Source: a virus. Taken from it: a DNA stretch of 39,662 nt. This document shows positions 1 through 39,662 of the stretch, piece after piece. The number at the start of each line of letters is the position of its first letter. Position 1 is the stretch's first letter. Both the position numbers and the translations under genes were made by a program. Location: positions 1 through 39,662 of IMG/VR virus record IMGVR_UViG_3300025525_000034. One strand, 5' to 3'. The notes below the pieces were generated by a model. The model did not search any database, was not told where the DNA came from, and worked only from the letters and a program-made list of their open reading frames with translations.

Positions 1-264
1 TTTTATGGCTTCGCCGCCGCAGATTTCGTCCGGGTGATCAACCACCTGCTCGGCTTGCCCAACGTCAGTGTCGAGCAATGGTCGCGCATCAGCGATGCGC
101 TGACCTGGCATGCGGAGGGACTGGATTTCGCCGATGCCCTGCACCTGCTGGCCAGTGTCCATTGCACGGAATTCATCAGCTTCGATGACCGTCGCTTTGC
201 CCGCCGCGCCAAGCGATTGGGCGTTACGCCGGCAGTGGTTGTGCCCGGCGGCGTGAATCCGTAG
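1..264 (+). CDS. PIN-domain protein, VapC-type toxin, 3' part only
   Basis: The reading frame is open at the window edge, so the N-terminus and the first acidic residue of the PIN active site are missing. The visible 87 residues include GLDFADALHLLAS and FISFDDRRFARRAKRLG. These match the C-terminal half of PIN-domain ribonucleases, where conserved acidic residues coordinate a metal ion that cleaves RNA. In VapBC modules the antitoxin gene normally lies just upstream, here outside the window. The gene ends in TAG at 262-264, before the presumed prophage end, so it is taken as host chromosome and is not interrupted by the phage. The family is clear; the VapC role is inferred. Confidence 0.8.
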   Translation, partial: FYGFAAADFVRVINHLLGLPNVSVEQWSRISDALTWHAEGLDFADALHLLASVHCTEFISFDDRRFARRAKRLGVTPAVVVPGGVNP

Positions 265-407
265 AGAGTTGGCGGCAGATAATGGCCGCGTGACCTGCCT
301 GGCTTTCAAGGGCTAAGGCGGCAATACACTGATTGCTGTCTGACGACAATCGTGCGATCACTGAAAAAACTCGACTCCGAAGGAGCGTGTTCGAATTCCA
401 GGGGGGG
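265..407. other. Host intergenic DNA left of the prophage
   Basis: About 140 bases follow the PIN-domain gene with no supportable gene. A TGTTCGAATT at 388-397 resembles the TGTTTGAATT at 408-417 that is taken here as the phage end, so the exact junction could be 20 bases further left. The target-site duplication cannot be checked because the right end is outside the window. Confidence 0.5.
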
Positions 408-416
408 TGTTTGAAT

Positions 417-562
417 TGGCACAAAACAAAAGAGAAGAAAAAAACGCGGGAAGCCGGTGACAGCGCGGGATTCGGCTGATTTGAGCGATTAACGGCAGTG
501 GCACAAAAAACGCGAAAAAACGGTATGAAAGCGTCATTTTTTGCGCGAAAAATGGCACAGAA
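417..562 (+). repeat. Left-end transposase-binding sites (three TGGCACAnAA repeats)
   Basis: TGGCACAAAA occurs at 417-426 and 499-508, and TGGCACAGAA at 553-562, all in the same orientation. They lie between the presumed terminal TG (408) and the stop codon of the repressor gene. Mu has three transposase sites (L1-L3) in the same place at its left end, the outermost a few bases from the terminus; here the first lies 9 bases in. Each copy is flanked by A-rich sequence. Assignment as sites for the transposase encoded at 2812 is an inference from number, place and orientation. Confidence 0.6.
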
Positions 563-1102
563 TTAGTGCGTTTCTGCTGCAAATAAAACGCAGGCGGTGC
601 GGAGGGCTTCGAGGCGTTGCAGAAAATCTGGATGCTTCACGGCGAACGGCGTCCAGGCGGCGACTAGTTCCAGGAGTTTCCCGGCCAGGTCTGGATTCAA
701 TGGCTCTTTGAGCTTCGATTCCGCGACGCGCAATACCACGGAAAGCATCTGTAGCCGCTCTTCTTCGGTTGGATCAAGAAACGCCAGCACAGGGTCTCTC
801 TCGGCTGCTGGCGCGGGTTCTGGGTAATACCGCTTGCGGCCATCGTCCCTCACGCGATAGCCGCCGCGCTCGTCGCCGGGGCCGATTTCACCCTTACGCC
901 GCTTTTCAATCAGCGCCATGACCTCGGCCGGCGGCTGGTATTCGCGGCGCACACCACCTGGGCCGCCTTGCCCTTTAGCTTCCCGATAAGGCCAACCATC
1001 GCGCTTCACAAGCGCATCAATCCCCTGCCTGGTGGTTGGAAGTCCGGGCAATTTCATGGCGTTTAGCTCGCCGACAGACAAGTAAATTGAGTTGTCATCC
1101 AT
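563..1102 (-). CDS. c: Mu c-type repressor with N-terminal Mu DNA-binding domain
   Basis: This 179-residue protein is read leftward from the operator region, the position and direction of the Mu repressor gene c. Residues about 7-60 (LSVGELNAMKLPGLPTTRQG .. WPYREAKGQGGPGGVRREY) form the winged-helix Mu DNA-binding domain shared by repressor and transposase. Similar domains occur in this phage at 2517 and 2812. The middle is Arg/Pro-rich and the last ~60 residues are helical and could mediate oligomerisation. It is expected to bind the GTTGTAA-type operators just upstream and hold the early promoter off in the lysogen; its domain may also compete with transposase for those sites. The stop codon (563-565) directly abuts the third left-end repeat. 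Confidence 0.85.
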   Translation of the reverse strand: MDDNSIYLSVGELNAMKLPGLPTTRQGIDALVKRDGWPYREAKGQGGPGGVRREYQPPAEVMALIEKRRKGEIGPGDERGGYRVRDDGRKRYYPEPAPAAERDPVLAFLDPTEEERLQMLSVVLRVAESKLKEPLNPDLAGKLLELVAAWTPFAVKHPDFLQRLEALRTACVLFAAETH

Positions 1103-1205
1103 AGTTACAACTCACGACAACTTATAAGTCATTGATTTACCTGCATGTAAAAAAATTTAGTTGTAATGCTTGACGTGGACATTACGTGCTCGTAAGTTTA
1201 CAACC
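1089..1205. promoter_or_regulatory. Operator / divergent early promoter region, possible transpositional enhancer
   Basis: The gap between the divergent repressor and Ner genes carries five copies of GTTGT(A/C)(A/G): forward at 1091-1097 and 1160-1166, reverse at 1104-1110, 1114-1120 and 1198-1204. The two strands thus face each other in pairs. The region is A+T-rich compared with its surroundings. A rightward promoter can be drawn as TTGACG (1170-1175), 17 bases, TAAGTT (1193-1198). A leftward one, TTTACA with TTATAA, lies between 1120 and 1150 on the other strand. In Mu the equivalent operators are bound by both repressor and transposase and act as the transpositional enhancer. Confidence 0.65.
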
Positions 1206-1232
1206 ATGTCAAACGTCAACACGGAACTAGCC

Positions 1233-1562
1233 ATGGCAAAAAAACCAGCCGCGAAGGACTGGCACAAAGCTGACATACGGGCGGCGCTGCATCGGCAAGA
1301 CATCACCCTGCGCAGCATCGCTGTTTGTCATGGTTACAACGATATCGACTGCCTTAATCGTGCGCTCCGTCAGCCTTACCCGAAGGCCGAGCGCCTGATC
1401 GCCGAGGCGATAGGCGTTATGCCTAAAGATATATGGCCGAGCCGCTATCACCTCGACGGAACTCCGAAGTCTGGCCGAGGTGAGCGCGGATTAGGACGCT
1501 ACAAGGCGAAGTGTAGCAAAGCGTCAAACGCGTGCAGTGACAACAACGGCAGCGAGATTTGA
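1233..1562 (+). CDS. ner: Ner-like early regulator (winged-helix DNA-binding protein)
   Basis: The core KDWHKADIRAALHRQDITLR and PKAERLIAEAIG..PKDIWPSRY match Mu Ner and the Nlp/SfsB family, small DNA-binding proteins that turn down early transcription and the repressor promoter during lytic growth. The start at 1233 (MAKKPAAKDWHK) puts the DWH motif at the family-typical distance from the N-terminus. ATG 1206 would add nine residues and would be almost leaderless if the TTGACG/TAAGTT promoter is right. The C-terminus runs ~40 residues beyond the usual end at WPSRY and is rich in Gly, Ser and Lys. It is the first gene of the rightward early operon, facing the repressor. Confidence 0.85.
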   Translation: MAKKPAAKDWHKADIRAALHRQDITLRSIAVCHGYNDIDCLNRALRQPYPKAERLIAEAIGVMPKDIWPSRYHLDGTPKSGRGERGLGRYKAKCSKASNACSDNNGSEI

Positions 1563-1563
1563 C

Positions 1564-2007
1564 ATGACTTCCGACGTTGACGTCCGAACTTCCGATTTAT
1601 TTGCCGATGCGCCGAACCGGCCCGGCGCGCTGGGTTGCGCGATCGAGATTGCGGCCAGCATTGGCGATGCGCTGGAACGGGTGCGCAAAGAACGCGGGAT
1701 GACGCGCGAGCAGGTGGCGGAGCGGATGAGCTTTCACCTGGGCGAGAAGTTCAGCGAAAACATGCTGAACAACTACATCAGCCAGGCGCATCAGCATGAG
1801 ATCAGCCTGCGCCGGGCGATGGCGCTGGATGCGGCGCTGGGCCAGGACGTGTTGCTGAATCTGTATGCCCGCAAGCGCGGCGAGCGCGCGGTAATCAACC
1901 AGGACGATGCGGCGCTGCTGGAATGGGCGCGGCTGCATCACCAGGAACGTGAACTGGCCGAACGGCGCAAAGCGCTGGAAGCGGCGTTGAAAGCGAGACG
2001 GTCATGA
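1564..2007 (+). CDS. Helix-turn-helix early protein
   Basis: This 147-residue protein has an HTH-like segment, IGDALERVRKERGMTREQVA followed by ERMSFHLG and NNYISQAHQHEISLRRAMAL, that looks like an XRE-type DNA-binding domain. A charged helical C-terminus (HHQERELAERRKALEAALKA) follows. Related genes are often found between ner and A in Mu-like prophages. The frame overlaps the end of ner by one codon region, and ATG 1564 is preferred over the upstream 1537 start because it directly follows the ner stop. A regulatory role is likely; the target is unknown. Confidence 0.7.
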   Translation: MTSDVDVRTSDLFADAPNRPGALGCAIEIAASIGDALERVRKERGMTREQVAERMSFHLGEKFSENMLNNYISQAHQHEISLRRAMALDAALGQDVLLNLYARKRGERAVINQDDAALLEWARLHHQERELAERRKALEAALKARRS

Positions 2008-2015
2008 GCGCCCGG

Positions 2016-2279
2016 TCAGGTTTGCCGCACCGGCTTGGCCTGCCTTTTGGCCAGCGTCTTGAGGTGATCCACCTCAACCTTGAAACGGCCTATGGCCTTG
2101 GTCAGTTCCATCAAGTCGATATCGGTGAATTCGCGTTGAAAGTCTTCGCTGTTTTGCTGGAACTGCGCGGCTTGTCCGGCCAGTGGCGGCGCGCCCTCCA
2201 GCACGGCCATCAGTTCCGTGTAGTACCTGGTCAGGCCGGTTTTGTCGCTCGCCAGATGGTCTTTTCTGAATATTGCCAT
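2016..2279 (-). CDS. Small helical protein on the minus strand of the early operon, function unknown
   Basis: This 87-residue protein starts MAIFRKDHLASDKTGLTRYY and ends KTLAKRQAKPVRQT. It has a good ribosome site (GGAGG, four bases before ATG) on the minus strand. The sequence is charged and probably helical, with no recognised motif. It is convergent with the HTH gene ending at 2007 and divergent, only 20 bases apart, from the gene at 2300. It is the only clear leftward gene after the repressor. The overlapping plus-strand frame (2004-2303) has the composition of a shadow. A role as a lysogeny-expressed accessory gene is possible but not shown. Confidence 0.6.
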   Translation of the reverse strand: MAIFRKDHLASDKTGLTRYYTELMAVLEGAPPLAGQAAQFQQNSEDFQREFTDIDLMELTKAIGRFKVEVDHLKTLAKRQAKPVRQT

Positions 2280-2299
2280 ACAGCCTCCGAGGTTTTGAA

Positions 2300-2509
2300 A
2301 TGACTGACACACAAAGACTCAACAGTCTGAGCTGGATTTTAAACCAGACCCAAGAACTTTCACGGCGCACCGCCGAAGTGATGGCGCTGCTGCATGCCGC
2401 GAATGCCGGCCAGGAAATCGACCTGCTGGACTTCGAACTGAAGCGCGCCGATCTGTCGGCGCTGGTGGACACCATGAACCGGGAAGCACGGGCGATTGCC
2501 TACAAGTGA
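2300..2509 (+). CDS. Small early protein, function unknown
   Basis: This 69-residue protein (MTDTQRLNSLSWILNQTQEL .. MNREARAIAYK) is mostly helical and acidic in its middle. ATG 2300 was chosen over the upstream in-frame 2273 because it follows a GAGG stretch by a suitable distance. It starts 20 bases from the divergent minus-strand gene and is followed by the next gene after 7 bases. I do not recognise the family. Confidence 0.6.
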   Translation: MTDTQRLNSLSWILNQTQELSRRTAEVMALLHAANAGQEIDLLDFELKRADLSALVDTMNREARAIAYK

Positions 2510-2516
2510 GCCGGCC

Positions 2517-2819
2517 ATGAGCAAAACCCACTACACCTGCGCCGAGCTGGCGGCGTTGAAGCTGCCGGGGTATCCCGGTACCGAGCGTGCCTGGCGCAAT
2601 CTGGTCGTGCGTGAGGCTTGGACGTTTCGCGAAGTCAAACCGAAAGCCGGTAGATGGGCTGTGAGGCGAGAATTTCAGCCATCCGCCACCGTCGCCAGCC
2701 TAATTGCCAGCCCAATGCGATTCATGGGCGCATCAGACGACGTGACACTGACGTTGACGGTTAGTTTTCAGCAGGCGCAGAAGATATTGCAGATGCTGAA
2801 GCGGGTGCGTCGTGGCTGA
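2517..2819 (+). CDS. Stand-alone Mu-type DNA-binding domain protein
   Basis: This 100-residue protein consists of a Mu DNA-binding domain (THYTCAELAALKLPGYPGTE .. FREVKPKAGRWAVRREFQPS) and a ~40-residue tail. The domain is a close paralogue of the N-terminus of the transposase that follows (THYSCAELAALKLPGYPASR .. VRREFLPS), so it probably arose by local duplication. Its 3' end overlaps the transposase start by 8 bases, which suggests translational coupling. It could compete with transposase or repressor for operator, enhancer or end sites, much as domain fragments do, but this is inference. No catalytic domain is present. Confidence 0.75.
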   Translation: MSKTHYTCAELAALKLPGYPGTERAWRNLVVREAWTFREVKPKAGRWAVRREFQPSATVASLIASPMRFMGASDDVTLTLTVSFQQAQKILQMLKRVRRG

Positions 2820-5118
2820 GCACAAGACCCACTACAGCTGCGCCGAGCTGGCCGCGCTGAAGCTGCCGGGTTATCCGGCGTCGCGCCAGAACTGGTACGA
2901 CCTGGTCGAGCGCGAGTCATGGGAATTCCGCGAGGTAAAAGCCAAGGGTGGCAAGGGTGGCGTGCGGCGCGAATTTCTGCCCTCCACCCCCGTCGCCACC
3001 CTGATCGACAAGCTCACCCATGCCCGCGTCCTGGGCGCCGATGCCCGCCACACGCTGGCGGCGCGGAACATGGCGCATGCGGAAGTGGTGGCCGAGCAGG
3101 CGCGCAAGCAGGCGGTGACTGCCGACCAGTTGATGGGCTTGTTAACGCCCAAGGGACAAGAGAAATTCGGCGCGCATTACGACGTGCTGCTGGCCTGGCG
3201 TGACTGGTTTGCGCAACAGTTGGCACAGATGCCAAAACTCGGGCGCAACGCGGCATTCGGGCAGTTTGCTGAAGCATGGAATGCCGGCCACATCCCGGCC
3301 AGCGACAAGGCAAAAGCCAAGTACCCGGCGATCTCGATGCGCACGATTCAGCGCTGGGTGCTGGAAAACGAAAAGAACGGCCTGGCGCCAGTGGCGGACA
3401 TGCGCTGCAGCGGCATCAAGCGCAAGAAAAGCGTGTTCGAGACGACGCCGCTGCTGCATGACGTGTTCATCGCCATCCTCAGTGAAAAACCGCACATCCA
3501 GAGCATTGACCTGCTGGCGATGCTCAACAAGTGCCGTTACGACCGCGAAACCGGCGAGGTGCTGTTTGCGCCGCTGCGCTACGACCAGGTGACGCGCTAT
3601 CGCGCCAAGTGGAGCGATAAAAACGCCGCCGCGCTGATGCTCACCACCAACCCGGATCAATTCAAGAGCCGCTATCTGTCCAGCCTGGGCCGCGCCGATG
3701 CCGATGTGCAGCGGATGAACCAGCTCTGGGAGATGGACGGCACGCCAGCGGACTGGCTGCTGAACCACGGCGCCGGCAAGTCGCGCTATACCGCCAGCGT
3801 GGTGATTGACGTATGGAGCCGGCGGCCGATGATCCGCTTCAGCCGCACCGCCAAGACCGAGACCAACAAGCAACTGATGCGCGATGCCGTGATGGCCTGG
3901 GGCGTGCCGGACGGGCAGGTGAAGACCGACAACGGCAGCGACTACAAGAGCCAGCCATTCCGCCTGTTCCTGGAAGAAATCGGCGTTGAGCAGGTATTTT
4001 GCCCGCCGTTCAGCCCGCAGAAAAAGCCGCATGTGGAGCGGTTTATCGGCACCTATCTGCATTCAATCCTGGAAGTGCTGGATGCGTTTGTCGGCCATAA
4101 CGTGAGCGAGCGGGCGGCGATTGAAGCAAAACGGACCTTTGCGGAAAACCTGTTCAAAAAGGGCGGCGCGGTCTCGGTGGACTTGACGGTGGAAGAACTG
4201 CAAGCCCTGACCGATGCCTGGATCGAGGGCACCTATATGCAGCGCGAGCACCGCACGCTGGGTATGACGCCGTTTGCGCGGGTAGCCAGCTCCACCACGC
4301 CGATCAAGCGGATTGAAAACGAGCGCGCGCTGGACCTGCTGTTGATGCAGCCGGCGAAGAAGCCGCCGACGATCAGCGCCAAGGGCATCCGCTACGAGCG
4401 GGTGGACTACATCCATGAAGAGCTGCCGCTGCACGCCGGCAAGCTGGCCGACATCCGCCTGGACCCGAACGACATGGGCCGGATTGTGGTTCGGGTGGAT
4501 GGGAAATTCTTGTGTGTGGCGGTGAATGCCAGCCTGGCCGGCGTGCCGCGTGCCGAGATCGCCGCCAAGGGCCACGCCAAACAACAGGACTGGATGCGCG
4601 ACACCCGCGCCATGTTCAAGAAGGCCAAGAAAGGCTTGGTCAGCCCGGATCAACTGGTGCGGGAAATCATCATGGAACGCGCCGCCAAGGCCGGCAAGCT
4701 GGCCGTGTTGCCCTTGCGTAGCGAGTCGCACACCTCAACCGGGCTGATTGACGCGGCGCGGGCGGTGGCGGCGCAAGACACGCCGCAGCCCTCCGCGCGT
4801 GGCGAGCAGCTCATTGCCGAAGCCAAGCGGATGTTTGCCGAGCAATTCAACCCGAAGGCGCCGGTGCTGGACCTGGCCGCGCGGCGCGATGGCCCCCGGA
4901 ACGACGGCGCGGAGAACCCGCTGGGCGATCTCAACGATGAACAGAAATATGCCCTCTGGCACGAACTGGACGCCACCGCGCAGCGCGGCGGCGAACTGGT
5001 GCACGACTGGCAGAGACGGTTTCACGCCGTATTCCCGAAGACCAGCAAGTTTACGGCCATGCGGAACATGAAGGCGGCAATTGTTGGGAAAACAGGTGAT
5101 GGGCGGGAAGCGCAGTGA
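2812..5118 (+). CDS. A: Mu A-type DDE transposase
   Basis: This is the 768-residue transposase that cuts and joins the phage ends to target DNA for integration and replicative transposition. Residues 5-58 are the Mu DNA-binding winged helix. Further helical end-binding regions follow up to ~290 (SMRTIQRWVLENEKNGLAP). The RNase H-like core has D309 (WEMDGTPAD), D373 (VKTDNGSDY) and E409 (KPHVERFIGTY). The D-to-E interval is 35 residues, as in Tn552/retroviral enzymes, rather than Mu's 55. A Mu transposase C-terminal beta-barrel follows from about 540 (GIRYERVDY), and the helical tail is where ATPase B would be contacted. It is longer than Mu A (663). GTG 2812 is used as start, overlapping the previous gene. 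Confidence 0.95.
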   Translation: MAEHKTHYSCAELAALKLPGYPASRQNWYDLVERESWEFREVKAKGGKGGVRREFLPSTPVATLIDKLTHARVLGADARHTLAARNMAHAEVVAEQARKQAVTADQLMGLLTPKGQEKFGAHYDVLLAWRDWFAQQLAQMPKLGRNAAFGQFAEAWNAGHIPASDKAKAKYPAISMRTIQRWVLENEKNGLAPVADMRCSGIKRKKSVFETTPLLHDVFIAILSEKPHIQSIDLLAMLNKCRYDRETGEVLFAPLRYDQVTRYRAKWSDKNAAALMLTTNPDQFKSRYLSSLGRADADVQRMNQLWEMDGTPADWLLNHGAGKSRYTASVVIDVWSRRPMIRFSRTAKTETNKQLMRDAVMAWGVPDGQVKTDNGSDYKSQPFRLFLEEIGVEQVFCPPFSPQKKPHVERFIGTYLHSILEVLDAFVGHNVSERAAIEAKRTFAENLFKKGGAVSVDLTVEELQALTDAWIEGTYMQREHRTLGMTPFARVASSTTPIKRIENERALDLLLMQPAKKPPTISAKGIRYERVDYIHEELPLHAGKLADIRLDPNDMGRIVVRVDGKFLCVAVNASLAGVPRAEIAAKGHAKQQDWMRDTRAMFKKAKKGLVSPDQLVREIIMERAAKAGKLAVLPLRSESHTSTGLIDAARAVAAQDTPQPSARGEQLIAEAKRMFAEQFNPKAPVLDLAARRDGPRNDGAENPLGDLNDEQKYALWHELDATAQRGGELVHDWQRRFHAVFPKTSKFTAMRNMKAAIVGKTGDGREAQ

Positions 5119-5128
5119 CAACTCAGGC

Positions 5129-5162
5129 GGCTGACCGCCGCAGCAACGGCGGCCAGCCTTTT
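5129..5162 (+). terminator. Hairpin between A and B, terminator-like
   Basis: GGCTG-A-CCGCCG (5129-5140) pairs with CGGCGG-C-CAGCC (5147-5158) around CAGCAA, with one A/C mismatch, and TTTT follows. It has the form of a weak rho-independent terminator or attenuator that could lower B relative to A, or protect the 3' end of the A message. Confidence 0.5.
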
Positions 5163-5188
5163 ACAGCAACACAACAGGAGAAGTCAGT

Positions 5189-5959
5189 ATGAACGAATCA
5201 AGCAGGCCCACGCAAGGCGGCATCATGCCGCTGGCCAACATCGCTCTGGCGGAACGGGCGCACGCCCGGCTGAAGCAACGCGGCCCGGATGAACCCGGCC
5301 TGGCCACCTTGCACGGCCCGTCAGGTTACGGCAAGAGCACCTCGGCGGCATGGCTGGCGGCGCGTTACCACGCCTATTACGTCCAGGCCGACGACTTCTG
5401 GACCAAAAAGACCATGCTGGTCGCCATCTCCAGGGCGCTCGGCCTGAACTACACGCGCGGCAAGGGCGACAGCGCGCGCAACTACACCCCGGACATCTAC
5501 ACCATGGCCGAGGCCGTCAAAGTGCAACTGCACGTCAGCCGCCGGCTGTTGATCATCGACGAGTTCGATTACTGCGTTGCCAAGGGCTTGGTCGAATCCG
5601 TGCGCAGCCTGTACGAAGGCAGCAAGGCCAGCATCTTGTTGGTGGGCGAAGAAATGCTGCCGCAAAAGCTCGAAGCCTGGGAGCGTTTCCACGGCCGCAT
5701 GCTGGATTGGTTCCCGGCTGAGCCGGCCGGGCGCGACGACCTGGCCACCCTGGCCGGCGCGCGCTGCCCCGGCATCAAGATTGCCGACGATCTGGCCGCG
5801 CACCTGCTCGAACTCGCCCAGGGCAGCGTGCGCCGACTGGGCAACAACCTGGCGCTGATCCATGAAGCGGCGCTGGAAAACGCCTGGGACGTGGTCGATT
5901 TCGCCCGCTGGGGCGGCAGACCGTTGCAGAGCAACAAGGCGCCAAGGAGGGACGTGTGA
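5189..5959 (+). CDS. B: Mu B-type AAA+ ATPase, transposition target selection
   Basis: This 256-residue ATPase has Walker A GPSGYGKST at residues 43-51 and Walker B LLIIDEFD at 120-127, in an ExeA/MuB-type AAA+ fold. It is expected to bind target DNA non-specifically as an ATP-dependent filament, deliver targets to transposase A and give target immunity. AGGAG lies 9 bases before ATG 5189. Its place directly after A is that of Mu B. The C-terminal ~80 residues (ADDLAAHLLELAQGSVRRLG) are helical and likely bind DNA. Confidence 0.92.
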   Translation: MNESSRPTQGGIMPLANIALAERAHARLKQRGPDEPGLATLHGPSGYGKSTSAAWLAARYHAYYVQADDFWTKKTMLVAISRALGLNYTRGKGDSARNYTPDIYTMAEAVKVQLHVSRRLLIIDEFDYCVAKGLVESVRSLYEGSKASILLVGEEMLPQKLEAWERFHGRMLDWFPAEPAGRDDLATLAGARCPGIKIADDLAAHLLELAQGSVRRLGNNLALIHEAALENAWDVVDFARWGGRPLQSNKAPRRDV

Positions 5960-6255
5960 TGGACGCCCGCATCGAGGTATCTGGTGTGTGTCTGGTCACC
6001 GCTAAAAAAGAACGCCCATTCAGGCTGGCGATTGGTCGGCGCCATGATTTTGCCAACGCCTACTCTGTGGTGTTGGACATGGAGCTGGAAGGCGTCCCCG
6101 CCGCGCGCATCTTCTTGACTGAGCACCAGGTGCGGCAATTGACTGAAGCGCTTGCGGGTGAGGTCGCGCGCTTCGACGCCGCGAAAGCGGAGAACGATAG
6201 GTTGTTTTCTCTCCTGGCCGGGGTGAGCGCAAACGGGGGTGATGATGTCGCGTAG
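5959..6255 (+). CDS. Conserved early protein, function unknown
   Basis: This 98-residue protein is coupled to B: its ATG (5959) overlaps the B stop, with GGAGG nine bases ahead. It has a beta-rich first half (VSGVCLVTAKKERPFRLAIG) and a helical second half (LTEHQVRQLTEALAGEVARF). The layout resembles other small early proteins with a read-out domain followed by a helix, but I do not recognise the family. Confidence 0.65.
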   Translation: MDARIEVSGVCLVTAKKERPFRLAIGRRHDFANAYSVVLDMELEGVPAARIFLTEHQVRQLTEALAGEVARFDAAKAENDRLFSLLAGVSANGGDDVA

Positions 6256-6862
6256 CCCCACCACCTCTCTCGCCGGCGGCAAAAGCCCGCGCCAGCGCGT
6301 CTGGGAATACATCCGCGCCCAAGCCGGTGAGTTCACCGCAGCCGATGTCACGCCGGGCGACGTGCCCACCAGCGTCGCGCGTGAATACCTGTCTGGTCTT
6401 GTGTGTGCGGGATATTTGGCACAAGTCGCGGTAGAAAAACCCCGGCGCGGCGTCAAAAACCGTTACACCCTGACGCGCGACAACGGCATTGAAGCGCCGC
6501 GTGTGCGGGCGGATGGCACGGAAGTTACCCAGGGGCAAGGCAATGAAGGCATGTGGGGCGCAATCCGCGTGCTCGACTCATTCACCGCCCGACAGATCGC
6601 CGATCTGGCTGGGGTGTCTCCCGCCACCGCTAAAACCTATTGCATGTACCTGGAAAGGGCCGGGTATCTGGAAATTGCCCAGGCAGGAGATGGGCGAAAA
6701 AACACGGGTCAGCCCTGCATCTACCGCAGCGTGAAGACCCGCATCAGCGGCCCGCGCGCGCCGATGATTACCCGACTGAAGGCGGTGTACGACCCCAACC
6801 TGCACGAAGTCGCATGGATGCAGGGCGCGGACGATGCGGCGCGGGAGATGGACGATGCCTAA
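6245..6862 (+). CDS. Winged-helix early protein
   Basis: This protein of about 205 residues has two probable winged-helix units. The first is SPRQRVWEYIRAQAGEFTAA with VAREYLSGLVCAGYLAQV. The second is FTARQIADLAGVSPATAKTY with MYLERAGYLEIA. A basic linker and a C-terminal stretch lie between and after them. GTG 6239, ATG 6242 and ATG 6245 are all possible starts; 6245 has the best spacing from GGGGG at 6235-6239. It overlaps the previous gene. DNA binding is likely; a role in early gene control or replication is open. Confidence 0.7.
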   Translation: MSRSPTTSLAGGKSPRQRVWEYIRAQAGEFTAADVTPGDVPTSVAREYLSGLVCAGYLAQVAVEKPRRGVKNRYTLTRDNGIEAPRVRADGTEVTQGQGNEGMWGAIRVLDSFTARQIADLAGVSPATAKTYCMYLERAGYLEIAQAGDGRKNTGQPCIYRSVKTRISGPRAPMITRLKAVYDPNLHEVAWMQGADDAAREMDDA

Positions 6863-7196
6863 GCCCGCACTCACCCCGGCCCAGCGCGCACGCGCCTATG
6901 CCTTGCTGGAAGCGGAATTCCAGAGCCTTGGCACCAATGCCGCAGTTGCGCGCAAGACCGGCATCAGTCGCGGCGCAATCAGCACGGTGCGTGCCGGCAA
7001 ATACCCAGCCAACCCGGATGGTGTGCTGGCCGATTTGCTGGCCGCACTGGATCGCTATCACTGCCCCTATCTGGGCTGCGAAGTCGAGCGGCAGCACTGC
7101 GTAGACATCAACTCTGGCCCGACACCGACATGGAACCCCGGCGCACTGTCGCAGCGCCGCGCCTGCCAGACCTGCCCCAACAAACCCAAGGAGTAA
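6855..7196 (+). CDS. HTH protein with C-terminal Cys motif (Mu-like early regulator)
   Basis: This 113-residue protein has an N-terminal helix-turn-helix (TNAAVARKTGISRGAISTVR) of the type that leads to LacI- or XRE-like labels. The tail contains CPYLGCEVERQHC and RACQTCP, with TPTWNPGALSQRRACQTC as the conserved signature. The same HTH plus Cys arrangement is common in early regions of Mu-like prophages. The Cys residues probably bind a metal ion. It overlaps the previous gene slightly. The regulatory target is unknown. Confidence 0.75.
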   Translation: MPKPALTPAQRARAYALLEAEFQSLGTNAAVARKTGISRGAISTVRAGKYPANPDGVLADLLAALDRYHCPYLGCEVERQHCVDINSGPTPTWNPGALSQRRACQTCPNKPKE

Positions 7197-7201
7197 CCGC
7201 C

Positions 7202-7384
7202 ATGACCCCGGAAAAACTCAAAACCCGCATCAACATTGGCCTGGTGCTGATCATCATCCTGCTGGCGTTCGGTGTTGCCGGCAGCGGCGACTATGCCGAC
7301 GCCCTGGAAGCCGAGAACGCCCGCATCCAGGCCGCCGCCGACCGCTGCCGGATGGCTGTAACGCTGCGCGAGGTGGCGCCGTGA
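7202..7384 (+). CDS. Small single-pass membrane protein
   Basis: This 60-residue protein has one strong membrane segment (IGLVLIIILLAFGVAGS) after a short basic N-terminus. An acidic then Arg-containing tail follows. AAGGAG stands 8 bases before ATG 7202. Its stop overlaps the GTG of the next gene. Small membrane proteins at this position are usual in Mu-like early regions; function is unknown. Confidence 0.7.
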   Translation: MTPEKLKTRINIGLVLIIILLAFGVAGSGDYADALEAENARIQAAADRCRMAVTLREVAP

Positions 7385-8439
7385 ACCCAGCCGCGAACCA
7401 TAGCGAGCGCATCCTCGAAATGCTCAAGGGCAGCACACAGACCAACCCTACGCATGGAGCTTTCCTGCTGGCAAAAACCGGCCTCGACCCGGACAGCCTG
7501 AACGACGTGCTCGACGATCTGCACGGACGCGGCGCGATCAACCGCGCCACCATCACCAAAGACGGCCGCACCTGGACCGCGCTCTGGCCCACCGGCATCC
7601 CGCCGCGCGCCCTGAGCTGGAAACAGGAGCGCGACCTGGGCACCGGCACCAGCGCCGAGCTGGCGCACAACGTCCAGGCCGCCGCCGAAGCCAGCCGCAA
7701 GATGCACGCCACAGCTCCCGCCAAAGCCCCCGTTAGCCACACCGAACCCGCCCAGGAGAAACCCATGCCGCGCATCGCCAAGCCCGCCGTTGTACAAACC
7801 CAGAAATCCCCGCACGCCCGCACCGATCAACAACCCAACATCGGCCCGGTGCAGACCGAAGTGCTGGCCGCATTGGCGGACGGCGGCAGTTTGAGCCTGG
7901 ATGCGCTCCTGGAACGCTGCCCATCGACGCGCAGCATGATGAGCCTGCGGAAAATCGTCCAGCGGCTGGCGCAGCGTGGGCTGATTGTCTCGACCCGGCT
8001 GAAAGAGAACGCCCAGCGCGCCTATTACAAGCTGGCCGATGCGCCACTGATGCCGGCGGAGCCGCTATGTTCGGAGCTGCCCGGCAACCTGGCGACGCTA
8101 CGCCGGATTGGCGCGGACGACCAGCACCTACCGGAGGAGCCGGCCATCAAGCCCACGCGCAGCAAAGGCCACCAGGAACGTGACCACCTTGCGCACACCA
8201 AGCCGACGTCGATCCCGGCCGCGGAACCGGCGACAGAACCAGCGCAAACCTGGGCTGACGCGGTCTGTGGCCACATCCCGACACCGCTGCGCGACCGCCA
8301 CCCGCGCACCGAAGAGCACGCCACCTTCGCCTTCTACGACGACGGCGCGCTGGAAATCTACCAGGGCGACGAAACCGTGATGCTGCAAGAAAAGCAGGTC
8401 GCGCGGCTGGTCGCCTTTCTGGGACGGATAGCGCCATGA
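7381..8439 (+). CDS. Multi-domain winged-helix early protein
   Basis: This 352-residue protein starts at GTG 7381, overlapping the previous stop. Residues 1-70 hold one winged-helix-like unit (ILEMLKGSTQTNPTHGAFLL .. GRGAINRATI). After a Pro/Ala-rich linker (~100-150), residues ~155-215 hold a second (VQTEVLAALADGGSLSLDAL .. LAQRGLIVSTRLK). A second low-complexity linker leads to a compact C-terminal module, HATFAFYDDGALEIYQGDET, followed by LQEKQVARLVAFLGRI. That module recurs as a terminal unit in Mu-like early proteins. It probably binds nucleic acid; a role in replication or control is inferred. Confidence 0.7.
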   Translation: MNPAANHSERILEMLKGSTQTNPTHGAFLLAKTGLDPDSLNDVLDDLHGRGAINRATITKDGRTWTALWPTGIPPRALSWKQERDLGTGTSAELAHNVQAAAEASRKMHATAPAKAPVSHTEPAQEKPMPRIAKPAVVQTQKSPHARTDQQPNIGPVQTEVLAALADGGSLSLDALLERCPSTRSMMSLRKIVQRLAQRGLIVSTRLKENAQRAYYKLADAPLMPAEPLCSELPGNLATLRRIGADDQHLPEEPAIKPTRSKGHQERDHLAHTKPTSIPAAEPATEPAQTWADAVCGHIPTPLRDRHPRTEEHATFAFYDDGALEIYQGDETVMLQEKQVARLVAFLGRIAP

Positions 8440-8645
8440 CCCAGACCCCCACCCCCACCCTGCACAGCATGAACTACCGCACCGGCGGCATCCAGACCAG
8501 CATCCGGCTATGCCAGATATGCCGGCACGCCCAGCGCACCGACGAAACCTGTCAGCGCACCGGCGAAGTCTGGCGCTGCGCCATCAACAACGCCGTAGTC
8601 AGCCGCAACGGACACTGCGACCAGTTCGAACGGCGGGCGTCATGA
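8436..8645 (+). CDS. Small Cys-rich protein, possible zinc-binding
   Basis: This 69-residue protein overlaps the gene before by ATGA. It has LCQICRHAQR, then TCQRTGEVWRCAINN and GHCDQF, five to six Cys in pairs plus His, a zinc-ribbon-like layout. It is the first of three consecutive early proteins with such motifs. Function is unknown. Confidence 0.65.
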   Translation: MTQTPTPTLHSMNYRTGGIQTSIRLCQICRHAQRTDETCQRTGEVWRCAINNAVVSRNGHCDQFERRAS

Positions 8646-8848
8646 GCAACATCACCGCCGCCAAGTTTGCCATGGGCTACACCCCGGCCAAGGCCCGCCT
8701 GGCGTGCGCCAACTGCGCGCATGCCGAATTCCGCGACACCATCCACCCCACCTGGTGGTGCGACAAAGGCGGTTTCCTCACCAGCCCGCTGGCGATCTGC
8801 GCCCAGCACCGGCCGCTGTACCCCACCGCCGAGCAGGCCGCCGCATGA
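8642..8848 (+). CDS. Small Cys-rich protein, possible zinc-binding
   Basis: This 68-residue protein overlaps its neighbour by ATGA. CANCAHAEF and WWCDKGGF..AICAQH give four Cys and a His in a plausible metal site. The N-terminus MSNITAAKFAMGYTPAKARL is basic. It is translationally coupled to both neighbours. I do not recognise the family. Confidence 0.65.
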   Translation: MSNITAAKFAMGYTPAKARLACANCAHAEFRDTIHPTWWCDKGGFLTSPLAICAQHRPLYPTAEQAAA

Positions 8849-9405
8849 AAGGCACCTGTCCGGGATGCGGCCTCAACGGCGACATCGAAGTCTTCCTGCA
8901 CGACACCGCCTGGCGCGCCGCGCTGGTCCCCGCGCTGGCCCTGCCGGCAGAGCTCAGCGCCAGCCTGCTGCCCTACCTGCGGCTGCTCGGCACAGCCAAG
9001 CGCGGCCTCACCGCGCCGCGCGCCGGCAAGCTGCTGGCCGAGCTGGAAGCCGGCATCAAGTCCGCCCGCGTCAAACGCCACGGCGTCGAACGGGTTGCCC
9101 CGCTGGCGCTATGGAAAGAAGCCCTGGACGAAGTGCTGGCCGCGCGCGACGCCGGCACGCTCGAACTGCCGCTCAAAGGCCACGCCTACCTGTACCAGGT
9201 GGTCTACGCCCTGGCCGGAAAAGCAGCCGGGCGCGACGAGCGCAGCCGCGAAACGCGCGCCCAGGGCGTCACCCCGATCGGCATCAGCAACGCCCACAAA
9301 CCGTTTGACCCGCCGCCGGCCGAGCCCAAGCCGGTGCACAACCCCCAGGCCGCCGCCCGCGCGCTGGCCGACATGAAAACCACGCTCAAAGGAGCCCAGC
9401 AATGA
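8845..9405 (+). CDS. Conserved early protein with N-terminal zinc knuckle
   Basis: This 186-residue protein opens with CPGCG, half of a zinc ribbon. A long helical domain follows (LPYLRLLGTAKRGLTAPRAG, LLAELEAGIKSARVKRHGVE, GHAYLYQVVYALAGKAAGRD). The tail is Pro-rich (FDPPPAEPKPVHNPQAAARA). This combination is seen in early regions of Mu-like phages next to gam. A replication-accessory role is conceivable but not shown. ATG 8845 overlaps the previous stop and the next gene starts in its last codons. Confidence 0.65.
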   Translation: MKGTCPGCGLNGDIEVFLHDTAWRAALVPALALPAELSASLLPYLRLLGTAKRGLTAPRAGKLLAELEAGIKSARVKRHGVERVAPLALWKEALDEVLAARDAGTLELPLKGHAYLYQVVYALAGKAAGRDERSRETRAQGVTPIGISNAHKPFDPPPAEPKPVHNPQAAARALADMKTTLKGAQQ

Positions 9406-9932
9406 CCCAGGCAGCACCGAAGACCCGCATCAAAGCCCCCGCCGTCGCCGTCAGTATTGCCCAGACCCGCGACCAGGTCGCACTCGAAATCAAGGCGCTG
9501 GGCGACGCGCAACGCATGATGACCCGCGAAATGGCCGCCATGAACGACGACATCGCCATCGTTACCGCCCGCCACCAACCCGCGCTGGACGCCATGAAGG
9601 CCCAAATAGACGCCCTGCAAACCAGCATACAGGGCTGGTGCGAGGCCAACCGGGACGAACTCACCAACGGCGGCAAAACCAAAACCGCCAACCTGGTAAC
9701 CGGCGAAGTGCAATGGCGCCAGCGTCCGCCCAGCGTGCGCATCCGCGCCCAGGAAATGGTCATCGAGACCTTGGAAAAGCTCGGCATGACCCGCTTTTTG
9801 CGCGTCAAAACCGAGATCAACAAAGAAGCCGTACTGGCCGAACCGCAAGCCGTCTCCGGCATTGCCGGGCTGGGCATCAGCAGCGGCGTGGAAGATTTTG
9901 TGATCACCCCGTTCGAACAAACGGCCCCCTGA
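9402..9932 (+). CDS. gam: Gam-like host nuclease inhibitor
   Basis: This 176-residue protein matches Mu Gam in length (174) and pattern. A long N-terminal coiled region (QVALEIKALGDAQRMMTREM .. MKAQIDALQTSIQGWCEANR) is followed by the beta-rich part (TANLVTGEVQWRQRPPSVRI .. FLRVKTEINKEAVL). Gam binds double-strand DNA ends as a Ku-like dimer and shields transposing DNA from exonucleases such as RecBCD. It overlaps the previous gene by ATGA-type coupling. Confidence 0.92.
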   Translation: MTQAAPKTRIKAPAVAVSIAQTRDQVALEIKALGDAQRMMTREMAAMNDDIAIVTARHQPALDAMKAQIDALQTSIQGWCEANRDELTNGGKTKTANLVTGEVQWRQRPPSVRIRAQEMVIETLEKLGMTRFLRVKTEINKEAVLAEPQAVSGIAGLGISSGVEDFVITPFEQTAP

Positions 9933-10077
9933 CATCTGCACCCCAGGAAACCGTGGGCAAACGGAACCCGCCGGCATGGAAAAAGCAAAGACGCCCTCCC
10001 TTCCGCAAAACAGCGCGGTGCAAGGCGCGCCAGGAACCGGCACCCCAACACTCAACCGCACCACCAGGAGAAACACC

Positions 10078-10371
10078 ATGAACCAGAAAGACCTGATCGA
10101 CGAAATCCAGACCCACGCCAACCGCACGTTCGAGCGCAACGTGTCCAAGGCGGATATCAACGCCGTACTGGATTCGCTGACCGGCATTGCCATCCAGGAG
10201 CTGGGCACCGAAGGCGGCGAGATCCCGCTGCCGGGCCTGGGCAAGCTCAAGGCCGATGTCCGCGCCGCGCGCACCGGCCGCAACCCGTCCACGGGTGCTG
10301 CCATCGAGATACCGGCACGCAATATCGTCAAGTTCAGCGCCAGCAAGGTGTTGAAAGACGCGCTGGCGTAA
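10078..10371 (+). CDS. HU/IHF-family DNA-bending protein
   Basis: This 97-residue protein is of typical HU length. It has the dimerisation helices (MNQKDLIDEIQTHANRTFER), the GLGKLKADVRAARTGRNPST turn with its DNA-binding arm, and the closing helix FSASKVLKDAL. HU and IHF assist Mu transposition by bending the end and enhancer DNA; a phage copy could supply this. AGGAGA lies 6 bases before ATG 10078. The 145 bases between gam and this gene show no other supported feature. Confidence 0.9.
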   Translation: MNQKDLIDEIQTHANRTFERNVSKADINAVLDSLTGIAIQELGTEGGEIPLPGLGKLKADVRAARTGRNPSTGAAIEIPARNIVKFSASKVLKDALA

Positions 10372-10381
10372 CGCTCACCTC

Positions 10382-10411
10382 GATCGCCTTGCCGACGCCG
10401 GCAGGGCGATC
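10382..10411 (+). repeat. 13-bp stem hairpin between HU-like gene and next gene
   Basis: GATCGCC-T-TGCCG (10382-10394) pairs with CGGCA-G-GGCGATC (10399-10411) around ACGC, the T/G pair being a wobble. No U-run follows, so it is more likely an RNA stability or attenuation element than a full terminator. Confidence 0.45.
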
Positions 10412-10443
10412 CGGGAGATCGTTACCACCACAAGGATGCCCTA

Positions 10444-10854
10444 ATGAAACTGACCAAAGACCAACGCGCCGAACTGGAAAGCAAACTCAGCCTTCCGTGG
10501 GGCAGCGTGCGCTTGATCTGCGACGGCCGCGAAATAACGCTGCAAGTTCGCCGCGAAAAGGCGTTGTCATATCGTGTCATCACCTTTATCGATGGCTTTT
10601 TCAAATACGAATGGTGCGACGTAAAAGCCGGGCATCCTGAATCCAGATTCCTGCGCAAATCGGTGCGGCAGTTGTATTCGGCAAAGGACAAGGCCGCATT
10701 TGAAAAGGTGTTCGGAAAGCGCGCGGCCAAGGCCGATAAGCACCTCAACGCAACCTTCACAATGCTTCACCCCGACTGGTCCAGCGGCAAGGCCGTGATA
10801 AACCACCTGTGCAAGGTCTGCGAGTCGGTGGAAGTGGTCGAGGCCGACAAATGA
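10444..10854 (+). CDS. Conserved phage protein, function unknown
   Basis: This 136-residue protein (MKLTKDQRAELESKLSLPWG .. CKVCESVEVVEADK) has an alpha/beta look. A beta segment with REITLQVRREKALSYRVITF is followed by a basic helical region (KDKAAFEKVFGKRAAKADKH) and a CKVC pair near the end. Its base composition is slightly more A+T-rich than that of its neighbours. Similar proteins occur between gam and gemA in Mu-like prophages. No function is assigned. Confidence 0.65.
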   Translation: MKLTKDQRAELESKLSLPWGSVRLICDGREITLQVRREKALSYRVITFIDGFFKYEWCDVKAGHPESRFLRKSVRQLYSAKDKAAFEKVFGKRAAKADKHLNATFTMLHPDWSSGKAVINHLCKVCESVEVVEADK

Positions 10855-11066
10855 AAAAGCAGCCACAAGACCGGGCGGTTACAGCGGCGGCGATCAAAGC
10901 CGCGAAAAAACTCGAAGAAGCCGCGCAGGCGGTGAATGCGTATTTGTCTGCCTGTCTACAAGCGGGTCATGCGGATCTGCGGGGCATCGGTGATAGCCGC
11001 CGAATCTTGATCGAAGACATCAGCGAATACGCCTGCCACTTGAATAGCGTTTACCAAAAGCCATGA
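10851..11066 (+). CDS. Small helical phage protein
   Basis: This 71-residue, Lys- and Ala-rich helical protein (MKKQPQDRAVTAAAIKAAKK .. YACHLNSVYQKP) has an ATG (10851) that overlaps the previous stop, and its own end overlaps the start of gemA. It is tightly coupled on both sides. The family is not recognised. Confidence 0.6.
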   Translation: MKKQPQDRAVTAAAIKAAKKLEEAAQAVNAYLSACLQAGHADLRGIGDSRRILIEDISEYACHLNSVYQKP

Positions 11067-11512
11067 CCGAAGCCCGCAAAATCTACCGCGCATGCTGCAA
11101 AGCCCTGGGCCTGGACGACGACACCCGCCGCGCCATGAACGTCAAAATCACCGGCAAGGCCAGCAGCGCCGATTTCACCGCTGACGACTGGCGCCGGATG
11201 ATTGCCCACGTCACCCGCGCCACCAACGCCCCGGCGCGCCAGCCCAACGAATGGGCCTGGGTCGACAGCGCCTCCGAAGACCGGCAACCCATGCTGCGCA
11301 AGCTGATCATGCTCGCCAAGGCCGCCGGCATCGCCCGTGGCAAACAGATCGCCTACATCGAAGGCATCGCCAAACAGGCCGCCGGGATCAAGGGCGGCAG
11401 CGTCGCCAAACCCTTGCGCCTGTGCGACAGCGCCGAACTGCGCGTGCTGGTGCAAGCGCTCAGCGTCTACAACGCCCGGCGCAGAAAGGCCAGCCAAGAG
11501 GCAACCCAATGA
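11063..11512 (+). CDS. gemA: GemA / gp16 family regulatory protein
   Basis: This 149-residue protein matches the Mu gp16 (GemA) family. It begins ARKIYRACCKALGLDDDTRR with the typical NVKITGKASSADFTADDWRR, then MLRKLIMLAKAAGIARGKQI and LRLCDSAELRVLVQALSVYN. In Mu, GemA affects host gene expression and DNA supercoiling. It precedes the Mor-type activator here, as in Mu. The overlap with the next gene (ATGA type) implies coupled translation. Confidence 0.88.
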   Translation: MTEARKIYRACCKALGLDDDTRRAMNVKITGKASSADFTADDWRRMIAHVTRATNAPARQPNEWAWVDSASEDRQPMLRKLIMLAKAAGIARGKQIAYIEGIAKQAAGIKGGSVAKPLRLCDSAELRVLVQALSVYNARRRKASQEATQ

Positions 11513-11928
11513 AACTCAACCTCGACCGCCTGCCTGCCTCGATGCGGCTGATCGTCGAGCTGATCGGCCTGCCCGCCGTGCTGCGCCTGGTCGAAGAATA
11601 CGGCGGTACCACCATCTGGCCGGCGAATACCGGCGCCAGCGGCGCGCACCTGGCCGACGTGCTGGGCGAAGCCGCCGCCGCCGCGCTGTGCGCGCACTTC
11701 CGCGAACCCATCTACATTCCGCTGTGCCGCGCCGCGCTGATCGCCGTCGAGCACGACGCCATCCGCACTGAAGGCGACGAGCTCGAACGCAATGGCCTCA
11801 GCGCCCGCGAAGCCGTCGCCCAACTGGCGCGCAAATACCGGCACAGCGACCGCTACATCTGGACCATACGCAAACGCGCCAACCACGGCGGCGAGGTCGC
11901 CGAAACCAAGCAGGGCAGTTTGTTTTGA
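11509..11928 (+). CDS. mor: Mor/C-family transcription activator
   Basis: This 139-residue protein matches Mor/C: an N-terminal dimerisation part (ASMRLIVELIGLPAVLRLVE, EYGGTTIWPA) and a C-terminal HTH (GLSAREAVAQLARKYRHSDR, YIWTIRKR). Mor and C bind dyad sites just upstream of weak promoters and recruit RNA polymerase for middle and late transcription. Only one family member is seen in this window, so it may do both jobs. Its likely targets are the dyad-bearing elements at 13391, 22436 and 27670. Mu Mor has 129 residues. Confidence 0.88.
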   Translation: MKLNLDRLPASMRLIVELIGLPAVLRLVEEYGGTTIWPANTGASGAHLADVLGEAAAAALCAHFREPIYIPLCRAALIAVEHDAIRTEGDELERNGLSAREAVAQLARKYRHSDRYIWTIRKRANHGGEVAETKQGSLF

Positions 11929-11962
11929 CCGCTGATTTGTTTTAACCACCGAAAGGAACGCC

Positions 11963-12238
11963 ATGAACTACCAAGCCCTGGGCGAATACACCGCCTACCA
12001 ACAACAAGCCCGCGACGCCGCGGACCGGCGCTTTGCCCTGCTGCACAACCTGGGCGGCCAGCTCAGCCGGCTGGCCGGCGAACCCGAACGCAACGCCGAC
12101 TATGCCGCCCTGGCCGACAGTCTGCGCCAGGCCGAACAAGCCGAATGCGAATGCAGCGCCGCCCTGGCGCGCGCCAACGCCGCCGCCGCCCTGTGCGGCA
12201 AACCTGAACTCAGCGCCGGCCAGTTTCGGCGCGGTTGA
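11963..12238 (+). CDS. Small helical protein, function unknown
   Basis: This 91-residue, Ala-rich helical protein (MNYQALGEYTAYQQQARDAA .. CGKPELSAGQFRRG) has heptad-like spacing that suggests a coiled coil. GAAAGGA precedes ATG 11963 at good distance. It lies 34 bases after mor and is followed by the long structured leader of the Rha-family gene. The family is not recognised. Confidence 0.6.
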   Translation: MNYQALGEYTAYQQQARDAADRRFALLHNLGGQLSRLAGEPERNADYAALADSLRQAEQAECECSAALARANAAAALCGKPELSAGQFRRG

Positions 12239-12273
12239 TTTGACACCAACGCGGAAACCGCCTAAAAAGCGGG

Positions 12274-12444
12274 CAGGTGCTGAAAACACCTACGTAGCGG
12301 TTCCCGCGCCCGAAGTTGCGGTTTTTTTACGTCCATTGGTTGTGATCAATGGCCGGGTGTGGACGAATACAAGACCCCGCAAGGGGAAATAAGTCCGCCG
12401 CCTACGTACGGTTTTCAGCACCTGGCCGCCCCGTCCTTACGGGG
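12274..12444 (+). ncRNA. Long inverted-repeat leader upstream of rha, C4-antisense-RNA-like
   Basis: CAGGTGCTGAAAAC at 12274-12287 and its exact complement GTTTTCAGCACCTG at 12411-12424 close a ~150-base structure. Inside them TACGTA (12291-12296 and 12403-12408) and GCGG/CCGC extend the pairing. Two perfect hairpins lie within: CCATTG..CAATGG (12333-12352) and CCCC-GCAA-GGGG (12375-12386). A third, CCCCGT-CCTT-ACGGGG (12429-12444), follows just before the ribosome site GGAAAGGA of the Rha gene. Phages such as P1/P7 place the C4 antisense RNA ahead of antirepressor operons, with flanking complementary segments. The resemblance is in layout; a covariance search is needed to confirm it. Confidence 0.5.
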
Positions 12445-12471
12445 TAACCATCCCTGGAAAGGATACGTATC

Positions 12472-13071
12472 ATGACCCAAACCATACCGGCTCCGGCCGA
12501 CACCCTAGTCACCTTGCACGGTGACCACCCCACCACCAGCAGCCTGATCATTGCCCGCCACTTCGGCAAGTCGCACAAAGACGTGCTGCGCGCCATCGAC
12601 AACCTGGAATGCAGCACAGAATTCTGGCGGCGCAATTTTGAGCTGTCAGATTACGTCGACCAGCGCGGCAAGCGGCAACCCATGTACAACGTGACCCGCG
12701 ACGGCTTCATGCTGGCCGGCATGGGCTTCAACGGCGCGCAGGCGGTGCGCATGAAGGAAGGCTTCATCACCGCCTTCAACGGCATGGAAACCGCCCTGCG
12801 CCAGCGTGCCGAGGCCGACATTCACCGCCTCGCCGCCGTCATCGCCCCCGAGTTGTTGCGCGCCGATCCGCGTCGCCGGCAACTGGTTCGCTACCGCAAG
12901 ATGGGCCTCACCATGCCGGAAATCCGCCTGCTGACCGGGCGCGGTGAAAAGGGCCTGCGCAGCGAATACCGCCTGCTCGAAGCCTGCGGTCTGCTGCAAG
13001 TTGACCCCCAGCGCCAGCGCCGCCGCGACGTGGCGCGCAACAATCTGGCGTTGGTCGGGGTGGCCGCATGA
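12472..13071 (+). CDS. Rha-family phage regulatory protein
   Basis: This 199-residue protein has an N-terminal pRha domain: TSSLIIARHFGKSHKDVLRA, IDNLECSTEFWRRNF, RQPMYNVTRDGFMLAGMGFN and VRMKEGFITAFNGME. The C-terminal ~80 residues hold a helix-turn-helix-like part (YRKMGLTMPEIRLLTGRGEK, LRSEYRLLEACGLLQV). Rha-type proteins are phage regulators, in some phages interfering with growth when host factors are absent. The gene sits behind an elaborate leader and a GGAAAGGA ribosome site, so post-transcriptional control is likely. Confidence 0.85.
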   Translation: MTQTIPAPADTLVTLHGDHPTTSSLIIARHFGKSHKDVLRAIDNLECSTEFWRRNFELSDYVDQRGKRQPMYNVTRDGFMLAGMGFNGAQAVRMKEGFITAFNGMETALRQRAEADIHRLAAVIAPELLRADPRRRQLVRYRKMGLTMPEIRLLTGRGEKGLRSEYRLLEACGLLQVDPQRQRRRDVARNNLALVGVAA

Positions 13072-13268
13072 CCCAGCCCGCGCAAGAACCCCTCTCCACC
13101 CAGGCCGCCCGCATCGCCAGCCTGACCACCGCCGCCAACTACCTGTTGTCCGGATGCCACCCGGCCGAGCCGCGCGTCACGGAATGCCTGGTTCTCGACC
13201 TGCTGGACTGCGCCGGCATCCTCGCCGCGCAACTGAGCGAGCAGGCGGAACGGCTCGAAGCGGCGTAA
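13068..13268 (+). CDS. Small helical protein, last gene before the terminator
   Basis: This 66-residue protein (MTQPAQEPLSTQAARIASLT .. SEQAERLEAA) overlaps the Rha gene by ATGA and ends 16 bases before the terminator hairpins. It is helical and contains three Cys. Function is unknown. Confidence 0.6.
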   Translation: MTQPAQEPLSTQAARIASLTTAANYLLSGCHPAEPRVTECLVLDLLDCAGILAAQLSEQAERLEAA

Positions 13269-13283
13269 GGTATCGACTCCCTG

Positions 13284-13339
13284 GCCGCTGCAACAGCGGC
13301 TTTCCGCCCCGGCCCGCCCTGCGCGTCGGGGCTTTTTTT
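13284..13339 (+). terminator. Double-hairpin rho-independent terminator of the early/middle region
   Basis: GCCGCTG-CAA-CAGCGGC (13284-13300) is followed by GCCCCG (13306-13311) pairing with CGGGGC (13327-13332) and then seven T (13333-13339). This is a strong intrinsic terminator that separates the early/middle operon from the lysis and late genes. Confidence 0.8.
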
Positions 13340-13392
13340 CACCCTTCACCCTTCACCCTTCACCCTTCACCCTTCACCCTTCACCCTTCACC
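13338..13392 (+). repeat. TTCACCC heptamer tandem repeat
   Basis: Seven perfect copies of TTCACCC (13338-13386) and a partial eighth (TTCACC, 13387-13392) run from the U-tract of the terminator to the start of the 55-nt element ahead of the amidase gene. The array is in noncoding DNA. Its copy number should be prone to slippage and would change the distance between terminator and late promoter element. Confidence 0.9.
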
Positions 13393-13445
13393 GCTGACCC
13401 CCATCAGCATCCCCGCATCGCGCGCGCGTGGCGAAACTGGCCGCC
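13391..13445 (+). promoter_or_regulatory. 55-nt late-operon head element, copy 1 (lysis module)
   Basis: It starts CCGCTGACCCCCATCAG, with dyad GCTGA..TCAGC. A C-rich part and GCATCGCGCGCGCG follow, and it ends GAAACTGGCCGCC directly at ATG 13446. No Shine-Dalgarno sequence is visible. The same start motif stands exactly 55 bases before the ATG at 22491 and 27725. Copy 1 is the most diverged of the three and lacks the large hairpin upstream. It corresponds in place to the Mu lysis promoter. Confidence 0.6.
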
Positions 13446-14036
13446 ATGTCTACGCCAGCCAACCCCCTCGCCCCAGCCCGAAATATCCGGCTGATCGTCA
13501 TCCACTGCGCGGCCACGCCCAACGGCCGCACGCTGTTCAGCGGCAAACCCGGCACGCCCGGCTGGCGCGATCCGGCCATCGAAATCGACCTGTGGCACAA
13601 ACAGGCGGGCTTCCAGCGCGATACCTACTGGCGCGGCCGGCAGAACGGCCGGCTGGCGCACATCGGCTACCACTACGTCATTGCCCGCAATGCCGCCGTG
13701 TTCACCGGCCGACATGACGACGAGCCCGGCGCCCACGCCGCCGGCTGGAACGCCGCATCGCTCGGCGTCTGCCTGGTCGGCATGGACCAATACACCCGGC
13801 TGCAATGGGCGCAACTGGCGCAAACCGTCGGCGGCCTGGCGCGCCGGCTGAACATCCCGCTCGCCCCGCCCGTGCTCGCCGTGCGCGACGGCAAGCGCTA
13901 CATCACCACCCCCGGCATCTGCGGCCACCGCGAACTACCCGGCGTCGCCAAAACCTGCCCCGGCTTCTCGGTCAAGGACTGGCTGACCGGCGGCCTGCAA
14001 GCGCTCGCCGGTCATGTGGTGGATGACCCCGCATGA
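13446..14036 (+). CDS. Phage endolysin, N-acetylmuramoyl-L-alanine amidase
   Basis: This 196-residue Amidase_2/T7-lysozyme-type enzyme cuts the amide bond between muramic acid and the peptide stem for host lysis. Probable zinc ligands are H20 (LIVIHCAA), H161 (GICGHRELPG) and C171 (KTCPGF). GYHYVIARNAAVFTGR and GWNAASLGVCLVGMDQY are typical of the family. There is no signal peptide, so export depends on the holin-like protein coded next. The start at 13446 is set by the conserved GCCGCCATG of the upstream element; 13428 in frame is less likely. Confidence 0.92.
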   Translation: MSTPANPLAPARNIRLIVIHCAATPNGRTLFSGKPGTPGWRDPAIEIDLWHKQAGFQRDTYWRGRQNGRLAHIGYHYVIARNAAVFTGRHDDEPGAHAAGWNAASLGVCLVGMDQYTRLQWAQLAQTVGGLARRLNIPLAPPVLAVRDGKRYITTPGICGHRELPGVAKTCPGFSVKDWLTGGLQALAGHVVDDPA

Positions 14037-14272
14037 CCCCGCACATCACCCCCGGCATCGCCCTGGATCGCTGGAAAAACCGCCGCGCCATGGCCTGGCT
14101 GACACTGGTCGCCGCGCTGCTGTTCCCGCTGCTGGCGACGGTTGCCGACAGCGCCACGCTCACCGCGCTGACCGGGCCGTTTTACCTGTTCGCCGGTGGC
14201 GTGGTTGCCGCCTACATCGGCTTCGCCACTCTCGACGACCGCTGGCAGAAACCGGAGCCACCGCATGTTTAA
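14033..14272 (+). CDS. Holin-like small membrane protein
   Basis: This 79-residue protein overlaps the amidase by ATGA. It has two membrane segments (AMAWLTLVAALLFPLLATVA and GPFYLFAGGVVAAYIGFATL) joined by a short polar loop. A basic N-terminus and a charged C-terminus complete the class II holin plan. Its place between endolysin and Rz supports the role. Confidence 0.75.
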   Translation: MTPHITPGIALDRWKNRRAMAWLTLVAALLFPLLATVADSATLTALTGPFYLFAGGVVAAYIGFATLDDRWQKPEPPHV

Positions 14273-14798
14273 CCCGCTGATCGGCCTCGGCCTGATCGCC
14301 GCCGTGCTGGCCGGCCTGGCCGGCATGTACCAGATCGGCCATATCGACGGCGTCGCCAAGGCCGAACGCCAGGCCAAGGCCGAATTGCTCGACAGCCTCA
14401 CCCGCGCCATCGACCAGGCTGCGCTGATTGCCGCCCAGGATGCCGAAATCCTCAGCGCCGACGTGGTGCGTCAGGCGCGCGTGGTAACCCAGTTTCAAAT
14501 CATCGACCGCGAGGTAAGCCGTTATGCGATTGCTCATGCTGATGCCCCTGATTGCCTGGATGCTGGCGGGCTGCGCATCTGGACCGCCGCCGCGCGTGGA
14601 GATGCCGCCGCGCTTGCCGCCGCCGCACCTGGTCTCTCTGACGCTGTTTCCCCCGACCCTGCCGGAGCCGCAGACGGCGACCGGCCCGGACCTGCTTACC
14701 AGCTACGTGGACGCGGCACGTTTTTATCACCTGCTGCGGGCCCGCTTTCAAACCCTGGCGGAGTGGGCGGCGAGCCCCAGCCCGCCTGGCACTGGTAA
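14265..14798 (+). CDS. Rz: Rz-like inner-membrane spanin subunit
   Basis: This 177-residue protein begins with a membrane anchor (LIGLGLIAAVLAGLAGMYQI) and continues with a periplasmic coiled coil (AKAERQAKAELLDSLTRAID). It is coded immediately after the holin-like gene. Its C-terminal half is Ala/Pro/Gly-rich because it shares DNA with the nested Rz1 frame. With Rz1 it would join inner and outer membranes and fuse them in the last step of lysis. Confidence 0.8.
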   Translation: MFNPLIGLGLIAAVLAGLAGMYQIGHIDGVAKAERQAKAELLDSLTRAIDQAALIAAQDAEILSADVVRQARVVTQFQIIDREVSRYAIAHADAPDCLDAGGLRIWTAAARGDAAALAAAAPGLSDAVSPDPAGAADGDRPGPAYQLRGRGTFLSPAAGPLSNPGGVGGEPQPAWHW

Positions 14799-14826
14799 GC
14801 CAGACCCGCCGACAACCCAGGAATAA
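14524..14826 (+). CDS. Rz1: Rz1-like outer-membrane lipoprotein spanin subunit, nested in Rz
   Basis: This 100-residue protein is read in another frame within the Rz gene and extends 28 bases past its end. It has a lipoprotein signal (LLMLMPLIAWMLAGC) whose lipobox Cys is residue 17. A Pro-rich chain (SGPPPRVEMPPRLPPPHL) follows, the hallmark of Rz1. It is the longest credible partner for the Rz above. The nested layout is that of lambda Rz/Rz1. Confidence 0.82.
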   Translation: MRLLMLMPLIAWMLAGCASGPPPRVEMPPRLPPPHLVSLTLFPPTLPEPQTATGPDLLTSYVDAARFYHLLRARFQTLAEWAASPSPPGTGKPDPPTTQE

Positions 14827-14828
14827 AC

Positions 14829-15098
14829 ATGGCAAAACGATACGACGCAGTGATTGCCGTGGGCAGCTACACCAACGCCCAGGGCGAAGTCAAAAAGCGC
14901 TACCTCAACATCGGCGCGGTCATGGAGAGCGAACACGGCCCCTACCTGCTGCTCGATGCGCACATCCTCAGCATGCAGGTGTTCGCCCTGGCCAACAAAG
15001 AGCGCCGCGACAGCGTGCTGGTCAGCCTGTTCGACCCCAACCGCGACAAAGGCGCGTCAAACGACGCCGCGCCGGGCGCGGAAGACGTGCCGTTTTAA
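14829..15098 (+). CDS. Conserved phage protein with SSB-like C-terminal tip
   Basis: This 89-residue beta-rich protein (RYDAVIAVGSYTNAQGEVKK, RYLNIGAVMESEHGPYLLLD) ends in an acidic tail GAEDVPF. That tail resembles the -DDIPF tip by which single-strand DNA-binding proteins recruit replication and repair enzymes. It is shorter than an SSB and lacks a clear OB-fold signature. AATAAACATGG gives only a weak ribosome site, and the gene follows Rz1 by two bases. It is conserved in many prophages, without known function. Confidence 0.65.
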   Translation: MAKRYDAVIAVGSYTNAQGEVKKRYLNIGAVMESEHGPYLLLDAHILSMQVFALANKERRDSVLVSLFDPNRDKGASNDAAPGAEDVPF

Positions 15099-15102
15099 CG
15101 CG

Positions 15103-15360
15103 ATGCGCATCAAGCAGATACTGATCGCCCTCGACCAGGTGCTCAACGCACTGGCCGGCGGCTGGGCGGACGAGACGCTCAGCGCCCGCGCCTATCGCCG
15201 GCGCTACAAAAAGGCCGGCTGGCGGCGCGCCATGCGGGTTATCGACACGCTGTTCTTCTGGCAGCCCCACCACTGTAAATCCGCCTGGCAGGCCGAAGCG
15301 CAGCGCCGCCAGTTGCCCATCGAATACCGCGACATGAGCCGGGAATTCGAGCATGGATGA
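15103..15360 (+). CDS. Conserved small phage protein
   Basis: This 85-residue protein has the pattern MRIKQILIALDQVLNALAGG, ADETLSARAYRRRYKKAGWR and a His/Cys pair FFWQPHHCKSAW. It is found widely near lysis genes of prophages, but I know of no assigned function. It is basic and likely soluble. It overlaps the next gene by 8 bases. Confidence 0.7.
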   Translation: MRIKQILIALDQVLNALAGGWADETLSARAYRRRYKKAGWRRAMRVIDTLFFWQPHHCKSAWQAEAQRRQLPIEYRDMSREFEHG

Positions 15361-15565
15361 CGCCGACCGCGCCGAAGACCTGATCGAGCATGCCGTAGAG
15401 GATGGCATTGAAGAGGCGCGCCGAGGCGCGCCCGGCCCGACCGCGATTGGCTATTGCCTGTTCTGCGCCACGCCGCTGCCAGACGCGCAGCGCTGGTGCG
15501 ATGCCGACTGCCGGGACGCCTGGCAGCACGAACAAGATTTAAGACTCATGCGAGGCGTGAAATGA
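15353..15565 (+). CDS. DksA/TraR-type zinc-finger-like small protein
   Basis: This 70-residue protein has an acidic helical N-terminus (MDDADRAEDLIEHAVEDGIE). A four-Cys motif follows: YCLFCATPLPDAQRWCDADC. The pattern resembles the zinc finger of DksA/TraR proteins, which act on RNA polymerase, though the Cys spacing and short length make other zinc-binding roles possible. It is coupled to both neighbours. Confidence 0.65.
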   Translation: MDDADRAEDLIEHAVEDGIEEARRGAPGPTAIGYCLFCATPLPDAQRWCDADCRDAWQHEQDLRLMRGVK

Positions 15566-15906
15566 CCCTGGACGAAATCAAATTCTTCTGGCAGGTGGGC
15601 AACACCCTGATCACCGCGTTGATCGGCGTGTACCTGTACCTGACCAACCGGCACCGCGTCACCAACGAGCGCATCAGCGCCCTGGAAAATGACATGGACG
15701 GCCGGCTGGACACGCACAGCGACCGCATTGCCGAGATCGAAGGGCGCATTGCCGCCATGCCCACCCATAACGACCTGGCCAAGCTCTACGACAAGCTCAA
15801 CCGCGTCGCCGAATCGTCCAGCCGCATGGAAGGCGAACTGAAGGGCATCAACGACACCCTGCGCCTGTTGCTGGCGCAGCAGGTGCAACACCGGGGCAAG
15901 CCATGA
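15562..15906 (+). CDS. DUF2730 family membrane protein (Mu gp25-like)
   Basis: This 114-residue protein has an N-terminal membrane segment (FWQVGNTLITALIGVYLYLT) and a long coiled-coil tail (ERISALENDMDGRLDTHSDR, AEIEGRIAAM). This matches the DUF2730 family typified by Mu gp25. Its position between lysis and packaging genes is that of Mu. Function is unknown. Confidence 0.82.
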   Translation: MTLDEIKFFWQVGNTLITALIGVYLYLTNRHRVTNERISALENDMDGRLDTHSDRIAEIEGRIAAMPTHNDLAKLYDKLNRVAESSSRMEGELKGINDTLRLLLAQQVQHRGKP

Positions 15907-16196
15907 ACACCGCAGAACGCATGGCCGAAACCGACCGCCGCCGCGCCATCCTCGCCGCGCTGCAAGTCGCCCCGGCCTACATGCTGCCGCTGCGCGCGCT
16001 GCGCGAACAGCTCGGACTGCTTGGCTACCACATCAGCCTGGACCGACTCTCAACCGATTGCGCCTGGCTGGCCGAGCAAGGCCTGGCCGACTGGAGCGGC
16101 ATCGTCGCCACGCTCACCGATCGCGGCTCCGACGTGGTGCTGGGGCGGGCGCAAGTGCCTGGGGTAAAGCGGCCGGAACCGGGGGAAATGGCATGA
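15903..16196 (+). CDS. Winged-helix phage protein (VpaChn25-type)
   Basis: This 97-residue protein has a compact winged-helix pattern (RRRAILAALQVAPAYMLPLR, LREQLGLLGYHISLDRLSTD, CAWLAEQGLADWSG) closing with LTDRGSDVVLGR. It corresponds to the ArsR-like gene commonly located before the gp27 homologue in Mu-like prophages (Mu gp26 position). DNA binding is likely. Confidence 0.75.
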   Translation: MNTAERMAETDRRRAILAALQVAPAYMLPLRALREQLGLLGYHISLDRLSTDCAWLAEQGLADWSGIVATLTDRGSDVVLGRAQVPGVKRPEPGEMA

Positions 16197-16354
16197 ACAT
16201 CATCGCCGCATTCGTCATTGGCGGGGCGATTGTCATTGCCTCAACAAGCATTTCCGGCGCGCTGCGCGACATGGAAATCCACCTGCATCAAACCATCAAG
16301 GTGCAAGACGAACCCAACCAGCCGCCGGCCTCGAAAGCCGGCAAGACAACCTGA
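16193..16354 (+). CDS. Small membrane protein
   Basis: This 53-residue protein has one hydrophobic segment (NIIAAFVIGGAIVIASTSIS) and a short polar tail. It overlaps the gene before by ATGA and shares one base with the gene after. It is small but well placed within the coupled operon. No function is known. Confidence 0.6.
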   Translation: MNIIAAFVIGGAIVIASTSISGALRDMEIHLHQTIKVQDEPNQPPASKAGKTT

Positions 16355-16848
16355 TGGCCCACACCGAAGACACCCGCCGCGCCGTCCGCGCCGCCTTCGT
16401 GTTTGACCAGCTCGGCCTGGAGCTGGCGGCCATCAAGGCCGAAGTGCCGGTGGCCACCGCCCGGCGCTGGATCCGCGAAGCGCGCGCGGCGGGTGACGAC
16501 TGGGAGCGCGCCCGCAGCGCCCAGATGATCGCCGGCGGCGGCATCGAGGACGTGGTGCGCCAGACCCTGGCCGTGGTCGTGCAGCAAGTGCAAGCCACGG
16601 TGGAGCTGATCCAGCAGTCGCCGGACATGGACCCGGCCACCAAGGTGCAGATGCTCGCCAGCCTGGCCGACGCCTACAACAAGATCATTGCCGCCTCGAA
16701 GCGCTCGATGCCGCAGACCGACGCCATGGCGATTCGGATGGATGTACTCAAGCGGTTAGGCGCATTCATCCGCGCCAAACACCCGCGCCACCTGGGCGCT
16801 TTCGCGGAAATCCTGGAGCCGTTCGCGGCGGAGTTGGCCGATGGCTGA
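16354..16848 (+). CDS. DUF1804 family protein, probable small terminase subunit
   Basis: This 164-residue protein starts with an HTH-like segment (RRAVRAAFVFDQLGLELAAI, KAEVPVATARRWIREARAAG). Helical oligomerisation parts follow (VVRQTLAVVVQQVQATVELI, VQMLASLADAYNKIIAASKR). The layout is that of a DNA-recognising small terminase and matches the DUF1804 proteins coded just before gp28 in Mu-like phages. It would bind phage ends and recruit the large subunit for packaging. Confidence 0.78.
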   Translation: MAHTEDTRRAVRAAFVFDQLGLELAAIKAEVPVATARRWIREARAAGDDWERARSAQMIAGGGIEDVVRQTLAVVVQQVQATVELIQQSPDMDPATKVQMLASLADAYNKIIAASKRSMPQTDAMAIRMDVLKRLGAFIRAKHPRHLGAFAEILEPFAAELADG

Positions 16849-17131
16849 TATCTACACGATCAGCTATTCCTGGCGTCTGCGCATCAATGCGCCGAATACG
16901 TGGCGTGAGTCTTTTGGCGCCTGGATGGACCGCTTGGCAACCCGTATCGACGGCCGTTTCCGAGAGGTCTACAAGATCGAGACAGATCCGCATATCTCGA
17001 GGAGCTTGGCGATTGAATGTATTACCTCCGGCCGGCGGACGATTAAGGCATCGTTGGAGTTGGCTTGCAGGGGAGAGGCCGAAGAGTTGCTGTTACGCAG
17101 GGTGCATCCCGAATTGATTGAGGCCGACTGA
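16841..17131 (+). CDS. Small protein between terminase genes, possible moron
   Basis: This 96-residue protein (MADIYTISYSWRLRINAPNT .. LLLRRVHPELIEAD) has an alpha/beta composition. Its codon use is less GC-biased than that of the surrounding packaging genes, which hints at separate acquisition. It overlaps the DUF1804 gene by 8 bases and touches the large terminase start. The family is not recognised. Confidence 0.6.
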   Translation: MADIYTISYSWRLRINAPNTWRESFGAWMDRLATRIDGRFREVYKIETDPHISRSLAIECITSGRRTIKASLELACRGEAEELLLRRVHPELIEAD

Positions 17132-18750
17132 TGGCCACCACCACCCGCCGCGCCTTCCTCGCCGACATCGGCAAGTTTGCCGCCGAGTTCCGCCGCCAGA
17201 TCGAGGCCGAGGTTGACGGCTTCGACCCCGACCCGGCGGCGATGCAGGCCCGGCGCGAGCGCGCCTGGAACGACTTCGAGTTCTTCGCCCGTACCTACTT
17301 CCCGCACTACGTCACCAAGGCCAACAGCCGGCTGCACGACTACCTCTACCAGCGCCTGCCGGCGATCGCCAACAGCGCGCAGTCCGAGACCGACGCCATC
17401 GCCGCGCCACGCGGCGAGGCCAAGTCCACCATCACCAGCCAGATCTTCGTCATCTGGTGCGTGGTCACCGAGCGCAAGTGGTACCCGATGATCGGCATGG
17501 ACGCCTTCGACCAGGCGGCCATCATGCTCGAAGCCATCAAGGCCGAGCTGGAAGCCAACCCACGCTTGAGCATGGACTTCCCGGAAGCGACCGGACAGGG
17601 CCGCGTCTGGCAGGCCGGCGTCATCGTCACCCGCAACGACCGCAAGATCGAGGCGGTCGGCAGCGGCAAGCGCATTCGCGGCCGGCGCCACGGCCCGCAC
17701 CGGCCCGACCTGTTCGTCGGTGACGACCTGGAGAACGACGAGAACGTCAAAAGCCCGGAACAGCGCGACAAGATGCAGGCCTGGCTGACCAAAGCGGTGC
17801 TGAAACTGGGCGGCGCCGGCGAAAAGTTTGACGCGATCATCATCGGCACCATCCTGCATTACGACAGCGTCCTGGCCCGCCTGCTGAAAAACCCGATGTG
17901 GCGCGGCATCAAGTTCAAAGCCATGATTCGCTGGCCGGACAATATGCAGTTGTGGGACGAATGGGAGAACCTGATCCACGCCCAGGGCGAGGGCATGGCT
18001 TTACAGTTTTACACCACCCGTAAACTGGAGATGGACGCCGGCGCCGAGGTCTCCTGGCCCGCCGGCCGCCCGCTCTACGAGCTGATGAAGCTGCGCGCCC
18101 GCGACGGACACGCCGCGTTCGACAGCGAACTGCAAAACGACCCGCTCAGCGACGACGACGCCCCGTTCGCCAAGGCGATCCAATTCTGGGTCAACCGCCT
18201 GGCCGACTGGATTTTCTACGCCGCCTGCGACCCGTCACTCGGCAAAGCCGGCGCCAGCCGCGACCCCTCGGCGCTGCTGGTGGGCGGCTTCAATCGCGCC
18301 ACCGGCATCCTCGACGTGGTTGAAGCGCTGATCAAAAAGCGCCTGCCGGACCGCATCATCGAAGACGTGATCAGCCTGCAAGAGGTTTACCGCTGTGTGC
18401 TGTGGATCATCGAGACCGTGCAGTTCCAGGAGTTTTTGCGCACCGAACTGGTGAAGCGCGCCGCCGCGCGCGGCATCCCGGTGCCGGCGCGCGCGGTGCA
18501 GCCCAGCAGCGACAAGCTGCTGCGCATCCAGACGCTACAGCCGCACATGGTCAACGGCCTGATCCGGCTGCACGCCAGCCAAACCACGCTGATCGACCAG
18601 CTCCGCCACTTCCCCAAGGCCGACCACGACGACGGCCCGGACGCGCTGCACATGCTGTGGATGGCCGCAACCACCGGCTACCAGTCCGGCGAATGGCACT
18701 CCAGCGGCACGCGCAGCGCCTCCGGCGGCGGCATGGCCGGCTATTTATAA
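17131..18750 (+). CDS. Large terminase subunit (Mu gp28-like)
   Basis: This 539-residue packaging motor and headful nuclease has its ATPase Walker A-like motif APRGEAKST at residues 92-100. It is the R-rich variant used by Mu-type terminases, not classic GxxxxGKT. Walker B LFVGDDLE is near 194-201. The RNase H-like nuclease domain begins near ACDPSLGK (D367) and ends with the acidic motif DHDDGPDALHM near the C-terminus. It sits between the putative small subunit and portal. Confidence 0.93.
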   Translation: MATTTRRAFLADIGKFAAEFRRQIEAEVDGFDPDPAAMQARRERAWNDFEFFARTYFPHYVTKANSRLHDYLYQRLPAIANSAQSETDAIAAPRGEAKSTITSQIFVIWCVVTERKWYPMIGMDAFDQAAIMLEAIKAELEANPRLSMDFPEATGQGRVWQAGVIVTRNDRKIEAVGSGKRIRGRRHGPHRPDLFVGDDLENDENVKSPEQRDKMQAWLTKAVLKLGGAGEKFDAIIIGTILHYDSVLARLLKNPMWRGIKFKAMIRWPDNMQLWDEWENLIHAQGEGMALQFYTTRKLEMDAGAEVSWPAGRPLYELMKLRARDGHAAFDSELQNDPLSDDDAPFAKAIQFWVNRLADWIFYAACDPSLGKAGASRDPSALLVGGFNRATGILDVVEALIKKRLPDRIIEDVISLQEVYRCVLWIIETVQFQEFLRTELVKRAAARGIPVPARAVQPSSDKLLRIQTLQPHMVNGLIRLHASQTTLIDQLRHFPKADHDDGPDALHMLWMAATTGYQSGEWHSSGTRSASGGGMAGYL

Positions 18751-18759
18751 GGGCACGAA

Positions 18760-20250
18760 ATGACCGAGAGCAAACCCGGCAAACCCAATACCGACGAAGT
18801 CGCCAGCACCCTGGACGGGCGCGACATCACGCGCGGCTGGCTGTACCCGTTGACCTTGCAGCCGCCCGACGACAGCGTGTTGATGGCGCGCGGCATGGGC
18901 GATTACACGCTCTATCGCGAAGTGCTGCGCGACGACCACGTCAAGGCGGCACTACAGCAGCGCGTCAACGCGGTCACCTCGCGGCCGTGGGAAGTGCGCC
19001 CCGGCGGCGACAAGCGCCTCGACAAGCAAGCCGCCGAATACCTGAAACAGCAGCTTGAAGCGCTGCGCTGGGACGCCATCACCGAAAAGATGCTGGCCGG
19101 CGTGTTCTACGGCTACGCGGTGGCGGAAGTGCTCTGGCAGGTGGAGGGCGCCCGCATCGGCATTGCCGACATCAAAGTGCGCGATCGCCGTCGCTTCGCC
19201 TTCGATGGCGCTGATCGGCTGCGCCTTAAAACCCGCGCCGCGCCGCAAGGCGAGCTGCTGCCGGAACGCAAGTTCTGGCACTTCGCCACCGGCGCCGACC
19301 ATGACGACGCGCCCTATGGCTTAGGGTTGGCGCACTGGCTGTATTGGCCGGTGTGGCTGAAGCGCAACGGCGTGAAGTTCTGGGCCAACTTCCTGGAAAA
19401 GTTCGCCAGCCCCACGGCCATGGGCACCTTCCCGCCCGGCACTTCGCCAACCGATCAGGCCAACCTGCTGGCCGCGCTCAGCGCCATCCAGACCGACAGC
19501 GCCATCATCTTCCCGGACGGCATGAACGCCAGCCTGTTGGAGGCCACGCGCGGCGGCACGGCGGATTACGCCGCGTTTTCGGCGGCGATGAATGCCGCCA
19601 TTCTGGTCATCACCATCGGCCAGACCGCCAGCACCCAAGGCACGCCCGGCAAGCTGGGCAATGACGAGAATCAAAGCGAGGTGCGCGCCGACATCAGCAA
19701 GGCCGATGCCGACCTGGTGTGCATGAGCTTCAACGCCACAGTGGCGCGCTGGCTGACCGAGTGGAATTTCCCCGGCGCCGCGTTGCCGCAGGTCTGGCGC
19801 ATCATGGACGAAGAAGAAGACCTCAACACCCGCGCGGAACGCGACGTGAAGCTGTCCGGCATCGGCTACAAGCCCAGCCTAAAGTACATCCAGGACACCT
19901 ATGGCGGCGAGTGGGAGGCGGCGGCGCCTAGGGCAGCGCCAGACCTGACAGGTTTGACAAACCTGTCAGGTCTGCAATCCGCAGCGCCGCCGGCCGAATT
20001 CGCCGACCCTGCCCCCGAACCGGACACCCCAGAAACTTTGGCCGCCCGCCTGGCCGCCGACACCGCCAACGCCATGGCCGACCTGATTGCCGACATCGGC
20101 AAAAGGGTTGCCGCCGCCGAGACGATCGAAGGCCTGCAACGCGACCTGGTCAACGCCTATGGCCACCTGGATACCGAAGAATTGACGCGGATCATGGCGC
20201 TGGGGTTTGCGGCGGCCGAACTGGCCGGCATGGCGGAGGCGGCGGAATGA
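18760..20250 (+). CDS. Portal protein (Mu gp29-like, DUF935)
   Basis: This 496-residue portal ring protein has family features in DITRGWLYPLTLQPPDDSVL, LYREVLRDDHVKAALQQRVN, VTSRPWEVRPGG and FWANFLEKFASPTAMGTFPP. The C-terminal part contains an unusual segment, DLTGLTNLSGLQ, coded by a 16-bp perfect palindrome (19940-19974). The segment looks like a dispersed repeat captured in frame. Acidic, Ala-rich helices close the protein. Confidence 0.93.
   Translation: MTESKPGKPNTDEVASTLDGRDITRGWLYPLTLQPPDDSVLMARGMGDYTLYREVLRDDHVKAALQQRVNAVTSRPWEVRPGGDKRLDKQAAEYLKQQLEALRWDAITEKMLAGVFYGYAVAEVLWQVEGARIGIADIKVRDRRRFAFDGADRLRLKTRAAPQGELLPERKFWHFATGADHDDAPYGLGLAHWLYWPVWLKRNGVKFWANFLEKFASPTAMGTFPPGTSPTDQANLLAALSAIQTDSAIIFPDGMNASLLEATRGGTADYAAFSAAMNAAILVITIGQTASTQGTPGKLGNDENQSEVRADISKADADLVCMSFNATVARWLTEWNFPGAALPQVWRIMDEEEDLNTRAERDVKLSGIGYKPSLKYIQDTYGGEWEAAAPRAAPDLTGLTNLSGLQSAAPPAEFADPAPEPDTPETLAARLAADTANAMADLIADIGKRVAAAETIEGLQRDLVNAYGHLDTEELTRIMALGFAAAELAGMAEAAE
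19940..19974. repeat. Palindromic element inside the portal gene
   Basis: AGACCTGACAGGTTT (19941-19955) and AAACCTGTCAGGTCT (19959-19973) form a perfect stem around GAC, with one more C-G pair outside. It lies in frame in the portal gene and shares its GACAGGTT..ACCTGTC core with a second palindrome at 25367-25397. It looks like a small dispersed palindrome, not portal sequence. Confidence 0.85.
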
Positions 20251-20266
20251 AGCGCGCCTTTTGCCA

Positions 20267-20337
20267 TCGTCATTCCCGCGAATGCGGGAATCCAGGATGC
20301 GACCCGAGCTGGATTCCCGCCTGCGCGGGAATGACGA
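20267..20337. repeat. dRS3/NEMIS-like nested palindromic repeat
   Basis: The outer arms TCGTCATTCCCGCG (20267-20280) and CGCGGGAATGACGA (20324-20337) are exact complements. The inner arms GCGGGAATCCAG (20284-20295) and CTGGATTCCCGC (20309-20320) are too. Each half contains ATTCCC-N8-GGGAAT or a near match, the signature of neisserial dRS3 and related repeats of beta- and gammaproteobacteria. It fills the gap between gp29 and gp30. Confidence 0.88.
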
Positions 20338-20343
20338 AAAACC

Positions 20344-21558
20344 ATGCCTGACCGCCTTGCCAATATCATCAACCTGCCCTTTCAGGAGCAGATCGACTTC
20401 TTTCGCGCCAAGCTTAACCTGCCCACCGAACGCTGGGACGACATCATGAAAGGCGCGCATGACCGCGCCTTTGTGGTGGCTGGCGCGATGAAAGCCGACC
20501 TGCTCGACGATCTGCGCCAAGCCGTGTCGCCGCTGCAACGCACCACGCTGGAGACGTTCCGCAAGGATTTCAAACGCATCGTAGCCGAGCGCGGTTGGAC
20601 CGGATGGACCGGCGAGGGCAGCAAGGCCGGCGAAGCCTGGCGCACCAAGGTGATTTTCGAGACCAACGTGCGCAGCAGCCACGCCGCCGGGCGCTACAAG
20701 CAGCTTACCGACCCCGACACCCTGGCCGCCATGCCCTACTGGCGCTATGTGCACAACGACAGCGTCATGCACCCGCGCGAACAGCACAAAGCCTGGCACG
20801 GCCTGACGCTGCGCCACGATGACGCCTTCTGGCAAAGCCACTTCGCCCCCAACGGGTGGGGCTGCAAATGCAAAATCGTCGCCCAGCGCGAGCCCGGCAG
20901 CGGCGACAAAGCCACGCCGCCGGAAGGCTGGGACACGCGCGACGCCAAGGGCAACCTGCCCGGCATCGACAAGGGCTGGGACTATGCGCCCGGCGCCAAC
21001 GCCGCCACCCCGCTGCGCGAACTGATCGACAAGAAGTTGCTCGACCTGGACGCGCCGATCGGCGCGGCGATGTGGCAACACCTCAAGCCGGCGCTGGCGA
21101 TGGAGCGCGAGCTGGAATGGTGGAAGACGCTGGATGAATGGACGGCGGACACTCACCCGCGCGGGAAATCGTTTGTGGTCGGCGCGCTTGCACCGGAAAC
21201 CCTCAACTGGCTGCGCGTCAACGGCAAGCCGCAGCCGCTTACCGCCGAGATTGCGGTGTTCGACAAGCTGCCCAAGGGGGTGAAGCAGTTGCGTCATGAG
21301 GCGGCACAAAACGGACTTGACCTGGGAGAATGGCGGGCGCTGCCGGCGCTGCTGGACAAACCGGGCGGCGTTTATTTCGATACTGCCTCGAATCACCTTG
21401 TATTTGTGGCCGATGGCATCGGCCCCAGCAAAGCCGCGATAGAGTTCGCCCCGAAGAAGGCCAGAGGAAACCGAAACGAAATCGTCAGCACATTCCGGGT
21501 CAGCGCGGTTGACGTGGCCGGGATGGTGAAAGGCGGGCTGTGGTTGCTGGTGAAATAA
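20344..21558 (+). CDS. F: Minor head protein gp30/F (SPP1 gp7-like) with extra C-terminal domain
   Basis: This 404-residue protein carries the Mu F morphogenesis domain. Its hallmark, about residues 120-175, is YVHNDSVMHPREQHKAWHGL with FWQSHFAPNGWGCKCKIVAQ (conserved His, Cys and Trp). The C-terminal ~110 residues (LPKGVKQLRHEAAQNGLDLG, LPALLDKPGGVYFDTASNHL, VSAVDVAGMVKGGLWLL) resemble nuclease-fold domains of the barnase/EndoU/RelE type often fused to phage head proteins. A role for such a domain in ejected head proteins is inferred. It starts six bases after the dRS3-like repeat, with no obvious ribosome site. Confidence 0.88.
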   Translation: MPDRLANIINLPFQEQIDFFRAKLNLPTERWDDIMKGAHDRAFVVAGAMKADLLDDLRQAVSPLQRTTLETFRKDFKRIVAERGWTGWTGEGSKAGEAWRTKVIFETNVRSSHAAGRYKQLTDPDTLAAMPYWRYVHNDSVMHPREQHKAWHGLTLRHDDAFWQSHFAPNGWGCKCKIVAQREPGSGDKATPPEGWDTRDAKGNLPGIDKGWDYAPGANAATPLRELIDKKLLDLDAPIGAAMWQHLKPALAMERELEWWKTLDEWTADTHPRGKSFVVGALAPETLNWLRVNGKPQPLTAEIAVFDKLPKGVKQLRHEAAQNGLDLGEWRALPALLDKPGGVYFDTASNHLVFVADGIGPSKAAIEFAPKKARGNRNEIVSTFRVSAVDVAGMVKGGLWLLVK

Positions 21559-21570
21559 GGACGGAGCCGG

Positions 21571-21646
21571 CGGCAAGGCGGGAGTCGAACCCACATAAGC
21601 GGACCAGTGATGGAACCTTCCTGTTCCCAATTCCAGGCACTTGCCG
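21571..21646 (-). tRNA. tRNA-like cloverleaf, possibly a tRNA relic
   Basis: Read on the minus strand, 76 bases fold as a cloverleaf. The acceptor stem is CGGCAAG/CTTGCCG (7 bp) and TG stands at positions 8-9. The D-arm is CCTG/CAGG around GAATTGGGAA, and the T-arm is GTGGG-TTCGACT-CCCGC with the canonical TTCGA loop. The anticodon arm is poor: GGTTC/GGTCC with one mismatch, and loop CATCACT has A at the usual U33. No CCA end is coded, and the closing stem can extend to 10 bp. It lies in the gap between gp30 and gpG. It may be a degenerate tRNA or a tRNA-like structured RNA. Confidence 0.45.
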
Positions 21647-21667
21647 CCGACAATTCAAGGATAGCAG

Positions 21668-22171
21668 ATGATCGCCATCGAAATCGACAACCGCGCCGTA
21701 CTGGATGCACTGAACGATCTGGCCGGCCGCGTCAGCAACCTGCGCCCGGCCATGGCCGAGATCGGCGAGCGCCTGACCGAGACCACGCAAGACCGCTTCA
21801 ACACCAGCACCGGCCCGGATGGCCAGCGCTGGGCGCCGAACAGCCAGGCGACGATTCTGGATTATCTGGGCGGCAAGTCCGGCAGCTACCAGAAAAAAAG
21901 CGGCAAGCTCAGCGCCAAGGGCGCGGGCCACGCCATGAACAAAAGGCCGCTGGTGGATAGCGGCCTGCTGCGAGACAATATCCATTGGCAGCAAATTGAC
22001 AACGGTGTGTCTATTGGCACCGACCGCTTCGCCGACGACTGGGACGAAGGCGCGGCGGTGCATCAATTCGGCAGCAAAAATGGCAAGATCCCGGCGCGGC
22101 CGTTTTTGGGGATCAGTGACGAGGATGAGCGGACAATTCTGGATATCGTCGGCGAATATCTAAAACCGTAA
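21668..22171 (+). CDS. G: Virion morphogenesis protein (Mu gpG / gp31 family)
   Basis: This 167-residue protein matches the phage virion morphogenesis family. It has LRPAMAEIGERLTETTQDRF, the TSTGPDGQRWAPNS motif, LVDSGLLRDNIHWQ, a VHQFGSKNGKIPARPFLGIS box and a closing helix. It is thought to act in head completion or head-tail joining. CAAGGA precedes ATG 21668. It is the last gene of the lysis/packaging module before a 320-base noncoding stretch. Confidence 0.9.
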   Translation: MIAIEIDNRAVLDALNDLAGRVSNLRPAMAEIGERLTETTQDRFNTSTGPDGQRWAPNSQATILDYLGGKSGSYQKKSGKLSAKGAGHAMNKRPLVDSGLLRDNIHWQQIDNGVSIGTDRFADDWDEGAAVHQFGSKNGKIPARPFLGISDEDERTILDIVGEYLKP

Positions 22172-22325
22172 TCACCCTGCGTTCAGGAAATCGAATTTAA
22201 CGCGGGTTTAACGCGGGTTTTTGAGGCGCAAGCGGTATAGGGCAGGGGATGGCATAGGTCAAGAGGCAAACAGGGCTAGAATCGCCTCTAGTGCGTTTGC
22301 CGTGTCGGCGGGCCGTGGAGCTCCG
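22172..22325. other. Noncoding stretch after gpG
   Basis: No gene is seen. TTTAACGCGGG is repeated in tandem at 22196-22206 and 22207-22217 and is followed by five T. CGGCGG (22306-22311) and CCGCCG (22324-22329) can pair around a GGAGCTCC palindrome, just ahead of the 55-bp tandem repeat. Transcription from the lysis/packaging operon probably ends here, but no classical terminator is visible. Confidence 0.5.
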
Positions 22326-22435
22326 CCGCTGCACCAGTGCTCGGCACGCCGGTTCCCTAAGCGCTGAAGCGCAAAGGGAACCGCTGCACCAGTGCTCGGC
22401 ACGCCGGTTCCCTAAGCGCTGAAGCGCAAAGGGAA
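22326..22435 (+). repeat. Two identical 55-bp tandem repeats, each with a large hairpin
   Basis: Copies 22326-22380 and 22381-22435 are identical. Each contains GTGC-TCG-GCAC. Each also contains a long stem: CGGTTCCC pairs with GGGAACCG (its last bases shared with the next unit), inner stem GCGC-TGAA-GCGC. A diverged single relative stands at 27611-27669, ahead of the tail module. The array leads directly into the 55-nt head element at 22436. Confidence 0.85.
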
Positions 22436-22490
22436 CCGCTGAACCCCTTCAGACTGCCCCCCGTCATCCCGCTGCCAGAAACTGGCAGCC
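22436..22490 (+). promoter_or_regulatory. 55-nt late-operon head element, copy 2 (capsid module)
   Basis: It starts CCGCTGAACCCCTTCAG, with dyad CTGAA-CCCC-TTCAG. ACTGCCCCCCGTC follows, then the perfect hairpin CTGCCAG-AAA-CTGGCAG, ending CC directly before ATG 22491. It has no Shine-Dalgarno sequence. The place corresponds to the Mu late promoter ahead of gene I. The dyad centre lies about 45 bases before the ATG, the distance at which Mor/C proteins sit from a transcription start. Confidence 0.6.
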
Positions 22491-23651
22491 ATGGCTACCA
22501 AAACTCTCCCCCGCATCCATTGCTTCAAGCCTGGCCGGCATACCGCCATGTCGGGCGCTGTGCTGAGCTTTTCCGAATCCGATCTGGCGGCCTCGGCCGC
22601 AGCCTATGACCCGGCGTTGTTCCGCGCGCCGATCGTCGTCGGCCATCCCACGCTGGATGCGCCGGCCTACGGCTGGATCGACAGCGCGGCATCCGAAGCG
22701 GATGGCCTGTACGTCAACGCGGCGGATGTCGATGCCGAGTTCGCCGACATGGTCCGCGAGCAGCGTTTCCCGAATCGCTCCGCCTCGTTCTTCTCGCCCG
22801 GCCATCCGCGCAATCCGGTACCGGGCGTTTACTACCTCAAGCATGTCGGCTTTCTCGGTGCCGTGCCGCCGGCTGTGCGTGGCCTGAAGCCGATCCAGTT
22901 CGCTGACGACGATGCCGAATGCATCACCATCGAATTCGCTGATGCGCCGGCCTGGCCGGTGGCGCGCCTGTTTCGCGGCCTGCGCGACTGGCTGATCGGC
23001 AATCACGATCTGGCCACCGCCGATTCGGTGTTGCCCGCCTACCAGATCGAAGAACTTGAAAACGCCGCGCGCCGGGTTGACGAAGTTGAAACCGCCGCGC
23101 CGGCTCCCGCTTTTGCCGCCCCCCTCACCCAAGGAGACTCCATGTCACCCGAAGAAAAGGCGCGTCTTGACGCGCTCGAAGCTGATAACGCCCGGCTCAA
23201 GGCCGAGGCCGAGGCCCTCAAAACCCAGACCGCCGAGTTTGCCGACCGCGAAGCGGCGCTGCGCGCCAAGGAAGAAGCCGCGCGCCAAGCCGAGATTGCC
23301 GACTTTGCCGATGGCCTGATCAAGGCCGGCCGTGTGCTGCCGCGCGACAAGGCGGGCCTGGTGGCTTACCTGGCTGGTGCGGATGACGCCGGCGCCATCG
23401 AATTCGCCGACGGCGGGACCACCGTGAAGAAGCCCGCCGACGAGTGGCTGCGCAGCTTCCTGATCGCGCTGCCGGTGCAGGTTGACTTCGCCGAACGCGG
23501 CGCCGGAGATTCCCGCGATGACGCCAACTTTGCCGCTGCTTCCGACCCCGTCGCCGTCGCCGCCAAAGCCGTCGAGTTCCAGGAAGCCGAAGCCCGCGCC
23601 GGCCGTACCGTCAACATCGCTCAGGCCGTGGCGCACGTCCGGGGCGTCTGA
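22491..23651 (+). CDS. I: Mu I-like head maturation protease, with scaffold as C-terminal part
   Basis: This 386-residue protein matches Mu-like prophage protease I: a catalytic N-terminal ~200 residues (FRAPIVVGHPTLDAPAYGWI, MVREQRFPNRSASFF, VYYLKHVGFLGAVPPAVRGL). A coiled-coil scaffold region starts near residue 218. The protease trims scaffold during capsid assembly. The gene begins exactly at the end of the 55-nt head element. An internal start for the scaffold alone is listed separately. Confidence 0.92.
   Translation: MATKTLPRIHCFKPGRHTAMSGAVLSFSESDLAASAAAYDPALFRAPIVVGHPTLDAPAYGWIDSAASEADGLYVNAADVDAEFADMVREQRFPNRSASFFSPGHPRNPVPGVYYLKHVGFLGAVPPAVRGLKPIQFADDDAECITIEFADAPAWPVARLFRGLRDWLIGNHDLATADSVLPAYQIEELENAARRVDEVETAAPAPAFAAPLTQGDSMSPEEKARLDALEADNARLKAEAEALKTQTAEFADREAALRAKEEAARQAEIADFADGLIKAGRVLPRDKAGLVAYLAGADDAGAIEFADGGTTVKKPADEWLRSFLIALPVQVDFAERGAGDSRDDANFAAASDPVAVAAKAVEFQEAEARAGRTVNIAQAVAHVRGV
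23142..23651 (+). CDS. Z: Internal in-frame scaffold protein (Mu Z-like)
   Basis: ATG 23142, within gene I and in the same frame, is preceded by a perfect AAGGAG six bases upstream, whereas the I start itself has none. Translation from it gives 169 residues: a coiled coil (ARLDALEADNARLKAEAEAL, REAALRAKEEAARQAEIADF) and a C-terminal capsid-binding part. Mu produces scaffold gpZ from an internal start in I in the same way. The number of scaffold copies would thus be set independently of the protease. Confidence 0.82.
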   Translation: MSPEEKARLDALEADNARLKAEAEALKTQTAEFADREAALRAKEEAARQAEIADFADGLIKAGRVLPRDKAGLVAYLAGADDAGAIEFADGGTTVKKPADEWLRSFLIALPVQVDFAERGAGDSRDDANFAAASDPVAVAAKAVEFQEAEARAGRTVNIAQAVAHVRGV

Positions 23652-23702
23652 GCCAAACCCCCGACCTCACCCCTGAGCCACCCACCCCAACAGGAGCCCT
23701 CA

Positions 23703-24077
23703 ATGAGCAATCCCACCCTGATCAAGAGCTACACCGCCGGCGCCGACCTGACCGCCTATCGCATCGTCAAGCCGGGCGCGGCGGATGGCGTGGTAATCCC
23801 CTCCGCCGCCGTGTCCGACCTGCTGATCGGCGTCACCAACGACGTGGCCGCACTCAACGGCGAACGCCAGGACGTCATCCACATGGGCATTGCCGACATC
23901 ACCCTGGGCGGCAACGTCACGCGCGGCAACCCGGTCACCTCCGACTCGGTTGGCCGCGCCGTCAACGCCGCGCCGGCCGCCGGCGCCAACAACCACATCA
24001 TCGGCTTCGCGCTGATCTCCGGCGTGCTCGGCGACATCGTGCCGGTGCTGCTGTCGCCTGGTCGCATCCAGGGCTAA
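23703..24077 (+). CDS. Capsid decoration/cement protein (DUF2190-like)
   Basis: This 124-residue beta-rich protein (TLIKSYTAGADLTAYRIVKP, ISGVLGDIVPVLLSPGRIQG) has Ala- and Gly-rich turns, a pattern of small capsid-stabilising proteins coded between protease and major capsid gene. CAGGAG lies 9 bases before ATG. Assignment is by composition and place. Confidence 0.7.
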   Translation: MSNPTLIKSYTAGADLTAYRIVKPGAADGVVIPSAAVSDLLIGVTNDVAALNGERQDVIHMGIADITLGGNVTRGNPVTSDSVGRAVNAAPAAGANNHIIGFALISGVLGDIVPVLLSPGRIQG

Positions 24078-24108
24078 CCCACCTATTCCCCATCCACCGG
24101 AGACCCGC

Positions 24109-25206
24109 ATGAAAACCGCCCACAGCCGCACCCTTGCTTTGCTCGCCCTGGCCGCCCTCGGCCTGGTCCTGGCCCTCACCGGCCAACTGCCCAGCCTGGG
24201 CGGCGCCGAATTCACCATGCCGCTGCTCGGCTTCGGCCTCGCCACCAGCGCCTTCCCGGTCAATCCCACCCTCACCGCCATCGCCATCGGCTACAAAAAT
24301 GCCGAGCCGGACATGATCGCCGAGCAAGTCCTGCCGGAAGTGCCCACCGCCAAGAAGTTCAAGTACACCGTTTACGGCGCAGCCCAGGGCTTCACCCTGC
24401 AAGACACCAAGGTCGGCCGTAAATCCGAGCCCGGCATGGTCGATTTCGGCGGCACCGAGGTGACCGACGAAGTGCTCGACTACGGCCTGGACGATCTGGT
24501 GCCCAATGACGACATCGAAGCCTGGATGGCCATGGGCAAGCCGGCGTCGGGCGGCCCGCTCGACCCGCGCGAGATTTCCACCATGCTGCTCACCCACCTG
24601 GTGCGCCTGGACCGCGAAGTGCGCGTCGCCAACGCCGTGTTTGCGCTGGGCAACTACCCCGCCGCCCAGCGCGCCACGCTGTCCGGCACTGGCCAGTGGA
24701 GCGACTACACCAACAGCAACCCGGTCGCCGCCATCAACGACGCGCTGGACACCTGCCTTGTGCGGCCCAACAAGATGGTCATCGGCCGCCTGGCCTGGAC
24801 CAAGCTGCGCCAGAACCCCAAATTGGTCGAATCGATCAAGGCCACCGGCGCCGGCGGCGTCAACGCCCAGGGCATGGTGGCGCGCCAGGCCGTTGCCGAG
24901 CTGTTCGAGCTGGAAGAAGTGCTGATCGGCGGCGCCATGTACAACACCGCCAAGCCCGGCCAGACCCCCAGCTACAGCCGCGCCTGGGGCAAGCATTGCA
25001 GCCTGATCCACAGCTCGCCGCAGGCCGCGCAGATCGGCCTGCCCACTTACGGCTTCACCGCCCGCTTCGGTACCCGCGTCGCCGGCGACATCGCCGCACC
25101 CAAGAGCGGCCTGCGCGGCGGCGTCATCGTGCGCAGCGGCGAGAGCCTCAAGGAAGTGATCTGCGCGCCGGAAGCCGGGTATTTCTTCCAGAACTGCGTC
25201 GCGTAA
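24109..25206 (+). CDS. Major capsid protein
   Basis: This 365-residue protein is coded at the place of Mu T. The family pattern includes TAIAIGYKNAEPDMIAEQVL, LPEVPTAKKFKYTVYGAAQG and GTEVTDEVLDYGLDDLVPND. It also includes VIGRLAWTKLRQNPKLVESI and a C-terminal strand region (GGVIVRSGESLKEVICAPEA). It does not look like the Mu gpT family itself but like another HK97-fold capsid family. The first ~30 residues (RTLALLALAALGLVLALTGQ) are strongly hydrophobic, like a signal peptide, which is odd for a capsid protein; they may be removed by protease I. Confidence 0.85.
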   Translation: MKTAHSRTLALLALAALGLVLALTGQLPSLGGAEFTMPLLGFGLATSAFPVNPTLTAIAIGYKNAEPDMIAEQVLPEVPTAKKFKYTVYGAAQGFTLQDTKVGRKSEPGMVDFGGTEVTDEVLDYGLDDLVPNDDIEAWMAMGKPASGGPLDPREISTMLLTHLVRLDREVRVANAVFALGNYPAAQRATLSGTGQWSDYTNSNPVAAINDALDTCLVRPNKMVIGRLAWTKLRQNPKLVESIKATGAGGVNAQGMVARQAVAELFELEEVLIGGAMYNTAKPGQTPSYSRAWGKHCSLIHSSPQAAQIGLPTYGFTARFGTRVAGDIAAPKSGLRGGVIVRSGESLKEVICAPEAGYFFQNCVA

Positions 25207-25236
25207 GGCAGGGGCAGGGGGCAAGTTACACGGGGC

Positions 25237-25306
25237 AAACCCGCCCCCTGAAACCCGCCCCCTGAAACCCGCCCACTGAAACCTGCCCCCTGAACCTTGC
25301 CCGAGG
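25237..25306 (+). repeat. 14-bp tandem repeat AAACCCGCCCCCTG
   Basis: Units at 25237-25250 and 25251-25264 are identical. Units 25265-25278 and 25279-25292 have one change each, and 25293-25306 is a decayed fifth unit. The array spans the gap between the capsid gene and the next gene. CAGGGGGC just upstream (25216-25223) can pair with any unit. Confidence 0.85.
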
Positions 25307-25312
25307 AAACCC

Positions 25313-25567
25313 ATGCCCGCCCCGAAAAAATCCCCCAATACCCCCGAGCCCAAGAGCGTCAGCGAAACCCCGACAGGTTCCGAACACCTGTCGGGGTCGG
25401 ATGCCGAAAAGCCGGAACAGGCCCGCGAAGCGGCCGGCAGCTACCGCGTACTCAGCCCGCTCGACCATGACCAGCAGCGTTACGAGATCGGCGCCACGGT
25501 GATGCTCACCGAAGACCAGGCCAGCCGCATCCCGGCCGACGTCATCGCGCCGGAGGACCCGCAATGA
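25313..25567 (+). CDS. Small head-region protein with palindrome-derived insert
   Basis: This 84-residue protein has a disordered, Pro/Ser/Glu-rich N-terminus (MPAPKKSPNTPEPKSVSETP) and a compact C-terminal part. That part is SYRVLSPLDHDQQRYEIGAT with VMLTEDQASRIPADVIA. The latter resembles small proteins coded after the capsid gene in many siphophages. Residues ~19-29 are coded by a 12-bp-stem palindrome. GAGGA is the ribosome site. Function is unknown. Confidence 0.65.
   Translation: MPAPKKSPNTPEPKSVSETPTGSEHLSGSDAEKPEQAREAAGSYRVLSPLDHDQQRYEIGATVMLTEDQASRIPADVIAPEDPQ
25367..25397. repeat. Palindromic element inside the small head-region gene
   Basis: ACCCCGACAGGT (25367-25378) and ACCTGTCGGGGT (25386-25397) form a perfect 12-bp stem around TCCGAAC. 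The core GACAGGTT..ACCTGTC is shared with the palindrome in the portal gene (19940-19974), so both belong to one family. Confidence 0.85.
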
Positions 25568-27177
25568 TCCGTTTGCGTGCCAACATCACCGGCGTAGGGG
25601 AGCGTTTCGATATCGTCAGCGGCCTGACCACTATGCAAGAGGCCAACCTGATCCAGGGCGGGCTGGCCGAGGATATTGCGGCGGAGGGGGTTTATCCGGC
25701 GCTGTGGCGTAGCCAAGATGGCGATATGGATTTACTCGGGCCGGCTGGCTCTGTGTTGAGATTTTCAAGCAAAGCAAACAGAGTATTTGCCCTAGGCGAT
25801 AGCATCACAATGCGTCAGCACCGTTCACTCAGCGGTCATGCTGTTACGGTAAATGGGTCTGATGTCACGATTGCTGTATCAAACAACTACGCTCCGCCAG
25901 AATCGGTTGTGAGGATCATCAATCAGGCTAATTCCTTGCTCAATCGAGATGTGCCGGTTATCTCAAATAGCAGCGCCGCATTTACAGTGCGCTACCCGTT
26001 TGATGTGACAGGACTATTTTCCGGCACAGCCGCCTACGCGATTTATGCCCAGGGCAACGATACTGGCTATATCAACTACATCTGCGGATTACTCGCAGCA
26101 CAGGGAAAAACGAGCAGCATCGAGCGCAACTGCGGTGACGGCGGCGACACCATCGCAGAGATGTTGGCACGCGTCCCGACAGAGTTGGTGCCGCTGATCA
26201 GGCCAGGTGACATTGTTGTAGTGCTGGCAGGCACGAACGATCTGGAAATTACATCAACCGCCGCCATGATTTCAGGGTTGAAATCAATCTACGATCAGTT
26301 GCTAGCCGCTGGGGCAATTGTCCACGCTGGCACGATTACGCAGGCGCAATCAAGTGCAAGATACTCCGCCCCAGCCACGGCTCTCGCTCAAATCGCCGCC
26401 GTTAATGGCTATATTCGCGCCCGCTGTAAATCGGAAGCGCGGATGCGCTGTTTTGATGCGCACGCGGCTCTTGGAGGCGGCGATTATGCGGCCGCCGGCA
26501 CGATGGAGGCGGGTGGAGTGCACCCTCTGCCAGCCGGCGCTCAACTGATCGCTGCACGATATATTTCTGATTGTGGTGCGGATTACCGTAAATCTAGTGC
26601 CTGGCGGTGGTTGAGCACTGCCGACAATTATGTCGATGCGGCAAGTAAAAATTTGCTCACAAATTGCGAGTTCAACGGAGCCTCCGGAGCGACTCCGCCG
26701 ACCGGCTGGACTGTATCTGGATCAGGCACACGGACATGGTCGCAGGAAACACACCCCGATGGTACTGGATACGATCTGCAATTGATCAAATCGCATAGCG
26801 CGGCCGCACAAACCTCGCTGTCGCAGTCGATCACCAGCCGAGTCAGTGCCGGAGACCGGCTGATATTCGGGTCAGAGATGGAGACTGTATCCGCTGGTGA
26901 AGGGCAATATTTTTTAATGGTGCTGGAAATAACGACAAACGGTGAAATAGCACGTTTCAACCTGCAGAACGACGCCTTTACTTACGCAAATGGTGGCCGT
27001 ATGCCGGCGTCGGGTACTCGATACCTGCACGAGAAAGCGAGTGGAGACAATGCCGGCAGAAACGGAATTCTGATTCCGAACGGAACCACGGCGGTATCAC
27101 TTAAATATGTGTATCAACTGGGAGAATCCGGTGGGTTTACTGCAAGGGTTGCGCGGCCGTTTGTGATTAAAGTTTGA
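25564..27177 (+). CDS. SGNH/GDSL-type hydrolase in the head gene cluster
   Basis: This 537-residue protein overlaps the gene before by ATGA. Residues 1-65 (IRLRANITGVGERFDIVSGL .. DGDMDLLGPAG) look like a small structural, perhaps capsid-attaching, domain. The hydrolase has block I FALGDSI (S80), a Gly in GDGGDT (~191-195), block III VLAGTNDL (G223, N225) and block V H320 (GGVHPLPAGAQ). The Asp usually three residues before that His is Gly here. About 110 residues are inserted between blocks I and II. Residues ~360-537 form a beta-rich jelly-roll-like domain. Codon use is more A+T-rich than in the neighbours. A virion esterase acting on surface polysaccharide is a reasonable guess. Confidence 0.75.
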   Translation: MIRLRANITGVGERFDIVSGLTTMQEANLIQGGLAEDIAAEGVYPALWRSQDGDMDLLGPAGSVLRFSSKANRVFALGDSITMRQHRSLSGHAVTVNGSDVTIAVSNNYAPPESVVRIINQANSLLNRDVPVISNSSAAFTVRYPFDVTGLFSGTAAYAIYAQGNDTGYINYICGLLAAQGKTSSIERNCGDGGDTIAEMLARVPTELVPLIRPGDIVVVLAGTNDLEITSTAAMISGLKSIYDQLLAAGAIVHAGTITQAQSSARYSAPATALAQIAAVNGYIRARCKSEARMRCFDAHAALGGGDYAAAGTMEAGGVHPLPAGAQLIAARYISDCGADYRKSSAWRWLSTADNYVDAASKNLLTNCEFNGASGATPPTGWTVSGSGTRTWSQETHPDGTGYDLQLIKSHSAAAQTSLSQSITSRVSAGDRLIFGSEMETVSAGEGQYFLMVLEITTNGEIARFNLQNDAFTYANGGRMPASGTRYLHEKASGDNAGRNGILIPNGTTAVSLKYVYQLGESGGFTARVARPFVIKV

Positions 27178-27183
27178 TCTTCC

Positions 27184-27573
27184 ATGGGCTACGCAACTCA
27201 CTACGATCTAGAGAGCCGCTTCGGCGACGAAGTGGCGCAGTTCCTCGCCGCCAACGCGGCGGCGATCAGCCTGGCGCTGGCCGATGCCGACGCGGTGATC
27301 GATGGCTATCTGGCCGGCCGCTACAGCCTGCCGCTGGCCAGCGTGCCGGCCATTCTTACCCAGTACGCCTGCGACATCGCCCGCTATCGCCTGTACAGCG
27401 ACCAGGCGCCCGAGGTGGTGCAGTCGCGCCACAAGGACGCCATCGCCTTCCTGACCCGCCTGTCCTCCGGCCAGATCACCCTGGGCGTCTCCGAACCCGC
27501 CCCGGTCGGCGGCGGCGCCAGCTTCTACACCCCCGGCCGGGTGTTCGACGCGGACACCCTTGGCTCGATGTAG
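27184..27573 (+). CDS. gp36-family head-tail connector protein (DUF1320)
   Basis: This 129-residue protein matches DUF1320/Mu gp36: YATHYDLESRFGDEVAQFLA, LADADAVIDGYLAGRYSLPL, PAILTQYACDIARYRLYSDQ and RHKDAIAFLTRLSSGQITLG. It is expected to act in the head-tail connector. It is the last gene of the capsid module; 150 noncoding bases with repeat elements follow. Confidence 0.9.
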   Translation: MGYATHYDLESRFGDEVAQFLAANAAAISLALADADAVIDGYLAGRYSLPLASVPAILTQYACDIARYRLYSDQAPEVVQSRHKDAIAFLTRLSSGQITLGVSEPAPVGGGASFYTPGRVFDADTLGSM

Positions 27574-27578
27574 TCGAT

Positions 27579-27614
27579 GCAGGATGGGTTGAGCGCCAGC
27601 GAAACCCATGCTGC
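27579..27614. repeat. REP-like palindrome GCAGGATGGGTT..AACCCATGCTGC
   Basis: GCAG-G-ATGGGTT (27579-27590) pairs with AACCCAT-G-CTGC (27603-27614), with one G/G mismatch. The sequence GGATGGGTT-GAGCG..GCG-AAACCCAT is of a type found repeatedly between genes in many proteobacterial chromosomes. It follows the gp36 stop and merges into the hairpin domain ahead of the third head element. Confidence 0.7.
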
Positions 27615-27669
27615 ACCCGTTCTCGGTGCGCCGGGTGACTAAGCCGCCAAAAGACGGCGGCCAAGTCAC
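27611..27669 (+). promoter_or_regulatory. Hairpin domain related to the 22326/22381 repeats
   Basis: It shares CTGCACC.GT.CTCGG..CGCCGG and the TAAG loop start with the units at 22326 and 22381. The main stem is CGGGTGAC/GTCACCCG (the last bases run into the head element). The inner stem is GCCGCC/GGCGGC. At 22381 the corresponding stems are CGGTTCCC/GGGAACCG and GCGC/GCGC. Five pairs of the 8-bp stem have changed on both sides with pairing kept, which points to a conserved RNA or cruciform structure. Confidence 0.65.
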
Positions 27670-27724
27670 CCGCTGAACCGCTTCAGTCTGCCCCCCATCG
27701 CGCGCGCGCGGCACCATCGCCGCC
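27670..27724 (+). promoter_or_regulatory. 55-nt late-operon head element, copy 3 (tail module)
   Basis: It starts CCGCTGAACCGCTTCAG, with dyad CTGAA-CCGC-TTCAG. TCTGCCCCCCATC and an alternating GC run follow, and it ends ACCATCGCCGCC directly before ATG 27725. It has no Shine-Dalgarno sequence. It matches copy 2 in 28 of the first 30 positions or so and copy 1 in outline, with the same 55-base distance to the ATG. Confidence 0.6.
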
Positions 27725-28132
27725 ATGCTGCTCACGCCTATCGTCACTCGCCTTACCGCGCAATGCCCGTCGCTGACCCAGGTGCTTTATGCCCTGTCCG
27801 GCGCGGTGCCGGCCACTTACCCGGCGGCCTACGTGCTGCCGCTGTCCGATAGCGCCGCCGCCAACGTCTTGCTCGGCGCGCACAGCCAGATCATCACCAG
27901 CCGCTTCGCCATCGAGATCATGCTCAAGCACGCCGGCCAGGCGGCGAGCGGCGGCCCGGCCGCCGAGGCGCTGGAAGCGGTGCGTACCGAGGTTCTGGCC
28001 GCGCTGAAGGGCTGGCAACCCACCCCGGAGCACGACCCCATCGCCTATGTCGGCGGCCGCCTGATTGATTTCCAGGCCGGCATGGCGACCTGGCGCGAAG
28101 AGTTTTCCACCCGCCACGACAGCCGAACCTAG
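27725..28132 (+). CDS. gp37-like tail terminator protein (DUF1834 type)
   Basis: This 135-residue protein (VTRLTAQCPSLTQVLYALSG, AAYVLPLSDSAAANVLLGAH, ITSRFAIEIMLKHAG, PIAYVGGRLIDFQAGMATWR) matches the Mu-like gp37 family in length, order and pattern. Such proteins cap the tail tube at the head-proximal end. It is the first gene of the tail module and starts at the end of the third head element. Confidence 0.82.
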   Translation: MLLTPIVTRLTAQCPSLTQVLYALSGAVPATYPAAYVLPLSDSAAANVLLGAHSQIITSRFAIEIMLKHAGQAASGGPAAEALEAVRTEVLAALKGWQPTPEHDPIAYVGGRLIDFQAGMATWREEFSTRHDSRT

Positions 28133-28140
28133 GAGACACC

Positions 28141-28272
28141 ATGTCCGAACCCACCCAACAGCAAAACCCAGCCGACTACGGCCGCGTCCGCCAGCCGTAT
28201 CAGGGCGGGGCGACCCAACAGCCCACGCCGCCGGCGCCAGCCGAAAAGCCCGCCAAACCCGCCAAGGAGTAA
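28141..28272 (+). CDS. Very small Pro/Gln-rich tail-region protein
   Basis: This 43-residue protein (MSEPTQQQNPADYGRVRQPY .. PAEKPAKPAKE) has a good ribosome site (AGGAGA, six bases before ATG 28141). It fits exactly between gp37 and the tube gene and is probably disordered. It occupies the place of Mu gp38 but does not resemble DUF2635. Confidence 0.6.
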   Translation: MSEPTQQQNPADYGRVRQPYQGGATQQPTPPAPAEKPAKPAKE

Positions 28273-28278
28273 CCCCCC

Positions 28279-29238
28279 ATGCCCCGTTACATCCGCAATG
28301 CCGCCATTCTGGCCAAGTTCGAGGTTACCTATGGCGTTGATCCGGTACCGACCGGCGCCGCCAACGCGATCCTGGTCAGCAATATGTCGATCGCCTACAA
28401 CTACAACAACGTGAATCGCGACCTGGTGCGGCCGTATTTTGGCGGCAGCGAGCAGTTGGCCGGCACGCGTAACGTGGAGATTTCGTTTGATGTCGAGCTG
28501 GCCGGGTCTGGCGCGGCCGGCACGGCACCGGCCTACGGTGCTTTGCTCAGAGCCTGTGCGCTGGCGGAAACGGTCACTGCGGGCAACCGCGTTGAATATG
28601 CGCCGGTGACCGCAGGCCAGGGGAGCGCCACGTTGTATTTCCACGATGATGGTGTGCTGCATAAGGTGCTCGGTGCGCGCGGTACCGTGGAGTTCAAGAT
28701 GGGCATGGGCGAGCGTCCGCTGATGAGCTACAAATTCATCGGCCTGGACGGCGGCGCGTCGGCCGCCGCCAACCCCGCGCTGACGCTCACGGCCTGGCGG
28801 GCGCCGGTGGTGATTACCGACCCCAATGCCGGAGACATCACCTTCGGCTGCACCTACAGCGCCGGCGCGCTGTCTGGCGGCACGACTTACCCGAGCCGTG
28901 GGCTCATGCTTAACCTGGGCAACGACGCGAAGCATATCCCGCTGCTCGGCGGTGAATCGGTAGAGATCACCAACCGCGAGGTAACCGGCTCGTGCGCGCT
29001 GGATCTGACGGCCGCCAACGAGGTGTCTTTCATGGACGCGGTGAATGCCAATACGTTGATCAGCCTGGGCTTCCAGTTTGGCACGGCGGCCGGGGCCAGG
29101 GCGCTGATCCACGCCCCGTCGGTGCAGCGTACAAACCCGAAAAAGGAAGACCAGGATGGCGTGCGTCTGATCGGCTTCGACCTGCGGCTGTTGCCCAGCA
29201 CTGCCGGTAGCGATGAATTCCGCCTGGTGGTGATGTGA
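28279..29238 (+). CDS. Major tail tube protein (siphovirus type)
   Basis: This 319-residue protein (MPRYIRNAAILAKFEVTYGV, VNRDLVRPYFGGSEQLAGTR, VEISFDVELAGSGAAGTAPA, SATLYFHDDGVLHKVLGARG) matches the phage tube protein family of long non-contractile tails. No sheath gene precedes it, unlike Mu gpL. It would form the stacked hexameric tube around the tape measure. AAGGAG lies 9 bases before ATG. Confidence 0.88.
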   Translation: MPRYIRNAAILAKFEVTYGVDPVPTGAANAILVSNMSIAYNYNNVNRDLVRPYFGGSEQLAGTRNVEISFDVELAGSGAAGTAPAYGALLRACALAETVTAGNRVEYAPVTAGQGSATLYFHDDGVLHKVLGARGTVEFKMGMGERPLMSYKFIGLDGGASAAANPALTLTAWRAPVVITDPNAGDITFGCTYSAGALSGGTTYPSRGLMLNLGNDAKHIPLLGGESVEITNREVTGSCALDLTAANEVSFMDAVNANTLISLGFQFGTAAGARALIHAPSVQRTNPKKEDQDGVRLIGFDLRLLPSTAGSDEFRLVVM

Positions 29239-29657
29239 TGAACCTGGACACCTACTTTCCGGAAGTCCGTCACCCGGTCATCGGCGGTAAACACATAGCC
29301 ATCGCGCCGCTCAAGGTGCGCCAGATTCCGCCTTTCATGCGCGCCATCGGCCCCGCTGCCGGGTTGTTGTTTTCTGGCGATCTGGCCGGCGCGCTCGGCG
29401 CGCACGGCGAAGAGCTGATCCATGCCGTTGCGGTAGCGACCGACCAGCCGGCCGACTGGCTGGGCGATCTGGATACCGACGAGTTTCTGCGCCTGGTGGG
29501 TGATGTGGTGGAGGTCAACGCCGATTTTTTCGCGCATCGGGTGACGCCGGCCCTGGAAGCGACGGTGGGCAAGCTGATGAGAGCGCTGACGCATGGGGCG
29601 ACGCCTTCGCAACCCTCCTCGCAGGCGGCGTCGGCTGGCGAGACTGCCACGACCTGA
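29238..29657 (+). CDS. Tail assembly chaperone, first (G-like) part
   Basis: This 139-residue protein is helical (APLKVRQIPPFMRAIGPAAG, AHGEELIHAVAVATDQPADW, DEFLRLVGDVVEVNADFFAH). It is coded between the tube and tape measure genes, the position of the lambda G/GT chaperones. ATG 29238 overlaps the tube stop (TGATG). The frame is overlapped from 29504 by an open -1 frame that continues in the next entry. Confidence 0.8.
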   Translation: MNLDTYFPEVRHPVIGGKHIAIAPLKVRQIPPFMRAIGPAAGLLFSGDLAGALGAHGEELIHAVAVATDQPADWLGDLDTDEFLRLVGDVVEVNADFFAHRVTPALEATVGKLMRALTHGATPSQPSSQAASAGETATT

Positions 29658-29884
29658 CGCTGGCCCAAGTGTCCGGCATGGTTGCGGCGATGCAGCGTCA
29701 ACAGGGCCGGGCGCAGGCATTGCAGGCGGTTGCCCTGCGCACGGCGGCTTGGGGTGAGGCAAGGGAATTCGGACAGATGCTGGACCGGCTGAACGGCGTC
29801 AAACCGGCGGCGATCCGGGGTGAGATTGACGCCAGTCTGGCGGCGTTTGGGTTACGGGCGGAATGCCCGCCAGATGCGCCATGA
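29504..29884 (+). CDS. Tail assembly chaperone, second (T-like) part in the -1 frame
   Basis: The -1 frame is open from 29504 to TGA 29882-29884. Its convincing protein part starts near 29594 (AWGDAFATLLAGGVGWRDCH, DLTLAQVSGMVAAMQRQQGR). It lacks a ribosome site of its own; the first ATG is 29678 and a GTG lies at 29663. Siphophages make such products by -1 frameshifting from the upstream chaperone gene. A TTTTTTC heptamer at 29525-29531 is in the correct phase. The boundaries given are those of the open frame, not of a known start. Confidence 0.6.
   Translation, partial: CGGGQRRFFRASGDAGPGSDGGQADESADAWGDAFATLLAGGVGWRDCHDLTLAQVSGMVAAMQRQQGRAQALQAVALRTAAWGEAREFGQMLDRLNGVKPAAIRGEIDASLAAFGLRAECPPDAP
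29525..29531 (+). other. Candidate -1 frameshift slippery site T TTT TTC
   Basis: In the chaperone frame the codons read GAT TTT TTC, so T TTT TTC fits the X XXY YYZ rule and slippage leads into the open -1 frame. The site lies rather far (about 40 codons) before the end of the first frame, so another mechanism such as reinitiation is possible. Confidence 0.4.
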
Positions 29885-29953
29885 CCAGTACAGCGCACCG
29901 GCGACGAAGCCGAGCGTGAAGATCAATCCAAGCAGCATGAGCGGTATGAGCAT
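29852..29953 (-). CDS. Possible 33-residue membrane peptide on the minus strand
   Basis: The frame codes MLIPLMLLGLIFTLGFVAGA followed by LYWSWRIWRAFRP, one membrane helix with a basic aromatic tail, as in small phage membrane or toxin-like peptides. It overlaps the end of the T-like frame and fills the 85-base gap before the tape measure gene. No good ribosome site is seen. It is listed because of its striking composition. Confidence 0.35.
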   Translation of the reverse strand: MLIPLMLLGLIFTLGFVAGALYWSWRIWRAFRP

Positions 29954-29969
29954 GACAGGAGTATAGACG

Positions 29970-32864
29970 ATGGGTTTTTCCGGCACATCCATGACGCTGG
30001 CGATCGCGCTGAAACTGGCGGATCAGATGAGCGGGCCGCTCCAGGATGCGGTAAAAAAGACCAAGGATGCGCTGGAGGGTCTATCCAAAGCCGGCGCGGA
30101 GCTGGGCAAAATAAAGCTGTTCGAGACGACGAAAAATGAACTTGAACAATTGCAAAAGCAGTTTCTGGAAGCCCAAAAACAGCGCGACTTTCTGAACGAG
30201 TCGGCCAATAAAGGGGGCGACGCCGGCGCCAAGATGTTCAAGGCAGACATCGCGGCGGCGAAAGAAGAAGTGCTGAAACTGGCGCGCGCCATCGAGGACA
30301 AAAAGAAAGTCCTGGGCGATGCCGGCCAGGCGCTGCGTGATGCCGGCGTGGACATGGACAACCTGGGCGCGCGTGCGGTCGAGCTCTCGCGCAGGGTTGA
30401 ACGCGAGACCCGCTTTGATGCGCTTTCCGGGCGGCTCAAAGAAGTGGCCAACAGCGCGCGCGAGGTGGGCGAAAAGCTGGAGGCGGTCGGGCGGCAATCG
30501 TTGGCCGGTGGGTTGGCCATCGGCGCCAGCGTAGGCAAAACGGTGACTGCATACGCCTCGCAAGAAGAGGCGATTGCGCGCCTGAAGTCGGCCATGATGA
30601 GCAGCGACGGCTTGTCGAAAAATTTCGAGCGCATCCAGGCGCTGACCATCGAACTGGGCAACCGCTTGCCGGGCAACACCGCTGATTTCGCCAATATGGC
30701 GACCGCGCTGCTGCAACTGGGCGTTTCCGAAGAGGCGATCCTCGGCGGCGTCGGCAAGGCGGCGGCCAACCTGGCGGTGGTGATGCGCCTGCCCTACGAG
30801 GAGGCCGCCGAGATCGCCGCCAAGCTGAAGGAAGCGACCGGCACCACGGAAGCGGACATGCTGCGCTTCATGGATGTGATCCAGCGCACCGGCGCGCAGG
30901 GCGTCAAATCCGGCGAAATGATGCTGGCGTTCGCGCGGTCGGCGGGTGCGCTGAAGCAATACGGCATTCAGGGTGTGGATGAGGCCGAGAAGTTGGCGGC
31001 GGTCTATGCGCAGTTGATCAAGTCCGGCGCGTCCGGGGAGACCGTGGGCACGGGCATGGCGGCCATTCTGAACCGCCTGGTGACATTCGATACCCAGAAC
31101 AGCAAGGTCGCCAAGGGGCTGCGCGAATCTGGAATAGAACTGGAGTTTTTCGACAAAAAGACCGGCAGCTTCAAGGGGATCGATAACCTGATCGCCCAGA
31201 TGGACAAGCTCAAGACATTGAGCCAGGAAGAGATGGGCGGGGCATTGCAGGGCATTTTCGGTGCCGGCCAGGATGCTCAGTTCATGGCCCAGTTGGCCAT
31301 GAGCGGCAAGTCCGGCAATCAGGCCATGAAAGACCGTATGGCCGCCGGCGCAAACATCGATACCAAGGTCGATGTGCAGCTTTCCACGCTGGCCGCCAAG
31401 TGGGAAGCCGCCACCGGCACTTTCAGCAACCTGCTCGCCGCGATCGGCGAGACCATGGCGCCCAAGCTGGGCGAAATCGTGGACTGGTTCGGCAAGATCA
31501 GCGAGGCCGGCATGAAGCTGGTCAGTGAAAACAAGGAGTTATTCGGCTGGCTGGGTCTGGGTGCGGCGGTTGTTGCCGGTACGCTGGTCACCGGCGGCGC
31601 GTTGGCCATCGGCCTGAACACGGTAGCCAAAATTTTTAGCGGCATCACCGAAGGCATGGCGGTGCTGGCGAAGATCGGGCCGGTGCTGGGCGGCGTGACG
31701 GACAGCCTGGTCAAATGGGGGCCGCAACTGGCCAAGGGACTGCAAACGGTGGGCGCGGCAACCGCCAAGGTTATCGCGGCGCATCCCATCCTGGCCGCGA
31801 TCTTTGGCGCGGTGGCGATCGGGTTCCTGGTCTACGACAACCGCAAGGCGTTGGCCAGCGGCATCAAATCCATGGTGGATGGCTTTTCCGAGCTGTTCAG
31901 CGCGCTGGCTGACAAGTTCAAGGATATCGGCCAGCAGATCATGAATGGCTTGATGGAGGGCATCAAGAGCGGTCTGCGCTGGGTCCAGGCCGCGTTGCGC
32001 AAGGTGGGTCTGGATCTACCAGATAGTCTGAAAAAGGTTTTGGATATCCGCTCGCCGTCGCGGGTGTTCATGGAGATCGGCGAAAACATCGGCGAGGGTC
32101 TGGCAATCGGTATCGCAAATTCGACCGGCGACGTGGCCGATGCGGCCAAGAAAATGGCCGAAGTGGTGGTTGTTGAACCCAGCAAGCAGGCCCGCACAGC
32201 AGGTGGTGCATTCAAATCTGCCGCCGATGCCGCACGCCAGGGCAGCGGATTCAAGGGCGGGCTGGCCGAGTATTTTGACAGCGTCAAAACCACCAGCGAC
32301 GCGATCAAGGATGTCACCGTGCGGGCGTTTCAGGGCATGGAAGACGCGCTAACTTCGTTTGTAACCAACGGAAAGCTCGACTTCAAAAGCCTTGCCAATT
32401 CCATCATCGCCGACATGGCACGGATGATGGTGCAGCAGAGCATCACCAAGCCGCTGGCTACGATGGCAATGAGCATGTTCGGCTTCGCCAACGGCGGCGC
32501 TCCGGGCGGCGTTTCCGCCTGGCGTAACCAAGTTGTCGACCGCCCAACCTTCTTTGCCTTCGCCAGCGGCGGTGTCATGGGCGAGGCTGGCCCGGAGGCC
32601 ATCATGCCACTGTCGCGCGGCGCGGGCGGCAGGCTTGGGGTTGATGCCAGCGGCATGGGCGGCGTGACGATCAATGTCATCAACAACGCCAGCGGCGCGC
32701 AGACCACCACGCGCGAGCGCACAGAGGGAAACAACCGCATCATAGATGTGCTGATCGAGCAGATTGATGGCGCCATGGCCAGCGGCATCACGCGCGGCAG
32801 CAGCAAAACCGCTGCCGCCCTGGGCAACACCTTCGGTCTCAACCGCGTTGCAGGAGCCTACTGA
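29970..32864 (+). CDS. Tail tape measure protein
   Basis: This 964-residue protein sets tail length and is ejected with the DNA. An N-terminal coiled region (ALKLADQMSGPLQDAVKKTK) is followed by the conserved tape measure core: RIQALTIELGNRLPGNTADF, TALLQLGVSEEAILGGVGKA, ILNRLVTFDTQNSKVAKGLR, MGGALQGIFGAGQDAQF. Membrane-like segments follow around residues 525-550 and 605-625 (WLGLGAAVVAGTLVTGGALA, ILAAIFGAVAIGFLVYDN). The C-terminal part includes SPSRVFMEIGENIGEGLAIG and the lambda H-like end (DFKSLANSIIADMARMMVQQ, EAGPEAIMPLSRGAGGRLGV). AGGAG precedes ATG 29970. Confidence 0.93.
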   Translation: MGFSGTSMTLAIALKLADQMSGPLQDAVKKTKDALEGLSKAGAELGKIKLFETTKNELEQLQKQFLEAQKQRDFLNESANKGGDAGAKMFKADIAAAKEEVLKLARAIEDKKKVLGDAGQALRDAGVDMDNLGARAVELSRRVERETRFDALSGRLKEVANSAREVGEKLEAVGRQSLAGGLAIGASVGKTVTAYASQEEAIARLKSAMMSSDGLSKNFERIQALTIELGNRLPGNTADFANMATALLQLGVSEEAILGGVGKAAANLAVVMRLPYEEAAEIAAKLKEATGTTEADMLRFMDVIQRTGAQGVKSGEMMLAFARSAGALKQYGIQGVDEAEKLAAVYAQLIKSGASGETVGTGMAAILNRLVTFDTQNSKVAKGLRESGIELEFFDKKTGSFKGIDNLIAQMDKLKTLSQEEMGGALQGIFGAGQDAQFMAQLAMSGKSGNQAMKDRMAAGANIDTKVDVQLSTLAAKWEAATGTFSNLLAAIGETMAPKLGEIVDWFGKISEAGMKLVSENKELFGWLGLGAAVVAGTLVTGGALAIGLNTVAKIFSGITEGMAVLAKIGPVLGGVTDSLVKWGPQLAKGLQTVGAATAKVIAAHPILAAIFGAVAIGFLVYDNRKALASGIKSMVDGFSELFSALADKFKDIGQQIMNGLMEGIKSGLRWVQAALRKVGLDLPDSLKKVLDIRSPSRVFMEIGENIGEGLAIGIANSTGDVADAAKKMAEVVVVEPSKQARTAGGAFKSAADAARQGSGFKGGLAEYFDSVKTTSDAIKDVTVRAFQGMEDALTSFVTNGKLDFKSLANSIIADMARMMVQQSITKPLATMAMSMFGFANGGAPGGVSAWRNQVVDRPTFFAFASGGVMGEAGPEAIMPLSRGAGGRLGVDASGMGGVTINVINNASGAQTTTRERTEGNNRIIDVLIEQIDGAMASGITRGSSKTAAALGNTFGLNRVAGAY

Positions 32865-32865
32865 T

Positions 32866-34536
32866 ATGGCAACCTGGCCCAGCACCCTGCCCACGCCGAG
32901 TTTCGGCGGTTACGCACTGGACCCGGTTGACCCGGTGATCCGTTCCGATATGGAATCCGGCAGTCCGCGCACGCGCCGTCGCACGCGGGCGCGCAATGAC
33001 AAGATCAACGTGTCCTGGTTGTTGACTGACCGGGAAATGGCGGCATTCCGGGCGTGGTTCGATTGGTCGGATGGAGCAGCAGGCGGTGCAGCATGGTTCA
33101 ACATCACGCTGGCCTATGGCGACCAGGGACTGCGCAGCCGGGAAGCAAAGTTCGCATCGATATTCAAGGCAAATCTGGCAGCCGGCATGCTGTGGAGCGT
33201 ATCCGCCACGCTGGAGATACGCGGCGGCGACCTGACGGTTGACGCCATTCTCGGCGCGGTGCTGGGCCTGGTTTCATCGTCTGGCGTTTACCCCTCGCTG
33301 GTGCTGGATTTTGCCGGCCAGCAGGCCCTCGACAATCGTATTACATTCACCCGCGCCAGTGTCGGCACCTATTTCGACGCGGAAGGCGTGCTGCGTACTG
33401 CTGCCGATGACGTGCCGCGCTTCGACCACGACCCCCTGACCGGCGAGAGCCTGGGCCTACTGGTCGAGCAGGCATGCACCAACTCGTTCCCGACCAGCGT
33501 TTACCCGGCAGGCATCAGCAATGGAACATGGGTGGATCAGGCCGGTGTGCTGGCACCGGATGGCGCCACGGCGAAAGCGTTCATCCCTACAGTAACGAAT
33601 GCGATGCATACCGTTCCTAGCAGCAGTGTCGTTGATATTTCCGCGCTGGCTGTGGGGGCGACTACGGAGATTGAACTGTCGGCATTTACGCGGGATCGGG
33701 ACACGTATCGACCCTATTTCGTGCTAGTGGCAACCGATGGCATTGCGCCGAAATACCTGCTCGGACAGGCAACTGGCGTCAACGGCGCTCTTGGCAGCCT
33801 CAGTATTGGCACCGGCTGGAGTGCTACATCGTCGCGTGTGCAGTTGCTCAAAAACGGCTGGCGGCGCGTATCGATGAAGGGAACCTACACCAAGCAAACT
33901 GGTGATACTCAATTGTTCGGGTCGTTCCAGGTTTGGAACGGTGCTGGGCAGCAGACCTATGCCGGCGACGGTACGTCAGGCATTTACCTGTGGGGTCAGC
34001 AAATCGGCACCCCGGATCAGTCCTATGTTCCGACTAACGGCAGCGCGGTGACTCGGGCAGCCGATAGCCCGACGATAGCCGGTGCAGGGTTTACCAGTTG
34101 GTATCGGCAGGATGAAGGCACGTTCCTGGTGTCGGCGCGGCGTCATGGGGCAAACTCTGTGTCTGCTCCGCTGTTGTTCAGCGTTGGTGGGGCGTATGAC
34201 GATTCAATGTATATGTCCAAGTCAGTATCAGGCCTGACGATGGTAACGTCCGTCCGAAAGGGAGCCGCAACGCTGTCCAGTTCGGGCCTCGGCTCGATGG
34301 TCGCCGACACGCTGTTCAAGGCGACAACAGCCTACAAACTCAACGACCTTGCCTCGGTTTTGAATGCCGGTGCCGTAACAACGGACGACACGGTGGAAAT
34401 CCCAACGGTTTATGTGCTTGCGATGGGGCGGTCTTCGTGGTCTGTTGCAAATCACTGGAACGGCCACATCGCCCGCCTGGCTTACTACCCGCAACGCCTG
34501 AGCAACACGGAATTGCAGGAGTTGACCGGTGCCTGA
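32866..34536 (+). CDS. Distal tail protein fused to a carbohydrate-binding-like domain
   Basis: This 556-residue protein starts MATWPSTLPTPSFGGYALDP, typical of the small minor tail protein coded after the tape measure in B3/D3112-like phages. That tail domain (~1-125) continues with WLLTDREMAAFRAWFDW and ends near VSATLEIRGG. The rest, from SLVLDFAGQQALDNRITFTR ASVGTYFDAEGVLRTA onward, matches the repeated FTRAS..YFDA..G pattern. That pattern occurs in phage spike and fibre proteins with a concanavalin/LamG-like jelly roll, ending WNGHIARLAYYPQRLSNTEL. It probably binds host surface sugars. Confidence 0.8.
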   Translation: MATWPSTLPTPSFGGYALDPVDPVIRSDMESGSPRTRRRTRARNDKINVSWLLTDREMAAFRAWFDWSDGAAGGAAWFNITLAYGDQGLRSREAKFASIFKANLAAGMLWSVSATLEIRGGDLTVDAILGAVLGLVSSSGVYPSLVLDFAGQQALDNRITFTRASVGTYFDAEGVLRTAADDVPRFDHDPLTGESLGLLVEQACTNSFPTSVYPAGISNGTWVDQAGVLAPDGATAKAFIPTVTNAMHTVPSSSVVDISALAVGATTEIELSAFTRDRDTYRPYFVLVATDGIAPKYLLGQATGVNGALGSLSIGTGWSATSSRVQLLKNGWRRVSMKGTYTKQTGDTQLFGSFQVWNGAGQQTYAGDGTSGIYLWGQQIGTPDQSYVPTNGSAVTRAADSPTIAGAGFTSWYRQDEGTFLVSARRHGANSVSAPLLFSVGGAYDDSMYMSKSVSGLTMVTSVRKGAATLSSSGLGSMVADTLFKATTAYKLNDLASVLNAGAVTTDDTVEIPTVYVLAMGRSSWSVANHWNGHIARLAYYPQRLSNTELQELTGA

Positions 34537-35050
34537 TTCAACACTCAGCCAGGCGATCATGGAGGCGTATGCCAGCGCGCCGGATGACCCGATCTACCAC
34601 ACGCTGGAACTGCGCCACCCGGCATTCACGACTCCGATCCGCGTAGTGCGGGACTGGGCCGATCTGACCGCAACCCTGGAAGCCAGTGCGCCGGCCAACC
34701 CGGGTGAGACTGTGACCTTCGTCCGTTTCGCATTCGACTTCACCAAGCCAGAGGTCAGCGCCAGCGGCGTGCCGCAACTGACCATCGAGATCGACAACGT
34801 GGACCGGGCCATCGTCGCCAACATCGAGGCGGCATTGACCACGGCTGACATGGTGCAGGCGACTTATAGGGAATACCTCGGCAGCGACTTGAGCGGGCCT
34901 CAGAACGACCCACCCATTCACATGACGATTATGAGCATCACCGCTGACGTGTTCCGCGTTCGGGCGACAGCAGGTTTCCCCGACTTGATGAACCGTCGCT
35001 TCCCCTCGACCGAGTACGACAGCGAGACCTTTCCGGGGCTGGTGTCATGA
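34529..35050 (+). CDS. DUF1833 tail protein
   Basis: This 173-residue protein matches DUF1833 of Mu-like siphophages: HTLELRHPAFTTPIRVVRDW, FVRFAFDFTKPEVSASGVPQ, LTIEIDNVDRAIVANIEAAL, and the end DLMNRRFPSTEYDSETFPGL. Its place matches lambda L-type tail tip proteins. GTG 34529 is used, with AGGAG seven bases ahead, overlapping the previous gene by 8 bases. Confidence 0.85.
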   Translation: MPDSTLSQAIMEAYASAPDDPIYHTLELRHPAFTTPIRVVRDWADLTATLEASAPANPGETVTFVRFAFDFTKPEVSASGVPQLTIEIDNVDRAIVANIEAALTTADMVQATYREYLGSDLSGPQNDPPIHMTIMSITADVFRVRATAGFPDLMNRRFPSTEYDSETFPGLVS

Positions 35051-35445
35051 TCGATTTCGCTCAATACATAGGCATACCCTGGCAAGCCGGCGCGCAAGGG
35101 CCGGACGCCTACGACTGCATGTCGTTTTTCCGGCTGATCCAGGCCCAAAACTTTGGCATTCAGGTGCCGGCGATCATCGCCCCCGATTACAACGACCCCG
35201 GCGTGCTGGTCGAGTTGTTCAGCAACCATGCGGAGCGGCTGCGCTGGCACCGTGTCGAACAGCCGCGCCACGGCGATGCCGTCATCATCCACCGGCCAAT
35301 GCACGTCGGCACTTGGCTGGACATCGACGGCGGCGGCGTTCTGCATTGCGTGCGGGATGCCGGGGTGGTCTTCACACCTGATGCCGCGTGGCGCATGAGC
35401 GGGTTTGGCCGGCGTGAATATTTCGCATTCGGGTATCGCCCATGA
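35047..35445 (+). CDS. NlpC/P60-like tail peptidase
   Basis: This 132-residue protein has catalytic Cys C24 in GPDAYDCMSFFRLI and His H85 in RPMHVGTWLD, the NlpC/P60 order, with CGG-type strands between. Like lambda gpK's domain it probably cuts peptidoglycan peptides during tail assembly or DNA entry. It overlaps both neighbours by ATGA. Confidence 0.88.
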   Translation: MIDFAQYIGIPWQAGAQGPDAYDCMSFFRLIQAQNFGIQVPAIIAPDYNDPGVLVELFSNHAERLRWHRVEQPRHGDAVIIHRPMHVGTWLDIDGGGVLHCVRDAGVVFTPDAAWRMSGFGRREYFAFGYRP

Positions 35446-38069
35446 CCGCAACTGTCGTCTATCTCGCCCACGCTCTGACGCCCAGCAAGCGCCGCATCGA
35501 ACACGTCGCCCCGCGCAGCATCAGGAGCCTGGCACCCGACTGGAGGCGCCCACACATCGCCTTGCTGAACGGCCAGGCCATCATGCGAGCCGACTGGTCG
35601 CGCAGGCTGCACCACGGCGAGACGCTGGCGTTTGTCGATGTGCAGAGCATCCCCCAAGGAGGCAAAGGCGGCAGTAATCCCTTGCAGATGGTGCTGATGC
35701 TGGCGGTGATGGTGATGGCTCCACAAGCGGCCTGGGCGATAGAGGGCATGCTGGGTGCAAGTGGTATCGCTGTAGGTGCCTCCGGCTTGATGGCGATTCA
35801 GGCCGGCGTTGTGTTCGCCGGCATGATGCTGGTTAACGCGCTGATCCCGCCGCCCAAGTTGCCCAGCCCGCAGCAGGCCGCCGCACTGGCCGCGCCATCG
35901 CCCACGTACAGCCTGCAAGCGCAGGGCAACTCAGCCCGGCTGGAAGCGGCTATACCCGAGCATTTCGGGCGCATGATCGCCTATCCCGATTTCGCGGCCC
36001 AGCCCTATCAAGAGTTTGCCGGCAACGAGCAATATCTCTACCAGTTGCTGTGTATCGGGCGCGGCGAGTACGACATCGAGGCGATTCGCGTAGAAGACAC
36101 ACCGATCAGTTCGTTCGATGAAATCACCTACGAAATCATCCAGCCCAACGGCGCACTGACCCTGTTCCCGGCCAACGTCATCAGTGCGCCGGAGGTCAGC
36201 GGACAGGAAATTGAGAAGGATGTTTACCTCGGCCCGTTTATCCTGAGTGCACCGGAGACTGTTGCCAACACAATTGGCGTCGATTTCGTTTTGCCGCGTG
36301 GTCTCTATCACGTCAACGGCACGACCGGCGCACTGGAAGAAATGTCGCTGCAAGTTCAGATTGAGGCGCAGACCATCGATGACCTTGGCGCACCAGTCGG
36401 TTCCTGGGCAACCATTGGTAGCGTGACCTATACGGCAGCAACCACCACGCCACAGCGTTATTCCGAGCGCTACAACGTGATTCAGGCCCGCTATCAAGTG
36501 CGGGTGAAGCGGCTCGACGCCAAAGAGACAGATACGGATTATGGCCATGAGGTTGCGTGGGCGGGCGTCCGCGCCTACCTGCCCGATACCCGCACCTTCG
36601 GCGATGTGACCTTGTTGGCGATGCGGATGCGAGCCTCAAACAACTTGAGCATGCAGGCCAGTCGCAAGATCAACGTGATCTGCACGCGCAAGCTGCCGAT
36701 CTGGAATGGCTCGACCTGGAGCGGATTGACAGCCACACGCTCGATTGCATGGCCGATTGCCTACGCCTGCAAACAAGTCGGCCTGACAGATGCGCAAATC
36801 GACTTGCCGACGCTGCTGGCACTGGACGCCACCTGGGCGGCGCGAACCGACTTCTTCGATGCACGCTTTGACAACTTCCTTGGCTTTTGGGAAGCGGTCA
36901 GCAAGATGGCGTCAGCCGGTCGTGCCAAGGTTTACATGCAGGCCGGCGTGGTGCGGCTGATGCGTGACCAAGCGGCAACGATCCCGGTGCAACTCTACTC
37001 GATGCGCAATATCCTGCGAGGCAGCTTCAGCGTCGATTATCTGATGCCCACGGCAGACACCGCCGACGCGATCGATGTCGGCTATTTCGACTCCGGCGTC
37101 TGGTCGCCTCGCCGTGTCCGCGCCTTGCTTCCAGCCAGCACCGCCGCCCGCCCGGCGAAGGTCGATCTGTTCGGCGTCACCGGCCGGCAGCATGCTTTCC
37201 GTGAGGGGATGTACCAGGCTGCATCGAATCGCTACCGGCGCAAGATCATCCGCTTCAGCGCGGAAATGGAAGGATTCATTCCGTCGTTCGGCGATCTGAT
37301 CGCGGTTCAACACGACATGCCCGCATGGGGCCAGGCCGGCGAGGTGGTGGCGTGGAACAGCCTGACCCGCACCGCCACCTTGAGCGAGCCGTTAGAGTGG
37401 GCGGAATCCGGTACGCACTACATCGCCCTGCGCAAGCGTGACGGTTCCGTGGACGGGCCGTACTCGGTGATGCAAGGACTGCTCGATACGCAAGTCATTC
37501 TCTCTGCCACGCCGGCCATTACACCCTATGTGGGTGGAGCGGAGGAACGCACGCACTACACCTTCGGCGTGGCCGAGACCTACCGTCAGCCGGCCAAGGT
37601 GATTTCGATCCGCCCGCGTGGTCTGCATTCAGTCGAGATCGAGTGCGTCAACGAAGACCCCAGCGTCCACACCGCCGAAGTCGGCCAACTTGCCCCGGCG
37701 ATCCAGTTTAGTCAGTTGGCCGGCTACACCAACGCGCCAGCCGTGGTCGGCCTGTCAGCCAGATCAATGCCGGGCAACCCCGAACAGATGCTGCTGACGT
37801 GGCAACCCTCGCCGTGGGCGGATTACTACGTCATCGAGCAATCCAGTGATGGCATGACCTGGACCCGTACCGGCGAAACCGGAACCAGCAATTTCAGCGC
37901 CCGCGCACTGTACGGCAGCGCCACCCTGATCCGCGTGGCGGCGGTCGGTGTCGCAAAAGGCCCGTGGGTGACAGTCAGCTATGGTAGTTCGGCGGACTAT
38001 ATGTGGTCAGCCACGACTACGGACCTGATGTGGAACGCCGTCACAACAACCCCCATGTGGAGCTATTGA
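35442..38069 (+). CDS. Tail tip / host specificity protein J-like
   Basis: This 875-residue protein combines several parts. Residues ~1-75 resemble a small beta-grasp tail assembly domain (NGQAIMRADWSRRLHHGETL). Residues ~80-135 hold two membrane-like segments as in lambda gpI (LQMVLMLAVMVMAPQAAWAI, GLMAIQAGVVFAGMMLVNAL). The J-type hub domains follow (YQLLCIGRGEYDIEAIRVED, VAWAGVRAYLPDTRTFGDVT, FWEAVSKMASAGRAKVYMQA). A fibronectin III-like unit (ADYYVIEQSSDGMTWTRTGE) is near the C-terminus. The end has short WSATTTDLMWNAVTTTPMWS repeats. It forms the tail tip that contacts the receptor. The apparent I-J fusion is noteworthy. Confidence 0.87.
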   Translation: MTATVVYLAHALTPSKRRIEHVAPRSIRSLAPDWRRPHIALLNGQAIMRADWSRRLHHGETLAFVDVQSIPQGGKGGSNPLQMVLMLAVMVMAPQAAWAIEGMLGASGIAVGASGLMAIQAGVVFAGMMLVNALIPPPKLPSPQQAAALAAPSPTYSLQAQGNSARLEAAIPEHFGRMIAYPDFAAQPYQEFAGNEQYLYQLLCIGRGEYDIEAIRVEDTPISSFDEITYEIIQPNGALTLFPANVISAPEVSGQEIEKDVYLGPFILSAPETVANTIGVDFVLPRGLYHVNGTTGALEEMSLQVQIEAQTIDDLGAPVGSWATIGSVTYTAATTTPQRYSERYNVIQARYQVRVKRLDAKETDTDYGHEVAWAGVRAYLPDTRTFGDVTLLAMRMRASNNLSMQASRKINVICTRKLPIWNGSTWSGLTATRSIAWPIAYACKQVGLTDAQIDLPTLLALDATWAARTDFFDARFDNFLGFWEAVSKMASAGRAKVYMQAGVVRLMRDQAATIPVQLYSMRNILRGSFSVDYLMPTADTADAIDVGYFDSGVWSPRRVRALLPASTAARPAKVDLFGVTGRQHAFREGMYQAASNRYRRKIIRFSAEMEGFIPSFGDLIAVQHDMPAWGQAGEVVAWNSLTRTATLSEPLEWAESGTHYIALRKRDGSVDGPYSVMQGLLDTQVILSATPAITPYVGGAEERTHYTFGVAETYRQPAKVISIRPRGLHSVEIECVNEDPSVHTAEVGQLAPAIQFSQLAGYTNAPAVVGLSARSMPGNPEQMLLTWQPSPWADYYVIEQSSDGMTWTRTGETGTSNFSARALYGSATLIRVAAVGVAKGPWVTVSYGSSADYMWSATTTDLMWNAVTTTPMWSY

Positions 38070-38070
38070 T

Positions 38071-39168
38071 ATGCCTACCCTACCGCTGGCGACAGCCTTT
38101 ACCGGCTCGGCGATTACCGAAGCCCAGTTCAAGACCGCCATCACCGATCAACGAGAATTTCTCGCCAGCCTGCTCGGCACTGCGGGCACGCAATCCGCCG
38201 CGTTGGCGGCCATCGGCGCGCTGCTCAGTGGTGTGTCAGCCAAAACATCCGCCTACACCGTTCTCGCGGCGGATCGCGGGAAGTTAATCGACTGCACCAG
38301 CGGCACCTTCAGTCTGACGCTGACCGCAGCGGCCACGCTTGGCGCCGGCTACAGCTTCGCCGTGCGCAACTCGGGCACGGGCGTCATCACCATCGACCCC
38401 AATGCGGCAGAACTGATCGACGGGGTGGCGACCATTACCTTGCAGGCTGGCGAATCCTGCCTGCTGATCTGCAACGGAACAGCCTGGAAAACCGTTGGCC
38501 GCACAGCGACTGTGCCCGTGGACATCCAGACGTTCAACTCCAGCAACAACTGGCTGAAGCCGGCAAAAGGCACGGTGGCACTGGTCGAGGTGTGGGGTGC
38601 CGGCGGCAGCGGCGCGCGTGATTCAGATTATTCGGGCAGCGGCGGTGCCGGTGGCGGCTATGCCGCGAAACTGATCCCGCTGGCCTCACTCGCGGCATCG
38701 GTATCGGTAACGATTGGCGCGGGCGGATCGGCGCGGGCCACCAACCTTGCTGGGCAGGACGGTGGATCGACAACCTTCGGATCGCACCTCAGCGGTTATG
38801 GTGGCAAGGGGGGGCGTAGACCGACAGTCGATGACGTCTCGGCTCTAATAGAGACACCTGGAGGAGCGGGCGGCGGCGGCGACCACGATGGCGTTGGTGG
38901 TGTCGGTGGCGGAACCAATTATCACAACGGCGGCGCGGCTGGCGGTGCGTCTCGGTACGGTGGCGGCGGGGGTGGTGGAGGCGCATCCGACTCAAGCCCA
39001 GGGGCAGCGGCGGGCGGAACATCTACCTATGGCGGAAATGGCGGCGCGGGCGCGCATGACGCCAACAACGCCGGCAACGGCACCCAGCCAGGCGGCGGCG
39101 GCGGCGGTGCAGAGGATGGCACCAGCGGAGCAGGCGGCAACGGTCGCTGCGTGGTCACGGTATTCTGA
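38071..39168 (+). CDS. Tail fibre with polyglycine-rich C-terminus
   Basis: This 365-residue protein has a virion-attaching N-terminus (LATAFTGSAITEAQFKTAIT) and a small beta domain (AADRGKLIDCTSGTFSLTLT, GVITIDPNAAELIDGVATIT). A C-terminal ~190 residues of glycine-rich sequence follow, with runs such as GGGGGGGGASDS. It closes with GAGGNGRCVVTVF. Glycine-rich adhesins with polyglycine helices are known from T-even-type receptor-binding proteins (phage S16 gp38), so this may be the receptor-binding tip. It starts one base after the J-like gene. Confidence 0.82.
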   Translation: MPTLPLATAFTGSAITEAQFKTAITDQREFLASLLGTAGTQSAALAAIGALLSGVSAKTSAYTVLAADRGKLIDCTSGTFSLTLTAAATLGAGYSFAVRNSGTGVITIDPNAAELIDGVATITLQAGESCLLICNGTAWKTVGRTATVPVDIQTFNSSNNWLKPAKGTVALVEVWGAGGSGARDSDYSGSGGAGGGYAAKLIPLASLAASVSVTIGAGGSARATNLAGQDGGSTTFGSHLSGYGGKGGRRPTVDDVSALIETPGGAGGGGDHDGVGGVGGGTNYHNGGAAGGASRYGGGGGGGGASDSSPGAAAGGTSTYGGNGGAGAHDANNAGNGTQPGGGGGGAEDGTSGAGGNGRCVVTVF

Positions 39169-39179
39169 GCGAGGGCAAA

Positions 39180-39662
39180 ATGCGGATAGCACTGATTGAA
39201 AACGGCACGGTCTCCAACATCTCGGTCGGCGACGAACTGCCTGTAAACGGCGTGTCCATTGACTTCCTGGAAGTGGATATTGGCGACATCTACCAGGATG
39301 GGCAATTTTCAAAGCCGGCGATTTCAATTGAACAGATCAAAGCCGCGAAGCTGGAACAGATCGAGCAAGATCGTGACGCGCAATGCCGCGCCCCTGTGTA
39401 CGTGCATGGCAGGCAATGGCAGGCCGACTCCAGGTCGCAAGAACTGCTCTCGCAGGCCATCACCCTATGCAGCGCCGGCCTACCTCTGCCGGCTGCGTGG
39501 AGAGACGTGGACAACGCCAATATGGTAATCACGTCTCTGGCCGACCTGCTTGCAATTGCCGGCGCAATTGCTGCACAAACACAAACGGCCTACGCGGTGT
39601 CATGGGCCAGAAAGGCAGCGCTGGAAGCGGCGACAACAATGATAGAGATTGAGGCCATTTGA
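39180..39662 (+). CDS. DUF4376-domain tail fibre-associated protein
   Basis: This 160-residue protein has an N-terminal ~55 residues (MRIALIENGTVSNISVGDEL) like those of tail fibre assembly proteins. A DUF4376 domain follows (QDRDAQCRAPVYVHGRQWQA, SRSQELLSQAITLCSAGLPL, WRDVDNANMVITSLADLLAI). Such proteins follow fibre genes and may act as chaperones or attach to the fibre. The stop codon is the last three bases of the window; whether more fibre genes follow cannot be seen. Confidence 0.8.
   Translation: MRIALIENGTVSNISVGDELPVNGVSIDFLEVDIGDIYQDGQFSKPAISIEQIKAAKLEQIEQDRDAQCRAPVYVHGRQWQADSRSQELLSQAITLCSAGLPLPAAWRDVDNANMVITSLADLLAIAGAIAAQTQTAYAVSWARKAALEAATTMIEIEAI

Follow-up and report, generated by a model that had tools for sequence, protein, structure and literature searches.

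Predicted Mor/C-dependent late promoters adjoining the start codons of module-heading genes in a transposable siphophage

Three 55-nt elements that stand at the heads of the late modules of a transposable siphophage are interpreted here, with high confidence, as promoters, and more specifically they are probably Mor/C-dependent late promoters whose transcription starts on the ATG of the first gene or one base before it, giving leaderless messages free of a Shine–Dalgarno (SD) sequence. The window, that is, the whole analyzed stretch of 39,662 nt, is an IMG/VR virus contig with a terminase related to that of D3112, and encodes a Mu-type transposase, GemA, a Mor/C protein, an amidase, a protease, a tail terminator and a tape measure protein.

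The elements occupy positions 13391–13445, 22436–22490 and 27670–27724, each ending one base ahead of an ATG, as the earlier note had described. The downstream genes, all on the plus strand, all lacking an SD and all predicted to be leaderless, are those for the amidase (13446–14036; Amidase_2, E = 2e-15), which opens the lysis/packaging module, the head maturation protease (22491–23651; phrog_976, E = 1e-108), which opens the capsid module, and the tail terminator (27725–28132; PF23840, E = 1e-27), which opens the tail module. The identities previously assigned to these genes, and to the Mor/C-type activator gene at 11509–11928, hold. The copies precede the lysis, head (protease) and tail transcription units, as expected of Mu-type late promoters.

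Near its 5′ end each element has an inverted repeat, hereinafter dyad 1, on the plus strand: GCTGA-CCCCCA-TCAGC before the amidase gene (site 1, 13393–13408), a predicted Mor/C site, CTGAA-CCCC-TTCAG before the protease gene (site 2, 22439–22452), and CTGAA-CCGC-TTCAG before the tail terminator gene (site 3, 27673–27686). The center of dyad 1 lies 45.5 nt before the ATG at all three sites, and exact matches to the pattern CCGCTGAMCCSYWTCAG in the record are these three sites and no more. The heptamer CCGCTGA occurs ten times on the plus strand, and for three of the ten the distance to the ATG of an open reading frame (ORF) of at least 100 aa is exactly 55 nt (P ~2e-5). Pairwise, the elements share 36, 28 and 37 of 55 bases, compared to a mean of 15.6 and a maximum of 25 when the window's other gene starts are paired (406 pairs). 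The 55-nt tandem duplication adjoining site 2 could suggest recent duplication of one intergenic segment as the origin of the likeness, but the spacing alone, with the above probability, and the recurrence of the layout in distant phages with other sequences contradict both this explanation and chance, so that we give them practically no credence. The description of the elements as a single 55-nt repeat stands for columns 1–26 (dyad 1 plus the C-run) and 44–55, while columns 27–43 are variable. The spacer, formerly characterized by its GC-richness alone, is not featureless, as it holds a –10 hexamer NANNNT and a covarying hairpin, both missed at that time.

The absence of an SD at the three genes is confirmed by the energies of the anti-SD duplex, –1.9, –1.5 and –1.7 kcal/mol, with values of about –4 to –9.5 kcal/mol for most other genes of the window (exceptions are gemA, 7130 and terS).

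The window's own dyad, used as an exact pattern, has no match in the viral contigs; the layout had to be found via homologues of the protease. Upstream of homologues with 41–50% identity the dyad is a different one, (G)CGGAA-N4-TTCCG(C)CTTA, with the spacing to the ATG unchanged, and in one relative, G002, copies of the element are found at the amidase gene (contig L018, 9250), the protease gene (L019, 2897) and a tail gene (L019, 11343). Scanning of viral contigs for this sister dyad, CGGAA-N4-TTCCGCCTTA, blind to the ATG, yielded 97 usable sites, with an ATG 43–46 nt from the center in 58 of them. Among starts of ORFs of at least 60 aa at +43 to +46 from the center we observe 50 ATG, no GTG and no TTG, which fits the AUG use of leaderless mRNAs, while all other 101 positions together have 69 ATG, 47 GTG and 32 TTG; the loci of two later scans, whose patterns included the ATG or the small dyad, are left out of this spacing test. 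In a separate sample the dyad is present in two of 398 genomes, one of them being the genome at the center of the sample, and four of the five copies are fused to an ATG; one genome of this sample has three copies about 8.5 kb apart. In most relatives the distance from the dyad center to the ATG is 44.5–45.5 nt. The element is missing from D3112 and DMS3, the isolates closest in DNA sequence, whose late genes carry SDs. As to conservation in relatives, on which the earlier note had staked its proposal, the architecture and spacing persist and the exact dyad sequence differs. We also observe protease-sized ORFs in contigs L162, L217 and L247 that have the start element GCCACCATGGCGGCATG and another upstream dyad, CGTCCCAGGGACG, centered 50–51 nt before the ATG, which perhaps corresponds to another type of activator.

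Alignment of 96 sites from the dyad center yields a regular grid: TTAAC at +10 to +14 (base frequencies 0.90/0.81/0.81/0.69/0.68), then 17 bp, then A at +34 (0.88) and T at +38 (0.88), six bases after which the A of the ATG follows in the main class of sites. The base at –1 before the ATG is C in 86% of this profile, which takes in some sites from the two scans with the ATG in the pattern, and fits a pyrimidine–purine initiation site. The order in relatives with the CGGAA dyad is dyad, TTAAC (–35), 17 bp, NANNNT (–10), 6–7 bp, ATG. The A and T of NANNNT are the two –10 bases most needed by sigma factors. When the three copies of the window are compared over columns 27–49, the only invariant positions are 44 and 48, and they are exactly this A and T. 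The predicted –10 hexamers, on the same grid as in relatives, are GAAACT (13433–13438), GAAACT (22478–22483) and CACCAT (27712–27717), all on the plus strand, about 7–8 bp before the ATG; they are weak, and the –35 regions (TCCCCG, TGCCCC and TGCCCC) are far from the consensus.

With the A and T of the –10 hexamer so close to the ATG, transcription is predicted to begin at the first base of the ATG or at the base preceding it, and the message would then have no leader. As the window has one more base between the T at –7 and the ATG than the majority class does, the C preceding the ATG could be +1 here. If the spacing of Mu, with the dyad centered at –43.5, is applied to the window, the start falls 2 nt before the ATG, so that both estimates predict a leader of 0–2 nt. 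A start falling on the ATG would explain the exact distance between the dyad and the ATG. We have good confidence in a leaderless message for the opening gene of each late operon, as predicted from the –10 position. Leaderless mRNAs are known in bacteria, e.g., in mycobacteria (PMC4633059); the predicted AUG at the 5′ end and the absence of an SD are shared with them, while here the arrangement recurs wherever a late operon of the phage begins, under one presumed phage activator, and the start sites are predicted. In the literature searched, late mRNAs of Mu-like phages are nowhere described as leaderless, the classical papers on Mu promoters being outside its reach.

A second, small dyad lies just before the ATG at each site, on the plus strand: GUGGC/GCCGC (GTGGC/GCCGC in DNA) with one G–U pair at 13428–13444, GCTGCCAG-AAA-CTGGCAGC at 22471–22489 (z –3.3), and GCGGC-ACCATC-GCCGC at 27708–27723. 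The arms differ from site to site in the window, and compensating changes are observed (GGTTGGCA/TGCCAACC, GGTTGCCA/TGGCAACC, GGTCGCCA/TGGCGACC, TTGCCA/TGGCAA and GCGGCA/TGCCGC). As a control, halves were exchanged between sites of the same type, loci from patterns containing the ATG or the small dyad being left out: the mean stem is 5.33 in the first set of ATG-blind sites, compared to 3.11 in the swaps (maximum 3.92 of 200), and 4.0 in the second set, compared to 3.01 (maximum 3.62). Scans for a hairpin before an ATG give many chance matches, and the criterion used was the dyad position, NANNNT and the ATG together. A stem of at least five pairs is present in 45 of 68 ATG-fused promoters, compared to none of seven leadered ones. 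Since both arms lie upstream of +1, the hairpin would be absent from the promoter's own RNA and present in read-through RNA only. The –10 hexamer sits in the loop of the small dyad, and a role at the DNA level is also possible; comparison of G·T and A·C mismatches, addressing a DNA cruciform versus an RNA hairpin, reveals no clear difference.

The tie between the hairpin and the ATG, with the 3′ arm abutting the latter, would also suit the same Mor/C-dependent promoters starting further upstream, with the small hairpin held in a short leader and the fixed spacing reflecting a translational constraint. We consider this unlikely, as a start 15–20 nt upstream needs a –10 element in the C-rich spacer, which is variable and has no conserved one, whereas A(+34) and T(+38) are conserved also in leadered promoters without a following ATG, and the C prevailing at –1 is what an initiation site would have. 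Retention of NANNNT in promoters that no ATG follows also indicates that the hexamer is a part of the promoter rather than a by-product of the start codon.

Both dyads are able to fold, and the small one covaries, so one may ask whether they are simply RNA hairpins exerting translational or attenuation control with no promoter involved. This is quite improbable: within a phage the sequence of dyad 1 is constant while the small dyad varies, as expected of a protein site, the –35 and –10 elements are conserved with 17-bp spacing, dyad 1 varies together with the DNA-recognition helix of the activator (see below), and in Fc02, a B3-type phage, three late clusters (lysis plus packaging, virion structure, and a third one) are transcribed separately after induction (PMC9936078).

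A related form of the hairpin, apparently following the same logic, is seen in AT-rich phage contigs (L034, L058, L078, L118, L137 and L151), where the late promoter is followed by CCTCAC-AATA-GTGAGG-TTTTTTT-ATG; the predicted start falls within the 5′ arm of this leadered, terminator-like hairpin, and an SD-like GUGAGG forms part of the 3′ arm.

The presumed binder of dyad 1 is the Mor/C-type late transcriptional activator encoded at 11509–11928 on the plus strand (phrog_836, E = 3e-33; a single match to PF08765 over the cut-off), the one Mor/C homologue found in the record. Direct sequence search returned no solved Mor structure for this protein. The recognition helix of phages with the CGGAA dyad has T-x-R-x-[IV]-R or something very near it, the final position being Arg in 16 of 17, while phages with TGAA half-sites (the window, G004, G006, YPCBV-1 and the L155 type) have Trp or Tyr at this position and Arg in none of seven. 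Fisher's test gives P of about 2e-5 for this association, and 1e-4 when near-identical loci are collapsed into one; the correlation, counted by locus irrespective of shared ancestry, supports, without proving it, the reading of dyad 1 by Mor/C.

Among known systems, the closest analogy is provided by Mu, where the dyad bound by Mor is centered at –43.5 and no –35 element is present, and a related dyad is the target of C in four late promoters, Plys, PI, PP and Pmom (PMC4287176; PMC4461284). Like these promoters and the Mor-dependent Pm, the elements have a presumed activator of the Mor/C family, a dyad near –43.5 by a poor –35 region and a –10 hexamer, and the copies stand before lysis, protease (I) and tail genes. 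By their sequence they are probably of the Mu-type Mor/C-dependent late promoter kind, all defining features that can be examined in this way being present except the dyad sequence: the dyad of the window is based on GAA-N4-TTC, and no such core dyad is seen in the Mu late regions. Further differences are the hairpin at the ATG and the one Mor/C protein found in the record, compared to two in Mu. Moreover, the lys and I regions of Mu have purine-rich SD-like stretches between a –10-like hexamer and the ATG, and Mu late mRNAs appear to be leadered, whereas in the window the ATG is at the predicted +1. Thus, the proposal that the constant spacing reflects one regulatory device similar to the C-dependent late promoters of Mu is supported by the comparative evidence, namely, the layout in relatives, the –35 and –10 elements with 17-bp spacing, and the helix varying with the dyad. 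Distinct from the Mu type, as judged from sequence, are the fusion to the start codon with a predicted leaderless message, the hairpin abutting the ATG, and the GAA-N4-TTC dyad.

In B3, the holin, protease and tape measure genes each have a TTTTCG...CGAAAA dyad upstream, followed in all three cases by NANNNT at +31 to +36. B3/Fc02 (Beetrevirus) thus share with the window three dyads, NANNNT at a constant distance, and an ATG-fused protease start with a hairpin, here GCCGCC/GGCGGC, while the B3 dyad sequence is different, and only the protease copy is fused to the ATG, those of the holin and tape measure genes having leaders. B3ORF36 (L387, about 19857–19900) is annotated as starting with a CTG that lies upstream of the ATG in GGGCGGCATGAAAAAG; the latter ATG is at the predicted +1 of the late promoter and fits the protease alignment, and the annotated start is probably wrong. 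The dyad of Chromohalobacter phage YPCBV-1, CCGCTGAAGTCCTTC, is close to CCGCTGAACCCCTTC of the window, and a NANNNT hexamer, GATACT, is at the same distance, but in YPCBV-1 a leader of about 19 nt with the SD GGGAGG precedes the protease ATG, and there is no hairpin. Leadered promoters of the same kind are also found in contigs L091, L103 and L133. Hence, leaderlessness is not intrinsic to this kind of promoter.

The surroundings of the sites also contain hairpins. An intrinsic-terminator-like hairpin plus T7 lies upstream of site 1 (13316–13339), and strong hairpins, similar to each other, lie directly upstream of dyad 1 at site 2 (22405–22438, –23.5 kcal/mol, z –5.2) and site 3 (27632–27672, –29.7 kcal/mol, z –6.5), all on the plus strand; the latter two are possibly insulators or terminators without a T-run. 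Such neighbors could suggest that dyad 1 itself is the 3′ end of the terminator of the upstream module, or else a repressor operator. We consider this very improbable: the position of dyad 1 is fixed within 1–2 nt relative to the –35 and –10 elements and the ATG, while terminators need neither such spacing nor location at late-module heads, and in most relatives no T-run follows dyad 1.

Several repeats were observed in the window. Between the terminator-like hairpin and dyad 1 of site 1, the heptamer TTCACCC is repeated 7.9 times (13338–13392). Immediately upstream of site 2 there is a perfect tandem duplication (22326–22435) with a 55-nt unit containing the strong hairpin. A 14-bp tandem repeat, AAACCCGCCCCCTG, in about 4–5 copies, is located between the major head gene and the next ORF (25237–25312). 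A 29-bp inverted repeat (93%), TCGTCATTCCCGCG...CGCGGGAATGACGA, between the ORFs 18760 and 20344 (20267–20337) resembles a phage-borne copy of a bacterial interspersed repeat. Finally, two 54-nt stretches with 91% identity (2522–2575 and 2823–2876, the latter at the start of the transposase ORF, 2812) suggest a duplicated N-terminal segment of the MuA-type transposase.

The proposed mechanism builds on features read from the sequence, that is, the layout, the conservation and fixed spacing, the –35/–10 grid, the SD absence, the hairpin covariation and the dyad–helix correlation, from which we infer activator binding, the transcription start position, leaderless translation and the role of the hairpin. 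A dimer of the phage Mor/C protein would bind dyad 1 just upstream of the weak –35 region and help the host RNA polymerase to use the –10 hexamer NANNNT, which is so near the gene that the RNA would begin at the A of the ATG or at the preceding base. Each late operon would then begin with a leaderless, SD-free message for its first gene, while read-through RNA from the preceding module would form the small hairpin, hiding the ATG.

More tentatively, and with somewhat less than even confidence, we suggest that a widespread group of Mu-like phages has ATG-fused late promoters together with a hairpin that silences the gene in read-through RNA, so that the ATG would be readable only on the RNA of its own promoter, forming a timing lock on the lysis, capsid and tail genes. 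Should this be so, a broad range of transposable phages would depend for late expression on leaderless messages under one phage activator, and these phages would provide a clean system for studying both the competition of leaderless AUGs for ribosomes late in infection and structure-silenced read-through. The pairing of helix residues and half-sites (Arg with CGGAA, Trp or Tyr with TGAA) provides rules of specificity within the Mor/C family that are open to testing, and the motif comprising the dyad, TTAAC, 17 bp, NANNNT, 6–7 bp and ATG locates heads of late modules in unannotated phages and serves to correct start codons, as with B3ORF36.

Follow-up and report, generated by a model that had tools for sequence, protein, structure and literature searches.

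The window, a 39.7-kb virus record, belongs to a B3-like (Mu-like) transposable phage, whose capsid protein is 45–52% identical to those of Curvibacter phage TJ1, Pseudomonas phage Bise and B3. Three of its genes bear on the locus, all on the + strand, as are the operators, −10-like hexamers, repeat copies and terminator-like hairpin described below. A Mor-family activator gene (11509..11928; PF08765, E 9e-7; predicted start) follows GemA and encodes a candidate operator-binding protein. A capsid protease/scaffold gene resembling Mu I (22491..23651) and a tail-terminator gene (27725..28132; PF23840) are the first genes behind the second and third of three predicted late operators; the second and third operators, though not the first, each adjoin a palindromic repeat.

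The repeat is present in three copies, two in tandem within 22332-22441 and one at 27614-27675. Copy 1 (22332..22386; 55 nt) comprises a CACC..CGC box, an 8-bp stem (CGGTTCCC/GGGAACCG), an inner GCGC hairpin and a terminal CTG. Copy 2 (22387..22441) follows in tandem and is identical to it, and copy 3 (27614..27675; 62 nt) has the stem CGGGTGAC/GTCACCCG with the inner pair GCCGCC/GGCGGC. In copies 2 and 3, the terminal CTG is at the same time the left end of the operator. Segments 22326-22380 and 22381-22435 are identical, and 27608-27662 shares 60% identity with both; the two regions fold better than shuffled sequences (z −6.1 and −3.3). An earlier note on this DNA had described a covarying hairpin domain here. 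Its sequences and coordinates are borne out: CTGCACC..CTCGG..CGCCGG, TAAG and CCGCTGAACC are common to the copies, and the two different stems with their differing inner hairpins are both present. What it had taken for the exit of the hairpin, CCGCTGAACC, belongs instead, as its left half, to a separate operator; this operator is also found without any hairpin, at 13391 before the endolysin gene of the window and at L006, L010, L011 and L015. No match at the motif reached the gathering score of any family in Rfam 15; weak matches to miRNA families and neisseria_FSE, below their gathering scores, were dismissed as chance. Literature searches returned no description of this repeat.

The predicted late operators lie at 13394..13407 (CTGACCCCCATCAG; endolysin gene promoter), 22439..22452 (CTGAACCCCTTCAG; a Mor/C-type dyad at the capsid protease/scaffold gene promoter) and 27673..27686 (CTGAACCGCTTCAG; tail-terminator gene promoter). 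At the first, the palindromic repeat is absent and a perfect 7-bp tandem array, (TTCACCC)n, takes its place (13338-13393), between the lysis operator and an intrinsic-terminator-like hairpin with a T run (13316..13339) upstream of the lysis promoter. Their downstream part takes the form of a dyad (CTGAACCNCTTCAG or CTGACCCNNNTCAG) whose spacing to the ATG hardly varies, and a Shine-Dalgarno sequence is absent. In the window, the dyad centre lies 45 bp before the ATG, and a −10-like nAnnnT hexamer places its T 7 nt before it: GAAACT at 13433..13438 (ATG 13446), GAAACT at 22478..22483 (ATG 22491) and CACCAT at 27712..27717 (ATG 27725).

Using capsid-protein alignments, we gathered 80 B3-like loci and read the sequence before the gene-I protease, which gave 54 non-redundant upstreams. 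The best dyad was centred 42.5–46.5 bp before the ATG in 26 of these 54 (shuffles: mean 1.6, maximum 6 in 200), compared with 11 of 217 other gene starts that served as a control. From the dyad centre to the T of the nAnnnT hexamer the distance was 37–38 bp in 22 of 24 cases, and from that T to the ATG 6–8 nt. The dyad sequence differs wholly among phages while its position is kept (GTGAA..TTCAC, GCGGAA..TTCCGC, TGCGGAC..GTCCGCA, TAAAC..GTTTA); this combination of a variable operator and a fixed spacing covers 13446, 22491 and 27725 of the window as well as L076–L155. Two further readings of the region were abandoned: TTCAG.CTGCC as a DUS/uptake sequence, since the dyad varies freely between phages; and CTGAA..TTCAG plus pre-ATG hairpins as a structured 5′ leader, since the dyad-to-T distance is fixed although the linkers are unrelated between phages, and since a TAnnnT-like site at a more upstream position is not general.

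In phage Mu, the Mor binding site is a dyad with its centre at −43.5 (PMC4287176; also PMC4390567), and Pm and the late promoters combine two 5-bp inverted repeats ~44 bp upstream of the start with a −10 at fixed distance and no −35 (PMC4287176, PMC4390567). The predicted window promoters have the same layout, a dyad near −43.5 and a −10 at a fixed distance; their operators precede the endolysin, protease and tail-terminator genes, which is the order of Mu Plys, PI and PP, and a Mor-family gene is present. They differ from Mu in that the operator sequence changes with the phage lineage, and in that the predicted start lies 0–2 nt from the ATG in the absence of a Shine-Dalgarno sequence. From dyad geometry, the Mor-family gene and gene order together, we infer that the window dyads belong to Mor/C-type late promoters, which would start transcription at the ATG or no more than 2 nt away, with the Mor-family protein as the presumptive activator. 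For B3-like phages in general, late operons are predicted to start from Mor/C-type promoters at the start codon and thus to yield near-leaderless late mRNAs without Shine-Dalgarno sequences. Because the promoter start is placed at the ATG, the repeat would lie upstream of the late promoter and not, as previously proposed, in the capsid and tail module leaders. The sequences immediately before 22326 and 27611 showed no terminator-like site, and read-through RNA may include the hairpin at both places. At the related phage locus L031, an intrinsic-terminator-like hairpin with a T run, read by eye, directly precedes the repeat.

Including L031, four further copies in related phages and prophages (L007, L008, L013, L031) keep the hairpin with a changed stem sequence. 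We built a covariance model, R1, from seven copies; the search with it recovered the element interspersed in host chromosomes. R1 matched 22 of 100 genomes from the family of G001 (the genome of L013), some host genomes being MAGs in which contamination is possible, with ~50 copies in G001, 32 in G471 and 28 in G463. Across the class, at a stricter cut-off than in the family search, one of 143 sampled genomes was positive, namely G001 itself. The family, likely that of the hosts of the phage, is betaproteobacterial, and the repeat links the phage to a host clade. With these host matches, the view of a phage-specific element was dropped; it had come from box patterns that returned only phages, the host boxes having diverged. 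Plasmid and phage collections added no convincing copies: two phage records from the human gut matched at 77%, but the model did not confirm them. When 399 genomes of the order were searched with a wide pattern, most matches were due to chance.

Reading and parsing 91 copies showed a double hairpin of 54–78 nt, in which TG is followed by CACC-(CGCAAGG or AGTTCTT)-GGCACGC, an 8-bp stem, TAA, the inner hairpin, CAA, the 3′ stem and CTG. Typical 8-bp stems are CGGATTCG/CGACTCCG and CGGATGCC/GGCATCCG, and the phage copies group with the CGGATGCC type. The phage copy at L031 and a chromosomal copy beside a MurC-like gene (L192) differ at 4 of 63 positions (~94% identity, manual count). Tandem arrays of the repeat abut at CTG.

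Independent copies have compensated stems (CGGAGGCC/GGCCTCCG, CGGATGCC/GGCATCCG and, with one mismatch, CGAACCCC/GGGCTTCG). The six distinct phage stems are 95.8% paired, a level reached by none of 2000 shuffles (mean 76.7%), and 14 host stems are 86.6% paired, likewise matched by none of 2000, in a comparison that leaves the relatedness of the copies uncorrected. This agrees with the earlier proposal that pairing is under selection. Uncompensated stem substitutions in homologues, which had been named as evidence to the contrary, were found in part: in 10 of the 14 host stems, pair 5 consists of T.C or is unpaired in some other way. Pairing is probably selected, but for the repeat itself and across its contexts, which are intergenic, inside REPs and inside genes; because these contexts are so varied, it is difficult to picture one RNA function shared by all of them.

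Both filled and empty sites of the element were found. The host REP GTTGGGCACGCTGCGCTTTGCCCAACCTAC, with 703 uninterrupted matches in G001, is interrupted by the element at three points, GCTG|CGCTTT, TTTG|CCCAAC and, in the other arm, GTG|CCCAAC, always after TG; the latter two share at most TG at both ends. In a sister phage (G005), the capsid protease reads MATAQLP, the inserted SQKKDAEPLSAKAPRASLP and RIHFFRPGR with the frame otherwise intact, where the window reads MATKTLPRIHCFKPGR (MATKTLPRIHCF). In-frame host insertions were seen in genes for RhuM (Pfam E 1e-80), cytochrome D1, TerB/DUF533, NiFe hydrogenase and an FAD-oxidase; the inserts in the RhuM gene (L225 1-669) and the FAD-oxidase gene (L186 3-1937, − strand) comprise one and three tandem units, respectively. 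The repeats within these host genes are 54 or 57 nt long, both multiples of 3. Genome G001 is very rich in GTAG REPs in general (703 matches to GTTGGGC...GCCCAACCTAC, 72 to GTAGGAGCGGAC), some of which lie within prophage late regions.

Among known systems, the repeat resembles the Rickettsia palindromic elements (RPE; Ogata et al. 2000, as cited in PMC2996958 and PMC3733652) in being a short palindromic unit with a conserved hairpin (91 copies), found between genes and in frame within intact, functional protein genes, with frame-preserving length and tandem copies. It differs, in a comparison of features and not of sequence, in its betaproteobacterial hosts, its consensus CACC..CGCCGG..TAAG..CCGCTG, its presence in transposable phages and its abutment to phage operators. 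With REPs and REPINs (GTAG- or CGTC-tagged; PMC3733652, PMC3116915) it shares high copy number, restriction to a clade, palindromy and clustering, and within one genome it can stand next to GTAG REPs as well as nested with them. Unlike them, it is a double hairpin of 54–78 nt that inserts inside GTAG REPs, and it bears no terminal GTAG or CGTC tag, since it starts with CACC after TG and has CCGCTG as its other end. The palindromic coding repeats known as PARCEL (PMC2996958) likewise lie within proteins and have moved horizontally, but these amphipathic membrane-protein repeats of mycoplasmas and others contrast with a repeat that is mostly intergenic and enters soluble enzymes as single in-frame units. 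A MITE of a DDE transposon was rejected, as the ends CACC and CCGCTG are not inverted repeats and two of the three REP insertion points share at most TG. Y1_Tnp genes are present in 6 of 7 hosts, and their neighbourhood is not consistent; only one is clearly near a copy, and that copy lies inside another REP. Mobilisation of an IS200/IS605 or IS110 type, the latter inserting into REPs at a dinucleotide core, is for now just an idea.

We therefore consider it highly probable that the hairpin domain represents one copy of a short mobile palindromic repeat, native to chromosomes of a betaproteobacterial family, which has entered B3-like phages, where it occupies the left half of the late operator with the promoter intact and where its stems covary on behalf of the repeat itself. 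Transposition from chromosome to phage would account for this distribution. The repeat would insert 3′ of TG (often GCTG) and carry its own end, CCGCTG; on landing in the left half of an operator CCGCTG|AACCNCTTCAG, it would recreate CCGCTG|AACC, so that the half-site is restored and the promoter is left intact, presumably making the insertion neutral. A Mor/C-type dimer on the operator, 37–38 bp upstream of the −10-like T with the ATG 6–8 nt further on, could then still activate near-leaderless late mRNAs. The covariation of the stems would mean that the hairpin matters to the repeat, probably for recognition by a mobilising enzyme. The abutment would be exact because the CCGCTG end of the repeat supplies the left half-site of the operator; in 4 of 6 phage cases, the left flank of the insertion also reads CCGCTG.

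The repeat may in addition have acquired a secondary regulatory use. Both insertion points in the window are operators, despite ~155 intergenic CTG sites (from rough gene calls). This bias, which weighs against the preferred reading, exceeds what random insertion predicts unless it stems from shared ancestry, recombination from one operator to another, a target preference or selection, any of which is possible. It is less likely than not that the repeat specifically targets late operators in transposable phages, or is retained there, with its CCGCTG end recreating the half-site, so that late promoters serve as a safe harbour, or the repeat as a recruited regulatory module, in the travel of a host repeat between chromosome and phage. 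A rather unlikely alternative is co-option, in which the host repeat is selected at late operators as promoter-proximal DNA (for supercoiling, insulation of operons or an extra activator contact) or as a barrier or 3′-end stabiliser for the upstream late transcript. Every intergenic phage copy does abut an operator, the repeat is retained in three gene contexts, and CCGCTG is common to the operator and the outer CGG/CCG pairs. However, several operators of the same phages lack the repeat, and some of these hold unrelated GTAG-type palindromes in the same gap: at L047 a GTAG REP with 72 matches in G001, at L011 and L015 other GTAG palindromes. The gap upstream of the operator thus looks like a tolerated landing place anyway.

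The earlier note had suggested an undescribed structured RNA or DNA cruciform linked to phage late operons. In favour of a phage-specific structured RNA, whose pairing would be selected for regulation in the capsid and tail module leaders, are the covarying stems, the stable fold and the position of all three copies before late operons. We now regard an RNA of this kind as very improbable: the same element is a high-copy repeat interspersed in host chromosomes, nested in REPs and inserted in frame into genes, it is missing from further late operators of these phages, its position appears to be upstream of a Mor/C-type promoter, as judged from 54 phages, the L031 copy stands directly behind a terminator-like hairpin, and pair 5 is uncompensated in most host copies. 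Weaker still is the reading that the late promoter depends on an extruded DNA hairpin (cruciform), as with the virion RNA polymerase of phage N4, which would fit a hairpin just upstream of the promoter with pairing kept while the stem sequence varies, but the same genomes have promoters without a hairpin, a phage RNA polymerase gene was not noticed in the window, and the element also occupies unrelated chromosomal and coding places.

With a mobile palindromic repeat as the preferred reading, convincing covariation across intergenic sequences of phages can come from such a repeat rather than from a regulatory RNA. To our knowledge, no mechanism of mobility has been established for RPE-like elements, and this repeat family, whose filled and empty sites span REPs, genes and operators of phages, offers material for its study. 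The window holds further repeats. At 25237-25312, 14-bp tandem repeats (AAACCCGCCCCCTG) directly precede a small gene after the capsid gene, and at 20267-20337, where the portal gene borders on its downstream neighbour, a 29-bp inverted repeat (TCGTCATTCCCGCGAATGCGGGAATCCAG) looks similar to another widespread palindromic repeat. At 12351-12435, before a Rha-like gene, an Rfam sRNA-Xcc1 match (64.4 bits, above the gathering score) lies between the inverted segments ACCTACGTA and CAGCACCT.
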